IMG/VR virus record: IMGVR_UViG_3300009108_000010
Span: 1-59,571 of that record
DNA: 59,571 nucleotides
From: a virus
Strand: one strand, 5' to 3'
The first letter of the stretch is position 1, and every line of letters begins with the position of its first letter. The position numbers and the translations under genes are program-made. Below, in pieces: positions 1 through 59,571 of this stretch. Under the pieces are notes generated by a model. The model was not told where the DNA came from and ran no database searches. It saw nothing but the letters and a program-made list of their open reading frames with translations.

Positions 1-113
1 CTCAAGCAGCAGGAGGAGTATATACACCTACAGGAAATATTGGTTTACGCCCTGCAGGAACAACACCTACAAATATAAATACAAGACCTTATCAACCATT
101 AGCAGCATATTAA
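1..113 (+). CDS. C-terminal fragment of a virion protein, 5' end outside the window
   Basis: An open frame entering from the left edge (codons from position 3) gives about 36 residues rich in Gly, Pro, Thr and Asn and ends at TAA 111-113. The composition (PTGN, PAGTTPT, TRPYQP) resembles the protein that runs off the right edge of the window. It may be the end of that gene on a circular molecule, but joining the two edges directly puts them one base out of frame. The next virion gene starts 16 bp downstream. No function can be assigned from this fragment. Confidence 0.6.
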   Translation, partial: QAAGGVYTPTGNIGLRPAGTTPTNINTRPYQPLAAY

Positions 114-129
114 TAAAAGGAATAAGACA

Positions 130-2529
130 ATGATAAATGAATTAGAACAACTACAGAACTTTCAAGATGATCTTGGAAGTAGAAATCCATTAGACAGATT
201 AGGAGCTTTGCAATCTATGCAAGGTCAAGATCCTGGTCTGATGGGATTACCTGTTGTTCAAGAACCAGAAGGAGATCCTAGAGCTATGTTACAACCAGAA
301 GGAGATCCAAGAGCTATGTTACAAAATATTCCTCCAGAAGTACAACAACCTAATCAAACTATAAGTGTTCCAATATCAGCAGGAGGTACTTTAGAATTAG
401 ATCCAAATACTATTGCAGTAATGGAAGCTCCACAAGGACCTGTTAATCCTATGTTAGGTGCTCCACAAGGACCTGTTAATCCTATGTTAGGTGTAGGTCC
501 TATGATACAAAGAAAAGGTGGAGGAATGGCAGAGAATGTACAAATTATAGGTGATACAGCAGAAGGTCTTGCATCTTTTGGAAGACATGGAGACAATATG
601 CTTGTTCATATGAATCCTGAAGAAGTTGCAGGATTAGCATCACTTGGAGAAATTACATATAATCCTATTACAGGATTACCTGAAGCTTGGGGTATTAAAA
701 GTTTCTTTAAACCTTTTAAACAAGCAGCTAGATCAATTAAGAAAGTAACTAAATCTAAAGCATTTAGACAATTAGCTCCTATTGCATTAGCTATTGCAGC
801 ACCTTATGCTGCTGCTTATATGGGATGGGGAGTACCTGCAGCTATGAAAGGAGCTGCTCTTTCTGCAAAAGTAGCTGCTATGGGTCCTATGGCATATGGT
901 CTTAGTACAGCAGTAGGTTCAGGATTAGGTGCATTAGCTGGAGGTGCAAAAACTTCTGATGCTTGGAGAGCTGCAGCATTAGGTGGATTATCAGCAGGTG
1001 CTTTAAGAGGTTATACAAATTATCAAAATACTGGATCTATGTGGGGTAAACCTACTATGGATTATGGAAATATTCCAAAAGTAGATGCATCTTATAGTCC
1101 AACAATACGAACAGGTTTTACTCCATCAGCACAAGTTGCTTCTTCAGTTCCAGGAGGACCTTTAAGTATAGATTCAACTTTATTAGAAGGAGCAGGAGGA
1201 AGAGGATGGCTTAGTGGTGGAAACCTTCGTACTTTTCCAACACCTTATGATCCAATGGCTGGTACAGGGTTTACAGTTGGTGGAGGAATACCACAAACAC
1301 AAATAGCTCCAGGACCTATAGGAGTAGATACTGCTGGATATACAGTAGGAGGATCAGGTATAAGAGCAGATCAACTTCCTGCTGATTTTGGTACTAGAGA
1401 TATAGCTCCTTATACAGGTTCATCTAGACTTCCTATGAGTGCAGATGCAGGAGTAGGAGCACAACCAGATTATATAGTAGGTTCTAATTATCCACAACCT
1501 GCTCAACCTAGTTGGATGGACAGACAAATAGCAGATCTAAAAGATACTCGTCTTGGTAGAGGAGTAGGTAAAGGAGTAGATTATATAACAGATCCTCAAT
1601 CAGTAACTGGAGGTATAATAGAAGACTATGGTACAAAAATGGGATTAGCTAAATTAGCAGCAATAGATTATATGACACCTGATTATACAGGAGATCGTGA
1701 AAAGGAAAGAGCATTAAGAGATGCTAGAGAAGAATTAGAACGTCAAGAGTGGGAATTTAGAAGAGAACTAACACCTGAAGAAACAGGTTTTGGTATGTCC
1801 TATGTTGTAGTTGATCCTAGTGGTGTTGAATATAATTTAACTGAAGATGAAATATTAGAGATAGCTTATGGTAGAAGAACACGACCTAAACTAACACCAA
1901 CTTATAGATTTAATCCTGATAGATTTATACCTGTAAAACGTGGTGGTGGTATAGGTTCTTTAATACATAGACAAGAAGGAAATCAAATTGGAACTCCTGA
2001 TGTAGTTGGTGATACTAGAGATAGTCTTGGAAATGAGTTTATAAATGATTTAAGAAGTCTGACTTCTGAAGAATTTGAAACTAAATATAATATGACTATG
2101 CAAGAAGGACATAAGCAATTAAAAGTTATGTTTCCTGATGTAAAACCTGGTGATTGGAATGAACTGTTTTCAGGTAGAGCATTACAACCTATAGTTCCTG
2201 ATATTCCAGTAGAAAAACCTGTTATACCTAGAGCATATGGTGGAGAATTTAGAGGTCAAGTTCCTGGTCAAGGACATGGTATGCAAGATAATGTTTACAT
2301 GCCCATAAAAGATAAAGGTAAACAAGTAGGAACATTAGCTGTATCTCCTTCTGAATATGTTGTAGATTCTTATACAATGTCTGCACTTGGTAATGGTAAT
2401 CCAGATGCAGGTGCAAAAGTAATGGATGGTGTTGTTGAAAGTGTACGTAAGAAAGCTTATGGTACAATAAAACAACCCAATGAAATAAATGGTCTTCAAG
2501 CATTAAAACCTATGATGGAAAGGGTATAA
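130..2529 (+). CDS. Large virion protein, 799 aa (internal or tail-associated, unknown role)
   Basis: The product is probably a structural protein because it opens the run of three large proteins that follows the tail genes. Near the N-terminus there are two short tandem duplications: PEGDPRAMLQ twice (about residues 46-65) and APQGPVNPML twice (about residues 99-119). A Gly/Ala-rich hydrophobic stretch lies at about residues 215-285. Three Gly-Gly motif blocks occur (KGGGM near 125, RGGGI near 605, YGGEF near 705). The C-terminal block pairs a GGxFxGQVPGQGxGMQDN segment with VSPSEYVVD, a combination common in phage virion proteins. An AAGGA Shine-Dalgarno lies about 8 bp before the ATG. The function is unknown; DNA ejection or tail assembly is an inference from position. 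Confidence 0.8.
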   Translation: MINELEQLQNFQDDLGSRNPLDRLGALQSMQGQDPGLMGLPVVQEPEGDPRAMLQPEGDPRAMLQNIPPEVQQPNQTISVPISAGGTLELDPNTIAVMEAPQGPVNPMLGAPQGPVNPMLGVGPMIQRKGGGMAENVQIIGDTAEGLASFGRHGDNMLVHMNPEEVAGLASLGEITYNPITGLPEAWGIKSFFKPFKQAARSIKKVTKSKAFRQLAPIALAIAAPYAAAYMGWGVPAAMKGAALSAKVAAMGPMAYGLSTAVGSGLGALAGGAKTSDAWRAAALGGLSAGALRGYTNYQNTGSMWGKPTMDYGNIPKVDASYSPTIRTGFTPSAQVASSVPGGPLSIDSTLLEGAGGRGWLSGGNLRTFPTPYDPMAGTGFTVGGGIPQTQIAPGPIGVDTAGYTVGGSGIRADQLPADFGTRDIAPYTGSSRLPMSADAGVGAQPDYIVGSNYPQPAQPSWMDRQIADLKDTRLGRGVGKGVDYITDPQSVTGGIIEDYGTKMGLAKLAAIDYMTPDYTGDREKERALRDAREELERQEWEFRRELTPEETGFGMSYVVVDPSGVEYNLTEDEILEIAYGRRTRPKLTPTYRFNPDRFIPVKRGGGIGSLIHRQEGNQIGTPDVVGDTRDSLGNEFINDLRSLTSEEFETKYNMTMQEGHKQLKVMFPDVKPGDWNELFSGRALQPIVPDIPVEKPVIPRAYGGEFRGQVPGQGHGMQDNVYMPIKDKGKQVGTLAVSPSEYVVDSYTMSALGNGNPDAGAKVMDGVVESVRKKAYGTIKQPNEINGLQALKPMMERV

Positions 2530-2533
2530 TAAA

Positions 2534-4492
2534 ATGGCAGTATGGTCTTCTATTTTTGGTGAAAAACAATTAACACCACCAGTTCCTGCACAACAGATAA
2601 GTGTTTCAGAAATACCTAAAGAACTTGCTCCTTATTATAAAGATATATTAAGTAAGTCTCAAGCATTATATGAACGACGAATGGCAGAAGATGAGAAAGA
2701 GAGAAGTTTTACAGGAGCTACACTTGCAAAATTTACACCTGAACAACAACAAGCATTTACAGGTATTGCAGGTCTTGTAGGATCACAAGCTCCTGCTATG
2801 GCAGAAGCTACAGAAATGACAAGAGCTGGTGCTGCTCCTATAACTGGTGAACAAATAGAAGAATATATGTCACCCTATCAGCAAGCAGTTACTGATATAG
2901 AAAAGAGAGAAGCTACTAAACAATTTGAATCAGAAGTCGTTCCAGGATTAGCTGCTAAAGCTGCACAATCTCAAGCATTTGGTGGGAGTAGACAAGCTAT
3001 ACTTGAAGGTATGGCAGCAGATACACAACAAAGATTATTAGCTGATATACAAGCTAAAGGAAGTGCTCAAGCTTATCAAGATGCTGTTCAGAGATTGCAA
3101 GAACAACGTACTAGAACAGGACAAGCAGCATCACAGATAGGTAATATTGGTACAGCAGCATATAAAGGAGCTGCTGCAGAATTAGGAGGTCTTGGTATAG
3201 TAGGTGCAGCTAAACAACAACAAGCTCAAACTGCACTTGATAAAGAATATGCTGAATGGTTAAAGCAAAGAGAACAACCTTTTAGAGAAATGGGTAAGTA
3301 TCAATCTATGGTAATAGGTGCACCTATGGGTCAAACAACATTTGAACCAAGTAAACCAGCGACTTTTGGTCCAAGTGTAGGTCAACAAATTGTAGGTGGA
3401 CTTGGAGGACTTGGACAACTCTATGGACAATTTAGTGGTAAGACTCTTGCAGGAACACCTTATCCTACGTATCCTCCAGGAGCTACTGGTAAAACTGGTG
3501 GTGGTATCTCTTCATTAGTTAGTAGAAAAAATAATGCTCAAATAGGAAATCCTTTAGATGACAAATCAGATTTTATGCAGAATTATTGGAATCAATTAAA
3601 ACAATTTCAAGGAGATATAAGTGGATATAGAACTGAAAATAAAGCTATAGCAGATTTGAAAAGAGCTCAACTACAAAGAGAAAGAGAATTAATAAAAGGT
3701 CAAACAGCTAGAAATCAATTTGAAAGAGAACAAGCATTATTTAAATCTATGGCTAAATGGGGTATGTCTCCAGAAGTTACAGGTCCAGAAGGTACAACTG
3801 CTGGTATGCAAGTTTCTCAACTTCTAAGTAGAATAGGTTCAGATGTAGGAGAAGCTGGTACAGAAATTAGAGAGAGAAGTTTAGCTGAAAAAAGAGCTGT
3901 TGATGATTTAGAAATTAAATATAGAGAAGCTATAAATGCAGGTGATATGGCTACTGCTGGTTTACTTTTAGATCAAATGAAAAATTTTGGAACAGCTTAT
4001 GCAGCAATAGAAACAGCAAGAAGAAGTAATCAACCTACATATAAAGCAGGAATGAAGACAGGAGATTTTAATGAGTTAGCTGAAAAAATGTTTCCTGGAA
4101 CATTAGATGAAAATCAGAATTGGATAATGCCTGATAAACATATAGGAGCATATACTAATTTAATGACACAATTTACACAAGCTACTGCTAATTTAGATAC
4201 AAATCCATCTACAACATTTACTGTAGGAGGTAAAACATTTGAAGTAGATATTGCAAGAGATTTAATGGGAGGTAGTGAACCAACAGGATCTATAACTTTT
4301 AGATCATTAGAAACAGATCAAAGTCCTGAAATAGCAAATGTATATAAATCTGCACTTTTATATTATATAAGAAGCAAACAAAAAGAATTAGTACCAGTAG
4401 AAGAAGAACTTCAAATGTCTCTAGATCCAAACTTAAAGGATCCTGAATTTCCTGATTTAAATTGGAAAAACAAATGGACAACAGGAACATAG
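2534..4492 (+). CDS. Virion protein, 652 aa, probable DNA-ejection or internal core protein
   Basis: The N-terminal half is Ala/Gln-rich and helical. It has the pattern YMSPYQQAVTDIEKREATKQ followed by AFGGSRQAILEG, which I recognise from proteins often annotated as podovirus internal or ejection proteins. The middle carries a KTGGGISSL motif and an AQIGNP motif like those in the preceding gene. The C-terminal 300 residues are charged and helical, rich in Glu, Lys and Arg. The gene lies 4 bp after the previous stop and 4 bp before the next gene, so it is translated as part of the same late message. No enzyme motif is visible. Confidence 0.8.
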   Translation: MAVWSSIFGEKQLTPPVPAQQISVSEIPKELAPYYKDILSKSQALYERRMAEDEKERSFTGATLAKFTPEQQQAFTGIAGLVGSQAPAMAEATEMTRAGAAPITGEQIEEYMSPYQQAVTDIEKREATKQFESEVVPGLAAKAAQSQAFGGSRQAILEGMAADTQQRLLADIQAKGSAQAYQDAVQRLQEQRTRTGQAASQIGNIGTAAYKGAAAELGGLGIVGAAKQQQAQTALDKEYAEWLKQREQPFREMGKYQSMVIGAPMGQTTFEPSKPATFGPSVGQQIVGGLGGLGQLYGQFSGKTLAGTPYPTYPPGATGKTGGGISSLVSRKNNAQIGNPLDDKSDFMQNYWNQLKQFQGDISGYRTENKAIADLKRAQLQRERELIKGQTARNQFEREQALFKSMAKWGMSPEVTGPEGTTAGMQVSQLLSRIGSDVGEAGTEIRERSLAEKRAVDDLEIKYREAINAGDMATAGLLLDQMKNFGTAYAAIETARRSNQPTYKAGMKTGDFNELAEKMFPGTLDENQNWIMPDKHIGAYTNLMTQFTQATANLDTNPSTTFTVGGKTFEVDIARDLMGGSEPTGSITFRSLETDQSPEIANVYKSALLYYIRSKQKELVPVEEELQMSLDPNLKDPEFPDLNWKNKWTTGT

Positions 4493-4496
4493 TTAA

Positions 4497-7400
4497 TTGG
4501 ATCAATTAAATACAACATTAGGTGCACGTTCTCAAACTTTTATAGATATGAAAGATGCTATAAAAGAGAGTATGGATAATGGTATATTTAAAAACGAGCA
4601 AGATGTAATAAATTTTATTATAGATACTGGATATGAACCTGATGATTATTTAGAAGCTAATAAAGAATATAATAGACTTGTAGCAAAAGGTGAAAATCCT
4701 AGAGATGTAAGTATTCCAGAATTACTTTTTAAAACTACTACAAAATTTGTTTCTGATACTGCTGAAGCACTATCTAATAAAGTTCCTATTACAAAAAATA
4801 TAGGTAATCTTATTGGAGATGGTACTAAAGATTGGTGGAGTAATTTTTCTGATCCTTATACACCACCAGGTGCAAAAGAAATCACGAAAGAAATAGGAGC
4901 AGATATTGGTCAAGGTGCAGCAGGTATATTAACTGTTGGTAATATTGTTCCTAGAGTAAGAAAGTTTATTAAAGGTGACAAAGTTGATGTTAACAAAATA
5001 AAAAAATTTAAAGAAGCTGTAAATAAAATTTCAAAATTAAGAACTTATTTAAAAAAAGGAGCTTATAATACTACAATAGCTGCTGGTGGATTAACATTAG
5101 CATTTAATCCTGATGAAGCAACTCTTGATGTATTAAAAAAATCTTTTCCTGAAACAGTTGAGTGGGCAAGATTAGATCCTATAGTAGATGCTTTAGCTGT
5201 TGATCCAGAAGATCCTATAGCTCTTCAATATGCTAATCAATTTGGTCAAGAACTTTTTACTGCTGGTATTATATCAACTCCTATTATAGGATTGACTATG
5301 CTTGTTAAAGCAGCTAGAAATGCTAAAAAAGTAAAAGCAAAAGAAGATGGTATTGATTCTCCTATAACAGTTTCTAAAAATAAAGGTGATGATTCTTTAG
5401 CTAATAATGCTGATCAAGAAAAAGTTATTGTAAATGAAGTTGTTGATGTAGATAATGCTTTTGAACCACCTAGTTTATTAAAAAGAATAAGAGTATCAAA
5501 ACCTTTTTCATATATTGATGAAATAAAAGAAAATTTTTTAGCTAATAGAAATATAGGAGATGATGCTTATGATTTATGGATAACAAAAAAAGGAACACCT
5601 AGAGTTATAAGACAACAAACTTCACTTAATATTAGAGAATTTAATAAAGCTATAAAAAAAGAATATGGAGTATCTAAATTTAGTAAACTTAAAAAAGAAA
5701 TACAAGATAAAATTAATAGTATTTTAGTATTGGATAAAGATAATCCTGCATATCAAAAAATATTTAATAGAAATATAGATGCTTTAAGACCTGTTATTAA
5801 AAAACAATTAGATGAAGAAAATATTAAACGAGTAGCAGAAGGTAAAAAGAAAATACCTGTAAGAAATTATAATAAAAAATTAAAAGATTTAACTGAAAAA
5901 GCAGCAGCAAATAAAACAGATACTTTTTTTAGATCTCAACAAGTTAAAATTTTAAATACATTAGAACCTTCTACAAAAAAAATAGTTCAAAAACTTAGAC
6001 AAAATGTAGATGATTTGAGTAATTATTTAGTTAAGTCTGGTGTAATGGATTCAAAAATGAGTGCAACTTTTGGATCTAATAATAAATTTTATTTACAACG
6101 AAGTTATGACATTTTTGATAACCCTTCTATTTCTCGTAATTTAAATAAAGCTTTTCGTTTATTAACTAATGAAGGTAAAGGTAATTTAAATTTTCTTATA
6201 AAGAATCCAAAATATCAAACACAAATAGATAAGATACAAAAATACCATAGTTATTTAAAAAATACTTTAGGTTTAAGTGAAGATGAAATTACTGGTATAA
6301 TAAAAGAAAGAATTACACAAAAAGGTGCTAAAGAATTATTTGATTTTTTAGAATGGGGTAGTAAAAATTATAATCATCCAAATGTTTTAAAACAAAGGAA
6401 ATTATTTTCAAAAGAATTAAGAGATATGTGGGGTGAAAAAAGAAATCCTATAACTCGTTATCAACAAACTATGGGTGAATTAGGAAAAATTACTTCTCAA
6501 GTAAAATTTTTAAAAGATTTAAGAGCAGATGGATTAGCTAAAGGATATTTACATGCTTCTAAAAAAATACCACCATCAAAAGGTATAAAAAAAATAGATG
6601 ATGTAGATACAAAAAGATATAAATTAGACGCAACAGATAAAGTACACTTAGGTAAATTGGATAGACAAGGAGGATTACAATTTCCTGCGTCTTTTAAAAG
6701 TCCTTTAGAGGGAATATTTGCAGAGGAAGAATGGGCTAAAGGAATTAGAAGAGGACTAGCTAATGAAGAAATAACAGGAGAAACTTTACTAGGTAAATTG
6801 TGGAGATTTACATCCTCAAGTTTAAAAGGAGGTGCAGAAGTTGCTAAAACTATTTTATCTCCAGTTACACAAGGAGTAAATTTTATAGGTAATTTTAATT
6901 TTGCTGCATTGTTAGGTGGTGCAAATCCTATAGAATTTGTTAAATCATTTGGTAGAACAATACAAAGTCCTAATTTTCTTAGAGGTCAAGAATGGAATAA
7001 TTGGTTTAATAAAAGATCTAAATTAGGAATAATAGATGAAGGTGTTAATGCAAAACAAATGCAAGCATATATGGATGATATATCTGAAGTAGCTAAAGGA
7101 AATAAAATTACATCTAAAGTGTTTAATGCTATATTATATCCTGTACGTTTACCTACAAAAATATATCAAGGAGCTGATAGTATAATGAGAGCTACAGTAT
7201 TTGATAGTTTACGTTCAGGAATTAGAAGAAGTGTAGAACCTACTTTAAAAAATATGCCCATAGCAAATAATCGTACTTTAGATGATGTATTAGATCATTT
7301 TATAGCAGAACGTGTACGTATGAGAATGCCAACATGGTCTATGGTTCCTAAAGGAATACGAGGATTAAAAACAATTCCTTTATTTGGCTCCTTTCCTTCT

Positions 7401-8825
7401 TGGTTTGCAGAAATTATAAGAACAACTAATAGAACTTTAAGAGGTATAGGTAATGATTTATCAGGTAGATCTGCAAATGATTTAGCTAGACATGCAGGAT
7501 TTAAAAGTGCTGATGATATGTTACAGAAAACTGGATATAATTTACGTACTAATAAAAAAGTAATGGGTTATCTTAGAGGTAAAGGAATGTGGAGTTTAGG
7601 AGCAGGTACTGGATTAGCTGTAGGTTATGATGCTTTAAATGAAACTTCTAGATTAACTTATAATATTAGTAAAAAAGCAAGTGATGCTTTAAGTTTCTTT
7701 GTTGATTATTATCAAGCTACTCCTAAAGTCTTTACAAATAATGTAGAACGTGTTAAAAAATATGATAAAAGAAAAGGAGTATGGACTGATCATTTAATTT
7801 ATAGTTATAAAGAACCTTCACGAGTAGATGTATGGCAAGGAATTAAAAATCCTATACGAAGAATAATACGTACTATAAAAAATAAGGAAGAATTAACTGA
7901 TACTCAAATTAATAATCAAATTATAAATGCATCATGGGAATTTATTTCACCTATTCTTGGACCTTCTATAGCTGCTAAAGCATTTTATGATGTAGCAACA
8001 AATAATATAGCTAATTTACCAGAAGGATCTGGACAAAGAGAAGCAGCTCTATGGGTAGAAAGTATACTAGGACCTAATGCAGGATTTACTCCTGGATTTT
8101 TATCTGAAATGCAAAGACTTTCTGAAGCTAATATAACAGAAGAGACTATGAAGAATTTTAGTACAGTTGAGAATGTCTGGGAATGGGATGGACAAAGCTG
8201 GATTAATAAAGGAGGAAGAGATCCTGAAGGAATTAAAGTTAAAACAGGAATGCCACAAGCAAGTAAATATGAAGCAGGTAAACTTTGGGAAAAAATATTA
8301 GATGGTGACTTTAATAAAATTACAAAAGATAATATATTTTCAAACTTAGGTTTAAAAACAAAACAAGTAGATATAAATCAATTAGTTAAATTTAAAGTAG
8401 CACCTTTATGGTATCAAAAAAGTTTAATAAAGAGAGATTTTTTAAGAGATATTATTACTATGCGAGCTGAAGGTTTAGATGAAGATAAATTAATACAGAG
8501 ATATAAAGATACTTTAGAAAAACATTATCAAGCTGATAAAACATTAGCTAATCTAATATCTAAATTTAAAATTTTAGGTTTGTCAGATAAAGAAATTGCA
8601 ATAGCAGTAAGTGATGTAGCAGGTAAAGATTTAAAATTAAAGACAACTAAAATAGAACGATTACTTATGGGTAAATATGATAATAAACAATTACTTCCTA
8701 CAACTCCAGAAAATAAAAGAATGTTAAGACTTTTAACAGAAGCAGGAGTAACTTTAGATAATAATGAATATGTTATTAATGAAATGAATAAAGCTTGGAA
8801 AGAATATATTAATAAACCTTTTTAA
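4497..8825 (+). CDS. Very large virion protein, about 1442 aa, probable ejected or internal virion protein
   Basis: This is the longest gene in the window. The product is Lys/Asn-rich with amphipathic helices and several hydrophobic segments (about residues 195-205, 255-270 and 1030-1045). Its size and its place after the tail and other internal protein genes match the large ejection proteins of podoviruses (the role of T7 gp16), but I see no lytic transglycosylase motif. The frame opens with TTG at 4497; the first ATG is 17 codons later (4548) and neither has a clear Shine-Dalgarno, so the start is uncertain. Base composition is even more AT-rich than in its neighbours. Confidence 0.75.
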   Translation: MDQLNTTLGARSQTFIDMKDAIKESMDNGIFKNEQDVINFIIDTGYEPDDYLEANKEYNRLVAKGENPRDVSIPELLFKTTTKFVSDTAEALSNKVPITKNIGNLIGDGTKDWWSNFSDPYTPPGAKEITKEIGADIGQGAAGILTVGNIVPRVRKFIKGDKVDVNKIKKFKEAVNKISKLRTYLKKGAYNTTIAAGGLTLAFNPDEATLDVLKKSFPETVEWARLDPIVDALAVDPEDPIALQYANQFGQELFTAGIISTPIIGLTMLVKAARNAKKVKAKEDGIDSPITVSKNKGDDSLANNADQEKVIVNEVVDVDNAFEPPSLLKRIRVSKPFSYIDEIKENFLANRNIGDDAYDLWITKKGTPRVIRQQTSLNIREFNKAIKKEYGVSKFSKLKKEIQDKINSILVLDKDNPAYQKIFNRNIDALRPVIKKQLDEENIKRVAEGKKKIPVRNYNKKLKDLTEKAAANKTDTFFRSQQVKILNTLEPSTKKIVQKLRQNVDDLSNYLVKSGVMDSKMSATFGSNNKFYLQRSYDIFDNPSISRNLNKAFRLLTNEGKGNLNFLIKNPKYQTQIDKIQKYHSYLKNTLGLSEDEITGIIKERITQKGAKELFDFLEWGSKNYNHPNVLKQRKLFSKELRDMWGEKRNPITRYQQTMGELGKITSQVKFLKDLRADGLAKGYLHASKKIPPSKGIKKIDDVDTKRYKLDATDKVHLGKLDRQGGLQFPASFKSPLEGIFAEEEWAKGIRRGLANEEITGETLLGKLWRFTSSSLKGGAEVAKTILSPVTQGVNFIGNFNFAALLGGANPIEFVKSFGRTIQSPNFLRGQEWNNWFNKRSKLGIIDEGVNAKQMQAYMDDISEVAKGNKITSKVFNAILYPVRLPTKIYQGADSIMRATVFDSLRSGIRRSVEPTLKNMPIANNRTLDDVLDHFIAERVRMRMPTWSMVPKGIRGLKTIPLFGSFPSWFAEIIRTTNRTLRGIGNDLSGRSANDLARHAGFKSADDMLQKTGYNLRTNKKVMGYLRGKGMWSLGAGTGLAVGYDALNETSRLTYNISKKASDALSFFVDYYQATPKVFTNNVERVKKYDKRKGVWTDHLIYSYKEPSRVDVWQGIKNPIRRIIRTIKNKEELTDTQINNQIINASWEFISPILGPSIAAKAFYDVATNNIANLPEGSGQREAALWVESILGPNAGFTPGFLSEMQRLSEANITEETMKNFSTVENVWEWDGQSWINKGGRDPEGIKVKTGMPQASKYEAGKLWEKILDGDFNKITKDNIFSNLGLKTKQVDINQLVKFKVAPLWYQKSLIKRDFLRDIITMRAEGLDEDKLIQRYKDTLEKHYQADKTLANLISKFKILGLSDKEIAIAVSDVAGKDLKLKTTKIERLLMGKYDNKQLLPTTPENKRMLRLLTEAGVTLDNNEYVINEMNKAWKEYINKPF

Positions 8826-8843
8826 TATTAGAGGACTAAGATA

Positions 8844-9104
8844 ATGCAAGATATGACAATGCTATGGAATGGAATCTTAACACTAGCTATAGGTGCATTT
8901 CTATGGTGGATACGTGGTACTAATAGTGATATAAATAAGCTACGTGAAGATTTAAAAGACCATGCATTGTCTGATGCAAAGACTAGAGAGTTTATGGCTA
9001 CTAATTATGCTACAAAAAAAGAAGTATATAGTGAAGTAAATAAAATACTTGATAGGTTTGATAGACTAGAAGAAAAATTAGATAGGTGGATGGAAAAACA
9101 ATAA
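8844..9104 (+). CDS. Small membrane protein with coiled coil, 86 aa
   Basis: An N-terminal transmembrane segment (about residues 7-24, ending WWIRG) is followed by a Lys/Glu-rich coiled coil to the C-terminus (KILDRFDRLEEKLDRWMEKQ). AGAGGA lies upstream of the ATG. One membrane anchor plus a coiled coil fits an i-spanin (Rz-like) or a membrane-anchored virion accessory protein. Neither can be decided from the sequence. Confidence 0.75.
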   Translation: MQDMTMLWNGILTLAIGAFLWWIRGTNSDINKLREDLKDHALSDAKTREFMATNYATKKEVYSEVNKILDRFDRLEEKLDRWMEKQ

Positions 9105-9214
9105 TGTCAGAATGTACATGTAATAACCCAGATTGTACTGGTGATCCTTGTCTATGTATAGAAACTAACCAATGTGATTGTGATTGCTATGAAAAAGATA
9201 CTGATACTGATTAG
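9104..9214 (+). CDS. Cysteine-rich metallothionein-like peptide, 36 aa
   Basis: The start codon overlaps the previous stop by one base (TAATG), a sign of translational coupling. The product has 8 cysteines in 36 residues in three clusters: CTC near the N-terminus, then CTGDPCLC, then CDCDC, followed by an acidic tail. Repeated CxC spacing and the lack of hydrophobic core residues match metallothioneins, which bind Zn, Cd or Cu through thiolate clusters. Two zinc ribbons would need CxxC pairs, which are absent. A role in metal binding is inferred from composition only. The 3' end overlaps the next gene by 26 bp. Confidence 0.6.
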   Translation: MSECTCNNPDCTGDPCLCIETNQCDCDCYEKDTDTD

Positions 9215-9728
9215 TGTTTGTTTTTTATTTACATTACCTACATTTGCACAAACTAATACAGTAACATCTACTACCTCTACTGTTAGTGGAACAACTAGCG
9301 TTGATAGAACTCCATCAACTGCAAGTGCTCCATCTATTATGAACAGTAATCAAGATGTCTGTAGCTTTGCTGCATCTGCTGCTATACAATCACAGATACT
9401 AGGAATAGCAGGTGGTACATCTATAAGAGATTTAAATTGTGAAAGATTAAAATTAAGTAGATCTTTATATTTTATGGGTATGAAAGTTGCAGCAGTATCC
9501 ATGTTATGTCAAGATGAAAGAGTCTTTAGAGCAATGGAAATGGCAGGAACACCATGCCCATACATGGGAAAAATTGGTGTAGACGCTGCAAAAGAATGGT
9601 TAGAAAATCCAGAAAAACGACCTGATTATGAGAAGTGGTTAAAGGAAAATATTAAAGATGAAGAATATATTACTGATGAAAATGCTCTTGGTATTTTCTC
9701 TGTTCTTCTTATATTGTTACTCATCTAA
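9189..9728 (+). CDS. Secreted protein with signal peptide, 179 aa, unknown
   Basis: The ATG at 9189 begins a clear signal peptide (MKKILILISVCFLF, then a TFAQ cleavage region). An upstream in-frame GTG at 9174 would put extra residues ahead of it and is unlikely. The mature protein has a Thr/Ser-rich linker, then a compact domain with Cys residues (DVCSF, LNCERL, MLCQDERVF, GTPCPYMGKIG), probably disulphide-bonded. The frame ends in a hydrophobic run. I do not recognise the family. A periplasmic or envelope role is inferred from the signal peptide. Confidence 0.7.
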   Translation: MKKILILISVCFLFTLPTFAQTNTVTSTTSTVSGTTSVDRTPSTASAPSIMNSNQDVCSFAASAAIQSQILGIAGGTSIRDLNCERLKLSRSLYFMGMKVAAVSMLCQDERVFRAMEMAGTPCPYMGKIGVDAAKEWLENPEKRPDYEKWLKENIKDEEYITDENALGIFSVLLILLLI

Positions 9729-11157
9729 TGCACAAATGCTTGAAGAGGGTGATACAGTTACCCAAGAGATAGAGACTGAGCATCTAGGTGAAGGACATAT
9801 AGATACAATAACAGAAACTACTACAACTGTTGAACATAAAACAACAGGTGATATACTACATAAAGATACAGGTATCGTAGCAAATCGTTACGAGGGAGAT
9901 ATGGATCTAGATTGGGGTGGGCTAGGTCCTGCGAGTATGCCAAATTGTAATGCATATTTTGGTACAGGTACGTGTGGAAAAGGTACATCAAATTCTCTCA
10001 CAACCTTTGATCAATATGTAGACATATCAGATTTTCATATATCAGATGGAGGTGCATTAGAATGGGAATTACAGATGCATCATTCAAAAGCTAATACTAC
10101 AGGATATTTTCAAACAAAAGGTTATAATAATAATGTTTTACAATGGGATACAGGACAGATTACATTAGAAAATAATCAAACACCTACAACATATTCAGGA
10201 ACATATGATTTTGCAGGAGATTTAGATAAAGTATTTATAAGAATAGGTGGAGCAAAGAATTATTATTTTGATAATGTAGAATACACAGTTAATTACAATC
10301 ATATAACAACATCAGTAGAAACATGGATAGAAATTGTTCAACCAGGATTAATGGAAGATCAAATAACAATAGAACTTATTGAACAATATGATATAGCTAC
10401 ACCAGAAGAACAGTATCAAATGGATGAGATGATGGAAGAGTTTGATATAGTTATGACATTTGATATACCTACTATGGAACAACCTATGGAAGAGATGATG
10501 GTAGACGTGCCAATAGAAATGGGTGCAATGATGGAAGAATATAACGAAGGTACTATATCATATGAAGAAGTTATAACAGAAGTTCAGGAAATGGTAGAAG
10601 AGATACAAGATATAGGGATGGATGTTGACGTATCTATGCCAACATTAGAAGAGGTTAAAGAACCTGCTATTGAACAAGAACCAGTAGAAGTAGAAGTTGT
10701 AGAAGAAACTAACGAAGAACCTACAAAGGAGGTTGCTGATGTTTCTGAAGACAATAATATGGAAGAGATTAAAGACGAAGCTAAAGAAGAGATTGAACCA
10801 CAAGAAAAGAAAACTGCGAGTAAGGATGTGGATGCAGAAGAGGTGGGTCAGAAAACAGAAACAAAGAAATTAGAAACTACAAAACAACAACAAAAGAAAC
10901 AAGCTAAAGCAAATGAAATACTTGCTACAATTCAATCACAATATGATCCTGTAGCACAGATGACAACCATAGCATTAGTGACTGCTCTTGGTCCTGATAT
11001 ACAACAATATCAACAACAAGATATAGTACAACAAATGCAATGGTATGTAGAAGAAGAGATTTATACTGATCAATTAATGCCTGATCCTCTTGGAGATTAT
11101 CTAAGTGTTAGATCAAACTTACAAATGGAAAGGATGATACAACAACAGTATGAGTGA
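9658..11157 (+). CDS. Secreted acidic protein, 499 aa, unknown
   Basis: AAGGA lies about 11 bp before the ATG at 9658, which lies inside the end of the previous gene. The N-terminus is a signal peptide (hydrophobic core near residues 8-20, then SSNAQ). Residues about 60-210 look like a beta-rich domain with aromatic and Gly-rich strands (YFGTGTCGKGT, WDTGQITLEN), possibly carbohydrate-binding. A strongly acidic Met/Glu-rich region (about 250-390) and a Gln/Lys-rich coiled-coil tail follow. An extracytoplasmic or virion-surface role is possible. No catalytic motif is seen. Confidence 0.7.
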   Translation: MKNILLMKMLLVFSLFFLYCYSSNAQMLEEGDTVTQEIETEHLGEGHIDTITETTTTVEHKTTGDILHKDTGIVANRYEGDMDLDWGGLGPASMPNCNAYFGTGTCGKGTSNSLTTFDQYVDISDFHISDGGALEWELQMHHSKANTTGYFQTKGYNNNVLQWDTGQITLENNQTPTTYSGTYDFAGDLDKVFIRIGGAKNYYFDNVEYTVNYNHITTSVETWIEIVQPGLMEDQITIELIEQYDIATPEEQYQMDEMMEEFDIVMTFDIPTMEQPMEEMMVDVPIEMGAMMEEYNEGTISYEEVITEVQEMVEEIQDIGMDVDVSMPTLEEVKEPAIEQEPVEVEVVEETNEEPTKEVADVSEDNNMEEIKDEAKEEIEPQEKKTASKDVDAEEVGQKTETKKLETTKQQQKKQAKANEILATIQSQYDPVAQMTTIALVTALGPDIQQYQQQDIVQQMQWYVEEEIYTDQLMPDPLGDYLSVRSNLQMERMIQQQYE

Positions 11158-11728
11158 AGTAGAATATCAAGGTATTAAGATAAAAGGTGGTAGATTATTT
11201 TTAATTTTCCCACTACTCGCAACTTTAGGTGGTGCTATATGGGCAGGATTTGAGGGATATGCTAGGTGGGTTGCTATGGAGGATAAGATAAATGGATATG
11301 TTGCTCCTGATCTTTCTGGTTTTAATTTAAAACTAGATGTATTAGAAGAAAGAATAATATCTTTAGAAGATAATATGAGTACAGAATTACGTACTGTAAA
11401 AGAACTTGTAGGTGCAGCACAAGATGATGCACGAACTATACGTATAGATTTAAGAAAAGATATTAATGAAGTACAAGATCAAGTTGCTGGAGTTGATAGA
11501 CGTTCTCGTAATATGGATCAAGAAGTAAGAACTTCTCTTAGACAAACTGAAACAGATTTAAGAACTATGATTGACCATGCAAGTGACAGATTTGATTCTA
11601 AACGTACAGCAATCGAGTCTGATGCACAACGAAGAATAGAACTAATAGATAGTAAACTATCAGAATTAGAATCAAAGTTACGTGAGATGTTACAACGAGC
11701 TTTAGATAATCCTTTAGCTGGTCAATAA
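11150..11728 (+). CDS. Membrane-anchored coiled-coil protein, 192 aa
   Basis: The start overlaps the previous gene by 8 bp. A single transmembrane helix lies at about residues 15-36 (LFLIFPLLATLGGAIWAGF), and the rest is a long Glu/Arg-rich coiled coil. The architecture fits an i-spanin or a membrane-spanning virion protein. It is the last rightward gene of this block and ends directly against the 3' end of the leftward gene at 11729, with no visible terminator between the converging genes. Confidence 0.7.
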   Translation: MSEVEYQGIKIKGGRLFLIFPLLATLGGAIWAGFEGYARWVAMEDKINGYVAPDLSGFNLKLDVLEERIISLEDNMSTELRTVKELVGAAQDDARTIRIDLRKDINEVQDQVAGVDRRSRNMDQEVRTSLRQTETDLRTMIDHASDRFDSKRTAIESDAQRRIELIDSKLSELESKLREMLQRALDNPLAGQ

Positions 11729-12145
11729 TTAAAACCCACATTTCTTAACAAATTCCATAACCTTTTTCTTACCTAATATCTTTAGAGTATCAACTATATT
11801 AGCTTCAAGACCTTCAGGTGACATATCAATTTCTTTGTCACTCTTAGCTCCTCTTACTCTTGATAATAATTCCAATGCTTTAATAGCACTATTTGTATGT
11901 CCATTGTTTTTAGCATAGGTATACTGTGTTTCTATTTCAGATATAACATCTACATTTGTCTCAAGATTATTTTCTAATTCTTCTATACGTTCTTTAACTT
12001 CATCATTATGAATAAGTCTATGCCCTTGATTAGCTAAAGCTTGTCCTGAATTTGCTGTATATCCTGCAGCTTTCGCAGCTTCTTTAGCATTCCTATGTAG
12101 AATATATGCTTGAGCAAAGCGTTCTTGTTTTTCGTTTAATGCCAT
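11729..12145 (-). CDS. terS: Terminase small subunit (probable)
   Basis: The product (138 aa) has the pattern of the Terminase_2 small-subunit family: an N-terminal helix-turn-helix-like block KQERFAQAYILHRNAKEAAK followed by AGYTANSGQALANQG and a central coiled coil. TerS binds the packaging site and presents DNA to the large subunit. It is the last leftward gene, about 25 kb from the large terminase and on the opposite strand, an unusual separation. Its start overlaps the upstream stop by one base (TAATG). Confidence 0.75.
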   Translation of the reverse strand: MALNEKQERFAQAYILHRNAKEAAKAAGYTANSGQALANQGHRLIHNDEVKERIEELENNLETNVDVISEIETQYTYAKNNGHTNSAIKALELLSRVRGAKSDKEIDMSPEGLEANIVDTLKILGKKKVMEFVKKCGF

Positions 12146-12294
12146 TAATTAACTATCCAATGAAATAAACCTGCAACAAGACCTGTTATAACAGCATAAT
12201 AAAAAGCAACAACAAAGACATTAGAGTTCTTTTCCTTTTTCTTGTTGCCACCTAAGATCGTTTTGATCTGGCGTGTGAAGTTTTGGATCAACAT
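12145..12294 (-). CDS. Small single-helix membrane protein, 49 aa
   Basis: This reading frame overlaps the 3' end of the next gene upstream. GGAGG lies 10 bp before the ATG at 12294, and the stop overlaps the start of the terminase gene by one base. The product has a basic N-terminal half (KKKEKN) and one transmembrane segment (VFVVAFYYAVITGLVAGLF) near the C-terminus. Holin-like size, but no family is recognised. Confidence 0.55.
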   Translation of the reverse strand: MLIQNFTRQIKTILGGNKKKEKNSNVFVVAFYYAVITGLVAGLFHWIVN

Positions 12295-12562
12295 TAGGTG
12301 TTATCCTCCAATCATTATCATCTTCAGGGTTTCTATGCGTTGTATCACAACCTGCATATTTAATTACTATATCTTCAGGGTTATCTTTTTCAAAATCAAT
12401 AATCTTATCATAGTAAGGACCAACTTGAGTTTGAAAAGTATATATTAACATTTTTTGACATTGATCTGCACTTATATTTCTTGAATAAGGTGCACTCTCA
12501 AATGTAGTACACTCCCCATGAAAGCAAATGAGAAGCATAGCTACATGAAATATCTCAGGCAT
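12221..12562 (-). CDS. Hypothetical protein, 113 aa, possibly exported
   Basis: The N-terminus is hydrophobic (HVAMLLICF) with no basic n-region, and the protein contains four cysteines (ICF, GECTT, DQCQK, AGCDT). It could be a short disulphide-bonded envelope protein. It lies in a chain of small genes with one-base start/stop overlaps. The C-terminal part is acidic and Asn/Asp-rich. The family is not recognised. Confidence 0.6.
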   Translation of the reverse strand: MPEIFHVAMLLICFHGECTTFESAPYSRNISADQCQKMLIYTFQTQVGPYYDKIIDFEKDNPEDIVIKYAGCDTTHRNPEDDNDWRITPNVDPKLHTPDQNDLRWQQEKGKEL

Positions 12563-12693
12563 TATTCTGCTTGAGTAGTTATTGGTGCTGGTTCTGGTAA
12601 CATAACTTCTTCAGTTGTATGTTCTTGATATAGATACCACCCACCAAAAGCAAGTGCTCCTATAATTAGGATTGCTATTATATATTTTATCAT
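12562..12693 (-). CDS. Small membrane protein, 43 aa
   Basis: An N-terminal transmembrane helix (MIKYIIAILIIGALAFGG) is followed by a short Glu/Pro-rich tail. AAGGA lies 8 bp before the ATG. The start shares ATGA with the upstream stop and the stop shares TAATG with the downstream start, so the gene is coupled to both neighbours. A lysis or envelope accessory role is possible. Confidence 0.6.
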   Translation of the reverse strand: MIKYIIAILIIGALAFGGWYLYQEHTTEEVMLPEPAPITTQAE

Positions 12694-12833
12694 TTACATG
12701 TTCCTTTATCTGTACAAGCTTCAGTAGATTTTATAACAGTACTATCTTGTATGACTGTACTATCTACCTGACTTGAGTCAAGAGCACATGCTGAAAAAAA
12801 ACATGTACTAATTAATATTAATAAAAATCTCAT
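12690..12833 (-). CDS. Small lipoprotein, 47 aa (o-spanin candidate)
   Basis: The N-terminus is a short signal sequence ending in a lipobox-like FSAC (Cys at residue 16). The mature peptide of about 32 residues is Ser/Thr-rich and ends with two further cysteines (EACTDKGTCK). Small outer-membrane lipoproteins of this size include Rz1-type o-spanins, but no partner i-spanin is obvious here. The start overlaps the upstream stop by one base and the stop overlaps the downstream start (ATGA). Confidence 0.6.
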   Translation of the reverse strand: MRFLLILISTCFFSACALDSSQVDSTVIQDSTVIKSTEACTDKGTCK

Positions 12834-13219
12834 TAAAATTTAATCTCCTGTTCAAAGAATATAACTCCATCATCATCAGGATTCAATTCAAATTGATTTA
12901 AATCTTTACCAACCTGTCTATCCCAACCAATTCTAAAAGTATTACCACTTCTTTGTTTATATTTTCCAAACAGTCTTAGTTTGGATTTCTCATTCTCATC
13001 CATATCATACCAATATCTATACCCAAGAGACCAACCAGGAAGAGTACTTCGCATCTCTTCAGCAGATTCTGCGTCTTTAGGTTTTCCAAGCATAGAAAAT
13101 ATAATAAGTACTAAAATAATACCTATTAAGAATACCAAACCTTTAGACGAAGGTTTGCCCATAAGATTTTGAATAGTATTCTTGGTATGCTGAACAACTT
13201 TCTTTGTTTGTTTAGCCAT
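12833..13219 (-). CDS. Single-pass membrane protein, 128 aa
   Basis: A basic N-terminus of about 28 residues precedes a strong transmembrane helix (GLVFLIGIILVLIIFSML, about residues 27-45). A C-terminal domain rich in aromatic and charged residues follows (WSLGYRYWYDMDENEKSK). AAGGAG lies 7 bp before the ATG. It is the first firmly supported gene of a run of small membrane or exported proteins that ends at the small terminase. The function is unknown. Confidence 0.7.
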   Translation of the reverse strand: MAKQTKKVVQHTKNTIQNLMGKPSSKGLVFLIGIILVLIIFSMLGKPKDAESAEEMRSTLPGWSLGYRYWYDMDENEKSKLRLFGKYKQRSGNTFRIGWDRQVGKDLNQFELNPDDDGVIFFEQEIKF

Positions 13220-13287
13220 GTTATTTCTCCTTGTAAAGTTTTTTTAGCTGATAACCACAGCCATTCATCTTCATTATAAGGGAACAT
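13126..13287 (-). CDS. Possible small basic protein, 53 aa, overlapping
   Basis: An ATG at 13287 is preceded by AAGGAG at a spacing of about 10 bp, in a 97-bp gap that otherwise has no gene. The product starts MFPYNEDEWLWLSAKK and becomes basic. More than half of the frame overlaps the next gene in another frame, so it may be a chance frame or only a leader peptide. Confidence 0.3.
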   Translation of the reverse strand: MFPYNEDEWLWLSAKKTLQGEITWLNKQRKLFSIPRILFKILWANLRLKVWYS

Positions 13288-13316
13288 TTTTATTTTACTC
13301 CTTTCTATTTAAATGT

Positions 13317-14003
13317 TCATAGTACCTTTGGTTTTTTAATAGGATCTGTATTACGTTTAATACAAACTCCTTTTAAACTTTTTTCACCTTGATCTCCTGT
13401 TGTAGCTAAATAAATTTTTAAATGTTTAAAATCTCTCCATATATTTGCTAGTCTTTCTACCCATTCATTGTGACTAAAGAGAGATACATGAACATTTCTT
13501 CCTTTATGTTTTCCTTTTGGAAATGTCTTTAATGCTTTCATAGCACAGACATTTATAAATACAATTTTATTTGCATAACTTAATACTTCTCTTATCACCC
13601 AATCTAAATCATCTTCAGGTATATGTTCAAGAACATCAGTACATAATACTATATCATATTTTTTATTAGGTAATTTATCATGGTCAGGATAAGCAGGATC
13701 ATAAAGAAAAAATTCATCTATTCCCCATACATCTTGTATAGGTTTATCAAACTCTTTCCATTTATTTTTAGGATCAGCAGCTTTAAAATATTCTTTATGA
13801 TAAGGTATACCTTTACCACAACCATAATCAAATAATGTTTTACATTTATTTTCTTTTATAAGATCTTTAATAACAAGAATAAAAGGTACTAAACTTATAC
13901 CTTTAAATGCACCTGTATCATTATGCAAATCTTTATAAGCATCAAGTAATTCTATATACTCTTGAGAGGGTTCTGGTTTACGTGGTAATACATAATCAGT
14001 CAT
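13317..14003 (-). CDS. SAM-dependent methyltransferase, 228 aa
   Basis: A class I methyltransferase fold is shown by motif I LFDYGCGKG, a post-I acidic strand, and motif IV-like DIVLCTDVLEHIPEDD (Methyltransf_11/23-like). The protein probably methylates a small molecule or glycan intermediate, because it follows two glycosyltransferase genes in the same operon. The ATG at 14003 has GAGG at a good distance; an earlier ATG at 14018 would put that GAGG inside the coding region. It overlaps the upstream gene by 8 bp. Confidence 0.8.
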   Translation of the reverse strand: MTDYVLPRKPEPSQEYIELLDAYKDLHNDTGAFKGISLVPFILVIKDLIKENKCKTLFDYGCGKGIPYHKEYFKAADPKNKWKEFDKPIQDVWGIDEFFLYDPAYPDHDKLPNKKYDIVLCTDVLEHIPEDDLDWVIREVLSYANKIVFINVCAMKALKTFPKGKHKGRNVHVSLFSHNEWVERLANIWRDFKHLKIYLATTGDQGEKSLKGVCIKRNTDPIKKPKVL

Positions 14004-16344
14004 TAAATATTTCCTCAAAAGTTTTATGTTGTTTATTTTCTTGAGCTATTTCCCATAAAGAAGCTACTAATGTATTCTCTCCATGAAAAGTAAAATCCAT
14101 TTCCATTTTTTGATCAGCAAAAGTTCTTTCACAATCTTGAGCCATAGCTAATAGTTCTCCTGTTGTCCAATAACTTTTATCCTTTACACCTACTTGAAAA
14201 TACTTTGGTCTTGGTTCTTCATCTTCAGCACCAGTAGTTTCTTTTTTCATTTCTTTAGTAGGTTCTTCCATATTACAATCAAAACCAAATAAATCAAAAG
14301 CTCTAAAGCCCATAGTGTGCATGATACCTATGGTTCTCATAGCAGCACACGTACCACCTGTTATAAGAGTAGCTCCTAGTGGTATACCTAACTCTTCATT
14401 TACTTTAACTGCATTATTTTGTATACCTTTTTTCTGTTCTTCAGGGTCTCTTAATGATTCTGTAAATGCGTGCCATCCCCATATGTTTGCATCTTTTTCT
14501 TTTAGATATTTTGTAACAGAAGGATCAGTCATAGAAGCTACAAAGAATTTAGTTTTCGAATCAACCTCTTTAAATAAATCTTTTCTTACTATACCATGTG
14601 TACTTGTACCTGTAATAGGTCTAGGATCAAGAACAACACAAGCCCAAGGTTGTATTCCATGTTTTAATAAATTTAAATAAGAATGTTTAACACATACAAT
14701 CTTTGCTTCACCATCATACTTTTTAATAGTAGCTTTTAATTCATCATAGTTTGTATAAGGTCCTCCTGAAACTATAATAGCTCTACCTGAATGATAAAGA
14801 TATTTTCCTAACCATTTTTTCTCATCTATTAAAGTCATATTCTCTTTTATATTATTACGTATATAATCTTTTGATACACAATCTCTAGGATTAACTACAA
14901 TAGGTACATTTAAAAGAGATTTAGGAATGTTAGATAATTTTTTATCATTTAAAATAATAGCTAGATGTGTGTGACCACCACCACGAACTTTATCTGCTGA
15001 AGGTAATACCCATTGTCTAATACTTTTATTCTTTTCTTTTTTAAGTTGATCTAATACTTTATTTGCACCTTGAAATTCTTCAGGAGTTTGATTACCATCT
15101 TTATCTTCTAAAAAATAATGATCAATCATAACAATAGGATTGTGTTTTAAATGTTTGTAATCACTTGCTACTGTTTTAATACTATTGCCACCACCTATTA
15201 AAACAAAGTCAGCATTTAAATCAGTACGATCTTTTAATATATCTCTGGAATTACCTTTACCTATTTCAAATGTAAATACTTTTTTATCTTTCATCATCTT
15301 AGCTCTAAATTCTTGTAGTCTTTTTATTACTGCAGACTGAGTATTATGAGCTTTAACATTAAATTCTTCTATATCTGTTTCAGTAGTAGCATCTTCAAAT
15401 AAATCAAAACCTTTATAAACTATTTCATCATGGTGTTTGAAAGAAGTAAGAGCCATTTCAATAGCACGACCTGCATTCCATGTACCTACTTCGATAATTG
15501 ATTTAGGTTTATACTCCTCTATAATTTCTAAAATTTGTTTATATCTCGTGGGCATAATATCTGGACTTGTATCATCATCAGATAAATTAAATAATCTTCT
15601 ACCAGAACTATCTCTAACAGGTAACATAGTTATATCTTGAATACCTTTAAAGTGCATAACATAATCAGATATACCATTCAAAGATATAATCTTCATTCCA
15701 TGTGCTTTATAAATATTTAATAATCTTTCTGTTATAAATGCATCATGCCATTCTCTATAAGAAATTAATTCTCCTGAATTATAAGCACCTCTTAAATCAC
15801 CTAGTAAATCAAGAGCAGGTTTTTTATTTAAATTAAAAGCCATAAAAGATGTATCAAGATATTGTACATTATCATCTGTTGTTCTGATACCTGCATAAGC
15901 TACATCACAAGCTTCAGGTAGCATAGCAAGTATATCATCAGATACTAATCTTTTCTTAGCAAAAGAATCAGCATCAATCCATATTAACCAACCTGCTTCT
16001 TTATCTTTTTCTGCTAATTCAAAAGCATATTCTGTTAGAGCATATACTTTATGTGCCCATCTGATAACATCAAGTCTCCAATTATAAGCAACTTGTCCAT
16101 TCTCTGTACCATCATGTATTGAATTAGTTTCTTTAAAAGTTTTATAATCTTCTATATTATCTAATTGTTTATAAGAAATAGATTTATTTTTAGGAAGAGA
16201 ATAACTTTCTAATGAACAGTCATGTGTATAACATGCAAGATTTAAAGAAGGTTCCCAATGTTCACTAATTGATTTTAAAAAATGATGTCCAACATTCTTT
16301 AAAATATCTTCATTAAATGAAGTAACAAAATTTATTTTTGTCAT
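13996..16344 (-). CDS. Three-domain glycosyltransferase / methyltransferase-like / Maf-like (DUF115) protein, 782 aa
   Basis: Residues 1-250 are a glycosyltransferase-like domain with a DxD-type motif (WLIWIDADS). Residues 270-430 are a class I methyltransferase-like domain starting IIEVGTWNAGRAIEMA. Residues 500-780 resemble the DUF115/Maf (motility accessory factor) glycosyltransferase domain (AIIVSGGP, CVVLDPRP, GGTCAAMR). The first two domains are paralogous to the protein at 31398-32747. In the methyltransferase part the paralogue's FIDGGHSYETVKHD reads VLIGGGNSIKTVASD here, losing an acidic residue and a His, so this domain may be inactive. A role in modifying a surface glycan or nucleotide sugar is inferred. 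Confidence 0.75.
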   Translation of the reverse strand: MTKINFVTSFNEDILKNVGHHFLKSISEHWEPSLNLACYTHDCSLESYSLPKNKSISYKQLDNIEDYKTFKETNSIHDGTENGQVAYNWRLDVIRWAHKVYALTEYAFELAEKDKEAGWLIWIDADSFAKKRLVSDDILAMLPEACDVAYAGIRTTDDNVQYLDTSFMAFNLNKKPALDLLGDLRGAYNSGELISYREWHDAFITERLLNIYKAHGMKIISLNGISDYVMHFKGIQDITMLPVRDSSGRRLFNLSDDDTSPDIMPTRYKQILEIIEEYKPKSIIEVGTWNAGRAIEMALTSFKHHDEIVYKGFDLFEDATTETDIEEFNVKAHNTQSAVIKRLQEFRAKMMKDKKVFTFEIGKGNSRDILKDRTDLNADFVLIGGGNSIKTVASDYKHLKHNPIVMIDHYFLEDKDGNQTPEEFQGANKVLDQLKKEKNKSIRQWVLPSADKVRGGGHTHLAIILNDKKLSNIPKSLLNVPIVVNPRDCVSKDYIRNNIKENMTLIDEKKWLGKYLYHSGRAIIVSGGPYTNYDELKATIKKYDGEAKIVCVKHSYLNLLKHGIQPWACVVLDPRPITGTSTHGIVRKDLFKEVDSKTKFFVASMTDPSVTKYLKEKDANIWGWHAFTESLRDPEEQKKGIQNNAVKVNEELGIPLGATLITGGTCAAMRTIGIMHTMGFRAFDLFGFDCNMEEPTKEMKKETTGAEDEEPRPKYFQVGVKDKSYWTTGELLAMAQDCERTFADQKMEMDFTFHGENTLVASLWEIAQENKQHKTFEEIFND

Positions 16345-17129
16345 ATAACATAGTCCTTTGCTTCATCTAATAATCCATTCATCTGTAACCATCTGGCATC
16401 ATTAACCCATTCAATACCATACTTAGTATCTTGGTCTCTCTTTGGACCCCAATCTTTAAACCAAGGACCACCTGTTGTAAAGTGTACATTCTTTGCTTCT
16501 AACTTAACATCTGAATGTCCATCCAACCAATTCCATTCTTCAGGTATTCTACCTATATCTGCTTCTTTATCTGGTAGCCACTCAAATCCATGTAGCCATC
16601 TACCTGATTTAGTATTAACATCTTCAACTGTAAGTCTTTTATTTAAATCATGTCCACAATTAAACATCATAAGACTTGACCAGTTCTTTCTACGATAGGG
16701 TTCTTGTAATTTACCATCCATCTTTAAACCTTTTTTAGGTTCATACTTATGATGTACACACCACAAAGGATAATATTTATTATCACACATTTCAAATAAT
16801 TCAGATATATCTGTACGAACATACATATCACAATCCATAAATAATGCATATCCTTCATACATATTAAGAGCAGGTACTAAAAATCTAGTAAAAGAAAAGT
16901 CAGTTGAGAAAGGTCTTCCATCTATTATATCGTAAGGTTGACCTTGTAGTATCTCATGTTTTCTATTATATAAACCCATACGTTCTACAATAGGTTTCTT
17001 AATTGGTAAAACTCTAACAGGTTCCATTGATATTCGTTCTATTGAAAACTTTAGAACTTCGTAAGCAGCATATTCTCTAGGATCATATCCTATATAAACT
17101 GTATTTATACTTTTCTTTTTTTTACTCAT
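16341..17129 (-). CDS. Glycosyltransferase, 262 aa (GT8-like)
   Basis: The N-terminal VYIGYDPRE strand, a central ALFMDCDMYVRTDI block with a DxD metal/nucleotide-sugar motif and a later MMFNC segment match GT-A fold glycosyltransferases of the GT8 type. The C-terminal NVHFTTGGPWFKDW resembles the acceptor-binding end of that family. The stop overlaps the start of the next gene by 4 bp (ATGA). With the two following genes it forms a glycan-modifying cassette. Confidence 0.8.
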   Translation of the reverse strand: MSKKKKSINTVYIGYDPREYAAYEVLKFSIERISMEPVRVLPIKKPIVERMGLYNRKHEILQGQPYDIIDGRPFSTDFSFTRFLVPALNMYEGYALFMDCDMYVRTDISELFEMCDNKYYPLWCVHHKYEPKKGLKMDGKLQEPYRRKNWSSLMMFNCGHDLNKRLTVEDVNTKSGRWLHGFEWLPDKEADIGRIPEEWNWLDGHSDVKLEAKNVHFTTGGPWFKDWGPKRDQDTKYGIEWVNDARWLQMNGLLDEAKDYVI

Positions 17130-17145
17130 AATATCTCCATAAATA

Positions 17146-17173
17146 AGAGAGGATGTAATAAAACACCCTCTCT
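17146..17173 (-). terminator. Hairpin after hsp20, possible weak terminator
   Basis: AGAGAGG, a one-base mismatch and TGT pair with ACA and CCTCTCT across a 6-base loop. On the leftward transcript the hairpin is followed by an AU-rich stretch rather than a long U run. It lies between hsp20 and the glycosyltransferase operon and may cause partial termination or protect the 3' end. Confidence 0.5.
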
Positions 17174-17182
17174 AGTATTTTA

Positions 17183-17599
17183 TTACTGTATAGTAATGCT
17201 CTTTGGTTTTTGTTCTTCAGGTATATTATGTGTCAGACTAACAATCAATACACCATCTTCCATTCTAGCATCTTCAACTTCTATGTTTTCTGCTAGAGAA
17301 AATCTTTTATGAAAAGATCTTCGTGCTATATTCTTATGAAGATATTCTTCATTAGAATGTCGTTTATTAGAATCACCTTTAATAGTTAAGTATTGATCTT
17401 TAACCTCAAGATATAATTCATCTTTTTTAAAACCAGCAACTGCTAATTCTATAGTATATTTATCTTCTCCTGCTTTAACAATATCATAAGGTGGATAATC
17501 ATTACCAGCTAAGACATCATTATTTTGCAGAGCTACCATATGATCCATCAAATGATCAAATCCTATAGCATATCTATTTATGTTATGAAATAAACTCAT
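17183..17599 (-). CDS. hsp20: Small heat-shock protein Hsp20/IbpA family, 138 aa
   Basis: The protein has the whole alpha-crystallin domain: YPPYDIVK at the start, IELAVAGFKKDEL, LTIKGDSNKR, a GVLIVSLTHNIPEEQKPKSI strand and a terminal I-x-I motif (ITIQ). Length fits the family. It is an ATP-independent holdase that binds unfolding proteins in the cytoplasm. AAGGAG lies 6 bp before the ATG, and a near-consensus sigma70 promoter is directly upstream, so it can be transcribed separately from the ribonucleotide reductase operon. Confidence 0.92.
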   Translation of the reverse strand: MSLFHNINRYAIGFDHLMDHMVALQNNDVLAGNDYPPYDIVKAGEDKYTIELAVAGFKKDELYLEVKDQYLTIKGDSNKRHSNEEYLHKNIARRSFHKRFSLAENIEVEDARMEDGVLIVSLTHNIPEEQKPKSITIQ

Positions 17600-17656
17600 G
17601 CTTTTCTCCTTTCATTAAGCGAGTTATAGAATCCATAATTGGCATTCTATAGTGTA

Positions 17657-17685
17657 ATTATGACACACTTTATTATAAAAGTCAA
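17657..17685 (-). promoter_or_regulatory. Sigma70-like promoter for hsp20
   Basis: On the minus strand TTGACT and CATAAT are separated by 17 bp. The -10 surroundings TGTGTCATAATTAC are identical over 14 bases to those of the promoter at 22947-22975. The -35 box overlaps the 3' end of the preceding small gene. Confidence 0.7.
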
Positions 17686-17837
17686 GAACTTTTTTCTTGT
17701 AAACCATATTTACTAAGTAAATAAACTTTATAATAATAAGCAAAACTTTGAGGATAATGTTTAGGATTTGGAAGTCCTACAATTTTAAACATTTCCTTCA
17801 TTTCTTTCCATTCTTCTATCGTGTACTTAATATGCAA
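17682..17837 (-). CDS. Small hypothetical protein, 51 aa (TTG start)
   Basis: The frame runs from a TTG overlapping the end of the previous small gene to TGA at 17682. The product is aromatic-rich and looks folded (YTIEEWKEMKEMF, then LPNPKHYPQSFAYYYKVYLL). There is no in-frame ATG until well into the protein. GAGG lies about 12 bp before the TTG. The product is not recognised. Confidence 0.5.
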   Translation of the reverse strand: MHIKYTIEEWKEMKEMFKIVGLPNPKHYPQSFAYYYKVYLLSKYGLQEKSS

Positions 17838-17995
17838 TGTACTTGAGCATCCTCTATATTATATACCTCTTTAATTTCTTTTAAGACCCTTGCTTTCTCT
17901 TGTATACATTCTTCTTCTGTATTATACTCTTCTATTTGTAATTGAGGATCACTATTAAAAGAAACAAGTATATACAACAACCAAATTGTTTTCAT
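17816..17995 (-). CDS. Small hypothetical protein with hydrophobic N-terminus, 59 aa
   Basis: The ATG at 17995 overlaps the ribonucleotide reductase stop by one base (TAATG), suggesting coupled translation. The first 13 residues (MKTIWLLYILVSF) are a short signal or anchor. The rest is Glu-rich and helical with two cysteines. No family is recognised. Confidence 0.55.
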   Translation of the reverse strand: MKTIWLLYILVSFNSDPQLQIEEYNTEEECIQEKARVLKEIKEVYNIEDAQVHCILSTR

Positions 17996-19920
17996 TATAT
18001 ATCTACCAACTCACATACACCTGCAGTACAGGCAAGTTGTTGTGATCCTTTTGTATTATCACCTGTTTCAAAGTCTTGAAGTAAATTCCAATTTATTTTC
18101 GTTGGCATCTTCTTCATTAAACTATTATATTTTCTTTGAGTAATATCCTGATAAGGTGCTTGTTGATATGTATGATCAGAATGTGGTAAAAAAGATACAC
18201 CACTTAAATATTTAAAATTATTCCAACACCATGCACCCACAGGAACCCACTCTTCTTCTTTAACACTAATAGTTACAGAAGGTTTATGTTCACACCAATG
18301 TTCAGCATAAGTTCTCCATAGTTTTAATTGTTGAATAGCAGTCATATCATTACGACATACAGAACCTTTAGGAGCCATCATAGGAAAAGAAAATACAGTT
18401 GTATGTTCTGGTTTAAGATAATCAGGTTCATTGGGTATGCCAGATTCCCTCATAAATTGTGTAAGAGGATCTTTATTATCTCCTCGAACTGTTCTAAGAT
18501 AATAAGGATTATGTCTTGCATGTATACCACTAGCACTATCAACTAATTGACTAACAGTACCTGAAGGTTTAACACAAGTAATAGCAGTTGACTGAGGTAT
18601 ACCAAATTTATCTGACCATTCTTTATTTGTTTTAACAGCTACTTTTCTAAGAGTTTGTAATGTACTTTCTAATCCTGTTTCAGTTCCATTTAATACAGAA
18701 CTATCCATAATACCTGTAAGAGATACACCTAATAATCTTTCTTCTTCTGTATTATCAATCCATCTCTTCCTTAAATAACCAAAGTTTGTAAAGGTAGATT
18801 GTATTGTACCTAGTATGGTAGCTATTTTTATTTTATTTTTTAATGTATCTAGTGTATCTGTAGAACGACATACAACTTCAGTTAGATTACAGAATTGATT
18901 TGGTCTTAGTATAATTTCACTACAAGGATTAGTTCCAAAAGCTGCATCAGCATTTCTTCTACCATTTTGTTTTGCTTTTTCTTGAGCAGATGCTCTATTA
19001 AATATTCCACGTTCACCTGATTTACTTTCATATAAAGACAACCATTCTTTCATAAAAGTTCCTGTATCAGGTTGACCATCATAAACAGCAGAATTATTTG
19101 CTAATGCTCTCTCAGGATTTATGTTCCACCACTCTCCTTTTTTAGCTACTCTCATTCTATCATCAGATAAATTAGACAAAGATATTAATGCTGACCTTCT
19201 AACACCACCAACTACTACAACTTCTCCTGTCTTACAAGCTATATCATGGCACTCTAAACTGGTAAGCTTTCTACCTTTAGCATTTTTAAATTTATTAATA
19301 GTAAAATCAAATAAGTCTACTAAAGGTTGAGGACCACTTGCTCTACCACCAAATGTTTTTAATCTTGCACCTGCAGATCTTACTTTTGATACACTTATCT
19401 TAGGAATACGACAAGTATAAAGATATGATATTAAATCTCTAAATGCTCTAGCCCATCCTTCTTTAGAGTCAGCAACAGATATAACATCATCTGTATGTTC
19501 AAATTCTCTATCAGGTATAGTAGGTAAACCATTTATATATGGTCGTTCAACAGAAAATCCTACACCTGTTCCATTCATAAGAACATATAAAACTTCATCA
19601 AATGCTTTAGGACTATCAATAGGAATATAAGAACAATTATATCCTGCTATATGTTCTCTCTCTAATGCTTTACCTGAAGTCATTAAAGCTCTCATACTAG
19701 GCATAACATCTAAAGATAATATGGATTCTTCAAGCATATTCCATGCACTAGCATTTACCTTTGCTTCAATATTATTTTCAATATGATTTCTAAAAAATGT
19801 TATTAATCTATTAACAGTTTCTACCCACGTTTCTCTTCTTCTTTCTTCTTCTAACCATCTTGAGTATCTTGATAGATGTATAAATGATTGATATTCAGTA
19901 GGTAAATAATTATTTGCCAT
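17995..19920 (-). CDS. nrdJ: Class II (adenosylcobalamin-dependent) ribonucleotide reductase, 641 aa
   Basis: The enzyme reduces ribonucleotides to deoxyribonucleotides for phage DNA synthesis. It shows the monomeric class II pattern: YNCSYIPI (Cys near 96), NPCSEI (residues 331-336) with the thiyl-radical Cys and catalytic Glu, a second Cys 11 residues later in FCNLTEV, and a C-terminal redox pair CTAGVC near the end. These spacings match the Lactobacillus RTPR Cys119/408/419/731/736 set. No R2-type subunit or activase gene is present, in keeping with class II, so the host must supply B12. The length is shorter than typical RTPR (about 740 aa). Confidence 0.92.
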   Translation of the reverse strand: MANNYLPTEYQSFIHLSRYSRWLEEERRRETWVETVNRLITFFRNHIENNIEAKVNASAWNMLEESILSLDVMPSMRALMTSGKALEREHIAGYNCSYIPIDSPKAFDEVLYVLMNGTGVGFSVERPYINGLPTIPDREFEHTDDVISVADSKEGWARAFRDLISYLYTCRIPKISVSKVRSAGARLKTFGGRASGPQPLVDLFDFTINKFKNAKGRKLTSLECHDIACKTGEVVVVGGVRRSALISLSNLSDDRMRVAKKGEWWNINPERALANNSAVYDGQPDTGTFMKEWLSLYESKSGERGIFNRASAQEKAKQNGRRNADAAFGTNPCSEIILRPNQFCNLTEVVCRSTDTLDTLKNKIKIATILGTIQSTFTNFGYLRKRWIDNTEEERLLGVSLTGIMDSSVLNGTETGLESTLQTLRKVAVKTNKEWSDKFGIPQSTAITCVKPSGTVSQLVDSASGIHARHNPYYLRTVRGDNKDPLTQFMRESGIPNEPDYLKPEHTTVFSFPMMAPKGSVCRNDMTAIQQLKLWRTYAEHWCEHKPSVTISVKEEEWVPVGAWCWNNFKYLSGVSFLPHSDHTYQQAPYQDITQRKYNSLMKKMPTKINWNLLQDFETGDNTKGSQQLACTAGVCELVDI

Positions 19921-20240
19921 TATCTTTCATCTCCATATTTCTTTTCAATTAATAGTTGTGCATAGTGAATTACTTTTTCTAAATCTTTTTTACCTTCACC
20001 TTTTTTCTTATGTCTGGTAGTATATTTTATTATATTACCTTCACAAAATCCAAAGTTATTTGCCATGATAAAATCAATGGGTTGTATAGCACAATCTTTG
20101 TAATGACTACCACCTATCTGTTGATTACTTGCTAATACTTTTTCTTCTGCAATCATTTGTTCTTCAGCATTTTTTCTTTTCATATAATCTCTATGTCTCT
20201 CATTTTTTATCGAGAACTCTTTTAATTTTTTGTCTGACAT
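19920..20240 (-). CDS. DUF3310 family protein, 106 aa
   Basis: The C-terminal half has the DUF3310 pattern: QQIGGSHYKD, IQPIDFIMANNFGFCEGNIIKY, then KKGEGKKDLEKVIHYAQLL. This family is frequent in phages, often near nucleotide metabolism genes, and its function is unsettled. The start lies inside the end of the previous gene by 41 bp and its stop touches the start of nrdJ. Confidence 0.85.
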   Translation of the reverse strand: MSDKKLKEFSIKNERHRDYMKRKNAEEQMIAEEKVLASNQQIGGSHYKDCAIQPIDFIMANNFGFCEGNIIKYTTRHKKKGEGKKDLEKVIHYAQLLIEKKYGDER

Positions 20241-20535
20241 ATCCTATCTCCTTTGAATGAATTACTTTATATGCAAAGCTTCTTGTATATTCAGGACTAA
20301 GACCTGCATTATAACATACATCCTCAAAATCATCACACGTTACACCTACACTACAGAAAAACCAGGCACGTGCTCGTTCTCTCTCAATACTTGTTTGAGG
20401 AGTTTCAACTTTACTCTTTGTTTTAGTAGCATCTAACAATGCTTGTAGTATAACAGATAAAAATAAAACTCTTTCTGGTCGTTCCCCATTCTTAGAAGAT
20501 ACATCCAATGTTATACTGAAATAGTCTTGTTCCAT
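20200..20535 (-). CDS. Conserved phage protein of unknown function, 111 aa
   Basis: The central block RERARAWFFCSVGVTCDDFE followed by VCYNAGLSPEYTRSFAYKVI is a pattern I know from many marine phage genomes and resembles a helix-turn-helix region. DNA binding is possible but not shown. It sits in the nucleotide metabolism part of the early operon. Confidence 0.7.
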   Translation of the reverse strand: MEQDYFSITLDVSSKNGERPERVLFLSVILQALLDATKTKSKVETPQTSIERERARAWFFCSVGVTCDDFEDVCYNAGLSPEYTRSFAYKVIHSKEIGYVRQKIKRVLDKK

Positions 20536-20538
20536 CTA

Positions 20539-20769
20539 TCATTTTTCTTTTGGACTTATCTCGTCTTGGAATGCATTTTGCAACATATAAATAGCTTCTT
20601 CATTTTCAGCAGCTATTTTTATTTGCTTAATAAATTCATCAATAACTTGGGGATGTTCTCCTATACCAACAGGATGTTCCAAGTATATACGTGCAGTAGA
20701 AATAGCTTTATCTCTTGTTGATTCAAACTCAGATAATGCTGATTCATACATTGACTTTTTTACTGACAT
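20539..20769 (-). CDS. Hypothetical protein, 76 aa
   Basis: A small helical, acidic protein (start MSVKKSMYESALSEFESTRD; Glu/Ala-rich C-terminus). It overlaps the homing endonuclease gene upstream by 26 bp. No motif is recognised. Confidence 0.6.
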   Translation of the reverse strand: MSVKKSMYESALSEFESTRDKAISTARIYLEHPVGIGEHPQVIDEFIKQIKIAAENEEAIYMLQNAFQDEISPKEK

Positions 20770-21520
20770 CTTTTACCTCCTTTCTTTTTTTCCAAATTAA
20801 TTTCATTTTTTTAGAAAGTATACCTTTAGTTTTATTTGAAATTGGATGACCTTTATGAGCTTTACTAAGTTTCTTTCTGGTTTCATCAGATACTTTATGT
20901 CCTAATAAAGATTGACGTATCTTTTCTTTTACTTCTGGTGGTCTACCATTACGACTTAATTTTTTTTGAAATTCACCTATCTTTTTTTTAGCTTCATCTG
21001 TTTGTTTCTTTCCAAACATACCATTATTAGAACCACTTAATTTCTCACTAAGTTTTTTTCTTGTTTCATCAGATACTTTCTGTCCTTTATGAGAGTCACT
21101 AAGTTTTTTTAAATAGTCAGGATCTTGATAACTTTCAACAGGTCTATAAAATTTACCACCTACATAAGAATTATAATAAGCAGGTTCATCTGTACCTTCT
21201 ATCACAGCAGTAAGTACATCCCATTTCATTTGATAGTATGCTTCATAGTATCGTAAACTTCTTTTGTTTTTATATTCTGCTATAACTTCAAAAGTAAAAT
21301 GTTCTTTACCTATCTTTTCTATATCAGCTTTAAGATACTTGGAAGAACCTATATAAGTTTCCCATTGCATTTTCTTTTTAGATTTACCTCTAAAATATTG
21401 CTTACAACCTACGTATGCTTTACCTGATTTCATATTGGTTATGATATAAACAAAACCAAACTTATCAAGATTAGGTACGAAAGATTCTTCAGTATCATAC
21501 CTAACCCAATGGTTTACCAT
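20744..21520 (-). CDS. GIY-YIG homing endonuclease with NUMOD3 repeats, 258 aa
   Basis: The N-terminal domain has the GIY-YIG signature (GFVYIITN, then KAYVGCKQYF) with the downstream conserved Glu region (RYYEAYYQM). The C-terminal half carries repeated NUMOD3-type DNA-binding motifs (GQKVSDETRKKLS, GMFGKKQTDEAKKK, GHKVSDETRKKLS, GHPISNKTK). This is the arrangement of I-TevI/Seg-like homing endonucleases. It is a free-standing gene between the exonuclease and nucleotide metabolism genes and is likely a mobile selfish element. Confidence 0.88.
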   Translation of the reverse strand: MVNHWVRYDTEESFVPNLDKFGFVYIITNMKSGKAYVGCKQYFRGKSKKKMQWETYIGSSKYLKADIEKIGKEHFTFEVIAEYKNKRSLRYYEAYYQMKWDVLTAVIEGTDEPAYYNSYVGGKFYRPVESYQDPDYLKKLSDSHKGQKVSDETRKKLSEKLSGSNNGMFGKKQTDEAKKKIGEFQKKLSRNGRPPEVKEKIRQSLLGHKVSDETRKKLSKAHKGHPISNKTKGILSKKMKLIWKKRKEVKDVSKKVNV

Positions 21521-22377
21521 GTTGTAACTTCCTCTACATCAGGTGTCCTATTAACTTGCGTAAGAAACCTGTAACCTTTTGCATACTGAAATACACGTAA
21601 CCCTTTACCTTCATTCGCATCACTCCAACAAGTACGCTTATGTGGACAATAGATGCAACCAATAGCAAGCTTACGATTACCACTAGCTCCATCAGGCACA
21701 TCAGGATAACACTTATCAGGTGGATTGTCTTTCTCCATAACTCCTTTAAGATATTCAACTCTTTCTTTAGCATCAATCATTTCCATTGAATGTACATGTG
21801 TTAAACATATCTCTCCATTCTGTTTATTTATAACAAGGAATGCTCCTGCATCTACATTATTACCTTCAGCATAAGCTGATATTTGTGCTATATATCCAAA
21901 GGGATCATCAGCATGAAGATTTCCTTTAGCAAACTTCTCAAAGCTTTTACCTGATGCACTCTTACAATCAACCAATACACCATCAATCATACAATCTTGG
22001 TGTCCTTTAATACCACCAACATCAATTTGTTTTTGTTGATCAGTTACTGTATGTCCTGCAACACGTGTGAAGAGAAGTAATACTTCCTCAAGAATATGAC
22101 CATATAAAAACTTAATACGTGTACTAGGTTCTAATGGTATTACATCTTTGTCTGAATTTTTATCATACCAAAGTTGTCTTGCAGGTCTACCTATAGAAGA
22201 TAAACGTAAGTTACGTTTTACTGCAGGTTTCTCTTTAAAAAATTCAGTTACAACTTCTTTTAAACCATTCACAAATATATCTAAATTTTCTTCTAATTTT
22301 TTCTCATCTATTTTATTATCAATATTAGAATCAAATAAAGAATAAATATCTTTGACTAATGTATCTATTGTTTTCAT
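21514..22377 (-). CDS. PD-(D/E)XK exonuclease, Cas4/RecB-like, 287 aa
   Basis: The active-site pattern is GHILEE, then IKGHQDCMIDGVLVDCKSAS with the D...(D)xK core, followed by a Gln/Tyr motif (YIAQISAYAE). A Cys cluster near the C-terminus (IGCIYCPHKRTC) recalls the Fe-S or Zn cluster of Cas4/AddB-type nucleases. It probably degrades host DNA or processes recombination ends, in the role of T7 gp6. It is followed upstream by a hairpin and the ssDNA-binding gene. Confidence 0.85.
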   Translation of the reverse strand: MKTIDTLVKDIYSLFDSNIDNKIDEKKLEENLDIFVNGLKEVVTEFFKEKPAVKRNLRLSSIGRPARQLWYDKNSDKDVIPLEPSTRIKFLYGHILEEVLLLFTRVAGHTVTDQQKQIDVGGIKGHQDCMIDGVLVDCKSASGKSFEKFAKGNLHADDPFGYIAQISAYAEGNNVDAGAFLVINKQNGEICLTHVHSMEMIDAKERVEYLKGVMEKDNPPDKCYPDVPDGASGNRKLAIGCIYCPHKRTCWSDANEGKGLRVFQYAKGYRFLTQVNRTPDVEEVTTW

Positions 22378-22383
22378 AATAAA

Positions 22384-22421
22384 TAATGGAGAGATACTCG
22401 TTCAGTAGCACCTCTCCATCC
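22384..22421 (-). terminator. Hairpin after the ssDNA-binding gene
   Basis: ATGGAGAG (22386-22393) pairs with CTCTCCAT (22412-22419). Within the loop TACT pairs with AGTA. On the leftward transcript the stem is followed by an AU-rich stretch. It probably reduces read-through or stabilises the message of the highly expressed ssDNA-binding protein. Confidence 0.5.
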
Positions 22422-22433
22422 TTTCTTGGTTGG

Positions 22434-22913
22434 TTAAGAAGCGAAAGACACTTCCTCATCAGATTCATTACTTACAAATCCATCAGGAACTATTTCAAAA
22501 GCTTCATCTGCATCAGCGTCTACATTGTAAGGTACTAAATTAGTTACCTGTATAGCACGTAAATCAGCAGATACTCCAGAACGACCTTTGAACTCCCATT
22601 CATATGTACTATAAAGTACATTGACTTCTGAACCATTACCAATTAATGTATTAATCATGGTACGTTTTTGTGCATCCTTAACTTCAGGTGCTTTATTCAT
22701 GCTACCATCCTTACGTCTAACTTTACGTTTAACAGTAACAAAATCTCCACGATCATCTCCTTTATTCTTAATTTCGAGACCATCATTTTTAGCAATCTCA
22801 ATGTTTTTCTTATCAAGATTACCTACGTCTATTGACCATACTCCATCTGAATCGAATGTAGTATTTGGGCTGACGATTGATGCCCAATATGCGTTTCCTT
22901 TTATTACACTCAT
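22434..22913 (-). CDS. Single-stranded DNA-binding protein, T7 gp2.5-like, 159 aa
   Basis: The protein starts MSVIKGNAYWASIVSPNTTF and has the OB-fold pattern I know from marine T7-like phage ssDNA-binding proteins (WSIDVGNLDKK, GDDRGDFVTVKRKVRR, VNVLYSTYEWEFKG). The C-terminal tail is acidic and ends in aromatic FAS, as expected for partner recruitment. It has its own strong promoter and AAGGAG 7 bp before the ATG. A paralogue is fused to a nuclease at 29969-30811. Confidence 0.82.
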   Translation of the reverse strand: MSVIKGNAYWASIVSPNTTFDSDGVWSIDVGNLDKKNIEIAKNDGLEIKNKGDDRGDFVTVKRKVRRKDGSMNKAPEVKDAQKRTMINTLIGNGSEVNVLYSTYEWEFKGRSGVSADLRAIQVTNLVPYNVDADADEAFEIVPDGFVSNESDEEVSFAS

Positions 22914-22946
22914 AGGTGTACTCCTTTTCTAGTTATTAATAAAGTA

Positions 22947-22975
22947 ATTATGACACATCTAATTAGAAATGTCAA
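22947..22975 (-). promoter_or_regulatory. Strong sigma70-like promoter for the ssDNA-binding gene
   Basis: On the minus strand a perfect -35 TTGACA and a -10 CATAAT are separated by 17 bp. The sequence around -10 is identical over 14 bases to the hsp20 promoter. It overlaps the 3' end of the nuclease-like gene 22959-23504. Confidence 0.8.
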
Positions 22976-23504
22976 CAGTTTTTTTCCATATAAAAGTATT
23001 TTTTAATTCTAATATCTTGGACATCTCCATCCTAGATATTAAATCTTTTTTACCCTGATATAATCTACCCCAAACTTTGTATTCAGCATCCTTATAACTA
23101 GAAACTCTGTCATTTCTATTCACAAGTTTATGTGCCAGAACTACTAATTCTTTTGTACTACAAAATACAAAATCTTTTATTCTTTCAAACACTATGTAGT
23201 CAGCACTACCATAGAGCCAACCTTTATCACCCATAGTATTTAAAAATTCTACAACAATCCAAGTATCATCAGGTACTCTACTTTTATTCCCTGTCCTTAT
23301 AGCTTTTACATCTACACTAAACTCCTTTCCATCTTTTTGTAGCACTAAATCTATATGCTGTTTTATATTTTGTTCTTCAGAAGCAATCCATATATTATAA
23401 TCTCTCTTCTTTGCTTCCTTAACAAAATAGTTTTCTACTGCTATACCACGTTTGATATAATCAGCATGATCTTTTCTACCTTTAAATTCCTGTACTTCCA
23501 TCAA
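22959..23504 (-). CDS. Putative PD-(D/E)XK nuclease-like protein, 181 aa
   Basis: The central strands read QHIDLVLQKDGKEFSVDVKA, a restriction-endonuclease-like D...(D)xK active-site pattern, after a conserved GIAVENYFVKEAKKR helix. It lies among replication and recombination genes. The substrate is unknown. It overlaps the endonuclease VII-like gene by 23 bp, and its 3' end contains the promoter for the ssDNA-binding gene. Confidence 0.65.
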   Translation of the reverse strand: MMEVQEFKGRKDHADYIKRGIAVENYFVKEAKKRDYNIWIASEEQNIKQHIDLVLQKDGKEFSVDVKAIRTGNKSRVPDDTWIVVEFLNTMGDKGWLYGSADYIVFERIKDFVFCSTKELVVLAHKLVNRNDRVSSYKDAEYKVWGRLYQGKKDLISRMEMSKILELKNTFIWKKTVDISN

Positions 23505-24048
23505 AGTCTCCTTTCAAATATTTAATAGCTCTCTCAAGACCTTCTATAGTATCTCCCATTGCTCCTAATCCTGTATTACAAGTTCTACATAACCAACCTC
23601 TAAACTCTCCTGTTTTATGGTCATGGTCAAGATGCCAAGCACTCTTTAAATCATATTTTCTTTTATAAATATTATAGTCTTTATCTACAATTATTTGATT
23701 ACTAAAAATTTCTTCTTCATTTTTTTTACATATAGGACAATGATAACCTTCAGGAGGGTTAGGATACATACGTAATCTAGCATGTCTTCCTGCTCTTCCT
23801 TTAGCATCACACTCTTTACAAGTATTAAATAAAACAAATAGCTGAACATCTCCTTTATGTGTTTGTCTACGAACAGGAAAAAAACTTCCTTCTTTTTTTT
23901 GAGGAGGTATTATATTTTTAGTATTAAAAGAATGAACAGGTTTAACTTTTTCACACTCTCTACATTTATGTGTAGATATATCATCAGATATATAATCTTC
24001 TTCATTCATATCAAACAAAGTAAATTGTTCTAATGTGTCTGTGCCCAT
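23482..24048 (-). CDS. Recombination endonuclease VII-like protein, 188 aa
   Basis: The C-terminal half has the endonuclease VII/HNH pattern: HCPICKKNEEE, then WHLDHDHKTGEFRGWLCRTC, then NTGLGAMGD. A first pair of Cys motifs (CRECEKVKP and CKECDAKGR) likely binds Zn. It should resolve branched DNA during replication and packaging. The ATG at 24048 has AGGA 6 bp upstream; an in-frame ATG at 24066 is also possible. It overlaps the polymerase gene. Confidence 0.85.
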   Translation of the reverse strand: MGTDTLEQFTLFDMNEEDYISDDISTHKCRECEKVKPVHSFNTKNIIPPQKKEGSFFPVRRQTHKGDVQLFVLFNTCKECDAKGRAGRHARLRMYPNPPEGYHCPICKKNEEEIFSNQIIVDKDYNIYKRKYDLKSAWHLDHDHKTGEFRGWLCRTCNTGLGAMGDTIEGLERAIKYLKGDFDGSTGI

Positions 24049-25664
24049 GTCTTTCCTACCTTCCATTCATTATCTAGAGGACATTTCATTTGTAATTGTA
24101 TCTCAGTATCTTTCATAGCATCCTTTGTTACTCTTCCAAATTTATTAATGTCTTTGTTAGCTACTTCAAATTGGTATTCATCATGTATAGATGCAATAAG
24201 TTTAGCATCCACACCTGTTTGTTTAATACGTTTAATCATATTGATTAACCATAGCTTACATACTACTGCTCCAGCACCCTGTATAAGGGTGTTTAAAGCA
24301 CTATGTGGGCTTCTTATACGTAATAACCTACCATCTATACCCTTAATAACACCTTTCCTTGATGCTTTCGTAACAGAATCACGTACTCTTTTTAATGCTG
24401 GCATATTAGAAAGGAATTTATTAATTAATATCTGTCCTTCCTTTGCACCTGCTCCAACAATCTTACCTATCTTAGATGCACCTGCACCATACATAAATGC
24501 ATAGATAAATGTCTTTGCCTGATCTCGATTAGTTAATCCTGCCATTTTCATATTAGCTGTATGGACATCTCCTGTTAATAATATATCTGTAAACTTTTTA
24601 TCATTCATTAAATGAGCAAGACATCTTAATTCTAATCCACTTGCATCAGTACCTACTATAGAATGAGTATAAGGATTATCAATAGTCCAACAATCCCTAC
24701 ACTCTTTTCCATAGGGAGAACGAACTGCAGGAACTTGAGCCATGTTAGGTGAATGATGTGCCATACGACCTGTAATAGTTTTTAATGTATGTACTCTCCC
24801 ATGTACTCTACCATCTGTATCACTACATGCTTCTATCCATGACTTAATTTGTGCTATACGTTTTTGTAATAATAAAAATCTTGAAAACTTTTTAGCTTCA
24901 GGTATATCTAAACTATCTAATACTTCTTCACTTACTATTATGTTACCTTTATCTGTATGATGTGTTGGTTTCCAACCTAGATTTACTAATTGTTCTGCAA
25001 TCTGTTGTCTTGAACCTATATTAAATGGTATATATTTTGTTTTTGTTTTTAATTCTATAACTGTTGGATCAAAATGTGTTCTTCCCCACTTCTCTAACTC
25101 ATATGCTTCATCTTTTAATTGATTAAATAAACACATAGTCTTCTGTAAATCTAAAGCAAACCCATTTGATTCTTGTTGATTAACAATTAATCTTACTCTA
25201 TGCTCAAGATTGATAGAAGATTTAGAAAATCCTTTACCTTCCTGTTTTAAAATATCATAAAGTTTATGAGTTATATTCACATCCTGTTTACAATACTCTA
25301 ACATATCATCTGTATATATATCAAAAGTTTCTACTTCTCCTTTAGGCATTTGTAATTTCTTACCCCATGCTTCCAAGCTATGACCATCATCTCGAATAGG
25401 ATTAAATAGTTGTGATAGTATTAACGTATCTACAATCTGACTAGGTTTTATATTTGTATTCAATAACTTATTAAGAATAGGTGCATCAAAAGATAAACCA
25501 TTATGCATAATAAATTGGTCTACTCCATGTGACCAATCTCTAAATCCATGCAACAGGTCAGGTGGAAAAGGATAGACCTTACCTGTATCTATATCTTTAG
25601 CCACTACACAATGAACTACTGTAGGATTTAAACTGTCTGTTTCTATATCAACTACTGCTCTCAT
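24030..25664 (-). CDS. polA: Family A DNA polymerase with 3'-5' exonuclease domain, about 544 aa
   Basis: The protein begins MRAVVDIETDSLNP, with exonuclease motif I (DIET); exonuclease motif II is in the IMHNGLSFDAPIL region. The polymerase domain shows motif A (GTDASGLELRCLAHLM), motif B (RDQAKTFIYAFMYGAGASKIG region) and motif C (ASIHDEYQFEV). It is the replicative polymerase of T7-type modules, working with the primase-helicase upstream. The ATG at 25664 is preferred because it starts the exonuclease domain directly; the longer frame (to 25724) adds 20 residues with no support. Confidence 0.93.
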   Translation of the reverse strand: MRAVVDIETDSLNPTVVHCVVAKDIDTGKVYPFPPDLLHGFRDWSHGVDQFIMHNGLSFDAPILNKLLNTNIKPSQIVDTLILSQLFNPIRDDGHSLEAWGKKLQMPKGEVETFDIYTDDMLEYCKQDVNITHKLYDILKQEGKGFSKSSINLEHRVRLIVNQQESNGFALDLQKTMCLFNQLKDEAYELEKWGRTHFDPTVIELKTKTKYIPFNIGSRQQIAEQLVNLGWKPTHHTDKGNIIVSEEVLDSLDIPEAKKFSRFLLLQKRIAQIKSWIEACSDTDGRVHGRVHTLKTITGRMAHHSPNMAQVPAVRSPYGKECRDCWTIDNPYTHSIVGTDASGLELRCLAHLMNDKKFTDILLTGDVHTANMKMAGLTNRDQAKTFIYAFMYGAGASKIGKIVGAGAKEGQILINKFLSNMPALKRVRDSVTKASRKGVIKGIDGRLLRIRSPHSALNTLIQGAGAVVCKLWLINMIKRIKQTGVDAKLIASIHDEYQFEVANKDINKFGRVTKDAMKDTEIQLQMKCPLDNEWKVGKTWAQTH

Positions 25665-25911
25665 TTTCCTTCCACTCACAATCTTCTGTTGCACCACACC
25701 AATTACATTCTTCATCTTTACCAATAGACATTTCTGTTTCTTCCACAGGACAATAGTGATCCCACATTTTATCTTTAGGTAGGTAAACCATTACAAAAGA
25801 ATCACATTGAGGACAATGTAAATTTGTTTCTATACAGTACTCAGAATCTTCTTCTTCAATGTCATGGTCTCCACCCCATATTAATTCTGTATTACAATAC
25901 CAACATTTCAT
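25648..25911 (-). CDS. Zinc-ribbon protein, 87 aa
   Basis: Three Cys pairs are visible (KCWYCNTE, HCPQCDS, ECNWCGA), enough for one or two Zn ribbons, in an acidic Trp-rich protein. Its stop region overlaps the polymerase start and its start overlaps the helicase stop by one base, so it is translated with the replication genes. The role is unknown, possibly a nucleic-acid or polymerase-binding accessory. Confidence 0.75.
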   Translation of the reverse strand: MKCWYCNTELIWGGDHDIEEEDSEYCIETNLHCPQCDSFVMVYLPKDKMWDHYCPVEETEMSIGKDEECNWCGATEDCEWKENESSS

Positions 25912-27572
25912 TAAAATGGTATCTCCTCATCACCAGAATTATTATCATCTACTTCATAAGGATTAGAAATTTCTTTCATACGACCTGTCTCTCTATCATA
26001 AAATAAGTGTGTAGCTATACCTGTATCTCCTGTATATCTATTCTTTAATATGCGTATGGTAGTTGTATTTGCTAACACTTCATCTTCAGCTTGTTGGTCT
26101 CTCTCTAATGCTACAACACTATCAGATAGGTGAGCAATAGAAGCAGAACCACGAAGATGTGATAGAGAGACTTCCTTCCCATCCTCATGTCCTCTATCTC
26201 CTGTAGGTCTACGTAAGTGTGACACTAATAGTAATCCTATACCTGTTTGTTCTACTAATGAACGTAACTTAGTCATAAGAATATCAATAGATTTTCTTTC
26301 ATCATTATCTTCCTGACCTGATACAAGGATAGATAGATGGTCAAGGAATATCCATTTACAATCCAATGCCTGTGCCATGAACCTAACTCTTGAAAGTATT
26401 TCATCATTATTAATAGAACCAAAGTGGTCAAAAGCAAAGAACCTTCCTGTACCTACAGTATTATCAAACCATGTATCTAATTCTTCTTGACTATATTTCT
26501 TACGTACTTCATTAATATATAATCTAGCATTAGCATCTACTGACATGATATTAAAGGTAGTATTTTTTATACCTTCTTCCAATGCAAGTATACCTACATT
26601 ATCATTTGTATTCTTTAACATATGATACATCAACTCTCTCATAATAGAAGACTTACCCATACCTGCACCACTTGTAAAGGTAATTAACTCACCTGTACGC
26701 ATACCATAAGTCTTATCATTTAATTTAGTCCAAGGATAAAGACATGTCTCACAATACTCTTCTTCAAATAATGTACTCTTTAAATCTTTTAGATTAACTA
26801 TTCCTGCAGGTGTAAATGGTTGTGCATTCCACCATGCTCTAGTAAATTCTTCACGTTTATTTACTTGTAAATATTCATTCGCATCTTTGTGTTCCATATG
26901 CATAATCTTACACTTGTTAGGTGAAAATAATTGTGCAACCTTTTCACTTGCTTCTCTACCTTGCTTGTCCATATCAAATGATATAACTATCTGGTCAAAG
27001 CTATCAAGATATTCAAATGCTTTTTTACAATCACGTAATGCTGACCCTGCTCCTGTCTTAATAGAAACACATGCCCACTTGCTACCTAGTAATTCGTAAG
27101 CAGACATGGCATCTACTTCACCCTCAGTTATAGTTATATATTTACCATTAGGAGCAAAGATATTCTGACCAAACAATAATGCTTCAGTCATATTACCTTC
27201 AACCCACATATCTTTGGTAGAAACATTACGTACTTTATTTCCTATATTATTTCCACTCTCATCAAAGTATTTATAGATGTGATGGGTATTCATATTTCCA
27301 TTTACCTTCACATCTGTATTATATTTTTGTGCAGTTTCTTTAGATATACTACGTTCAGTTAATGCACCTAAAGTACCTACAGTTTTTATATTACTTTCTC
27401 TCTTCATAGGTATTATTGTTTCTGTTTGCATACTCTCTCCAAATCTAGTTTCACAGACAAAGCAAAAGCTATATCCCTCTGAATGGTTTACATTACCATC
27501 ACTAGAGCCACACTTAGGACAAGCACCTCTGTCTAACCATTTTTTATCCATGTTATTATTCCAATTCATCAA
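25911..27572 (-). CDS. Primase-helicase, T7 gp4-like, about 553 aa
   Basis: An N-terminal Zn finger (CPKCGSSDGN and FCFVCETRFG) is followed by a TOPRIM domain (ITEGEVDAMSAYELLG) and a RecA/DnaB-type helicase domain with Walker A TSGAGMGKSS and Walker B IFLDHL. The protein unwinds the fork and makes primers for the family A polymerase. Several Met codons occur within the first eight residues, so the exact start is uncertain. It overlaps the small gene upstream by 17 bp. Confidence 0.93.
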   Translation of the reverse strand: MMNWNNNMDKKWLDRGACPKCGSSDGNVNHSEGYSFCFVCETRFGESMQTETIIPMKRESNIKTVGTLGALTERSISKETAQKYNTDVKVNGNMNTHHIYKYFDESGNNIGNKVRNVSTKDMWVEGNMTEALLFGQNIFAPNGKYITITEGEVDAMSAYELLGSKWACVSIKTGAGSALRDCKKAFEYLDSFDQIVISFDMDKQGREASEKVAQLFSPNKCKIMHMEHKDANEYLQVNKREEFTRAWWNAQPFTPAGIVNLKDLKSTLFEEEYCETCLYPWTKLNDKTYGMRTGELITFTSGAGMGKSSIMRELMYHMLKNTNDNVGILALEEGIKNTTFNIMSVDANARLYINEVRKKYSQEELDTWFDNTVGTGRFFAFDHFGSINNDEILSRVRFMAQALDCKWIFLDHLSILVSGQEDNDERKSIDILMTKLRSLVEQTGIGLLLVSHLRRPTGDRGHEDGKEVSLSHLRGSASIAHLSDSVVALERDQQAEDEVLANTTTIRILKNRYTGDTGIATHLFYDRETGRMKEISNPYEVDDNNSGDEEIPF

Positions 27573-27741
27573 ATGAATTATCCCACAATTCTTCTACAAA
27601 GTCAAGCTTATCTTGCATAACTTCTTTAGTGTCTTGTTTAGCTAATGTTTTAGCTTCTTCTAAATCATATCCTTCTGTCAGATATTCTTTTAGAAACTCA
27701 CGATAAACTTGACTTTGCTCTCTCTTCAAATCTTCAATCAT
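27556..27741 (-). CDS. Small acidic helical protein, 61 aa
   Basis: The product is Glu/Lys-rich and fully helical in appearance (MIEDLKREQSQVYREFLKEY). Short genes of this type often precede the primase-helicase in marine phages, but the function is unknown. It overlaps the helicase gene. Confidence 0.6.
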   Translation of the reverse strand: MIEDLKREQSQVYREFLKEYLTEGYDLEEAKTLAKQDTKEVMQDKLDFVEELWDNSFDELE

Positions 27742-27743
27742 CT

Positions 27744-28190
27744 TTAGTCTACCTTACGTTTCCATGCTCTTGGGTCGTCAGAAAATACATGGTCACCCCA
27801 ATGATTAGGATAGTGGTCACCCTCTCTGTCTGCTTCAGCAGATATTTTAGGTGAGATACCATATAATTCTTTCATGTCATCTAGTAAATCTAAAAGGTTT
27901 TCTATTTCCCAGGCAGTCACATACTTAATGCCTGAGTCTCTATAACTTTGTAGAAAGTCATTACCTGCATTAAAAATATCAAGCAATCCTTTCTTTTGTT
28001 TATCATTTAAAGTCATCTCTACTTTAGGTGTTGTTGCTTTAGCCATGTTTTTACTCCTTTCATATGCTTTAGCTTCGTTTTCTATCCATTGGATAAAACT
28101 ATTTTTAGACATCTTTTTTTCCTTTCTTTTTTCTAAAAGTTTTCTTTGTGTACCATCAAAGTCAAACCAAAATCCTCTGGCATCACTCAT
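27744..28190 (-). CDS. Hypothetical protein, 148 aa, with nested in-frame starts
   Basis: The full frame starts at 28190 with GGAG 7 bp upstream. Two internal Met codons also have Shine-Dalgarno sequences: 28112 (AAGGA) and 28046 (AAGGAG, spacing 7). A 100-aa product starting MAKATTPKVEMTLNDKQKKG may therefore be made separately. The C-terminal part ends with GDHYPNHWGDHVFSDDPRAW, rich in His and Asp. No family is recognised. Confidence 0.6.
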   Translation of the reverse strand: MSDARGFWFDFDGTQRKLLEKRKEKKMSKNSFIQWIENEAKAYERSKNMAKATTPKVEMTLNDKQKKGLLDIFNAGNDFLQSYRDSGIKYVTAWEIENLLDLLDDMKELYGISPKISAEADREGDHYPNHWGDHVFSDDPRAWKRKVD

Positions 28191-28404
28191 CTTTTTTCTC
28201 CTCTATATGTGTAGCATCAGGATTTTCATTAGGCATAGCCCATCCTGATGGTGTTGTATAATGGTCATTATGTCCTGCTCTTTTTCTTTCTTCATGTAAT
28301 GCTTCTGTTAATTCTTTTATTCTTATGTAAGCATTTTGTAATTGTCCTTGTAAATCCTTTACATTTTTACGTAACAATTCTATTTCATTAAATCTTTTAA
28401 TCAT
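28183..28404 (-). CDS. Coiled-coil small protein, 73 aa
   Basis: The N-terminal 45 residues form a heptad-like coiled coil (MIKRFNEIELLRKNVKDLQG); the tail is polar with HNDHYTTPSGW. The start shares ATGA with the stop of the upstream gene. The role is unknown. Confidence 0.6.
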   Translation of the reverse strand: MIKRFNEIELLRKNVKDLQGQLQNAYIRIKELTEALHEERKRAGHNDHYTTPSGWAMPNENPDATHIEEKKDE

Positions 28405-28532
28405 CTTCCTTGTCCTCTATATTTTTTCCATGTTCTACGTTTATGTTTATTTAATGGTCTGCTCAAAGGTGAACGACCAATAGTAGTTTTCTTTCTGACG
28501 TGTTCGTTTCTGTAAACAAAATTAATTCTCAT
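28401..28532 (-). CDS. Small very basic protein, 43 aa
   Basis: The product starts MRINFVYRNEHVRKKTTIGR and ends with a KHKRRTWKKYRGQGR tail, so it is strongly positively charged and may bind nucleic acid. The frame is bounded by overlaps with both neighbours (the stop shares ATGA with the 28404 start). Small proteins with this pattern recur in marine phage early operons. Confidence 0.6.
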   Translation of the reverse strand: MRINFVYRNEHVRKKTTIGRSPLSRPLNKHKRRTWKKYRGQGR

Positions 28533-29016
28533 CATAATCCTTTAAATAAAATAAATGTGTACCTATTTTATTAATAAAATAAAATTTATTTGCCCATTTA
28601 GGACGTACATAAACTGCATGATAATGTGTAGCACCTAATGTATCATGTAGTTCTACACCATTCAAAGCAAAATCAGCTATTGTATATGCATCTGCTTTAG
28701 CTTTTATATTTAACATACGTTCATGTTTTCCATCACAATAATAAGAAAAAGCACATCTGTTTCTTACTATATTATTCTTCCAATATACACCATCATGCAC
28801 AACTTTGCAAATAGTATTTGGAAAATCATCTCTTCTTAATCTTTCAAGTATTACATTAGCTACTGCTAATTTACCTTCAAAACTTTCTGACCTTGCTTCA
28901 TAATAAACTGCTTCAGCTAAACAATCTCTCCCATCATCAGCCATTACACTTATTGTCCAAACATATAACATGAGGATAAATATAAAAAAATAAATACTTC
29001 CTATTATATATCTCAT
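28522..29016 (-). CDS. Cell-wall hydrolase, SleB/CwlJ family (endolysin), 164 aa
   Basis: After an N-terminal hydrophobic segment (about residues 3-25) that can act as signal or signal-anchor, the Hydrolase_2 domain is clear: CLAEAVYYEARSES with its catalytic Glu, GKLAVANVILERL, FPNTICKVV, and a C-terminal GATHYHAVYV. It should cut peptidoglycan glycan strands for lysis. The anchor suggests export by the host Sec system, SAR-endolysin style. It lies in the leftward early/middle operon rather than next to the holin candidates in the late region. Confidence 0.85.
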   Translation of the reverse strand: MRYIIGSIYFFIFILMLYVWTISVMADDGRDCLAEAVYYEARSESFEGKLAVANVILERLRRDDFPNTICKVVHDGVYWKNNIVRNRCAFSYYCDGKHERMLNIKAKADAYTIADFALNGVELHDTLGATHYHAVYVRPKWANKFYFINKIGTHLFYLKDYDEN

Positions 29017-29291
29017 TTCTTAATAACTTTCCATTTAGTTTTTAATTCCTGTCTATATCCAAAGAAATCACTACACCAATCTCCATGTCGTAGATAATGA
29101 TTAATCATTCTTATATATCCTTCAACATTTGCTTTCTCTGCTATAGCTCCCTTTTCTTTTTCTCTAACTCTACGTTTAAGTGAAGGTAAAAGTTTCTTAT
29201 TATATTCCAACCATTCTAATACAGTTCTTACATTGAACGTGGCATCTTCTCCTAATTTTAATACACTCTCATGTATCTGTGATTTATGCAT
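29013..29291 (-). CDS. Hypothetical protein, 92 aa
   Basis: A charged helical protein (LKRRVREKEKGAIAEKANVE in the centre) with a C-terminal HGDWCSDFFGY segment. Its stop overlaps the SleB gene start (ATGA). It is preceded by AAAGGAG and by the structured leader at 29315-29391, so expression may be controlled through that RNA. The family is not recognised. Confidence 0.6.
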   Translation of the reverse strand: MHKSQIHESVLKLGEDATFNVRTVLEWLEYNKKLLPSLKRRVREKEKGAIAEKANVEGYIRMINHYLRHGDWCSDFFGYRQELKTKWKVIKK

Positions 29292-29314
29292 TATTTTTCT
29301 CCTTTAAATTAATT

Positions 29315-29391
29315 TGTGGGCGAGAACTTGGTCTGCATTTCGTTGAGTTCTCATTAAGTGAATTGCCCTAGGATAACCTATCACACCCACA
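29315..29391 (-). promoter_or_regulatory. Structured leader RNA candidate upstream of the 29291 gene
   Basis: TGTGGG and CCCACA at the two ends can form a 6-bp closing stem. Inside are a 7-bp hairpin GAGAACT/AGTTCTC with a 17-base loop and a short hairpin TAGG/CCTA with a TTAT loop. The whole 77-nt block is clearly more GC-rich than its surroundings, holds no gene, and ends about 20 bp before an AAAGGAG Shine-Dalgarno. A three-way-junction cis-regulatory RNA is inferred from the pairing only. A tRNA was considered and rejected. Confidence 0.4.
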
Positions 29392-29393
29392 CT

Positions 29394-29585
29394 CTATTGT
29401 ACTCTCATTATTAATAAACCATCATCTTCAAATGGCTCTACATTAACACCTGTTTTTACATATAATTTGGAGATGTATGCTCTAGCTTCTGCTTCTGTTT
29501 TAAAAATTATAGTTTCTCCATTAAAATGTGTTAGCTGTTCTATGATAACATCTTCATCTTTTGTTGGATAACCTATTATAAACAT
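29394..29585 (-). CDS. Hypothetical protein, 63 aa
   Basis: The ATG at 29585 has GGAG 8 bp upstream. A longer in-frame start at 29660 would lie inside the proposed promoter, so it was not chosen. The product has alternating beta-like segments (HFNGETIIFKTEAEARAYIS) and ends DDGLLIMRVQ. No motif is recognised. Confidence 0.55.
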   Translation of the reverse strand: MFIIGYPTKDEDVIIEQLTHFNGETIIFKTEAEARAYISKLYVKTGVNVEPFEDDGLLIMRVQ

Positions 29586-29637
29586 TATACTACTCCAAAC
29601 GTACCTAAAAACATCATAACTATAATATATAATACCC

Positions 29638-29667
29638 ATAGTAACACAATATACTTGCATAAGTCAA
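29638..29667 (-). promoter_or_regulatory. Possible sigma70-like promoter
   Basis: On the minus strand TTGACT and TACTAT are separated by 18 bp, between the gene at 29688 and the gene at 29394. The -10 box is weaker than in other promoters of the window. It could drive the leader RNA, the hypothetical gene and the SleB hydrolase. Confidence 0.4.
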
Positions 29668-29687
29668 ATAGTTTTTTTATTATTATA

Positions 29688-29966
29688 TTAATCACTCTTA
29701 ACCTCTTGATTTATATAGTGTCTTTTCAAACAAGCCCTTACAAAATCATAGTGTTGTCTATATATCTTCTGTGCTTTAGGTAATCTCTTTCCATCTCCCA
29801 TGATGTCATGCAGGTCATGGTAACTCCATTGCATAGTAGACCTACGAAACATTTCTTCTGCTATTTCTCTAACAAAACTTTTATAAACTTCTCTGTCTAT
29901 GGTAACTTGTTTTTCTTTTGTTGGTTTAATTATATTACTTTCTCCAAACATCATATCATCAGTCAT
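29688..29966 (-). CDS. Hypothetical protein, 92 aa
   Basis: A mainly helical protein with an EMFRRSTMQWSYHDLHDIMG segment and a basic C-terminal third (QKIYRQHYDFVRACLKRHY). It sits 2 bp after the ssDNA-binding/GIY-YIG gene in the same operon. The function is unknown. Confidence 0.6.
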   Translation of the reverse strand: MTDDMMFGESNIIKPTKEKQVTIDREVYKSFVREIAEEMFRRSTMQWSYHDLHDIMGDGKRLPKAQKIYRQHYDFVRACLKRHYINQEVKSD

Positions 29967-29968
29967 CT

Positions 29969-30811
29969 TTATTCTCCAAGTTGTTCTTCTAAATGTGTAG
30001 CTTTAACACTTTGTATAGCACTTGAAAATAATTCTTTAGCTTCTGCAACAGAAACATTATGCCACTCTAACGAAGTTGTATTAGTAGAACTAACTTTTTC
30101 TTTTCGTTTCTTTTTCTTAATAAACTTATTAAAATGTTTGTGTACTTCATGCTCATTAAAGTGTAACTTATCTGTTATGTGATAATCTATAACTTTACAT
30201 TCAGTAGGATTACATGCATTAAAACCTGCTATACGAGATTTAAGTCCAGTAGTCATACCTATTTTAACCCAATCTTTCCAAGACTCATTTGTTATACAAT
30301 AAATATAACCAAATTCACCTCTCTTTATTTTAAAACTATTTTCTTCAGTCATTTCTTTCTCCTTTTTTGTTTTAGTTTTATCTTCAGGAACTACTTCAAA
30401 AGCTTCATCTTCATTATCACAATTATAAGGTACTAAATTTATTACTTGAACTGCGTGTAAATCTGCTGAAACTCCTTTATGCTCTTTAAATTCCCATTCA
30501 TAAGTAGAATATAATACATTAACCAATGAACCATTACCAACTCTAGTTGTAGACATATCATTCTTTTGAGCATCAATAATTTTTGGTGGTTTATTTTTAT
30601 CACCATCTGCACGCCTAACTTTTCTTTTAATGATAACAAAATCACCTCTATCATCACCTCTATTCTTAACAGTTAATCCATTCTCTTCAGCTCTTTTTTT
30701 ATTTTTTTTATTAAGATTACCAACATCTATAGACCATACTCCATCTGTATCAAATGTAGTATTTGGAGTAATGATTGAAGCCCAATATGCTTTACCTTGT
30801 ATAGTACTCAT
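29969..30811 (-). CDS. ssDNA-binding protein paralogue fused to a GIY-YIG (T5orf172-like) nuclease domain, 280 aa
   Basis: Residues 1-145 repeat the ssDNA-binding protein at 22434-22913 (start MSTIQGKAYWASIITPNTTF; GDDRGDFVIIKRKVRRADGD; VNVLYSTYEWEFKE). After a Lys-rich linker, residues 163-240 form a GIY-YIG domain of the T5orf172/MUG113 type (GYIYCITNESWKDWVKIGMT, then SRIAGFNACNP, then NEHEVHKHF). At the junction Met154 has AAGGAG 6 bp upstream, so the nuclease can also be made alone. This looks like a duplicated gene joined to a nuclease by loss of its stop codon. The acidic C-tail needed by gp2.5-type proteins is missing in the fusion. Confidence 0.8.
   Translation of the reverse strand: MSTIQGKAYWASIITPNTTFDTDGVWSIDVGNLNKKNKKRAEENGLTVKNRGDDRGDFVIIKRKVRRADGDKNKPPKIIDAQKNDMSTTRVGNGSLVNVLYSTYEWEFKEHKGVSADLHAVQVINLVPYNCDNEDEAFEVVPEDKTKTKKEKEMTEENSFKIKRGEFGYIYCITNESWKDWVKIGMTTGLKSRIAGFNACNPTECKVIDYHITDKLHFNEHEVHKHFNKFIKKKKRKEKVSSTNTTSLEWHNVSVAEAKELFSSAIQSVKATHLEEQLGE
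30350..30364 (-). promoter_or_regulatory. Internal ribosome binding site for a separate GIY-YIG product
   Basis: AAGGAG (30359-30364, minus strand) lies 6 bp before an in-frame ATG at 30352. Translation from here would give a 127-aa GIY-YIG protein starting MTEENSFKIKRGEFGYIYC. This is one of the strongest Shine-Dalgarno sequences in the region although it lies inside an open gene. Confidence 0.6.
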
Positions 30812-30996
30812 GCTAATTCATTCTCCTCAATTTTATAATCTTCTATAGCTTGGTTTATAGCAGTAATTTTTTTTCTATCATCAGGAAAATAAAATCCTTT
30901 AACATTTCTAGGATATTTTTTACCATTTATTTTAATTGTAAATGCTCGTGGTATACCATCTATATCTTTAGCTACTCTTGAAATTTTAATTCTCAT
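30808..30996 (-). CDS. Small basic protein, 62 aa
   Basis: The product is Lys/Ile-rich and short (MRIKISRVAKDIDGIPRAF, then KINGKKYPRNVKGFYFPDD). Its stop overlaps the start of the ssDNA-binding fusion gene and its start overlaps the upstream stop (ATGA). No function is recognised. Confidence 0.6.
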   Translation of the reverse strand: MRIKISRVAKDIDGIPRAFTIKINGKKYPRNVKGFYFPDDRKKITAINQAIEDYKIEENELA

Positions 30997-31271
30997 TTAT
31001 ATACCACTCCAAACTTATCTAACACATCTAATTCTTTTGGTGTTATATCTTTTACAGAATATACTTGTATATATGTATCCCAATCTCTTGAAAAATATTT
31101 ATTTGTTCCTTCTTCTTGTTCAACTTCTCCACCATAAACTTCCTCTATCAGTACCTTATCTTTAATAACTCCCACATCATAATCAGATTGAGTACCCATA
31201 GAGAACCAAGAGTACTCATGGTATTCATGCTCTCCATCTTGGATTTTATATGTTACTAGGAACATCTTCAT
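30993..31271 (-). CDS. Hypothetical acidic protein, 92 aa
   Basis: The product opens MKMFLVTYKIQDGEHEYHEY and is rich in Glu, Asp and Tyr. It looks like a small alpha/beta protein. It overlaps the next small gene by 26 bp. No family is recognised. Confidence 0.6.
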   Translation of the reverse strand: MKMFLVTYKIQDGEHEYHEYSWFSMGTQSDYDVGVIKDKVLIEEVYGGEVEQEEGTNKYFSRDWDTYIQVYSVKDITPKELDVLDKFGVVYK

Positions 31272-31398
31272 TCTCCTCTATTTCTACATCAGAAATATCT
31301 CCATAGTCATCAAGATTTTCATAGATTTCTGTTGCTTCTTCTTTACTATCTGCTTCAATTAAAACAGTATGCTTTGTTGTAAATATATATTCATTCAT
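31246..31398 (-). CDS. Small acidic protein, 50 aa
   Basis: The ATG at 31398 touches the stop of the glycosyltransferase-methyltransferase gene and has AAGGAG 8 bp upstream. The product starts MNEYIFTTKHTVLIEADSKE and becomes strongly acidic. It is probably an early accessory peptide with unknown target. Confidence 0.55.
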   Translation of the reverse strand: MNEYIFTTKHTVLIEADSKEEATEIYENLDDYGDISDVEIEENEDVPSNI

Positions 31399-32747
31399 TA
31401 TACATTCTCCTTATTATGTAAGAGTTGTTTCCATTGAGTTACTAAAGCTAGTCCAATAACTCCCCCACTCATTACAGGGTCTCTTGTCTTTAAAACTTTC
31501 TTTGGTAATGTAATTTCTTCAAAGAGTTTATTAACTCCACAATGTTCTTCACTTGGTTTCTTTCCATTATCATCCTCTAAAAAGAAATCATCAAGAACAA
31601 TTTGAGGATTATGTTTTAACATTTCAAAATCATGTTTAACTGTTTCATATGAATGTCCACCATCAATAAAGACAAAATCAGCATCCATTTTTTCTTTTAG
31701 TGTATCCTTTGTATCTCCTTCATGAAGAACATATTCAAATGTTTTTCCTAGTTTTTTCTTTTCTCTTGCATACTTATCTAATCTATCTTGTATTTCTTTT
31801 AAAGTATGGTGCGTCTTTGTATTAAATTCTTTTTTATCTAGTTCATTATTAGCTAGTCCAAATAAATCATATCCAATATATTGCACTACATCTGTATGTT
31901 TAAATGATGCATCTGCCATTTTGATAGCACGACCACCATTCCAAGTACCAGTTTCTATTATTTTATTAGCTTTATATTTTTCTATCATATCATAAAGAAA
32001 TGTATATCTACTAGCATTTATATCTTTAAATCCTTTGAAATGTTGTAGATAATTATTTAAAGAAGATTGATTAAATACATCTAATCCTCTTACACTTGGC
32101 GTAAGATTATGGGCTACTAATCCATGAGCCATATGAATTTTGAGAAGACGTTCAAATATAAAACCATCATGCCATTCTCTATATGCAATAGTTTCACCCA
32201 TGTTATAACAACCACGCATATCTTCTAAAAATTCTTGTGCCATCACAGAAAGTAAATTAAATCCTACGAAAGAAGTTTCGCTATAATCTATTGCAGTTCT
32301 ACCTAAATGAAGTATATCTATTTCTTTTTTACATAACTCATTAAGAAATTTTTTTGGTACTGGTTTATGAGTAACTGTATCAGCATCTAACCATATCAAC
32401 CATTTACTACTACTCATTCTAGCTGTTTCAGTCATAGCATAAACTTTATGACACCATTTAATAGCATCTCTTCTCCAATCATATTCAACTGTGCCACCAA
32501 GAGTACCATCATATCTAGCCATATTTTTTCTATAATTAATCATATCCTTTACATCATTTAAATTTTTATAAATAATGTTAGAAGCTCGTGGAATATCAGC
32601 AGGTAGTTTACAATCATGATACCATGCTTCTAGTTCTACATCTTTATTCCAAAACTTTTTAAAACTTTTAAGCATATCTTTTGCATAAAGTTTATATCCC
32701 TCTTCATTAAAGGAAGTAATAAGTACATAATGATTATCTTTATTCAT
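31398..32747 (-). CDS. Glycosyltransferase / methyltransferase two-domain protein, 449 aa
   Basis: Residues 1-240 are a glycosyltransferase-like domain with the WLIWLDADT DxD motif. Residues 265-440 are a class I methyltransferase-like domain (KIIETGTWNGGRAIKMA; FVFIDGGHSYETVKHDFEML), resembling the Methyltransf_24 family. The acidic and His residues are intact here, unlike in the 782-aa paralogue at 13996-16344. GAGGAG lies 10 bp before the ATG at 32747; the in-frame ATG at 32765 has no Shine-Dalgarno. The protein may modify host surface glycan or a nucleotide-linked sugar early in infection. Confidence 0.78.
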   Translation of the reverse strand: MNKDNHYVLITSFNEEGYKLYAKDMLKSFKKFWNKDVELEAWYHDCKLPADIPRASNIIYKNLNDVKDMINYRKNMARYDGTLGGTVEYDWRRDAIKWCHKVYAMTETARMSSSKWLIWLDADTVTHKPVPKKFLNELCKKEIDILHLGRTAIDYSETSFVGFNLLSVMAQEFLEDMRGCYNMGETIAYREWHDGFIFERLLKIHMAHGLVAHNLTPSVRGLDVFNQSSLNNYLQHFKGFKDINASRYTFLYDMIEKYKANKIIETGTWNGGRAIKMADASFKHTDVVQYIGYDLFGLANNELDKKEFNTKTHHTLKEIQDRLDKYAREKKKLGKTFEYVLHEGDTKDTLKEKMDADFVFIDGGHSYETVKHDFEMLKHNPQIVLDDFFLEDDNGKKPSEEHCGVNKLFEEITLPKKVLKTRDPVMSGGVIGLALVTQWKQLLHNKENV

Positions 32748-32895
32748 CTGTACAACACTCCTCATCTAATTTATCTTCATAAAATTGAACAGTAGCTACA
32801 ACACCTCTTGTTGCACTTGTTACAACTTGAAAATCAACATCATAAAATTCATTATCAAGTCTATTTAATAGTTCATGTTCTGTTAGTTTATCCAT
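32740..32895 (-). CDS. Small acidic protein, 51 aa
   Basis: GGAGG lies 9 bp before the ATG at 32895, and the end overlaps the glycosyltransferase gene start by 8 bp. The product starts MDKLTEHELLNRLDNEFYDV and ends with a CC pair. No family is recognised. Confidence 0.55.
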   Translation of the reverse strand: MDKLTEHELLNRLDNEFYDVDFQVVTSATRGVVATVQFYEDKLDEECCTDE

Positions 32896-33172
32896 CTTTA
32901 ATATCCTCCTCTATTGAATTAACTAATACTCTAACATTATCTACATGGTTTTTTATTCTAGATAATTGTCCTTCTATTATATCTTTATCCTTTGTAGAAG
33001 TATTGTTAGTCTTGGATAAAGCTCTGATAACATGAATTAAATCCATGTCTAATATGTCACGTTCTTTACCTTCTGAACTTGAATAGTATTTAAAATCATA
33101 TTCATGTATATCAATAGGTGTATTCTTTTTCTCTATAACTTCTTGTAGTTCTATTAAATCTCTAATCTTCAT
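32888..33172 (-). CDS. Hypothetical protein, 94 aa
   Basis: A charged helical protein (MKIRDLIELQEVIEKKNTPI, then DIIEGQLSRIKNHVDNVRVL). It belongs to the cluster of short leftward genes next to the control region, which are expected to be expressed first. The function is unknown. Confidence 0.6.
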   Translation of the reverse strand: MKIRDLIELQEVIEKKNTPIDIHEYDFKYYSSSEGKERDILDMDLIHVIRALSKTNNTSTKDKDIIEGQLSRIKNHVDNVRVLVNSIEEDIKDG

Positions 33173-33296
33173 TGTCTATATCCTCTCTTATTTTATTAAA
33201 TGATTTATCAATTAATTCTCCATCTTCGCTAGGATTATCATCAAGATAATTTACTAATGCCCAACGAATATTTTCTAGTGCTTGTTCTTTAGTCAT
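33162..33296 (-). CDS. Small acidic protein, 44 aa
   Basis: The ATG at 33296 lies inside the end of the gene upstream, after GAAGGAG. The product starts MTKEQALENIRWALVNYLDD and is acidic. It overlaps the next gene by 11 bp. No motif is recognised. Confidence 0.55.
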   Translation of the reverse strand: MTKEQALENIRWALVNYLDDNPSEDGELIDKSFNKIREDIDNED

Positions 33297-33480
33297 AAAC
33301 TTCTCCTTCACTATAATGTTGATTGTCTAAATCTCTAGACATTTCTTTATCATATTCCTTTATGAAAGTATTTATTTTTTCTATAGGAATTTCTTTTATA
33401 TTAGTCGTATCAAAAGCACCTTGTATAATACTCTCAATAGATGTATCAATTTCTGTATGTGTTTTATATTTTTTTATCAT
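33289..33480 (-). CDS. Small hypothetical protein, 63 aa
   Basis: The second in-frame ATG (33480) is chosen because GGAG lies 6 bp upstream; the first ATG at 33492 overlaps that Shine-Dalgarno. The product starts MIKKYKTHTEIDTSIESIIQ. It is the first gene after the promoter at 33504-33531. Confidence 0.55.
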   Translation of the reverse strand: MIKKYKTHTEIDTSIESIIQGAFDTTNIKEIPIEKINTFIKEYDKEMSRDLDNQHYSEGEVYD

Positions 33481-33503
33481 GTTATTCTCCATAAATTATA
33501 TAT

Positions 33504-33531
33504 ATTATACTCATATAAATTTTAATGTCAA
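33504..33531 (-). promoter_or_regulatory. Sigma70-like promoter within the early cluster
   Basis: On the minus strand TTGACA and a perfect TATAAT are separated by 16 bp, about 15 bp before the next gene's Shine-Dalgarno. It gives a second entry point into the early operon. Confidence 0.7.
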
Positions 33532-33534
33532 GTA

Positions 33535-33744
33535 TTATTTTTTACCATTTTTGTTACCAATATGGTAATATTCATCTCTTAATATTTTTATTCCTATAAA
33601 CATCATAATACCTATTGCAAATTCAGTAGCAAATATAAAAAACATAAATAAATCAATAGGATATTTAAAATACATAAGAAGTATTACACTTGTTATTGAA
33701 TGAAACAAAGCAAATACTCCAACAACTTTCATAAATGTTATCAT
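33535..33744 (-). CDS. Two-helix membrane protein, 69 aa
   Basis: Two hydrophobic helices are visible (VVGVFALFHSITSVILLMYF and FMFFIFATEFAIGIMMFIGI), with a basic C-terminus (HIGNKNGKK). It could modify the host membrane early in infection. No family is recognised. Confidence 0.65.
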   Translation of the reverse strand: MITFMKVVGVFALFHSITSVILLMYFKYPIDLFMFFIFATEFAIGIMMFIGIKILRDEYYHIGNKNGKK

Positions 33745-33747
33745 TCT

Positions 33748-33888
33748 TCATTCTCCTGTTTGTAAACTATTATAAATTCTACTCCATAACTCATGGAAAT
33801 TATTTAAGTCATCATAAGGAATTTCATCTTTGTACTTCTCACAAAAAGCTAATAACTTATTACTCATTTCGTATAAATCTTCATTCAT
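33748..33888 (-). CDS. Small hypothetical protein, 46 aa
   Basis: AAGGA lies 7 bp before the ATG at 33888. The product starts MNEDLYEMSNKLLAFCEKYK and is helical with aromatic residues (FHELWSRIY). The function is unknown. Confidence 0.55.
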   Translation of the reverse strand: MNEDLYEMSNKLLAFCEKYKDEIPYDDLNNFHELWSRIYNSLQTGE

Positions 33889-33889
33889 A

Positions 33890-34183
33890 TTAATATCCTT
33901 TTACTTCTATGTTCATGTCATGCTCCCATTTATTTTTAGTTATTATAAAACCTATTCTATTAACCCAATGGTAGCCACTTGTTACATACCAGACACAATC
34001 TTGTTCTCCTATTGTCCATATGTATCTTTCACCTTCTGGTTTCTTCATAGTTTCTATAAACTCTTTATCATCTACCCATACATTTTCATGGATAGGTATA
34101 TACTTGTTCAGAAATGTTTTACTATAAATAGTTTTCCATTTATCTCTGAACTCTGTTAATTTATATCCTCTGCTAATAATCAT
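33890..34183 (-). CDS. Hypothetical protein, 97 aa
   Basis: The ATG at 34183 has GAGGAG 7 bp upstream; two earlier in-frame ATGs (34189, 34198) are less well placed. The product is Trp/Tyr-rich (GERYIWTIGEQDCVWYVTSG) and basic, and looks like a small folded domain. No family is recognised. Confidence 0.6.
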   Translation of the reverse strand: MIISRGYKLTEFRDKWKTIYSKTFLNKYIPIHENVWVDDKEFIETMKKPEGERYIWTIGEQDCVWYVTSGYHWVNRIGFIITKNKWEHDMNIEVKGY

Positions 34184-34310
34184 CTTCATTCTCCTCATCT
34201 TCTTCTATGCCTAGTAGTTCTCTAACTTCTTCACAAGTTAGATTATACCTAGACCCTAGACAAGCAATGTCCATGCCTAGTGCATAGTCTTTATATAGTT
34301 CATGTTTCAT
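34173..34310 (-). CDS. Small acidic protein, 45 aa
   Basis: GGAG lies 9 bp before the ATG at 34310, which overlaps the end of the upstream gene. The product starts MKHELYKDYALGMDIACLGS and ends in an acidic tail. Its 3' end overlaps the next gene by 11 bp. Confidence 0.55.
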   Translation of the reverse strand: MKHELYKDYALGMDIACLGSRYNLTCEEVRELLGIEEDEENEDDY

Positions 34311-34516
34311 CTTAACATACTCCATTTTTCATTCCAAAATTCCTCTAGTTCTTCTTCCACTTCATGTGTAGGAATATTAGGATTTGGGTGTGGTTTTCTT
34401 TGTGTCACTTCACTTGCAAATTCTGCGAAGTGTTTATGACCCTCATCAAATATCTTACCTACTGCAAGATACCATGTGTTTTCTTCGTCTAGTATTTGGT
34501 CTGATAATCTACTCAT
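34307..34516 (-). CDS. Hypothetical protein, 69 aa
   Basis: The product starts MSRLSDQILDEENTWYLAVG, has a Pro-rich centre (KPHPNPNIPTHE) and an acidic helix before the C-terminus (VEEELEEFWNEKW). It is part of the early small-gene cluster. The function is unknown. Confidence 0.55.
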   Translation of the reverse strand: MSRLSDQILDEENTWYLAVGKIFDEGHKHFAEFASEVTQRKPHPNPNIPTHEVEEELEEFWNEKWSMLR

Positions 34517-34633
34517 TCATACTTTCTCCTCTATTCTATATCCTAGATTAATTAGTAACTGCAATATCTCTAACAGTTTTCCTTTAGCTACTAATTCATT
34601 GTCTTCATTGTATATTTTATATTCTTTAGTCAT
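34517..34633 (-). CDS. Small hypothetical protein, 38 aa
   Basis: GAGGAG lies 7 bp before the ATG at 34633, a very good Shine-Dalgarno. The product starts MTKEYKIYNEDNELVAKGKL and is a short charged helix-forming peptide. It is the first gene behind the promoter at 34686-34714. Confidence 0.55.
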   Translation of the reverse strand: MTKEYKIYNEDNELVAKGKLLEILQLLINLGYRIEEKV

Positions 34634-34685
34634 TTTTATTCTCCTCTAAATTTTCTAATTATTTTTCCTTTATATGCTAGTTTTT

Positions 34686-34714
34686 AAAATACAGGAACTA
34701 GCAAAACCTGTCAA
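34686..34714 (-). promoter_or_regulatory. Sigma70-like promoter, early operon
   Basis: On the minus strand TTGACA and TATTTT are separated by 17 bp, in the gap between the first leftward gene and the small-gene cluster. It probably starts the main leftward early transcript. Confidence 0.65.
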
Positions 34715-34722
34715 GTATTATT

Positions 34723-34920
34723 TTAACCTTCAAAGTTTAGTCTATCTAAACTCCAAAATGTTTTAGGTTTGTATACATATAGAGCTAAACTTCCAAAGTA
34801 TATAGAACATAGCGTATCTTTACCTTTACCTTTAATACCATACCATGTTTCACATTTACCTCTAGTAAACATTCTATTTGGTCTTGGTCTGTACTTTATA
34901 TTTTTAAATAATGTTTTCAT
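34723..34920 (-). CDS. Small basic protein, 65 aa, first leftward gene
   Basis: AAGGA lies 9 bp before the ATG. The product is rich in Lys and Arg (FKNIKYRPRPNRMFTRGKCE) with aromatic residues (ETWYGIKGKGKDTLCSIYFG). As the gene next to the divergent control region it is a candidate regulator, but no DNA-binding fold is recognisable. Confidence 0.55.
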   Translation of the reverse strand: MKTLFKNIKYRPRPNRMFTRGKCETWYGIKGKGKDTLCSIYFGSLALYVYKPKTFWSLDRLNFEG

Positions 34921-34954
34921 TATTTGTTTTCCTTATTTTTGTTTAATATGATTT

Positions 34955-34982
34955 ACCATAGCACAGCTAGATATAATTTCAA
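34955..34982 (-). promoter_or_regulatory. Leftward promoter of the divergent control region
   Basis: On the minus strand TTGAAA and TATGGT are separated by 16 bp. The -35 end overlaps the outer half-site of the ATAGG/CCTAT array, so a protein bound there would be able to compete with RNA polymerase. Confidence 0.5.
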
Positions 34983-35067
34983 CCTATATGTTACATAGGA
35001 AATTCCTATATCATACATTATTATATATCTTTTTAGTTATAGGTTTTTCCTATCTCAAGTATAGGTT
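34981..35067. promoter_or_regulatory. Mirror-symmetric operator array of ATAGG/CCTAT half-sites
   Basis: Six half-sites occur at 34983, 34995, 35005, 35039, 35049 and 35061. The order is CCTAT, 7 bp, ATAGG, 5 bp, CCTAT, 29 bp, ATAGG, 5 bp, CCTAT, 7 bp, ATAGG, so spacings and orientations are perfectly mirrored around 35024. The outer ends extend to AACCTATA and TATAGGTT. The two ATAGG-N5-CCTAT dyads are 44 bp apart, close to four helical turns. It lies between the divergent leftward and rightward operons. A dimeric regulator binding cooperatively is inferred. Confidence 0.6.
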
Positions 35068-35085
35068 GTAATTATAATTAATTAG

Positions 35086-35091
35086 TATACT
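35086..35091 (+). promoter_or_regulatory. Possible -10 box of the rightward promoter
   Basis: TATACT is the best -10 candidate between the operator array and the first rightward gene. The matching -35 is poor (TTGTAA is only 14 bp upstream), so the promoter may need an activator bound at the array. Confidence 0.3.
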
Positions 35092-35127
35092 CTATATATA
35101 GTTTTTAATTTATAAAGGTTTAAAAAA

Positions 35128-35259
35128 ATGCAAAAAGAAAAACAATTAAATAAAATATTGAATAAAACTATGCAATTATTTTTAAATAAAAAAATTACAT
35201 ATAAACAAATGCAAGAATTAAATTTATTATATGCATTTAAAATTTTAATAAGGAATTAA
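35128..35259 (+). CDS. Small Lys/Gln-rich protein, 43 aa, first rightward gene
   Basis: The ATG at 35128 is preceded by AAAGG at about 9 bp, and the frame ends 4 bp before the next gene. The product starts MQKEKQLNKILNKTMQLFLN and is an almost pure basic helix. Its place directly beside the operator array makes it a regulator candidate, but nothing specific is recognised. Confidence 0.55.
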   Translation: MQKEKQLNKILNKTMQLFLNKKITYKQMQELNLLYAFKILIRN

Positions 35260-35263
35260 AAAA

Positions 35264-36121
35264 ATGAAATTTGATAAAACAAAAATAATATATAATATAG
35301 ATAATTTAGAAAATTTATTATTTGATAGTAAAAAGGAAACATCAAAAGAAATAGCTACCAGAATAAAGCATAAAATATTTACTGATAAAAAAATATATAA
35401 TGCTTTCTGTAAATTCCCTAATTCTCTTTTATCTATTGAAAAAGATTTAAAGACAAGTAAAAACTCTAAAAATGGATATATTACAGGGATACAATATTTA
35501 TATAATTTAAAGCAATTTTGTACACATGCAAAAATTGCTAATTGTTTTAAAACTTGTATTTTGCATACTGGCAATGCTATTATATTTGAAAATATAAATA
35601 TATATAGATTAATAAAAGCATTATTTAAAATACAATATCCAAAAGAATATTTAAAACTATTAAAAAAAGATACTGAAAAACTTTTAAGAATAGCTAATAA
35701 AAAGAATTTAAAACCTTGTATTAGATTAAATGGTACAAGTGACATTGAATTTGAAAAAGACTCTAACATATTTAATTATATAAAATATTATACTATACAA
35801 CATAATATTAAATATTATGACTATACCAAAAAACCATTAAGAAATACCAAAGGTTTTATTGACTTAACATTTTCCTATAGCAATGAAAGTAAATATAAAA
35901 AATATGTTGATATAGCATTAAGTAAAAAAATGAGAATAGCTATTGTAATACATGAAAAAGTTATAGATAAATATGTAAAGCAAGGTTTTTTATATAGTAA
36001 TATGATTTCAGGTGATAGTAACGACTTAACATTTTTAAAACCTGAGAATAGTACATTATATTTAAAAGCAAAAGGTTTTTTACCTAGCTTTAAAGATAAT
36101 AATTTTATGTTAGTTGAATAA
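35264..36121 (+). CDS. DUF7227/gp88-like conserved phage protein, 285 aa
   Basis: The protein has motifs I recognise from a phage and plasmid family of unknown function (I believe DUF7227, related to gp88): a Cys block CFKTCILHTGNAIIFEN, then KPCIRLNGTSDIEFE, then KYYDYTKKP, then DLTFSYS, RIAIVIHEKV and a C-terminal LYLKAKGF. The clustered Cys may bind metal. It is the main gene of the short rightward operon facing the early genes. AGGA lies about 8 bp upstream. The gene is extremely AT-rich. Confidence 0.65.
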   Translation: MKFDKTKIIYNIDNLENLLFDSKKETSKEIATRIKHKIFTDKKIYNAFCKFPNSLLSIEKDLKTSKNSKNGYITGIQYLYNLKQFCTHAKIANCFKTCILHTGNAIIFENINIYRLIKALFKIQYPKEYLKLLKKDTEKLLRIANKKNLKPCIRLNGTSDIEFEKDSNIFNYIKYYTIQHNIKYYDYTKKPLRNTKGFIDLTFSYSNESKYKKYVDIALSKKMRIAIVIHEKVIDKYVKQGFLYSNMISGDSNDLTFLKPENSTLYLKAKGFLPSFKDNNFMLVE

Positions 36122-36126
36122 ATAAC

Positions 36127-36155
36127 TTGCATTAATATTTTTTTATCTATATATA
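36127..36155 (+). promoter_or_regulatory. Sigma70-like promoter, rightward
   Basis: TTGCAT and TATATA are separated by 17 bp, just after the DUF7227-like gene and before the 65-aa gene. The -35 form TTGCAY recurs in the two promoters at 38587 and 43305. Confidence 0.55.
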
Positions 36156-36190
36156 GATTATTAATATTAATTAAAGAAGGAAAAATAACA

Positions 36191-36388
36191 ATGAATAATG
36201 AAATAACAAATTATATAGATAATTATAAAAATAAAGCTTTTAAAACTGGCTCTTACTTTCCAGACAATAAAAGATATATAAGCAATGGCTTTCATTCTGA
36301 GACTATTATAAATGAAATAGTTGAAAAGTTTGGTTTGTCATATGAATTTACAAAGGAATTAGTACATGAATATTTATTAAAAAAATAA
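36191..36388 (+). CDS. Small hypothetical protein, 65 aa
   Basis: GAAGGA lies about 9 bp before the ATG. The product starts MNNEITNYIDNYKNKAFKTG and ends with a helical segment (VEKFGLSYEFTKELVHEYLL). It is the last gene before a strong terminator. The function is unknown. Confidence 0.6.
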   Translation: MNNEITNYIDNYKNKAFKTGSYFPDNKRYISNGFHSETIINEIVEKFGLSYEFTKELVHEYLLKK

Positions 36389-36407
36389 ACTTTTAAACCT
36401 TACAAAT

Positions 36408-36446
36408 AAAAAGAGTTATTGATTGATTTTAATAACTCTTTTTTTA
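36408..36446 (+). terminator. Strong intrinsic terminator
   Basis: AAAGAGTTATT (36410-36420) pairs perfectly with AATAACTCTTT (36431-36441) over a 10-base loop, followed by a T run. It closes the rightward operon 35128-36388. Confidence 0.9.
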
Positions 36447-37064
36447 TATATAATATAGTGTTTAATGGTTCATAAATAGCCATGCACTAGCCATAAATAC
36501 ATTTAATATACTAACATACTACAAACTAAAGAAAGCTTTGTATAAGCTTATTTAATGCTTTTAAATAGATTTTAATAATCAATATAATAATCAATAGAAT
36601 AAATAATAATAATGACTGGTTATTATTAGATTGTAGTCACTACCTTGCTTTATATAGGTTTATAGATTGATTTAATACATAATACACTTCTTCTTGATGA
36701 TAATTTATGAAGTAATAACCAATATAAAAAGAATTACATAGATTATATTAAATTTTAAAAGATTCTTTTTAATAAGGTATTGATTGAGAATGATTTGCAT
36801 TATTATAAAAGGAATTGCACCACCCCACCCCAAAAAACGCATGCGTGTATTATATATATATATGATACCCCCATATATTTACCTAAAAACTAGGGTCTAT
36901 AACTAAAAATAAAAAAAAGACTTGACATTAAGTGGGGAGTAGTGTATAATTATATATAATATATAAAGATTTAAAAACCACAAGTACATTATACTTTGTT
37001 TTTCATTTTTGTTTTTTGTTTTTCCTTATAAAAAATATAATAACATACAACAAGGATTATAACA
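36447..37064 (+). other. Gene-free region of about 0.6 kb before the late operon
   Basis: No credible reading frame is seen on either strand. It holds AT-rich sequence with an inverted pair TGGTTATTA (36617-36625) and TAATAACCA (36713-36721), a C-rich run CCACCCCACCCC near 36820, a perfect palindrome ACGCATGCGT (36837-36846), an alternating TA run, and the promoter at 36922-36950 followed by a 5' leader of about 110 bases. Such a place is a candidate for a replication origin or packaging site, but nothing proves it. Confidence 0.5.
36922..36950 (+). promoter_or_regulatory. Consensus sigma70 promoter of the late operon
   Basis: TTGACA and TATAAT are both perfect and separated by 17 bp. It is the best promoter in the window and reads into the large terminase gene after an untranslated leader of about 110 bases. 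Confidence 0.88.
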
Positions 37065-38606
37065 TTGGAAACTATAGAGAACTCTATAGACATATCACCT
37101 CTTTTAACTCTTAATAATCTCTTAAATATTAAGGTTAAACAGGAATCTAAAGCAGATTTCCTAACATTTGTTCGCCAAATGGCTCCAAAGCTTGTTTCTG
37201 ATTGGAAGATGGGTAGACATATAGAGGTTATTAGTGAAAAATTACGACAATTAGAAGCTGGAGAGATAAAAAGACTCATGGTTTTTCTACCACCCAGGTC
37301 TTCTAAGTCTGTAATCTGTTCTAAATTGTTTCCTGCATGGTATATTGGAAGGAATCCAGAACATGAGATACTTACTGTTTCCCATAGTGACCAGCTTTCA
37401 AGTGATTTTGGTCGTTCTGTCAGAGATTTGGTCAATGAAGAAGATTTTCAGAATGTTTTCAAAGGAGTGTCCTTACGTACAGATGTACGAGCAGCAGGTA
37501 AATGGAAGACAAATGTGGGAGGAACCTACTATGCTGCTGGAGTACGATCCCAGATTGCAGGAAGAGGTGCACACATTGCGATCCTTGATGATGTCATGTC
37601 AGAAGAGGATTCATACTCTGAAGCAGGCAGAAGATACGTTAAGGAATGGTATCCAGCAGGACTAAGAACACGTATTATGCCCAATGGTTCCATATTAATA
37701 ATAAATACAAGGTATCATTATGATGATCTTTGTGGATGGTTACTAAAACAACAAGAAAATGTAGGAGATTATGCTGTAACTCCTTGGGATGTAGTAAGAA
37801 TACCAGCATGGCTTGACGAAAATGCAGCAGAATTACTTAATTTACCTATAGGTTCTAGTTATTTTCCAGAATGGAAGCCAGAAGAAGTATTAAAAGTAGA
37901 TGAATCAGAAATAAAAGCATCAAATGGTGCACGATATTGGAATGCATTGTATATGCAGGACCCAACTCCTGATGAAGGTGGTTTAATTAAAAAGAAATGG
38001 ATACGTTGGTGGGAATATGATGAACCACCTCCATGTGATTTTATAATACAAACATATGATACAGCATTTTCTACTAAGACAACAGCAGATTATAGTGTCA
38101 TACAAACATGGGGTATATTCTCCATGTATGATCAGGATGAAGATGGGTATGAAAATTATCAATCCAATTTACTTTTATTAGGAAATATAAAAGGTAGATT
38201 TGAATATCCAGAATTAAGACGTATGGCTCAATTATTGTACCATGAACATAAACCTGATGTTTGTATGATAGAAAAGAAAGCATCAGGACAATCATTAATA
38301 CAAGATATGCGTAGATCTGGTGTACCTGTATTAGAATATTTACCTGATAAAGATAAAGTATCCAGAGTTTATGCAGCATCTCCTATGATGGAATCAGGTC
38401 GTGTATGGATACCAAAAAATAAGAAGTGGTCAGAAGATTTACTGGAAGAAATGTTAAGGTTTCCCAATGCTGCACATGATGATCAGGTAGATGCTATGAC
38501 CATGGCAATACATTATATGAAAGAGTCTTGGCACCTATCACATCCAGAAGATCCTGATTGGGAAGATGAACCTAGAAAGAAAAAGGTTGCATACTGGCGA
38601 ACTTAG
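37065..38606 (+). CDS. terL: Terminase large subunit, 513 aa
   Basis: The ATPase domain has a Walker A-like VFLPPRSSKS (PPRSSKS form) and Walker B AILDDVMSEED. The nuclease domain has acidic residues in QTYDTAFSTKTTADYS, CMIEKKASG and AHDDQVDAMT. The protein drives DNA into the prohead and cuts it. Translation starts at TTG with AAGGA 8 bp upstream; there is no better ATG near. The small subunit lies far away on the other strand. Confidence 0.93.
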   Translation: METIENSIDISPLLTLNNLLNIKVKQESKADFLTFVRQMAPKLVSDWKMGRHIEVISEKLRQLEAGEIKRLMVFLPPRSSKSVICSKLFPAWYIGRNPEHEILTVSHSDQLSSDFGRSVRDLVNEEDFQNVFKGVSLRTDVRAAGKWKTNVGGTYYAAGVRSQIAGRGAHIAILDDVMSEEDSYSEAGRRYVKEWYPAGLRTRIMPNGSILIINTRYHYDDLCGWLLKQQENVGDYAVTPWDVVRIPAWLDENAAELLNLPIGSSYFPEWKPEEVLKVDESEIKASNGARYWNALYMQDPTPDEGGLIKKKWIRWWEYDEPPPCDFIIQTYDTAFSTKTTADYSVIQTWGIFSMYDQDEDGYENYQSNLLLLGNIKGRFEYPELRRMAQLLYHEHKPDVCMIEKKASGQSLIQDMRRSGVPVLEYLPDKDKVSRVYAASPMMESGRVWIPKNKKWSEDLLEEMLRFPNAAHDDQVDAMTMAIHYMKESWHLSHPEDPDWEDEPRKKKVAYWRT

Positions 38607-38615
38607 TGGTATAAT
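38587..38615 (+). promoter_or_regulatory. Sigma70-like promoter before the 402-aa gene and portal
   Basis: TTGCAT and a perfect TATAAT are separated by 17 bp, overlapping the end of terL. Transcription from here would cover the ADP-ribosyltransferase-like gene, portal and following genes. Confidence 0.65.
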
Positions 38616-38643
38616 AGATAGTATATAGGGGAAATTCAATATA

Positions 38644-39852
38644 ATGGCTGATGGTTTACGTTCACTTAAATATGGTATTGGTGATCAAACAACTTCAAAT
38701 CTTACAAAACAGGATTTGAAGAACATGGGATTACTTTCAGCACAAATGCTTCCTATGTCTGATATAGCAAGAGAAACTGGACTATCAAGTATAGAACCTA
38801 CTATCTATCAGGATCTAAAAAATAAAAGATACATGGATGCATTATTAAAAGGTATTAGTACTGCAGGAGATGTTGGTACAGGTACAGGAGCTGTAATGAT
38901 GGCTACAGGAGCTGGTGCACCCATAGGAGCAGCAGTAATAGGTGCAAGTCAATTAGCTAAGTTAGCTGCTAAAATGGCTAGTAAAACTAAAGTACCAGAA
39001 ATAGCAAAAGATTTAAATACTACAGAAGCAATAACTGGATATATTATTGATCCTGCTAAACTTTCTCGAAATCAATTAATAGCTAAAATAGAAAATAATA
39101 AAGAAATAAAAACTAAAACAACTAACTATTTAGATGAACAAGGATATGGTGATACTATTCCAGTTTATAGAATTATTTCTGTACAAGATAAAACAGCAGG
39201 ACTTCCAGGAAGACAAAAAGTAATAGAAAAAGCAGAAATAGGAAAAGAAAGTTTAATATCAGGATCACTTACTCCAGAAGCTAATTTAAAAACTATAAAA
39301 TTTTTTCAAGATAAAGGAGCTACGCAACAACAAATAGTTCGTTATGATGTTCCTAGAAATAAGATTAAACTAACTATGGGTAGTATTAAAGATGATATTA
39401 AACAAAATGTTAATAAAAAATTAAAACAAAAAGGTTTTGGTCAAGAAAAAATATCTGGTGTTGAAACTATAACTAATCCAAGTAAATCAGCAAAAAATCT
39501 TATTGATATGCAAGAAGAAATTATTGCTGATGTTTCTGGATTAAAACAAACTGTTTTAGGAAGTCCACAAGATTTAGTACCTATTGATGTTAATAGAATA
39601 TTAAGTGGTGAAATAAAAACTTTTAAAGATTTTAAAAAGAATCTTCCTTCCAGTTTTAGTTATGCATCACTAGAAGATTTGGACAAATTATTTAATAAAA
39701 AAATATCTTTAGATGAATTTCGTAAAATTGAAAATGCTAAAACAAAAGAAGCTTTTGATAAAATTGTAGATTTTTATGGTATTAAAATAAAGAAAAACCA
39801 AGGGGGTATGATCATGCGTGATCCATATAAGAGAGAAGCGAGGTTTATATAA
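38644..39852 (+). CDS. Virion-operon protein with ADP-ribosyltransferase-like region, 402 aa
   Basis: Residues 1-120 are Ala/Gly-rich and partly hydrophobic (GTGAVMMATGAGAPIGAAVI). Residues 170-300 resemble an ART fold: VYRIIS with Arg176, a SLISGSLTPEANLKTIKFF stretch like the STS strand and its helix, IVRYDVPRNKI, and QEEIIADVSGL at 290-300 like the Q/E-x-E motif. A C-terminal QGGMIMRD motif matches the Gly-Gly motifs in other virion genes. ADP-ribosylation of host targets, as by T4 Alt, is a hypothesis. It overlaps portal by one base (TAATG). Confidence 0.45.
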   Translation: MADGLRSLKYGIGDQTTSNLTKQDLKNMGLLSAQMLPMSDIARETGLSSIEPTIYQDLKNKRYMDALLKGISTAGDVGTGTGAVMMATGAGAPIGAAVIGASQLAKLAAKMASKTKVPEIAKDLNTTEAITGYIIDPAKLSRNQLIAKIENNKEIKTKTTNYLDEQGYGDTIPVYRIISVQDKTAGLPGRQKVIEKAEIGKESLISGSLTPEANLKTIKFFQDKGATQQQIVRYDVPRNKIKLTMGSIKDDIKQNVNKKLKQKGFGQEKISGVETITNPSKSAKNLIDMQEEIIADVSGLKQTVLGSPQDLVPIDVNRILSGEIKTFKDFKKNLPSSFSYASLEDLDKLFNKKISLDEFRKIENAKTKEAFDKIVDFYGIKIKKNQGGMIMRDPYKREARFI

Positions 39853-42410
39853 TGGCAACAGAACGTAATCCATTTGAACAGATACCAGAAGAAGTATCAA
39901 ACGTAGTTAATATACCAAAACCTGAAGAAGCTACAATGGCACAACCAACATTTGAAATGGATACAGATGGTGGTGTTATTGTTGATCTTGAAGGTACATC
40001 ACCAGAAATGGGAGCTGAAGAATCTGTACAAGAATGGTATGGTAATTTAGTTGATACATTAGATGAAGAACAAATAACAACTATAGCAACTGAAGTTATT
40101 GATTGTTTTACATCAGATAGAGATTCTCGACAAGAATGGGAGTCTATGTTTGAAAGAGGATTTGATTTATTAGGATTAAAAATACAAGATTCATCAGAAC
40201 CATTTGAAGGTGCATGTACAGCAGTACATCCTATGTTAATTGAATCTGCTGTTAAATTTCAATCAAAAGCTATACAAGAATTATTTCCACCTTCAGGTCC
40301 AGTTAAAGCACATATACTAGGTAAGACTACTCCTGAAAGAGAAGATCAAGCTAATCGTGTACAAGAATTTATGAACTATCAAACAACAGAGCAGATGCCT
40401 GAATACTTTGATGAGTTTGAAAGAATGCTGTTCCACCTCCCTTTAATAGGATCAGCATTTAAAAAAGTTTATTATGATGCAACATTAAAAAGACCAGTAT
40501 CTGAATTTGTTCCTATTGATCAATTCTATGTATCTTATTATGCATCTAATCTAAAAAAAGCAGATAGATATACACATGTAATATATAGAAGTCCTGTTGA
40601 TCTTGCAAAAGATATACGATCAGGAATATATAGTGATATAGAATTACCAGATGCAACAAATCCACAACCTACATCATTTTCTTCTAAAATGGATACTATA
40701 TTAGGATTATCACCTACAGAAAATAATGATCCTCAATATACATTACTAGAACAACATTGTTATCTAGAAATAGAAGAAGACTATGCTCTTCCTTATATTG
40801 TTACAGTTGAAGAGCAATCAAAACAAATTTTAAGTATTCGTAGAAACTATAAGAAGGATGATAAGAATCAAGAAAAAGTCTCGCACTTTGTACATTATAG
40901 ATTCGTTCCAGGATTTGGTTTCTATGGATTTGGTCTCATGCACTTCTTAGGAAATCTTACTATGACTGCTACAGCAGCTATGAGAAGTCTAGTGGATGCA
41001 GGTCAATTCGCAAACTTGCCAGGAGGATTTAAAGCAAAAGGTGTAAGGATTGTTGGTGATAATGAACCAATAAGTCCAGGTGAGTTCAAAGAAGTAGAAG
41101 CAACAGGACAAGATTTGAATAAGGCAATTATCTCTCTCCCTTATAAAGAACCTTCCTCAACTCTTTTCCAAATGTTGGGCTTTGTAACTGCAGCAGGACA
41201 GAAGTTTGCAGACAGTACAGAACAAATAGTTTCTGATGCTGCATCTTATGGACCTGTTGGAACGACTATGGCATTACTTGAAGCATCAAGTAAGTTCTTC
41301 TCTGCTATACATAAGAGATTACATAAATCTCAAAGAGATGAATTTAAAATACTTGCAAGAATCAATTATGATTACTTACCTTCAGAGTATCCATATGAAG
41401 TTCCTTTTGCTGAAAAAAGTGTAATGAAACAAGACTTTGATGGAAGAGTGGATGTTATCCCTGTCTCAGATCCTAATATTCCATCAAATGCACATAGAAT
41501 GATGATTGCACAAATGGCTTTACAAATGGCACAGCAATCACCTCCTGGTATGTTTAATCTAGAAGCATTAAATAGAACTATTTTAAATTCTGCTAATATG
41601 CCTAATCTAGAAGAAGTATTACCACCAAAACAAGAACCACAAGAGATGGACCCAGTATCTGATATTATGGCTGCTACTAAAGGTATACCTATTGCAGCAT
41701 TTGCTGGACAAAACCATGATGCACATATACAAACAAAGATGGCATACTTACAAGACCCACAGAATGGTGCTAATCCTATAATGGCTAGATTAAAACCAAT
41801 ATTAGAAGCAAATATACAAGAACATTCTGTTATGAAATATCAAGAACAAATGAATGGAATGGCAAGAATAGCAATGGAACAAATGCCACCTGAACAACAA
41901 AAAGATCCTAAAGTTGCAGAAGCAGCTATGGCTACTGCAGCACAACAAGTATTAAATGCAAATCAAGCTATGGGTCAAGCACAATCACCTGAACAACAAA
42001 TGGTAGCTTTAGAACAAGCTAAAGTAGAATTAGAGAAACAGAAGCTACAAGCAACATCTGCTAAGTATTCTGCAGATTCTGCATTAGATGCACAGAAATT
42101 GGAATTAGAGGAAGCTAAATTATTAGTGGAATCTGGTAAAGCTGGTCAAGATGCAATATTGAAAAAAGAAAAGTCTGATCTTGATAGAGAAAGTAAAGAA
42201 ACTATGAAAGCTCTTGATAATCTAACTAAAACAATTATTGCAGATCAGAAAGCTGAAATTGATCTAGAGAAAATTCGTATGACTGCTCTAGAGAAAATTT
42301 CACAAATGGAAGATCTAGATAGTAGACAACGAAGTTTAAAACTTATAGATATTATGATGGATCTATTAAAAGAAGAAATGAAAGGAGAAAATAATGCCAA
42401 TAGGGAATAA
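39852..42410 (+). CDS. Portal protein, 852 aa
   Basis: The product has the layout of large podovirus-type portals: an acidic N-terminus, EWESMFERGFDLLGLK, an AVHPMLIESAVKFQSKAI block, GPVKAHILGKTTPERED, then PVSEFVPIDQFYV and a long Gln/Glu-rich helical C-terminal region (residues about 640-850) that could form the barrel. It forms the ring through which DNA enters and leaves the head. The position after terL fits. Confidence 0.9.
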   Translation: MATERNPFEQIPEEVSNVVNIPKPEEATMAQPTFEMDTDGGVIVDLEGTSPEMGAEESVQEWYGNLVDTLDEEQITTIATEVIDCFTSDRDSRQEWESMFERGFDLLGLKIQDSSEPFEGACTAVHPMLIESAVKFQSKAIQELFPPSGPVKAHILGKTTPEREDQANRVQEFMNYQTTEQMPEYFDEFERMLFHLPLIGSAFKKVYYDATLKRPVSEFVPIDQFYVSYYASNLKKADRYTHVIYRSPVDLAKDIRSGIYSDIELPDATNPQPTSFSSKMDTILGLSPTENNDPQYTLLEQHCYLEIEEDYALPYIVTVEEQSKQILSIRRNYKKDDKNQEKVSHFVHYRFVPGFGFYGFGLMHFLGNLTMTATAAMRSLVDAGQFANLPGGFKAKGVRIVGDNEPISPGEFKEVEATGQDLNKAIISLPYKEPSSTLFQMLGFVTAAGQKFADSTEQIVSDAASYGPVGTTMALLEASSKFFSAIHKRLHKSQRDEFKILARINYDYLPSEYPYEVPFAEKSVMKQDFDGRVDVIPVSDPNIPSNAHRMMIAQMALQMAQQSPPGMFNLEALNRTILNSANMPNLEEVLPPKQEPQEMDPVSDIMAATKGIPIAAFAGQNHDAHIQTKMAYLQDPQNGANPIMARLKPILEANIQEHSVMKYQEQMNGMARIAMEQMPPEQQKDPKVAEAAMATAAQQVLNANQAMGQAQSPEQQMVALEQAKVELEKQKLQATSAKYSADSALDAQKLELEEAKLLVESGKAGQDAILKKEKSDLDRESKETMKALDNLTKTIIADQKAEIDLEKIRMTALEKISQMEDLDSRQRSLKLIDIMMDLLKEEMKGENNANRE

Positions 42411-42600
42411 AGCATATCCTGTTGATAAAGGTATTACTAATGGTAAACCTATGCATGTACCTAATAAAGATGGTGGTTTGTATGGAGATTATACTAAGAT
42501 GTCACAAAGTGACTATGGTAGTAGACCTAAAAAAGGTGTAACTTTAAAATGGGAAGATAAAGCTTGGAAATATCCAAGTCCTACGAAAGGAAAAAGATAA
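42394..42600 (+). CDS. Small hypothetical protein, 68 aa
   Basis: AAAGGAG lies just before the ATG, which is inside the portal gene end. The product is polar and basic (MPIGNKAYPVDKGITNGKPM, then PSPTKGKR). Small genes of this kind often follow the portal in marine phages. The function is unknown. Confidence 0.65.
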   Translation: MPIGNKAYPVDKGITNGKPMHVPNKDGGLYGDYTKMSQSDYGSRPKKGVTLKWEDKAWKYPSPTKGKR

Positions 42601-42674
42601 TGTGGACTAAACCTAATATTAAAGAAATATCTGTTGGATTAGAAATTAACTGCTATATGTGTGCAGAAATCTAA
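42600..42674 (+). CDS. pqqA-like: PqqA-like peptide (PQQ precursor homologue), 24 aa
   Basis: The ATG overlaps the previous stop by one base (TAATG). The peptide begins MWTKP and ends with SVGLEINCYMCAEI. PqqA precursors have the pattern MWxKP at the start and G-x-E-V-T-x-Y near the end, where Glu and Tyr are cross-linked by PqqE to make pyrroloquinoline quinone; some bacterial PqqAs continue with SAEI. Here the Glu-xxx-Tyr spacing (Glu15, Tyr19), the preceding Gly-Leu and the AEI end are all kept. No pqqB-E genes are present in the window. Whether it feeds, mimics or blocks the host PQQ pathway cannot be told. Confidence 0.75.
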   Translation: MWTKPNIKEISVGLEINCYMCAEI

Positions 42675-42678
42675 TTAA

Positions 42679-42876
42679 ATGGAAATATGGGATGAGGTTG
42701 TTAAAGAATTTAATGACGAACTCAATAAATTAAGAACTGGTGTTTGTGAAGGGCAATCAGATAATTTTGCTCATTACAGACAAATGGTTGGGCACATTTA
42801 TGGAATTGAATGGTCCAGAAATAAACTAACAGATATTGTTAAAAAACGTATCTATTCAGATGAAGAGGAAGACTAA
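42679..42876 (+). CDS. Small hypothetical protein, 65 aa
   Basis: The product starts MEIWDEVVKEFNDELNKLRT and contains HYRQMVGHIYGIEWSRNKL with an acidic end. It lies between the PqqA-like peptide and groES with a 4-bp gap and a one-base overlap. It is a helical protein of unknown role. Confidence 0.65.
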   Translation: MEIWDEVVKEFNDELNKLRTGVCEGQSDNFAHYRQMVGHIYGIEWSRNKLTDIVKKRIYSDEEED

Positions 42877-43301
42877 TGCAACAGGTATCATTAGCTAAGA
42901 CTATTAAGAATGATATGTGGATTACAGAAGAAGATCAAAGTGATCCAAATATTCTACCTGAACTTCCAGGTTTTCATGTACTCGTAAGACCTGTCTCAAT
43001 TAAAGAAAAGACAAAAGGTGGTATACTATTACCTGATTCAACAAAGGAAGACATGTCCTATCTTACTACAGTAGGTCGTGTGGTAGCTCTAGGAGATTTA
43101 GCTTATCAAGATAAAGATAAATTTCCTAAAGGTGAATGGTGTAAAAAAGGTGATTATGTTTGTTATGGAAAACATTCAGGTCAAAAGATAAAATATAAGG
43201 GTATTCGTCTTATATTATTATTTGATGATCAAATTATTATGCGTGTGGAACATCCAAAAGATCTAGATCCAACCTTTAATTTACATGCAGGTAGTGCATA
43301 A
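42876..43301 (+). CDS. groES: Co-chaperonin GroES-like protein, 141 aa
   Basis: The Cpn10 pattern is clear: FHVLVRPVSIKEKTKGGILLPDS (mobile loop and roof region), then TVGRVVALGDLAY, KKGDYVCYGKHSG and a final ILLFDDQIIMRV strand. It is longer than bacterial GroES (about 95 aa) because of an N-terminal extension of about 28 residues, a short insert (QDKDKFPKGEW) and a C-terminal tail. It probably works with host GroEL to fold the capsid protein, like T4 gp31. Confidence 0.88.
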   Translation: MQQVSLAKTIKNDMWITEEDQSDPNILPELPGFHVLVRPVSIKEKTKGGILLPDSTKEDMSYLTTVGRVVALGDLAYQDKDKFPKGEWCKKGDYVCYGKHSGQKIKYKGIRLILLFDDQIIMRVEHPKDLDPTFNLHAGSA

Positions 43302-43304
43302 AAC

Positions 43305-43333
43305 TTGCACTAACTCAATTTTTGTAGTATAAT
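43305..43333 (+). promoter_or_regulatory. Sigma70-like promoter before scaffold and capsid genes
   Basis: TTGCAC and a perfect TATAAT are separated by 17 bp, in the 83-bp gap after groES. It probably gives extra transcription of the scaffold and capsid genes. Confidence 0.7.
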
Positions 43334-43384
43334 ATAAGGTATATACGTAAGTCGTATGTCTCGTAAACAACGAAAGGAAGAACT

Positions 43385-44362
43385 ATGTCTGAAGAAGAAA
43401 AAAAAGAAGAATGGGATGAAGTCGTTCCAGAAAAAAAAGAAGAAAAAGAAAAAGTAGAATATGAAGTAGAAGGAGAAGAAAATGAAAAAATTAAAACTAC
43501 TTCGTCTACTAAAGAAAAAGAAGAATTTCCAAAAGAAGAAGTACCCAAAGAGCTTGAAGGTATTGAAACTAAAGGAGCACAAAAGCGAATACGTCAATTA
43601 GTTAAACAACGTAAAGAACGTGATGAACATATTGCTCAAGTTATACAACAAAATGAACAATTATCACATCAATTAAATCAGGTTAATCAACAATTTACAA
43701 ATGCTAGAGGAGTAAATTTAGATACTACTGAAAAACAATTAGCTGATAAATTAGTGTTAGCACGTAATGCTTATAAAGTTGCACATGAAGAAGGTGATTC
43801 TCAAAAAGTTTTACAAGCTCAAGAAATACTAAATGATGTACAAACTGATTTAAAATCAGTACAAATACATAAACAACAGTTTCAACAGCAGCCACAACAA
43901 ACTCAAGGTATAGGTAGACAACAACCACAATATCAACCTCAACCTACACCTGATCCTCAAGCACAAGATTGGGCATCAAAAAATGAATGGTTTGGTGCTG
44001 ATAGAGTAATGACTGCTGCTGCATTAGCAATAGATGCAGAATTAAAAGAAGAAGGTTTTAGTCCTACAGAACCTGAATTTTATCAGGAAGTTAATAATAG
44101 GATAAAAGAAACATTTCCTCATAAGTTTTCAACAACCAACGAGGAAGTTCGTCAGCAGGGGAAAACGTCATCTCCTGCTCAAGTAGTAGCTGGAGCATCT
44201 CGCAGCTCTCCAGGTTCTAATAAAAAAGTTAAACTATCTAAAGAAGATATTCGTTTAGCTAATAAATGGAATGTACCACTTGAAAAGTATGCAGAAGAAA
44301 AACTAAAAGCTGATAAAGCTGAAGGTGAGTATACTACAATTAATATGCAGCGTGGAGGATAA
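43385..44362 (+). CDS. Capsid scaffolding protein (probable), 325 aa
   Basis: The sequence is very acidic and Lys/Glu-rich at the N-terminus, then forms a coiled coil (QLVKQRKERDEHIAQVIQQN) and a Gln/Pro-rich linker (QQPQYQPQPTPDPQ) before a basic C-terminal region (NKKVKLSKEDIRLANKWNVP). This layout and the place before the capsid genes are typical of scaffolds. AAAGGAAG precedes the ATG. Confidence 0.82.
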   Translation: MSEEEKKEEWDEVVPEKKEEKEKVEYEVEGEENEKIKTTSSTKEKEEFPKEEVPKELEGIETKGAQKRIRQLVKQRKERDEHIAQVIQQNEQLSHQLNQVNQQFTNARGVNLDTTEKQLADKLVLARNAYKVAHEEGDSQKVLQAQEILNDVQTDLKSVQIHKQQFQQQPQQTQGIGRQQPQYQPQPTPDPQAQDWASKNEWFGADRVMTAAALAIDAELKEEGFSPTEPEFYQEVNNRIKETFPHKFSTTNEEVRQQGKTSSPAQVVAGASRSSPGSNKKVKLSKEDIRLANKWNVPLEKYAEEKLKADKAEGEYTTINMQRGG

Positions 44363-44366
44363 AGTT

Positions 44367-44858
44367 ATGACACGAACAAATACACGTAGTTCTGAAGCTC
44401 GTGAGAACTTAGATAGAGAAACAACTGAATATACTTTTGAGGAGCAAGATGCTCTTCATATTCCTGAAGCAGTTACAAATCGTTTCGCCAACGAAGGTAT
44501 GACTCTTGGATGGTTAAGAATAACTCTTAAAGGTCAAGAAGATTATAAATACATAGGTAAGAAATTGCAAGAAGGATGGGAGTTTGTTTCAAAAGACGAA
44601 GTTCCTGAACTTGGATCAACATCTGTCGTTAGGGATGAAGGTAGATATGCTGGAGCAATCTGTCGTGGAGATATTGCATTAGGAAAAATTCCTACTAGAA
44701 TCTACAAAGCTAGAAGTGAACACTATAGAAAAAAATCTGATCAGTTAATGGATGCAGTTAATTCACAACTGATGAGAGGTAATAATTCTAGAATGCCCAT
44801 TTCTAATACTAGTAAAACACAAACAATAAAAGGGCGAACACCTAGATTTCAGGAATAG
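44367..44858 (+). CDS. Conserved head-module protein, 163 aa
   Basis: GGAGG lies 8 bp before the ATG at 44367; a longer frame to 44325 overlaps the scaffold and has no support. The product has a globular core (MTLGWLRITLKGQEDYKYIG, then KLQEGWEFV) and a basic Ser/Thr-rich tail. Proteins like it recur beside capsid genes of marine phages. The role in the capsid is unknown. Confidence 0.65.
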   Translation: MTRTNTRSSEARENLDRETTEYTFEEQDALHIPEAVTNRFANEGMTLGWLRITLKGQEDYKYIGKKLQEGWEFVSKDEVPELGSTSVVRDEGRYAGAICRGDIALGKIPTRIYKARSEHYRKKSDQLMDAVNSQLMRGNNSRMPISNTSKTQTIKGRTPRFQE

Positions 44859-44881
44859 TCCTTTAGAAAAGGAGACAAAAC

Positions 44882-45496
44882 ATGTCAACAACTAAAGCGT
44901 TTCGTGGTTTTGTTCCTGCTCGTAAAAAAGATGGAGCTTATAATACTGGTTCCTTTACGCAGATTTTCTCACCTACTTCAGGTGGTGCTTGTAATAATAA
45001 TATTTTTACTGGCGATCCTGTAGTTTTACCTGGTGCTAATCTTGCTACTATTCAACCACATGTGGCTGGTACGCTAAAACCCTCTGGGATTTTTGCTGGC
45101 TGCTCATATGTATATAATGGAGAGCAAAAGTTTAGTAGGTATTGGGGTACAGGAACCTCTGCGAATGGATATTCAGATGTTAAGTTCTTTATCATAACTG
45201 ATCCAAATCAGACATATTACATCCAATGTAGTCTGTCTTTGTCTGCAAACGAACTAATGGTTGTTAAAAACTATAATGTAACTGTAAGTTCAACTGCAAG
45301 TTCTGGTGATACCACAACTGGTCAGTCAAGCTACTATATGTTAGCAGCGAGTGGAGCAGAATCTGAACAACAACTAAGAGTCATAGGTAAGAAGCAAGAT
45401 GATGGAGAAGCTGATTCAGATGCTTATCCTATTGTGGAAGTATGGCTAAACATGCATAGAGATCGCTACGTTACAGCGACTGCATCTTCAGCATAG
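44882..45496 (+). CDS. Probable capsid decoration or minor capsid protein, 204 aa
   Basis: A beta-rich, Gly/Ser/Thr-rich protein (GTGTSANGYSDVKFFIITD and later IVEVWLNMHRDRYV) directly before the major capsid gene with its own AAAAGGAG. Such a position and composition fit a decoration protein, but no family is named. The two genes are separated by only 14 bp. Confidence 0.65.
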   Translation: MSTTKAFRGFVPARKKDGAYNTGSFTQIFSPTSGGACNNNIFTGDPVVLPGANLATIQPHVAGTLKPSGIFAGCSYVYNGEQKFSRYWGTGTSANGYSDVKFFIITDPNQTYYIQCSLSLSANELMVVKNYNVTVSSTASSGDTTTGQSSYYMLAASGAESEQQLRVIGKKQDDGEADSDAYPIVEVWLNMHRDRYVTATASSA

Positions 45497-45510
45497 AAAG
45501 GAAATAGAAA

Positions 45511-46419
45511 ATGGCTATAAATAGATCGAGTATCGCCAAAGAACTCCTTCCTGGATTGAACGCAGTCTTTGGAACAGAGTATGGCGAAGTTAATGATGAG
45601 CACAAACCATTATTTGAAATAGAAAATTCTGATCGAGCATTCGAGGAAGAAGTTCTATTTACAGGTTTTGGTACTGCTCCAGATAAAACAGAAGGTGCTG
45701 CTGTAAGTTATGATGACGCACAAGAATCATATACAGCTCGTTATGATAACGAAACAGTAGCTCTAGCTTTTGCAGTAACAGAGGAAGCTATGGAGGATAA
45801 CCTCTATGATACTTTCGCTAAGTTACGTGCAAAAGGTCTTGCAAGAGCAATGGCAAATACCAAGCAAGTAAAAGCTGCTAAAGTCTTTAATAATGGCTTT
45901 ACTGCTGGAGCTTCTGCTATTGGTGATGGTGTAGCATTCTTTAGTGCTTCTCACCCAACTATTGCTGATGGAACTCAAGACAATAGAGCATCTGCTGCAG
46001 CAATAGCTGAAGGTACTTTAGAAAGTGCAGTAATTCAAATACAGAAAACAAAAGATGATAGAGGTATCTTAATTGGTGCTTCTGCAGTATCTTTACATGT
46101 TCCTGTTGATTTACTATTTACAGCAGATCAATTATTAAATACTCCAGGTACACCTGGTGGATCTAATAATGACATCAATGCTGTAAGACACTTGGGAGTA
46201 TTTCCAGATGGCTTCTTCGTAAACAGACGTTTTACTGATACCAATGCTTGGTTCATTAAAACTGATGTACCTAATGGTACTAAGATGTTTACAAGAACAC
46301 CTTTACAAACTAAAATGGAACCAGACTTCGATACTGGCAACCTAAGATTTAAAGCACGTGAAAGATATTCTTTTGGTGTTTCAGATTGGCGTGGCTGGTA
46401 TGGTAATGCTGGTGCATAA
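45511..46419 (+). CDS. Major capsid protein, 302 aa
   Basis: The HK97-type fold is suggested by the N-terminal E-loop-like segment, AVTEEAMEDNLYDTFAKLRA (spine-helix region), ARAMANTKQVKAAKVFNNGF, FFSASHPT and a C-terminal LHVPVDLLFTADQLLN block as in the Mu-T-like capsid group. It has AAAGGAAA upstream and is followed by a stem-loop typical of strongly expressed genes. Confidence 0.88.
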   Translation: MAINRSSIAKELLPGLNAVFGTEYGEVNDEHKPLFEIENSDRAFEEEVLFTGFGTAPDKTEGAAVSYDDAQESYTARYDNETVALAFAVTEEAMEDNLYDTFAKLRAKGLARAMANTKQVKAAKVFNNGFTAGASAIGDGVAFFSASHPTIADGTQDNRASAAAIAEGTLESAVIQIQKTKDDRGILIGASAVSLHVPVDLLFTADQLLNTPGTPGGSNNDINAVRHLGVFPDGFFVNRRFTDTNAWFIKTDVPNGTKMFTRTPLQTKMEPDFDTGNLRFKARERYSFGVSDWRGWYGNAGA

Positions 46420-46431
46420 ACTATAGTATAT

Positions 46432-46459
46432 GAGAGAGGATAAGAAATTATTCTCTCTC
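46432..46459 (+). terminator. 12-bp hairpin with GAAA loop after the capsid gene
   Basis: GAGAGAGGATAA pairs with TTATTCTCTCTC with one G-U pair and a GAAA tetraloop. There is no T run, so it is better described as an RNA-stability element or partial terminator that raises the level of capsid message compared with the genes downstream. Confidence 0.65.
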
Positions 46460-46481
46460 TATACACTTTAAAGGAAGAAAT

Positions 46482-46751
46482 ATGGCAACAAATATTACAT
46501 CAAAATTTTTAGCAGGTACTGGTGTTATTGTTACAACATCTAATACTTCTCGTATTATAGGTTTACATGTATATTCTACAGTTAATGGAACTTTTGATAT
46601 TACTGATAGTGGTGGAAGTAAAATAAAATTTCAAGTTCCTGCAAGTGGACAAGCAGATATTTATATAGGAGAAATGGGTATTAGGTGTGATGCAACAGTA
46701 TGTTGTTCAGCTCCAGGTGCTAATGGTGGCGTAACTTTATTATTAGGATAA
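46482..46751 (+). CDS. Small virion protein, beta-rich, 89 aa
   Basis: The product starts MATNITSKFLAGTGVIVTTS and has strands of Gly, Ser and Thr with Cys residues (IRCDATVCCSAPGANGG). AAAGGAAG precedes the ATG. A head-completion or decoration role is possible from position. Confidence 0.6.
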   Translation: MATNITSKFLAGTGVIVTTSNTSRIIGLHVYSTVNGTFDITDSGGSKIKFQVPASGQADIYIGEMGIRCDATVCCSAPGANGGVTLLLG

Positions 46752-46755
46752 TTAC

Positions 46756-47436
46756 ATGCCAGCTTATTCTTATCTTAAAGATGACATTATAAATACAATA
46801 GAGAATAATTCAACAGAGTTTTCAGATCATATTCCTTATATGATTGAAAAAGCTGAAAATCGTTTAATGAAAGAATTAGATGATTCAGGGCTTGATTATT
46901 ATTCTTCATTTACATTTACAGCTTCAGATCCAGTAGTAAGTTTACCTGCTGGAGCATTAGTTATACGTAATGTAAATTTTAAAACAAGTGCTTCATCTAA
47001 TATAATTCCTTTACTACAAAGGTCTTATGAATATGCAATAGACTTTTGGGGATATGCAAGTGCATCTACTGGTACTCCCAGATACTATGCACGAAAAAAT
47101 AATACATCAATTTATATAGTACCTACTCCTGCATCAACATTAACAGGAGAAATTCAATATACAAAAAGACCATTAGCTTTATCAAGTGCAACAGGTACAA
47201 GTGCAACAACTTCTAATTACTTTAGTGAGTTTTGTTACAATGCTTTATTTAATGCATGTATGATAGAAGCTAATTATTTTATAAAAGATTTTAATACTAT
47301 TCAAGTTTGGGAAGGTAAGTATAAAAATTCCATAGATGGATTACGTAATCAAGCTAGACGTACTAGACAGGATGATATGGAAAGTCCAGCTAGTCCTGCT
47401 GGTGGTCCTAATCCAGTTCTACAAGGAGCTAACTAA
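46756..47436 (+). CDS. Head-tail adaptor-like protein, 226 aa
   Basis: The N-terminus MPAYSYLKDDIINTIENNST with IPYMIEKAENRLMKELD, then a beta-rich central domain and a helical RNQARRTRQDDMESP C-terminus, matches the adaptor proteins of podoviruses (SU10/T7 gp11-like). It would bind the portal and connect it to the tail. A second protein of equal length (226 aa) is encoded at 49649-50329. Confidence 0.72.
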   Translation: MPAYSYLKDDIINTIENNSTEFSDHIPYMIEKAENRLMKELDDSGLDYYSSFTFTASDPVVSLPAGALVIRNVNFKTSASSNIIPLLQRSYEYAIDFWGYASASTGTPRYYARKNNTSIYIVPTPASTLTGEIQYTKRPLALSSATGTSATTSNYFSEFCYNALFNACMIEANYFIKDFNTIQVWEGKYKNSIDGLRNQARRTRQDDMESPASPAGGPNPVLQGAN

Positions 47437-47651
47437 TGGCTAACGATAATGATAATGAAGATCAAATTTTAGTTTTAGACGAAGATGGGAATATAATAGA
47501 TATTATTGATAAAGAAATGATGCAACTTGAATTATTTAAAACAAAAGATTTAAAACCAAATAAAACAGGTGGACAAATAAAAAAGAAAAGAAAAAGATCT
47601 AAAAAGAAACCTAGAGGTTGGGGTAAAGCTAGATATAAAGGAGCTAATTAG
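47436..47651 (+). CDS. Small protein with acidic head and Lys/Arg tail, 71 aa
   Basis: The first 45 residues are acidic (NDNDNEDQILVLDEDGNIID) and the last 25 carry a TGGQIKKKRKRSKKKPRGWG block ending KARYKGAN. The start overlaps the previous stop by one base. It shares the tail motif with the next gene. Function unknown; the basic tail could contact DNA or the inner capsid. Confidence 0.65.
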   Translation: MANDNDNEDQILVLDEDGNIIDIIDKEMMQLELFKTKDLKPNKTGGQIKKKRKRSKKKPRGWGKARYKGAN

Positions 47652-47881
47652 TGGCTGATAAAAAAAAATCTTTATGGAATAAATATAAAGAATCTCATGC
47701 ATCTAAAGTTGTAGATCCTTTATTTAAATATTGGACTGCAACTGAACTTGCTGATATGATAATGAATGCTTATTCAGGTGTACCATTATTTAAAGAAGGT
47801 GGGCAAATAGAAAAGAAAATAAAAAGAAAAAAAACTAAGAAAAAACCTAGAGGTTGGGGAAAAGCTAGATATGGTAAATAG
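47651..47881 (+). CDS. Small protein with Lys/Arg tail, 76 aa (GTG start)
   Basis: Translation starts at GTG overlapping the previous TAG stop. The N-terminal part is helical (LWNKYKESHASKVVDPLFKY), followed by EGGQIEKKIKRKK and the same RGWGKARY ending as the previous gene. The two genes appear to share a C-terminal tail module. Confidence 0.6.
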   Translation: MADKKKSLWNKYKESHASKVVDPLFKYWTATELADMIMNAYSGVPLFKEGGQIEKKIKRKKTKKKPRGWGKARYGK

Positions 47882-47948
47882 AGCTAGTATTAGACAACAA
47901 ATAATGAAACCAAAAAATAAAAAGAAAAAAAAGAAAAGGAAAAAATAA
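47871..47948 (+). CDS. Tiny poly-Lys peptide, 25 aa
   Basis: The ATG at 47871 overlaps the end of the previous gene. The frame gives MVNRASIRQQIMKPK followed by a run of Lys and Arg. It follows the same pattern as the two genes before it, but no separate Shine-Dalgarno is visible, so coding is uncertain. Confidence 0.35.
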   Translation: MVNRASIRQQIMKPKNKKKKKKRKK

Positions 47949-47949
47949 A

Positions 47950-48153
47950 ATGTTAGGACCACATACAATACTACAAAGACCTGCAAAACTTGAAGAGATA
48001 AATGGGAAACCAACTGGTCAAGGTTTTGGTGCAGCTCGTAAAGGACCTCAAGTTCATGGTGGTCCTATAGAAGCTGTAACAGATGAGAAATATCCTGAAG
48101 GAGAATCTTTTAAAACTAACTTAAATGAAGTATCTAATATAGGAGTAAAGTAA
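47950..48153 (+). CDS. Small hypothetical protein, 67 aa
   Basis: AAAAGGAAAAAA lies before the ATG. The product starts MLGPHTILQRPAKLEEINGK and is Gly/Pro-rich with no cysteines. Its stop abuts the LysM gene start. No family is recognised. Confidence 0.6.
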   Translation: MLGPHTILQRPAKLEEINGKPTGQGFGAARKGPQVHGGPIEAVTDEKYPEGESFKTNLNEVSNIGVK

Positions 48154-48792
48154 ATGGCAGATATACCAAAAAGTAAAGGACAAGCAGTAGTATGGGGTTT
48201 TAAAAAAATTAAAAAACTTTGGGATGGATTAAAATCTAATAAAGATGAAATTCAAAAAGTACAAAAGAATATTAAACAGTTAAATAAACAAAAAACAAAA
48301 GATATAAAACATCATGGTTTTAGTAATGCTAATAAAAAATTAGATACTGCTAAAAATAGACTTAAAAAATTAAAAGCAGCAGATAGAGAAAGAATACAAA
48401 AATTAAGAAAAGGTGGCTTTGGTGCTATTGTTGGTATAGGTGGAACTGGTGCTGCAGTAAGTATTATAGATAAAATATTAAAAGATACTAAACCTTATAC
48501 AATTAAAAAAGGAGATACTCTTTCAGAAATAGCTAGGGATCATGGTACAACTTTAAAAGCTGTAAAAGAAGCAAATCCTCAAATAAAAGATCTTAATAAG
48601 ATAAGACCTGGACAAGAAATTAAAATGCCTGAAAAAGTTAAAGATAGAAAATCTGTATATCAAGGTATGACTAAATCTGAAATGGCAGGTATAACAAAAG
48701 ATAAAGTTATTGAGAGAAAACATGGTGGACAAATAGGAACACCTAGAGGAGTAGGAGCTGCACTACGTGGCTATGGTAAAGGATATAAGTAG
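48154..48792 (+). CDS. LysM-domain virion protein, 212 aa
   Basis: The N-terminal half is a Lys-rich coiled coil with a Gly-rich hydrophobic segment (about residues 88-105). A LysM domain follows at about residues 114-158 (YTIKKGDTLSEIARDHGTTL, then LNKIRPGQEIKMP), which binds peptidoglycan N-acetylglucosamine. The C-terminus has the HGGQIGTPRGVGAALRGYGK motif. It may help the particle act at the cell wall, but its place among adaptor genes leaves that open. Confidence 0.8.
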   Translation: MADIPKSKGQAVVWGFKKIKKLWDGLKSNKDEIQKVQKNIKQLNKQKTKDIKHHGFSNANKKLDTAKNRLKKLKAADRERIQKLRKGGFGAIVGIGGTGAAVSIIDKILKDTKPYTIKKGDTLSEIARDHGTTLKAVKEANPQIKDLNKIRPGQEIKMPEKVKDRKSVYQGMTKSEMAGITKDKVIERKHGGQIGTPRGVGAALRGYGKGYK

Positions 48793-49025
48793 TGCCCTTT
48801 AAATCTAAGAAACAAAAAACTTATCTAGCTATTAATGAGCCAGAAGTTTATAAGAAATTTAAAAAGGAGGAAAATATGTATAAAGTAAAGAAAAGAGCTA
48901 AAGGTGGTAAAATAGATAATAGTGGACAAAAGTTTGTTGCAAATTTATATAAAACTATTATATCTCCAGTAACTCAAGGACTAAATTTACTTGGTAATAT
49001 GAATTTAAAAAAAAGGAAAAAATAA
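48792..49025 (+). CDS. Small basic protein, 77 aa (GTG start)
   Basis: Translation starts at GTG overlapping the previous stop. The SKKQKTYLAINEPEVYKKFK start is a pattern common in small phage proteins. An internal ATG at 48876 follows AAAGGAGG, so a shorter 49-aa product (starting MYKVKKRAKGG) may also be made. The C-terminus is Lys/Arg-rich. Confidence 0.55.
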   Translation: MPFKSKKQKTYLAINEPEVYKKFKKEENMYKVKKRAKGGKIDNSGQKFVANLYKTIISPVTQGLNLLGNMNLKKRKK

Positions 49026-49196
49026 ATGGATAAAATAAAAGCAAGACTAAAAGAACCATCATCATATTCTGGAATAGCAGCTATATTAGCTATGTGTGGT
49101 ATTATAGTTCCTAATTCTACATGGCAAATGCTATGTCTAATAGGTTGTGGTATCGCAGGTGCTGCAGGATTTTGGATGAGTGAAAAGAAAAAATAA
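49026..49196 (+). CDS. Two-helix membrane protein, 56 aa, holin candidate
   Basis: The product has a basic N-terminus and two hydrophobic helices (YSGIAAILAMCGIIV and MLCLIGCGIAGAAGFWM), ending in SEKKK. Size and charge distribution fit a class II-type holin. It is followed by another membrane protein gene. Confidence 0.6.
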   Translation: MDKIKARLKEPSSYSGIAAILAMCGIIVPNSTWQMLCLIGCGIAGAAGFWMSEKKK

Positions 49197-49211
49197 TTAG
49201 GAGTTAATTAT

Positions 49212-49649
49212 ATGTTAGCTGGATTACCAGTAGAAATGTTGACAATGCTTGGATCTAGTTTACTAGGTGGTGTTATGACTATCTGGGGACAAAGATCAAA
49301 AGATAAAGCTAATCAACAAAAGATGCTTCTTGCCAGAGGTAAATTTCAAATGGATGAAGTTACTAAAGCAAGAGAGTATGATAATAAAGGATTCCAATGG
49401 ACAAGAAGAATTATTGCTTTAACAGCAGTCTTTATGATTATTGCTTATCCTAAAATAGTTCCTGTATTTTTTGATACTAATGTTGTTCTTACATGGACAG
49501 AATTTGAACCTGGATTTTGGTTCTTAATAGATAAAAAAGAAGTAGTTATGGATAAGATATTTAATGGAGTTATTATTACACCTCTTGATACTCATTTAAT
49601 GTCTGCTATTGTAGGATTATATTTTGGTGGGAGCTTAGTTAAAAAATAA
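49212..49649 (+). CDS. Membrane protein, 145 aa, 3-TM holin-like
   Basis: Hydrophobic segments lie near the N-terminus (MLTMLGSSLLGGVMTIWG), at about residues 73-88 (IIALTAVFMIIAYPKIV) and at the C-terminus (MSAIVGLYFGGSLVKK), with a charged helix between the first two. The layout recalls the GTA_holin_3TM family. Its stop overlaps the next gene start by one base. Confidence 0.6.
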   Translation: MLAGLPVEMLTMLGSSLLGGVMTIWGQRSKDKANQQKMLLARGKFQMDEVTKAREYDNKGFQWTRRIIALTAVFMIIAYPKIVPVFFDTNVVLTWTEFEPGFWFLIDKKEVVMDKIFNGVIITPLDTHLMSAIVGLYFGGSLVKK

Positions 49650-50329
49650 TGGCTAGATCAGGTACATATAATTTTAATTTAGATATTGATGAAGTAATTC
49701 AAGAAGCTACTGAAATGATTGGTGGCGAAGAAACTCTTGGACATACACCTCAATCTGCTAGACGTTCAATTAATTTAATGTTGAATGACTGGCAGAATCG
49801 AGGTGTTTTATTATGGTCTACCTTTACAACTGCTGTAACTGTAGCATCAAGTACAACTACTTATGCACTAGCTGATTCAGTAACAGATGCATTAGAAGTT
49901 ACTTATGCAGCAAATACTAGTAGTTCTGATTTAGCATTAGAAAGAATATCTTTTGAAGAATATAATGTTATTCCAAATAAATCACAAACAGGTAGACCTT
50001 CTCAATATAGTATTAAACGTAATGTAGATAATCCTACAATACATCTTTATCCTGTTCCAGATAATTCTACAGGTATTTTAAAAGTAGAAGGTATTAGACA
50101 ATTAGAAGATGTAAATAAATCTGCAGATCAAAATGCAGATGTACCAGTAAGATTTTTACCAGCTTTAACATGTGGTTTATCATATTATTTATCTATGAAA
50201 AGACCAGGTATTCCTGCAGATAGAATACAAATGTTAAAGATGAATTATGAAGAAAAACTAATGAGAGCAATGGAGGAAGATCGAGAAAGGGCAAGTATCT
50301 ATTTTAAACCTAAAATAGGTTATGTCTAA
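49649..50329 (+). CDS. Head-tail connector-like protein, 226 aa
   Basis: The pattern VIQEATEMIGGEETLGHTPQ, then LMLNDWQNRGVLLWSTFTTA, then TIHLYPVPD and a C-terminal helix with AALMRAMEEDRERASI-like residues is familiar from P22 gp4-like accessory proteins and relatives in marine phages. It should close the portal or bind the tail. The strand order is similar to the adaptor at 46756. Confidence 0.7.
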   Translation: MARSGTYNFNLDIDEVIQEATEMIGGEETLGHTPQSARRSINLMLNDWQNRGVLLWSTFTTAVTVASSTTTYALADSVTDALEVTYAANTSSSDLALERISFEEYNVIPNKSQTGRPSQYSIKRNVDNPTIHLYPVPDNSTGILKVEGIRQLEDVNKSADQNADVPVRFLPALTCGLSYYLSMKRPGIPADRIQMLKMNYEEKLMRAMEEDRERASIYFKPKIGYV

Positions 50330-50604
50330 TGGCTTCCAATAAAAATGCTCTAGCTATGTGTGATACATGTGGTTTTGTATATGCACATAGAATAATGAAA
50401 TTAAATAGTTATAATATGGTCACTTGTCCTGAATGTTGGGATGGTGCATATGATTTTAAAAATCATCCTCAGAATAAAGTACCAGACGTAAGAGATGATG
50501 TAACAATTAGAAATCCTCGACCTGATATTGGTGGCAGAAACCTTGAATGGCAAAATGTTGCTGTAAATTGGGAAGATGAAGATAAATGGTGGCAAGGAAT
50601 ATGA
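50329..50604 (+). CDS. Zinc-binding structural-module protein, 91 aa
   Basis: Two CxxC pairs (MCDTCGFVY and TCPECWDGAY) form a zinc ribbon, followed by a conserved NPRPDIGGRNLEWQNV segment. This protein is common just after connector genes in marine podoviruses. The role is unknown. Confidence 0.78.
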   Translation: MASNKNALAMCDTCGFVYAHRIMKLNSYNMVTCPECWDGAYDFKNHPQNKVPDVRDDVTIRNPRPDIGGRNLEWQNVAVNWEDEDKWWQGI

Positions 50605-53186
50605 CAACACTTACAGGAAAACAAATAGCAAAAAGTTATAAACAGTTATTAAAAATGGCTGTTAGTACAAATACTGGTATTACAGAAGATGTAGTTCAAG
50701 TAGAAACTGGTGATGGTACAGACACACCTATAAAAATGTCTACAAATACTGTAAATATTGTAGGTAACTTTGGTGTAACAGATGATGTTTCTGTATCTGG
50801 TAATGTACAAGTTACAGATAAAGTTTGTGCTTCAGCATTTTATGGTGATGGTTCTAATTTAACAAATGTTCCTGCATCAGGAGATGTATCTGTATCTACA
50901 TTAAGAGTTACAAATGATGCAACTATTGGTGGAGCTTTATCTGTAGGAGGAGCAGTAAATTTAGCTTCTACTTTAACAGTAGCAGGAAAAGCTGAGTTTG
51001 ATGATGATGTATGTGTAAGTGGTAATACAATACTTGTTGGAAACTTAGCAGTTGGTGGAACAGCTACAGTTGCTGGTAATGCATCTGTGGGTGGAACACT
51101 ATCTGTAGGAGGTGCTACACATCTTGCAAGTACTTTAACTGTAGCAGGAAATACAACATTAACAGGAACTCTTGGAGTTGGTGGAGCAGCTAACTTTGCA
51201 TCTACAGCAACAGTTGAAGGTGCTACACATTTAAAGAGTACATTATCTGTTGGTGGAGCAACTCATTTAGCATCTACTCTTACTGTAGCTGGTAATACAA
51301 CATTAACAGGAACTCTTGGAGTTGGTGGAGCTGTTAATCTGGCAAGTACATTAACTGTTGCAAGTAATATTTCTATAGGTGGTACATCTAATATAACTGG
51401 TAAAGCAGAATTTGAAGATGATGTATCTGTTTCTGGAAATGTTAATATAGGAGGTACAACAACTATTGCAGGTGCTACATCTATAGGTGGTGCTTTATCT
51501 GTAGGAGGTGCTGTACATCTTGCATCTACATTAACTGTAGCAGGAAATACAACATTAACAGGAACATTAGGTGTTGGTGGAGCTGTTAATTTAGCATCTA
51601 CTCTTACAGTTGCTGGTAATACTACATTAACAGGAACACTTGGAGTTGGTGGAGCAGCTAACTTTGCATCTACAGCAACAGTTGAAGGTGCTACACATTT
51701 ACAAAGTACAGTATCAGTTGGAGGTGCTGCAACATTTGCAAGTACTGTAACAATAGCAGGAGCTAATGTACAAGCAGCAAATGCTAAAGTATGTGCAAGT
51801 GCGTTTTATGGAGATGGAGCTAATTTAACAAATGTACCTGCAGGAGGTATATCAGGAAATATATCAGTTAATAATGCTACAATAGGTGGTACTCTTTATG
51901 TTGGAGGTACTGCTACTATTGTAGGTAATACAACATTAACTGCTAATTTAGGAGTTGGTGGTACATTTACTGCTGTAGGAAAAGCTGAATTTGATGATGA
52001 TGTATGTGTTTCTGGAAATACAGTATTAGTAGGAAACTTAGCAGTAGGAGGTACAGCCACAGTTGCAGGAAATGCTTCAGTAGGTGGTACTCTTAGTGTT
52101 GGAGGAGCTACACATCTAGCTTCAACCTTAACTGTTGCAGGTAATACTACAATGACAGGTACTCTTAAAGTTGGAGGAGCTGCTACATTTGCTAGTACTG
52201 CTACAGTAGCTGGAGAAACTCATTTACAAGATGCAGTAAGTATGGCAAGTACTCTTGTCGTTGGAGGTAAAGCAGAGTTTGATGATGACGTATGTGTATC
52301 AGGTAATAGTGTTCTTGTAGGAAATCTTGCAGTTGGTGGTACAGCTACAATAGCAGGTAATGCATCTGTAGGAGGTACATTAAGTGTAGGAGGAGCAACA
52401 CATCTTGCTTCTACTTTGACAGTTGCAGGAAATACAACACTAACTGGAACTCTTAAAGTAGGAGGTGCAGCAACTTTTGCATCTACTGTTACCATAGCAG
52501 GTAATACTACTATGACAGGTAATTTAGGTGTAGGTGGTACATTTACTGGTGTAGGAAAAGCAGAGTTTGATGATGATGTCTGCGTAAGTGGTAATACAGT
52601 ATTAGTAGGTAATTTAGCTGTAGGTGGTACTGCAACTGTAGCAGGTAATGCAAGTGTTGGAGGTACACTATCTGTTGGAGGTGCTGTATATCTTGCTAGT
52701 ACTTTAACAGTAGCTGGTAATACAACACTTACAGGAACATTAAAAGTAGGTGGTGCTACAACAATAACAGGTAATTCAGGATTCTTAGGTACTGTAAGAG
52801 TATCTGGTAATACAAGTTTAGAAGGACAATTACAATTAACAAAGAGTGCAGCAGCAGTTGTATGTGCAACAGCTATTAATGGTATAACATCTGTATCATT
52901 AGCTTTTGGTACTGCTCAAAACTTTAGTACATCTGTTACTGCAGCACACACATTAGCCCAACCTACTGGATGTAGAACAGGACAAACAGGTAGTATTTTC
53001 TTAGTTCAACAAGGTGGAAGTGGTACTATGGCATATCATGCTGATTGGAAATTTCCTGCAGCAACAGATCCAACCATGTCTACTTCTAATGGAGCTGTTG
53101 ATAGATTAGATTATATAATAGTATCTGCTTCAAGTGATGGAGTAGGTGGAAATATTCAGGCAATATTATCGAAGGAGTATGGATAA
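50601..53186 (+). CDS. Repetitive tail fibre or spike protein, about 861 aa
   Basis: After a short N-terminal domain, most of the protein is made of about 15-20-residue beta repeats with units such as LTVAGNTTLTGTLGVGGA, VGGTATVAGNASVGGTLSVG and EFDDDVCVSGNTVLVGNLAV. Two copies of VCASAFYGDGxNLTNVPAG interrupt the array. The C-terminal 95 residues look like a globular knob (QPTGCRTGQTGSIFLVQQGG) shared with the 307-aa fibre protein. It starts in ATGA overlap with the previous stop; an in-frame ATG at 50586 is also possible. A beta-helical fibre that meets the host surface is inferred. Confidence 0.82.
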   Translation: MTTLTGKQIAKSYKQLLKMAVSTNTGITEDVVQVETGDGTDTPIKMSTNTVNIVGNFGVTDDVSVSGNVQVTDKVCASAFYGDGSNLTNVPASGDVSVSTLRVTNDATIGGALSVGGAVNLASTLTVAGKAEFDDDVCVSGNTILVGNLAVGGTATVAGNASVGGTLSVGGATHLASTLTVAGNTTLTGTLGVGGAANFASTATVEGATHLKSTLSVGGATHLASTLTVAGNTTLTGTLGVGGAVNLASTLTVASNISIGGTSNITGKAEFEDDVSVSGNVNIGGTTTIAGATSIGGALSVGGAVHLASTLTVAGNTTLTGTLGVGGAVNLASTLTVAGNTTLTGTLGVGGAANFASTATVEGATHLQSTVSVGGAATFASTVTIAGANVQAANAKVCASAFYGDGANLTNVPAGGISGNISVNNATIGGTLYVGGTATIVGNTTLTANLGVGGTFTAVGKAEFDDDVCVSGNTVLVGNLAVGGTATVAGNASVGGTLSVGGATHLASTLTVAGNTTMTGTLKVGGAATFASTATVAGETHLQDAVSMASTLVVGGKAEFDDDVCVSGNSVLVGNLAVGGTATIAGNASVGGTLSVGGATHLASTLTVAGNTTLTGTLKVGGAATFASTVTIAGNTTMTGNLGVGGTFTGVGKAEFDDDVCVSGNTVLVGNLAVGGTATVAGNASVGGTLSVGGAVYLASTLTVAGNTTLTGTLKVGGATTITGNSGFLGTVRVSGNTSLEGQLQLTKSAAAVVCATAINGITSVSLAFGTAQNFSTSVTAAHTLAQPTGCRTGQTGSIFLVQQGGSGTMAYHADWKFPAATDPTMSTSNGAVDRLDYIIVSASSDGVGGNIQAILSKEYG

Positions 53187-53950
53187 TGGGTGTTTTTCAA
53201 AATCATTTAATGGCTGCAGCAGTAGATGCAACAGCAGATACAGGAGGAGCAATAGATTTATACGAATCTGATGCTACTGCTGATACTTTTGTTTGTGAAT
53301 TTACAGGCACAGGTGATGAGACAGGAGCTGGTGGTGGACTGTCAGGAGATGATTTAATTTTAACTGAAGCTGGTACAGTTAGTGATGCTTCTAGTGGTTG
53401 GAGAACTTTAAATAATGGTGCATTTACACTAACTACTGCTTTTTTTGATAATTTTTTTAGTGGTAATACTGGAAATGAAAGAACTATTGCTCTATATATT
53501 AAAAATGCAAATGTAACACCTGCTACAACTAATGGTTTTTTTAATTGGGTATCTTCTAATGCTTATGGAGGTATATATCTTCAAATTCCAAGTGGTGGTG
53601 CTGCTGAAGATGATCTTAGATTAATTATTCAAACAGGTAACGCAGGAGTAGGAGTAAATGGAACTACTTTTACTGGTGGCAATATGTTTGGATCTAGTGA
53701 TGCAGTTTGGCTTGTTTGGTGGCAAGATGGTACTTATGATAGATTTGGTTGGGTAGCAGATGATGCTCCTAGTAATTGGTCAGATTTCCCTTCAGGGCAA
53801 AGAGCTTCAGCAAGTTTTGATGGATCTATTAGTGATTCAGGTCAAGGAGGAGGATATGGAGTAGGAACAAATAATGGTAATACTGCTGGATATTTTGAAA
53901 TTAATAGATTTATAATGTCAAAATCTGGGACAATAATAACAAACGATTAA
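53186..53950 (+). CDS. Fibre-module protein, 254 aa, unknown
   Basis: The product is Gly/Ala/Thr/Asp-rich and beta-rich with many aromatic residues (VWLVWWQDGTYDRFGWVADD), like a lectin-type jelly roll. Its start overlaps the previous stop by one base. It may bind a receptor or sit on the fibre. No family is recognised. Confidence 0.65.
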   Translation: MGVFQNHLMAAAVDATADTGGAIDLYESDATADTFVCEFTGTGDETGAGGGLSGDDLILTEAGTVSDASSGWRTLNNGAFTLTTAFFDNFFSGNTGNERTIALYIKNANVTPATTNGFFNWVSSNAYGGIYLQIPSGGAAEDDLRLIIQTGNAGVGVNGTTFTGGNMFGSSDAVWLVWWQDGTYDRFGWVADDAPSNWSDFPSGQRASASFDGSISDSGQGGGYGVGTNNGNTAGYFEINRFIMSKSGTIITND

Positions 53951-53961
53951 GGATAATAATA

Positions 53962-54561
53962 ATGTGGGCAAGAGTAAAAGATAATAACATAGTAGAATAC
54001 TATAATAATAAAAAATCTATAGTATTGAATAATGTACGTTATTCTTCTCAAATATTTACAATATGGACAGATGAAGAAAGAGTAGATTTAGGAATATATT
54101 CTGTTGAAAAACCTGATTTTCCAGATATGAAATTTCATAAAACAAGTGAAATAACATATACATTTAATGCAGAACAAAAAAAAGTTATAGGTACTCATAC
54201 AGTTTCTGATCGTGAATTAGAAGATAAAAATGCTGTAGATAAAGATGGAAATACTATTTTAGATAATCATAATAATCCTGAAGTAAATTTAGGATTAAAA
54301 TCTACAGAAGTAAATACAGTTAAATTAGAAGCTGCAAATTTAATTAAACCTTATGCATGGTTAATACAAAGAAAAGTAACTGCAGATAAAGATATTCCTG
54401 CAGATGTTTTAACATATATAGCAAATGTAAGAACTAAATGTGGAGAAATTTGTACAGCTTTAACAAATGCAAGTAATATGACAGAATTTAAACAAGTCTT
54501 TGAAAGTAAAAAAAGAAATGATTTTCCTGATGATTATGATATAAAGGATTATAAAAGATGA
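53962..54561 (+). CDS. Tail fibre-associated protein (assembly chaperone-like), 199 aa
   Basis: The N-terminal segment MWARVKDNNIVEYYNNKKSI with VRYSSQIFTIWTDEERVDLG resembles phage proteins often found after fibre genes (DUF4376-like fibre-assembly chaperones). The C-terminal helical part ends in FKQVFESKKRNDFP. Assembly function is inferred from position and resemblance. Confidence 0.6.
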   Translation: MWARVKDNNIVEYYNNKKSIVLNNVRYSSQIFTIWTDEERVDLGIYSVEKPDFPDMKFHKTSEITYTFNAEQKKVIGTHTVSDRELEDKNAVDKDGNTILDNHNNPEVNLGLKSTEVNTVKLEAANLIKPYAWLIQRKVTADKDIPADVLTYIANVRTKCGEICTALTNASNMTEFKQVFESKKRNDFPDDYDIKDYKR

Positions 54562-54899
54562 AATTAATACCACTTATAGCATTATTTTTTATATTAGTAT
54601 TTGGTTCTTTAGTAAAAGCTCAAGATATAGAAATAGAAACAAGAACATATATGAAAGGTTTAATGTGTACAAAATATAATGATTTAGTAGGAAATCTACA
54701 ACAAGCACATGGAGAAGCAAGAAAATGGTGGGCAATAAATTCTCATAATGAATTAGTTGAACTGTTTGTTAATAATAAAAATGGAGCATGGACTATAATT
54801 ATTACCAGACCTAATGACCCAATTTCTTGTGCATTAATTGGAGGAGATAATAGTGGAGCCAATTATGATATTGATAGTATAGTAGAAATGAAACAATAG
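54558..54899 (+). CDS. Secreted protein, 113 aa
   Basis: A clear signal peptide (MKLIPLIALFFILVFGSLVKAQ) precedes a mature domain of about 90 residues with two Cys (GLMCTKYND, ISCALIGGD). The start overlaps the previous stop (ATGA). It is encoded inside the fibre cluster, an unexpected place for an exported protein. The function is unknown. Confidence 0.65.
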   Translation: MKLIPLIALFFILVFGSLVKAQDIEIETRTYMKGLMCTKYNDLVGNLQQAHGEARKWWAINSHNELVELFVNNKNGAWTIIITRPNDPISCALIGGDNSGANYDIDSIVEMKQ

Positions 54900-54908
54900 G
54901 AGTAAACA

Positions 54909-55832
54909 ATGGCATCAACATATACAAGTAGAATAAGACTGAATAAACAAGGAGATGGAGATAATCCTAATTCTTGGGGTACAGTTTTAAATGATGGTGT
55001 TATCAGTTTAGTTGATGATGCCATAGCAGCATATACAACAGTATCAATAGGATCAGCAGCAACTGTAACATTATCAGCAGTAGATGGAGGATCAGATGTT
55101 CCTCGTTCTGCTTTTCTAGAAGTTAAAGGTTCTGTAGGTGGTTCACATACTACTATATCACTTATTATACCTGCTAATTCTAAATCATATGTAATTAATA
55201 ATGTTGTATCAGCAAATACAACTGCATCTGATATTGTAAAAATTAAAACTGCTGCAGGTGATGGATATGATGTTCCTTTTGGAGCAGTAGGTTTAGTTGT
55301 TTGTGATGGTACTTCTGTATATCCTACTAATGCAAAAGGATTAGGATTAGGCACAGCAGCTTCAGCAGATATAGGAGTATGTGCATCTAATGTACCAGAA
55401 GTATCAGCAGCAGATTTACGATATGTAAGAACTTCTGTTACAACAGATGCAACTGTTAGAGGAAATATAACATATGAAGCAGGTTCATTAAAAATTAGTA
55501 CATCTGCTAGAGCTTATAATCCAATAACAACATTAACAGATGCTGCAAGTATTACAAATAACTTTGCTCTTGGTAATAATTTCTTAGTAACTCTTGGAGG
55601 TAATAGAACATTAGCAGCACCAACAAATGCTGTTGCAGGACAAAGTGGAACTATACATATTATTCAAGATGGAACAGGAAGTAGAACATTAGGTTATAAT
55701 ACAGCGTGGCAATTTGTATCTGCAACAGTTCCTACATTAAGTACTGGTGCTGGTGATGTAGATATATTATGTTATATAGCTAGGAGTTCAACAACGATTG
55801 ATGCAGCTTTATTAAAAAACTTTGATAGGTAA
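54909..55832 (+). CDS. Tail fibre protein, 307 aa
   Basis: The N-terminal RLNKQGDGDNPNSWGTVLND pattern is typical of tail fibre attachment domains in marine phages. The middle is Ser/Thr-rich beta structure with LGLGTAASADIGVC, and the last 90 residues repeat the knob-like C-terminal domain of the 861-aa fibre (NRTLAAPTNAVAGQSGTIHI). Confidence 0.75.
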   Translation: MASTYTSRIRLNKQGDGDNPNSWGTVLNDGVISLVDDAIAAYTTVSIGSAATVTLSAVDGGSDVPRSAFLEVKGSVGGSHTTISLIIPANSKSYVINNVVSANTTASDIVKIKTAAGDGYDVPFGAVGLVVCDGTSVYPTNAKGLGLGTAASADIGVCASNVPEVSAADLRYVRTSVTTDATVRGNITYEAGSLKISTSARAYNPITTLTDAASITNNFALGNNFLVTLGGNRTLAAPTNAVAGQSGTIHIIQDGTGSRTLGYNTAWQFVSATVPTLSTGAGDVDILCYIARSSTTIDAALLKNFDR

Positions 55833-55837
55833 AGTAT

Positions 55838-57709
55838 ATGTCAACAAGTTCTAAACTCGTAAAACTTAATTTTCCAGCAGGAGTTAAAAGAGAATCAACT
55901 CAATATGCTGAAGAAAATTCTTGGTATGATGTAGATAAAGTTAGATTTCGTGCAGGTAAACCAGAGAATATAGGTGGTTATGCAGTAAAGGTATCTGCAG
56001 CATTTGATGGAGCTGGAAGAGATTTAATAACTTGGTCAGATAATGATCAATTTAAAAGAGCTATGTTTGGTACTGCTCAAAAATTATATGAGCATAATGG
56101 AGATGAAATATTTGATGTTACACCAGTATCAGCATCTACAACTTTAGCCAATGCTTTTACTGTAGCTTTAAGTGCAAATGTTGTAACAATTTCTGCTACT
56201 GCTCATGGTAGACAAACTGGTGATTGGATATTTTTTACAAGTTTAAGTCCTACAACTATAGGTGGAAATATATTATTAGGTACTAATACTTATGCAGTAA
56301 GTGTTATTAATTCAAATACATTAGCAATAGATGTAACAGCAACAGCAAGTGCTGCTCAATCATCTTCTGGTGCTGGAACAATACATTATTTATTATCAAC
56401 TGGTGTATCAAATGCTGTTACAGGTCTTGGTTATGGAGCTGCATCTTATCAAGCTACAGTATGTGCTTCAGAAACAAGAGCATGGAATCAACCAACATCT
56501 ACAGGAGCTAGTGATTTCTCAAGTGAGATAACACAATGGAGTTTAGATAATTGGGGTGAGGATGTTATAGCAAATAGAAGAAAAGGTTCTATTTATTATT
56601 GGGATACAGATGCATCTACTACACCTTTAAGAGCAACAAAAGTTTCAGGTGCTACAAATTCAACACCTACGACTGTAAATAGTATTATAGTATCTCCTAA
56701 TGATAGACATTTAATTGCTTTAGGAAGTAATTCATTTAATACAACTGCATCACCTACAGGAACTTTTGATCCTATGACTGTTAGATGGAGTGATCAGGAA
56801 GATTATACAAACTGGGTTCCTTCTGTTAGTTCTACATCTGGTGAAGTTATTGTTGCTGATGGAACAAAAATAGTAGGTGGAGTTAGATCACGTAATGCTA
56901 TTAATGTATGGACAGATAATTCATTATGGACAATGCAATATGTAGGTCCACCATTTATATTTAGAATGCAACAAATTGGTACTAATTGTGGATTAATATC
57001 ACAACATGCAGCAGTTGATTATGATGGTCGAGCAGTATGGATGGGCTATGATAACTTCTATGTATTTGATGGACAAGTAAAAAGTTTACCATGTACAGTA
57101 AGAAGATATGTATTTGATAGATTAAATGTCGATCAAAAAGATAAAATATTTTGTGGAATAAATTCAGAATTTAAAGAAATTGTTTGGTTATATCCTTCTA
57201 CAGATTCTAGTGAATGTGATAGTTATGTTATATGGTCTCCTGATGAAGATTATTGGACATATGGTTCAGGTATATTTACAACCTTTGCAGATAAAGCTGT
57301 CTTTGGAAATACAATTACAACAGGTATAAGTGGAGATAATAATTATTTATATAATAATGAACCTGATGGATTATATACAGCAGATGGAGTAGCAATATCA
57401 TCCTTTATTGAATCAGCAGATTTTGATATACAAGATGGTAATGAAATAATGTTTTTAAGTAGAGTAATACCTGACTTTACAATTAGTGATGGATCATTAA
57501 GTTTTTCTATTAAGACAAAAGATTTTCCTGAAAGTGGAACAGTTAGAGAAAAACCAGTACCACCACATACAGTAACAGAAGATACAACTAAAATAGATTT
57601 AAGAGCAAGAGGAAGACAAGGGAGAGTACGAGTGTCATGTAATTCTGCAAATACAAGTTGGAGATGGGGATCTATTAGACTTGCAATACAACCTGATGGA
57701 AGAAGATAA
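55838..57709 (+). CDS. Tail nozzle / tail tubular B-like protein, 623 aa
   Basis: The start region LNFPAGVKRESTQYAEENSW, repeated aromatic beta motifs with YWDTDAS, DQEDYTNWVPSVSSTSGEVI and NVWTDNSLWTMQYVGPPFIF, and the RWGSIRLAIQPDGRR end match P22 gp10/T7 gp12-like nozzle proteins of podoviruses. It should form the tail tube end below the adaptor. The size fits the family. Confidence 0.85.
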   Translation: MSTSSKLVKLNFPAGVKRESTQYAEENSWYDVDKVRFRAGKPENIGGYAVKVSAAFDGAGRDLITWSDNDQFKRAMFGTAQKLYEHNGDEIFDVTPVSASTTLANAFTVALSANVVTISATAHGRQTGDWIFFTSLSPTTIGGNILLGTNTYAVSVINSNTLAIDVTATASAAQSSSGAGTIHYLLSTGVSNAVTGLGYGAASYQATVCASETRAWNQPTSTGASDFSSEITQWSLDNWGEDVIANRRKGSIYYWDTDASTTPLRATKVSGATNSTPTTVNSIIVSPNDRHLIALGSNSFNTTASPTGTFDPMTVRWSDQEDYTNWVPSVSSTSGEVIVADGTKIVGGVRSRNAINVWTDNSLWTMQYVGPPFIFRMQQIGTNCGLISQHAAVDYDGRAVWMGYDNFYVFDGQVKSLPCTVRRYVFDRLNVDQKDKIFCGINSEFKEIVWLYPSTDSSECDSYVIWSPDEDYWTYGSGIFTTFADKAVFGNTITTGISGDNNYLYNNEPDGLYTADGVAISSFIESADFDIQDGNEIMFLSRVIPDFTISDGSLSFSIKTKDFPESGTVREKPVPPHTVTEDTTKIDLRARGRQGRVRVSCNSANTSWRWGSIRLAIQPDGRR

Positions 57710-57999
57710 TGGCACGTTATCCAGATTTACCAATGTTATTTGACTATGAATTAAATGATAGTCCTGATTCAAAAAAAGTTTATAATAAAGTAGAACAATG
57801 GAGTGGAGCTTTATTAAATGAATTAGATACAAGAGATACACAAATGGAAACAAAACCTGCTACAAATATTTATACAGTTACTACTATAACATTAGTAGGT
57901 AATCCTAATAAAGGTGACATAGCTTATTCTGCATCTACAGGTAAATTTAAAGGATATGTTAGTACAACAGCAACACAAGCATGGGAAAATTTAAATTGA
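57709..57999 (+). CDS. Small virion-operon protein, 96 aa
   Basis: The start overlaps the nozzle stop by one base. The product has MARYPDLPMLFDYELNDSPD at the start, then a beta segment (IYTVTTITLVGNPNKGDIAY). A structural or fibre-like role is possible. No family is recognised. Confidence 0.6.
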   Translation: MARYPDLPMLFDYELNDSPDSKKVYNKVEQWSGALLNELDTRDTQMETKPATNIYTVTTITLVGNPNKGDIAYSASTGKFKGYVSTTATQAWENLN

Positions 58000-58223
58000 A
58001 AAAGAGTGAATATTTTAAATTTATTAATGATAGTACCTATATAGGTAATATAAATTCAGGACAGGTTATACCTCCTAATATGTATAATTCACAAGAAACT
58101 GTCAAACCTATAGCAGACTCTTCAAAAATAGTGTATAATAGTAATAGTAATTTTATTGCAGATAATACTAAACCACAATCTAATTATATGAATGTAAAGA
58201 ATAATGTACAGAAAAATATATAG
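57981..58223 (+). CDS. Small Asn-rich protein, 80 aa
   Basis: The product starts MGKFKLKKSEYFKFINDSTY and is rich in Asn, Ser and Ile. It overlaps the genes on both sides by about 20 bp. No motif is recognised. Confidence 0.55.
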   Translation: MGKFKLKKSEYFKFINDSTYIGNINSGQVIPPNMYNSQETVKPIADSSKIVYNSNSNFIADNTKPQSNYMNVKNNVQKNI

Positions 58224-59571
58224 ACAAGAAGGAGGACTAGCTGAAGAAGGGTATCGTGCCCAACTACGTCAAGCTAGAGAGAAAGCTATTGAAGATTGGA
58301 ATAGACGTACTAAAGGAGAAGTAGCACAAAAAGTAAGAACACCTGTACGTAAACCTCCAATATCACAAAGAATTAAAAAAGGTATTAGTAGTTTAGTGCC
58401 TGATACTGTTAAAAATATTGCAGCAATTCCTATAAATGTATTTAACGCTTTAGGAGGAGGTGATACAGGATATATGTCACCTGAAATGATAGAAGCTACA
58501 CGACAAGCTGCATTAAATGCTATAGAAAGAACTGGTCAAGATAAAAATGTAACAATGGATTATATGGATTATATAGGTGCTCCTGATTATTTAGATGCAG
58601 GAAGATATGGTGGAGGTTTTCCTCAAATTTTTAAAGAAGGGGGTACTGGAGCAGGAGCTGCTTCTCTTACATTTGGAGGAGCTACTGTTAATAAAGATCC
58701 AGCAACAGGTGAAATTTCTTTTACTCCTGGAAGTGGTGATTATGATATGTCTGATAATAACCCAATTTGGTTAGGAGGTCTTCCAGGTTGGTTAGGATTA
58801 TCTGATAAAAATCCTATGAATGTTCCTATGGAATCTTTTATTGATCCTGATTATACTGCAGCAAAACAATTAGGAGATATAGAAGCACAAGTAGATCCAT
58901 ATGATCAAGGACTAGCAAGTTTACCAGAAGCTCAAGCAGATGAACCATGGTATACTGACGATTGGGATACATTTGTAAGTAAACGTAGAGAAGATCCAGA
59001 TACTGATTTACAATATAGAGGTCCTGAAGTTTCTTATGTACCAGAAGCTCAAGTTCAAATTCCAAATAAAGGTCTATATTTTTTTAATCCTGGTGATCTA
59101 GCAGATGTACCAAAAGCTCAAACTGAACAACCATTTAAGTCAGATATAACTATACAACAACCCACAGGATGGGAAGGAACAGGATATGGACAACCAAGTC
59201 CTCAACAAATAGAGAAGTGGAATGCAATCGTAACTTCAGCTGATCTTGAGTGGGCTATGAACCAATATGCATTAGACAATATAAGTCAACCACAACCTAC
59301 AGGATGGGAAGGAACAGGATATGGAGGACTAGCAGATTTACAAGCATCATTAACCAATTATCCAACAGGTTCAATTTATTTTCTAGATCCAACAGGTCGT
59401 ATTTATCCAGGTCATCAATCACAGGATACTATAGATACTATAAACTTAAGTTTAGGTGGTTATAAAGATATACCATACTCAACTCAACTAGAATCAGGAT
59501 TTGGAGGAATGGATAATCCATACAGTCTAGATGAATATTATAGAGTTCATGCACAACCCACAGGATTTGAA
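58204..59571 (+). CDS. Virion protein, at least 456 aa, runs off the right edge
   Basis: The open frame starts at ATG 58204 and has no stop before the end. The N-terminus is basic (RKIYRQEGGLAEEGYRAQLR) with a Gly-Gly motif. The centre has an ALGGGDTGYMSPEMIEATRQ segment, followed by repeated short motifs (PEAQ three times, QPTGWEGTGYG twice). It resembles the composition of the fragment at 1-113. The frame of the two edges differs by one base if joined directly, so sequence is probably missing. Confidence 0.7.
   Translation, partial: MYRKIYRQEGGLAEEGYRAQLRQAREKAIEDWNRRTKGEVAQKVRTPVRKPPISQRIKKGISSLVPDTVKNIAAIPINVFNALGGGDTGYMSPEMIEATRQAALNAIERTGQDKNVTMDYMDYIGAPDYLDAGRYGGGFPQIFKEGGTGAGAASLTFGGATVNKDPATGEISFTPGSGDYDMSDNNPIWLGGLPGWLGLSDKNPMNVPMESFIDPDYTAAKQLGDIEAQVDPYDQGLASLPEAQADEPWYTDDWDTFVSKRREDPDTDLQYRGPEVSYVPEAQVQIPNKGLYFFNPGDLADVPKAQTEQPFKSDITIQQPTGWEGTGYGQPSPQQIEKWNAIVTSADLEWAMNQYALDNISQPQPTGWEGTGYGGLADLQASLTNYPTGSIYFLDPTGRIYPGHQSQDTIDTINLSLGGYKDIPYSTQLESGFGGMDNPYSLDEYYRVHAQPTGFE

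Follow-up and report, generated by a model that had tools for sequence, protein, structure and literature searches.

A phage-encoded PqqA precursor peptide as a likely supplier of substrate to the host PQQ pathway

Synthesis of each molecule of the cofactor PQQ consumes one molecule of the peptide PqqA, and Barr et al., as cited in PMC7678222, reportedly found in 2016 that PqqE, acting with PqqD, joins the Glu and the Tyr of PqqA. Phage copies of pqqA are already known. In particular, a T4-like methylophage population of Lake Baikal has been reported to carry pqqA alongside methanol dehydrogenase (PMC7678222), and a study of reservoir sediments lists pqqA, pqqD and pqqE among virus-encoded genes (PMC13188868). 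Among bacteria, members of the Methylophilaceae hold 3–12 copies of pqqA per single pqqBCDE set, so that extra copies of just the substrate gene have a precedent in bacteria (PMC4109929), and a survey of RiPPs found a PqqA family to be co-expressed with defence systems (PMC11118758). The papers describing MEP301, MEP401/402 and Melnitz do not report pqqA, and we found no paper on pqqA in HTVC023P-like phages or on its having been overlooked in cultured methylophages; neither the breadth of its distribution nor the fact that it was missed in isolates seems to have been pointed out before. (Most of the subscription literature lay outside this search, and priority is not claimable.)

The stretch of DNA analysed here, which we refer to as the window, is a virus record of 59,571 bases. 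The locus of interest comprises the following features:

39852-42410, plus strand: portal protein (phrog_1216, 1.4e-40; about 40% identical to the HTVC023P and HTVC027P proteins)
42394-42600, plus strand: 68-aa ORF upstream of pqqA, conserved in nearer relatives
42586-42591, plus strand: Shine-Dalgarno-like AAAGGA, 8 nt 5' of the pqqA ATG, as read from the sequence
42600-42674, plus strand: pqqA, 24 codons plus TAA, coding for the PqqA precursor peptide MWTKPNIKEISVGLEINCYMCAEI
42642-42644 and 42654-42656, plus strand: codons for Glu15 and Tyr19, within pqqA
42679-42876, plus strand: 65-aa ORF directly downstream of pqqA, retained with or without pqqA
42876-43301, plus strand: GroES-like co-chaperonin (PF00166, 1e-12; phrog_3188, 1.6e-16)

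An initial reading of the letters (the original prediction) had picked out a 24-codon frame coding for a PqqA-like peptide, and the frame is present, reading MWTKPNIKEISVGLEINCYMCAEI. The one-base overlap with the stop codon of its neighbour was likewise correct, base 42600 being common to the ATG of pqqA and the TAA of the 68-aa ORF. The gene had been placed between portal and groES; it is flanked by both, but not directly, and the order is portal, 68-aa ORF, pqqA, 65-aa ORF, GroES and then further genes, among them the one for the major capsid protein. Against the Pfam model for PqqA (PF08042) the peptide scored 29.9 bits (E = 5.3e-7), and against the NCBIfam equivalog TIGR02107 it scored 32.3 bits (E = 6.3e-8), in each case above the curated cut-off (21.1 and 20 bits, respectively). 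The profile match is far above chance level, and all 27 of the peptides selected from phages and hosts match TIGR02107. Moreover, the predicted Glu-xxx-Tyr is found as Glu15 and Tyr19, the stretch G13-L-E15-I-N-C-Y19 presenting the residues cross-linked by PqqE in a G-x-E-x-x-x-Y context. Judged by its sequence, the ORF is a genuine member of the PqqA family.

With about 40% identity, the closest counterparts of the window's terminase and portal protein are those of HTVC023P, HTVC027P and their relatives. An Hsp20 heat shock protein is encoded at 17183-17599 on the minus strand (phrog_432, 8.1e-40), so the phage has both Hsp20 and GroES. (Consensus promoter scans gave counts not above those of shuffles.)

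Relatives of the window were gathered through similarity of the portal protein and GroES, with the peptide not used, and were then searched with a profile of viral PqqA peptides. With each version counted once, their pqqA copies comprise 33 DNA sequences and 27 peptides, of which a few are truncated where the match starts. G-x-E-x-x-x-Y is retained in all 27 peptides, with Glu15 and Tyr19 invariant; across 30 distinct full-length 24-codon copies the invariant positions are M1, W2, P5, E9, V12, G13, L14, E15, I16, N17, C18, Y19 and C21, and residues 3, 4, 6 and 20 vary in the relatives' peptides. Pooled pN/pS is 0.22, with a JC-corrected dN/dS of about 0.13. In related phages the gene evolves under purifying selection, and its Glu and Tyr are conserved. 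The profile match and this conservation both speak for the original prediction, which had named the lack of either as grounds for refutation. (Note that scans with sequence patterns were rejected as evidence of this conservation because the patterns themselves require Glu and Tyr; only loci derived from portal and GroES were used for it.) Among all virus loci fetched, a GGA, AGG or GAG motif lies upstream of the gene in 262 of the 263 pqqA copies with an identifiable ATG, a count that concerns a short motif and has no background rate beside it.

SAGs and MAGs of marine alphaproteobacteria yielded the bacterial peptides that match that of the window. In these bacteria pqqE is located about 2.2 kb downstream of pqqA; pqqE scored above the cut-off in 23 of the 30 bacterial genomes searched that hold this peptide type, and a PQQ alcohol dehydrogenase did so in 15 of 21 bacteria that have it. 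In five marine alphaproteobacterial genomes pqqA is present in several copies, stand-alone or in tandem (L387, L401, L418, L426, with three in a row, and L466). The closest bacterial DNA among the copies fetched (L412) is 75% identical to the pqqA of the window, and acquisition of the window's gene was therefore probably not recent. Contigs L145, L165 and L200 encode the very peptide found in bacteria L388 and L424, and the DNA identity, at 83–90%, does not reach beyond the gene and a few adjoining bases; the neighbouring genes on the three contigs look T4-like by eye (lysozyme, PhoH and others).

From the type of peptide that it encodes, the window phage probably infects a PQQ-using marine alphaproteobacterium. 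Papers on AEGEAN-169/HIMB59 make no mention of PQQ and so are of no help in naming the host. Two contigs binned with bacteria, both carrying pqqA-type ORFs, were excluded as host evidence: L385 ('Maricaulis' MAG), a phage contig with homologues of the portal, GroES and other genes of the window, and L442 ('Flavobacteriaceae' MAG), which looks phage-like and has several window homologues. The suggested link to methylotrophs is borne out for isolated phages, in that all those bearing pqqA infect methylotrophs, but sits less well with the window, whose peptide is of the marine alphaproteobacterial type.

As originally proposed, the phage appears to lack pqqB-E: models of pqqB, pqqC, pqqD and pqqE found no match in the window, the result for pqqC being a weak one because the control genomes were silent for it too. 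Among 50 long virus records bearing pqqA, none had pqqE above the cut-off, and neither PqqD nor a PQQ alcohol dehydrogenase was found in 50 records that include the window. (Three virus records gave weak matches to radical SAM proteins; these scored under the cut-off for PqqE and were disregarded.)

We consider it likely that the gene is a true pqqA, taken by the phage lineage from marine alphaproteobacteria, and that it acts as an auxiliary metabolic gene for substrate supply. Since each PQQ consumes one PqqA, the 24-codon substrate alone would be the cheapest way to sustain PQQ. The phage would make the peptide from its late operon, which is presumably strongly expressed, and would thereby supply stoichiometric substrate; host PqqD-PqqE would cross-link Glu15 to Tyr19 of the phage peptide, and a host protease, PqqB and PqqC would then complete PQQ. 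In this way PQQ, and hence the periplasmic PQQ-dependent alcohol dehydrogenases, could be kept supplied after host expression drops. That the phage uses the same arrangement as the Methylophilaceae is, by analogy, the simplest and most likely reading. Here we infer translation, processing by the host enzymes, an effect on the level of PQQ and the identity of the host, and we assume that PqqA is limiting during infection; a position among structural genes implies that expression is late, and PQQ may then have little time to matter. Of the three roles first put forward (boosting the host pathway, competing for its enzymes or making a different modified peptide), boosting is the best supported and the others are less so.

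It is unlikely that the phage peptide instead competes with or diverts host PqqD/PqqE, be it as a decoy, a regulator or a different modified peptide, although phages of PQQ-dependent bacteria would in that case control a cofactor pathway through a 24-residue substrate mimic. We regard as more doubtful still the specific possibility that phage PqqA, as a decoy, occupies PqqD/PqqE and lowers PQQ, for example slowing host metabolism. If overexpressed, the peptide would compete with PqqA of host origin, and the phage has no match to any of the later enzymes. The strict retention of the PQQ-forming Glu15 and Tyr19 nevertheless argues against a decoy, since an inhibitor could lose one of them; furthermore, certain phage peptides are identical to bacterial ones, and bacteria themselves use additional pqqA copies.

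Consistent with a role as cargo, the gene comes and goes among related phages. In 102 distinct portal-to-groES loci, which are the best-scoring relatives so that fractions are not population frequencies, pqqA lies between the two genes in 30, just upstream of portal in 2 and is missing from 70. Three relatives about 93% identical to the window across the portal (L234, L309 and L235) are missing precisely the 75-nt ORF, their flanks joining at a shared TAAT microhomology where the window has pqqA. Nor was pqqA found in the portal regions of the isolates HTVC023P, HTVC027P, 023Pt_psg01, CRP-901 and DSL-LC04. Its absence from the 70 loci and from these regions of isolated relatives indicates that the gene is dispensable; pqqA is optional, mobile cargo that has been repeatedly gained or lost as a cassette. 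In the window group it lies immediately 5' of the 65-aa ORF, and an adjacent gene of 170–210 aa is variably present. (This gene, whose product starts MANTTF, MANSTF or similar, lies between portal and pqqA in many relatives, among them L232, L319, L239, L265, L170 and L133, and is missing in the window; the region is a hotspot for small genes.) An auxiliary metabolic gene is of cellular origin and is not needed for the virion or for replication, and the pqqA of the window qualifies on account of its portal and GroES flanks, its exact presence or absence in close relatives and its bacterial homologues in pqq clusters.

Copies of pqqA extend well beyond this group. Two IUPAC scans of IMG/VR returned at least about 120 stretches each, and 273 of the IMG/VR loci that were retrieved contain a PqqA-like ORF, some contigs being counted repeatedly. 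Two sequence types dominate among viruses, GFEVTMY...N[KR], as in the Methylophilaceae, and GLEIN[CS]YACAE, as in marine alphaproteobacteria. (A virus contig of 356,312 bases, L020, carries pqqA of the Methylophilaceae type, MWTKPTAQEMRFGFEITMYVMNR.) Among the phages collected in GenBank, pqqA occurs in nine genomes of isolated methylophages, namely those of Venkman, P19250A, MEP301, MEP401, MEP402 and four Melnitz phages, and these include Zobellviridae and T4-like (Kyanoviridae) phages. They were recovered by tblastn with the Methylophilaceae and Pseudomonas-like peptide types; tblastn with the window peptide and two alphaproteobacterial types gave no noteworthy phage record. Two matches labelled 'Acinetobacter phage MD-2021a' (CAKLQF020000010.1, or L525, and CAKLQH020000055.1) were rejected as bacterial because pqqB, pqqC and pqqD lie beside the peptide in the annotated contig; L525, which looks bacterial, has a polyphosphate kinase gene too.

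No gene has been called at the pqqA match in five of the nine methylophage isolates; the four Melnitz genomes have an overlapping 'hypothetical protein' there, which in the two that were examined is annotated on the other strand. A Shine-Dalgarno-like site accompanies the uncalled or miscalled ORF in Venkman, P19250A, MEP301, MEP401 and Melnitz (L519, L520, L521, L522 and L523). PqqA is widespread in IMG/VR and is also carried, essentially unannotated, by these nine isolates. The setting of the gene also varies: in Venkman, MEP301 and a Manatee Spring phage it runs against the direction of the adjacent genes, as a cargo unit of its own might; in L129, which has a protein similar to that of the spanin-like ORF of the window (11150-11728), it lies in another region, near lysis-type genes; and in other phages it is also found near recombination genes. 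The occurrence of a tiny, mostly uncalled pqqA in many unrelated phages of PQQ-using bacteria suggests that they feed the cofactor pathway of the host with raw material alone.

The same observations bear on three further explanations. The optional character of the gene, and the exact absence of the 75-nt cassette from L234, L309 and L235, would fit a functionless remnant of host DNA that has hitchhiked along, yet we think this very improbable in view of the low dN/dS, the nearly universal Shine-Dalgarno motif and the presence of the gene in unrelated kinds of phage and at unrelated genome positions; moreover, no frame-broken copy was met, in a search not designed to list such copies. There is slightly less again to be said for a precursor that a host radical SAM enzyme turns into a modified peptide other than PQQ: bacterial genomes with the matching peptide do hold further radical SAM proteins and residues 3, 4, 6 and 20 are variable, but variation spares the entire cross-link region and the equivalog model that the peptide matched is specific for PqqA. 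Least probable of all is packing of the peptide in the virion, a suggestion of the original prediction that draws on the position between the portal and groES genes and that goes unsupported, as pqqA occupies different genome modules in different phages and keeps no tie to morphogenesis.

If substrate supply is indeed its function, phages of abundant marine bacteria repeatedly carry just the ribosomal substrate of a cofactor pathway, and pqqA would be about the smallest auxiliary metabolic gene that can be expected, one that gene callers miss even in cultured phages. It would also become testable whether PQQ, and with it marine methanol and alcohol oxidation, is limiting and under viral control during infection, cultured systems being at hand in the OM43 hosts with phages Venkman, MEP301, MEP401/402 and Melnitz.

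Compared with the Pelagibacter phages HTVC023P and HTVC027P, the window has the same order of terminase, portal and GroES, with proteins about 40–45% identical (the capsid protein is about 50% identical to that of HTVC023P), whereas pqqA was not found in the 12-kb portal region examined in those two phages. The peptide resembles bacterial PqqA of the alphaproteobacterial type in its length, its M-W-x-x-P start, its G-L-E-I-N-C-Y core, the spacing of Glu15 and Tyr19 and its C-A-E-[IL] end; it differs at residue 20, which is Met in the window and Ala in the bacterial GLEINCY versions listed, and its gene, unlike the bacterial one, lies within a phage late operon without pqqB-E. Extra stand-alone pqqA copies, by which the substrate gene is multiplied without the enzymes, are a further parallel; those of the Methylophilaceae (PMC4109929) and of SAGs and MAGs from marine alphaproteobacteria are chromosomal rather than viral. 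VP_266 of Lake Baikal (PMC7678222) shares with the window a phage-encoded PqqA, proposed to boost host PQQ; it is a freshwater, T4-like phage of Methylophilaceae that also encodes methanol dehydrogenase, whereas the window is HTVC023P-like, is without any PQQ enzyme match and encodes a peptide of the alphaproteobacterial type.
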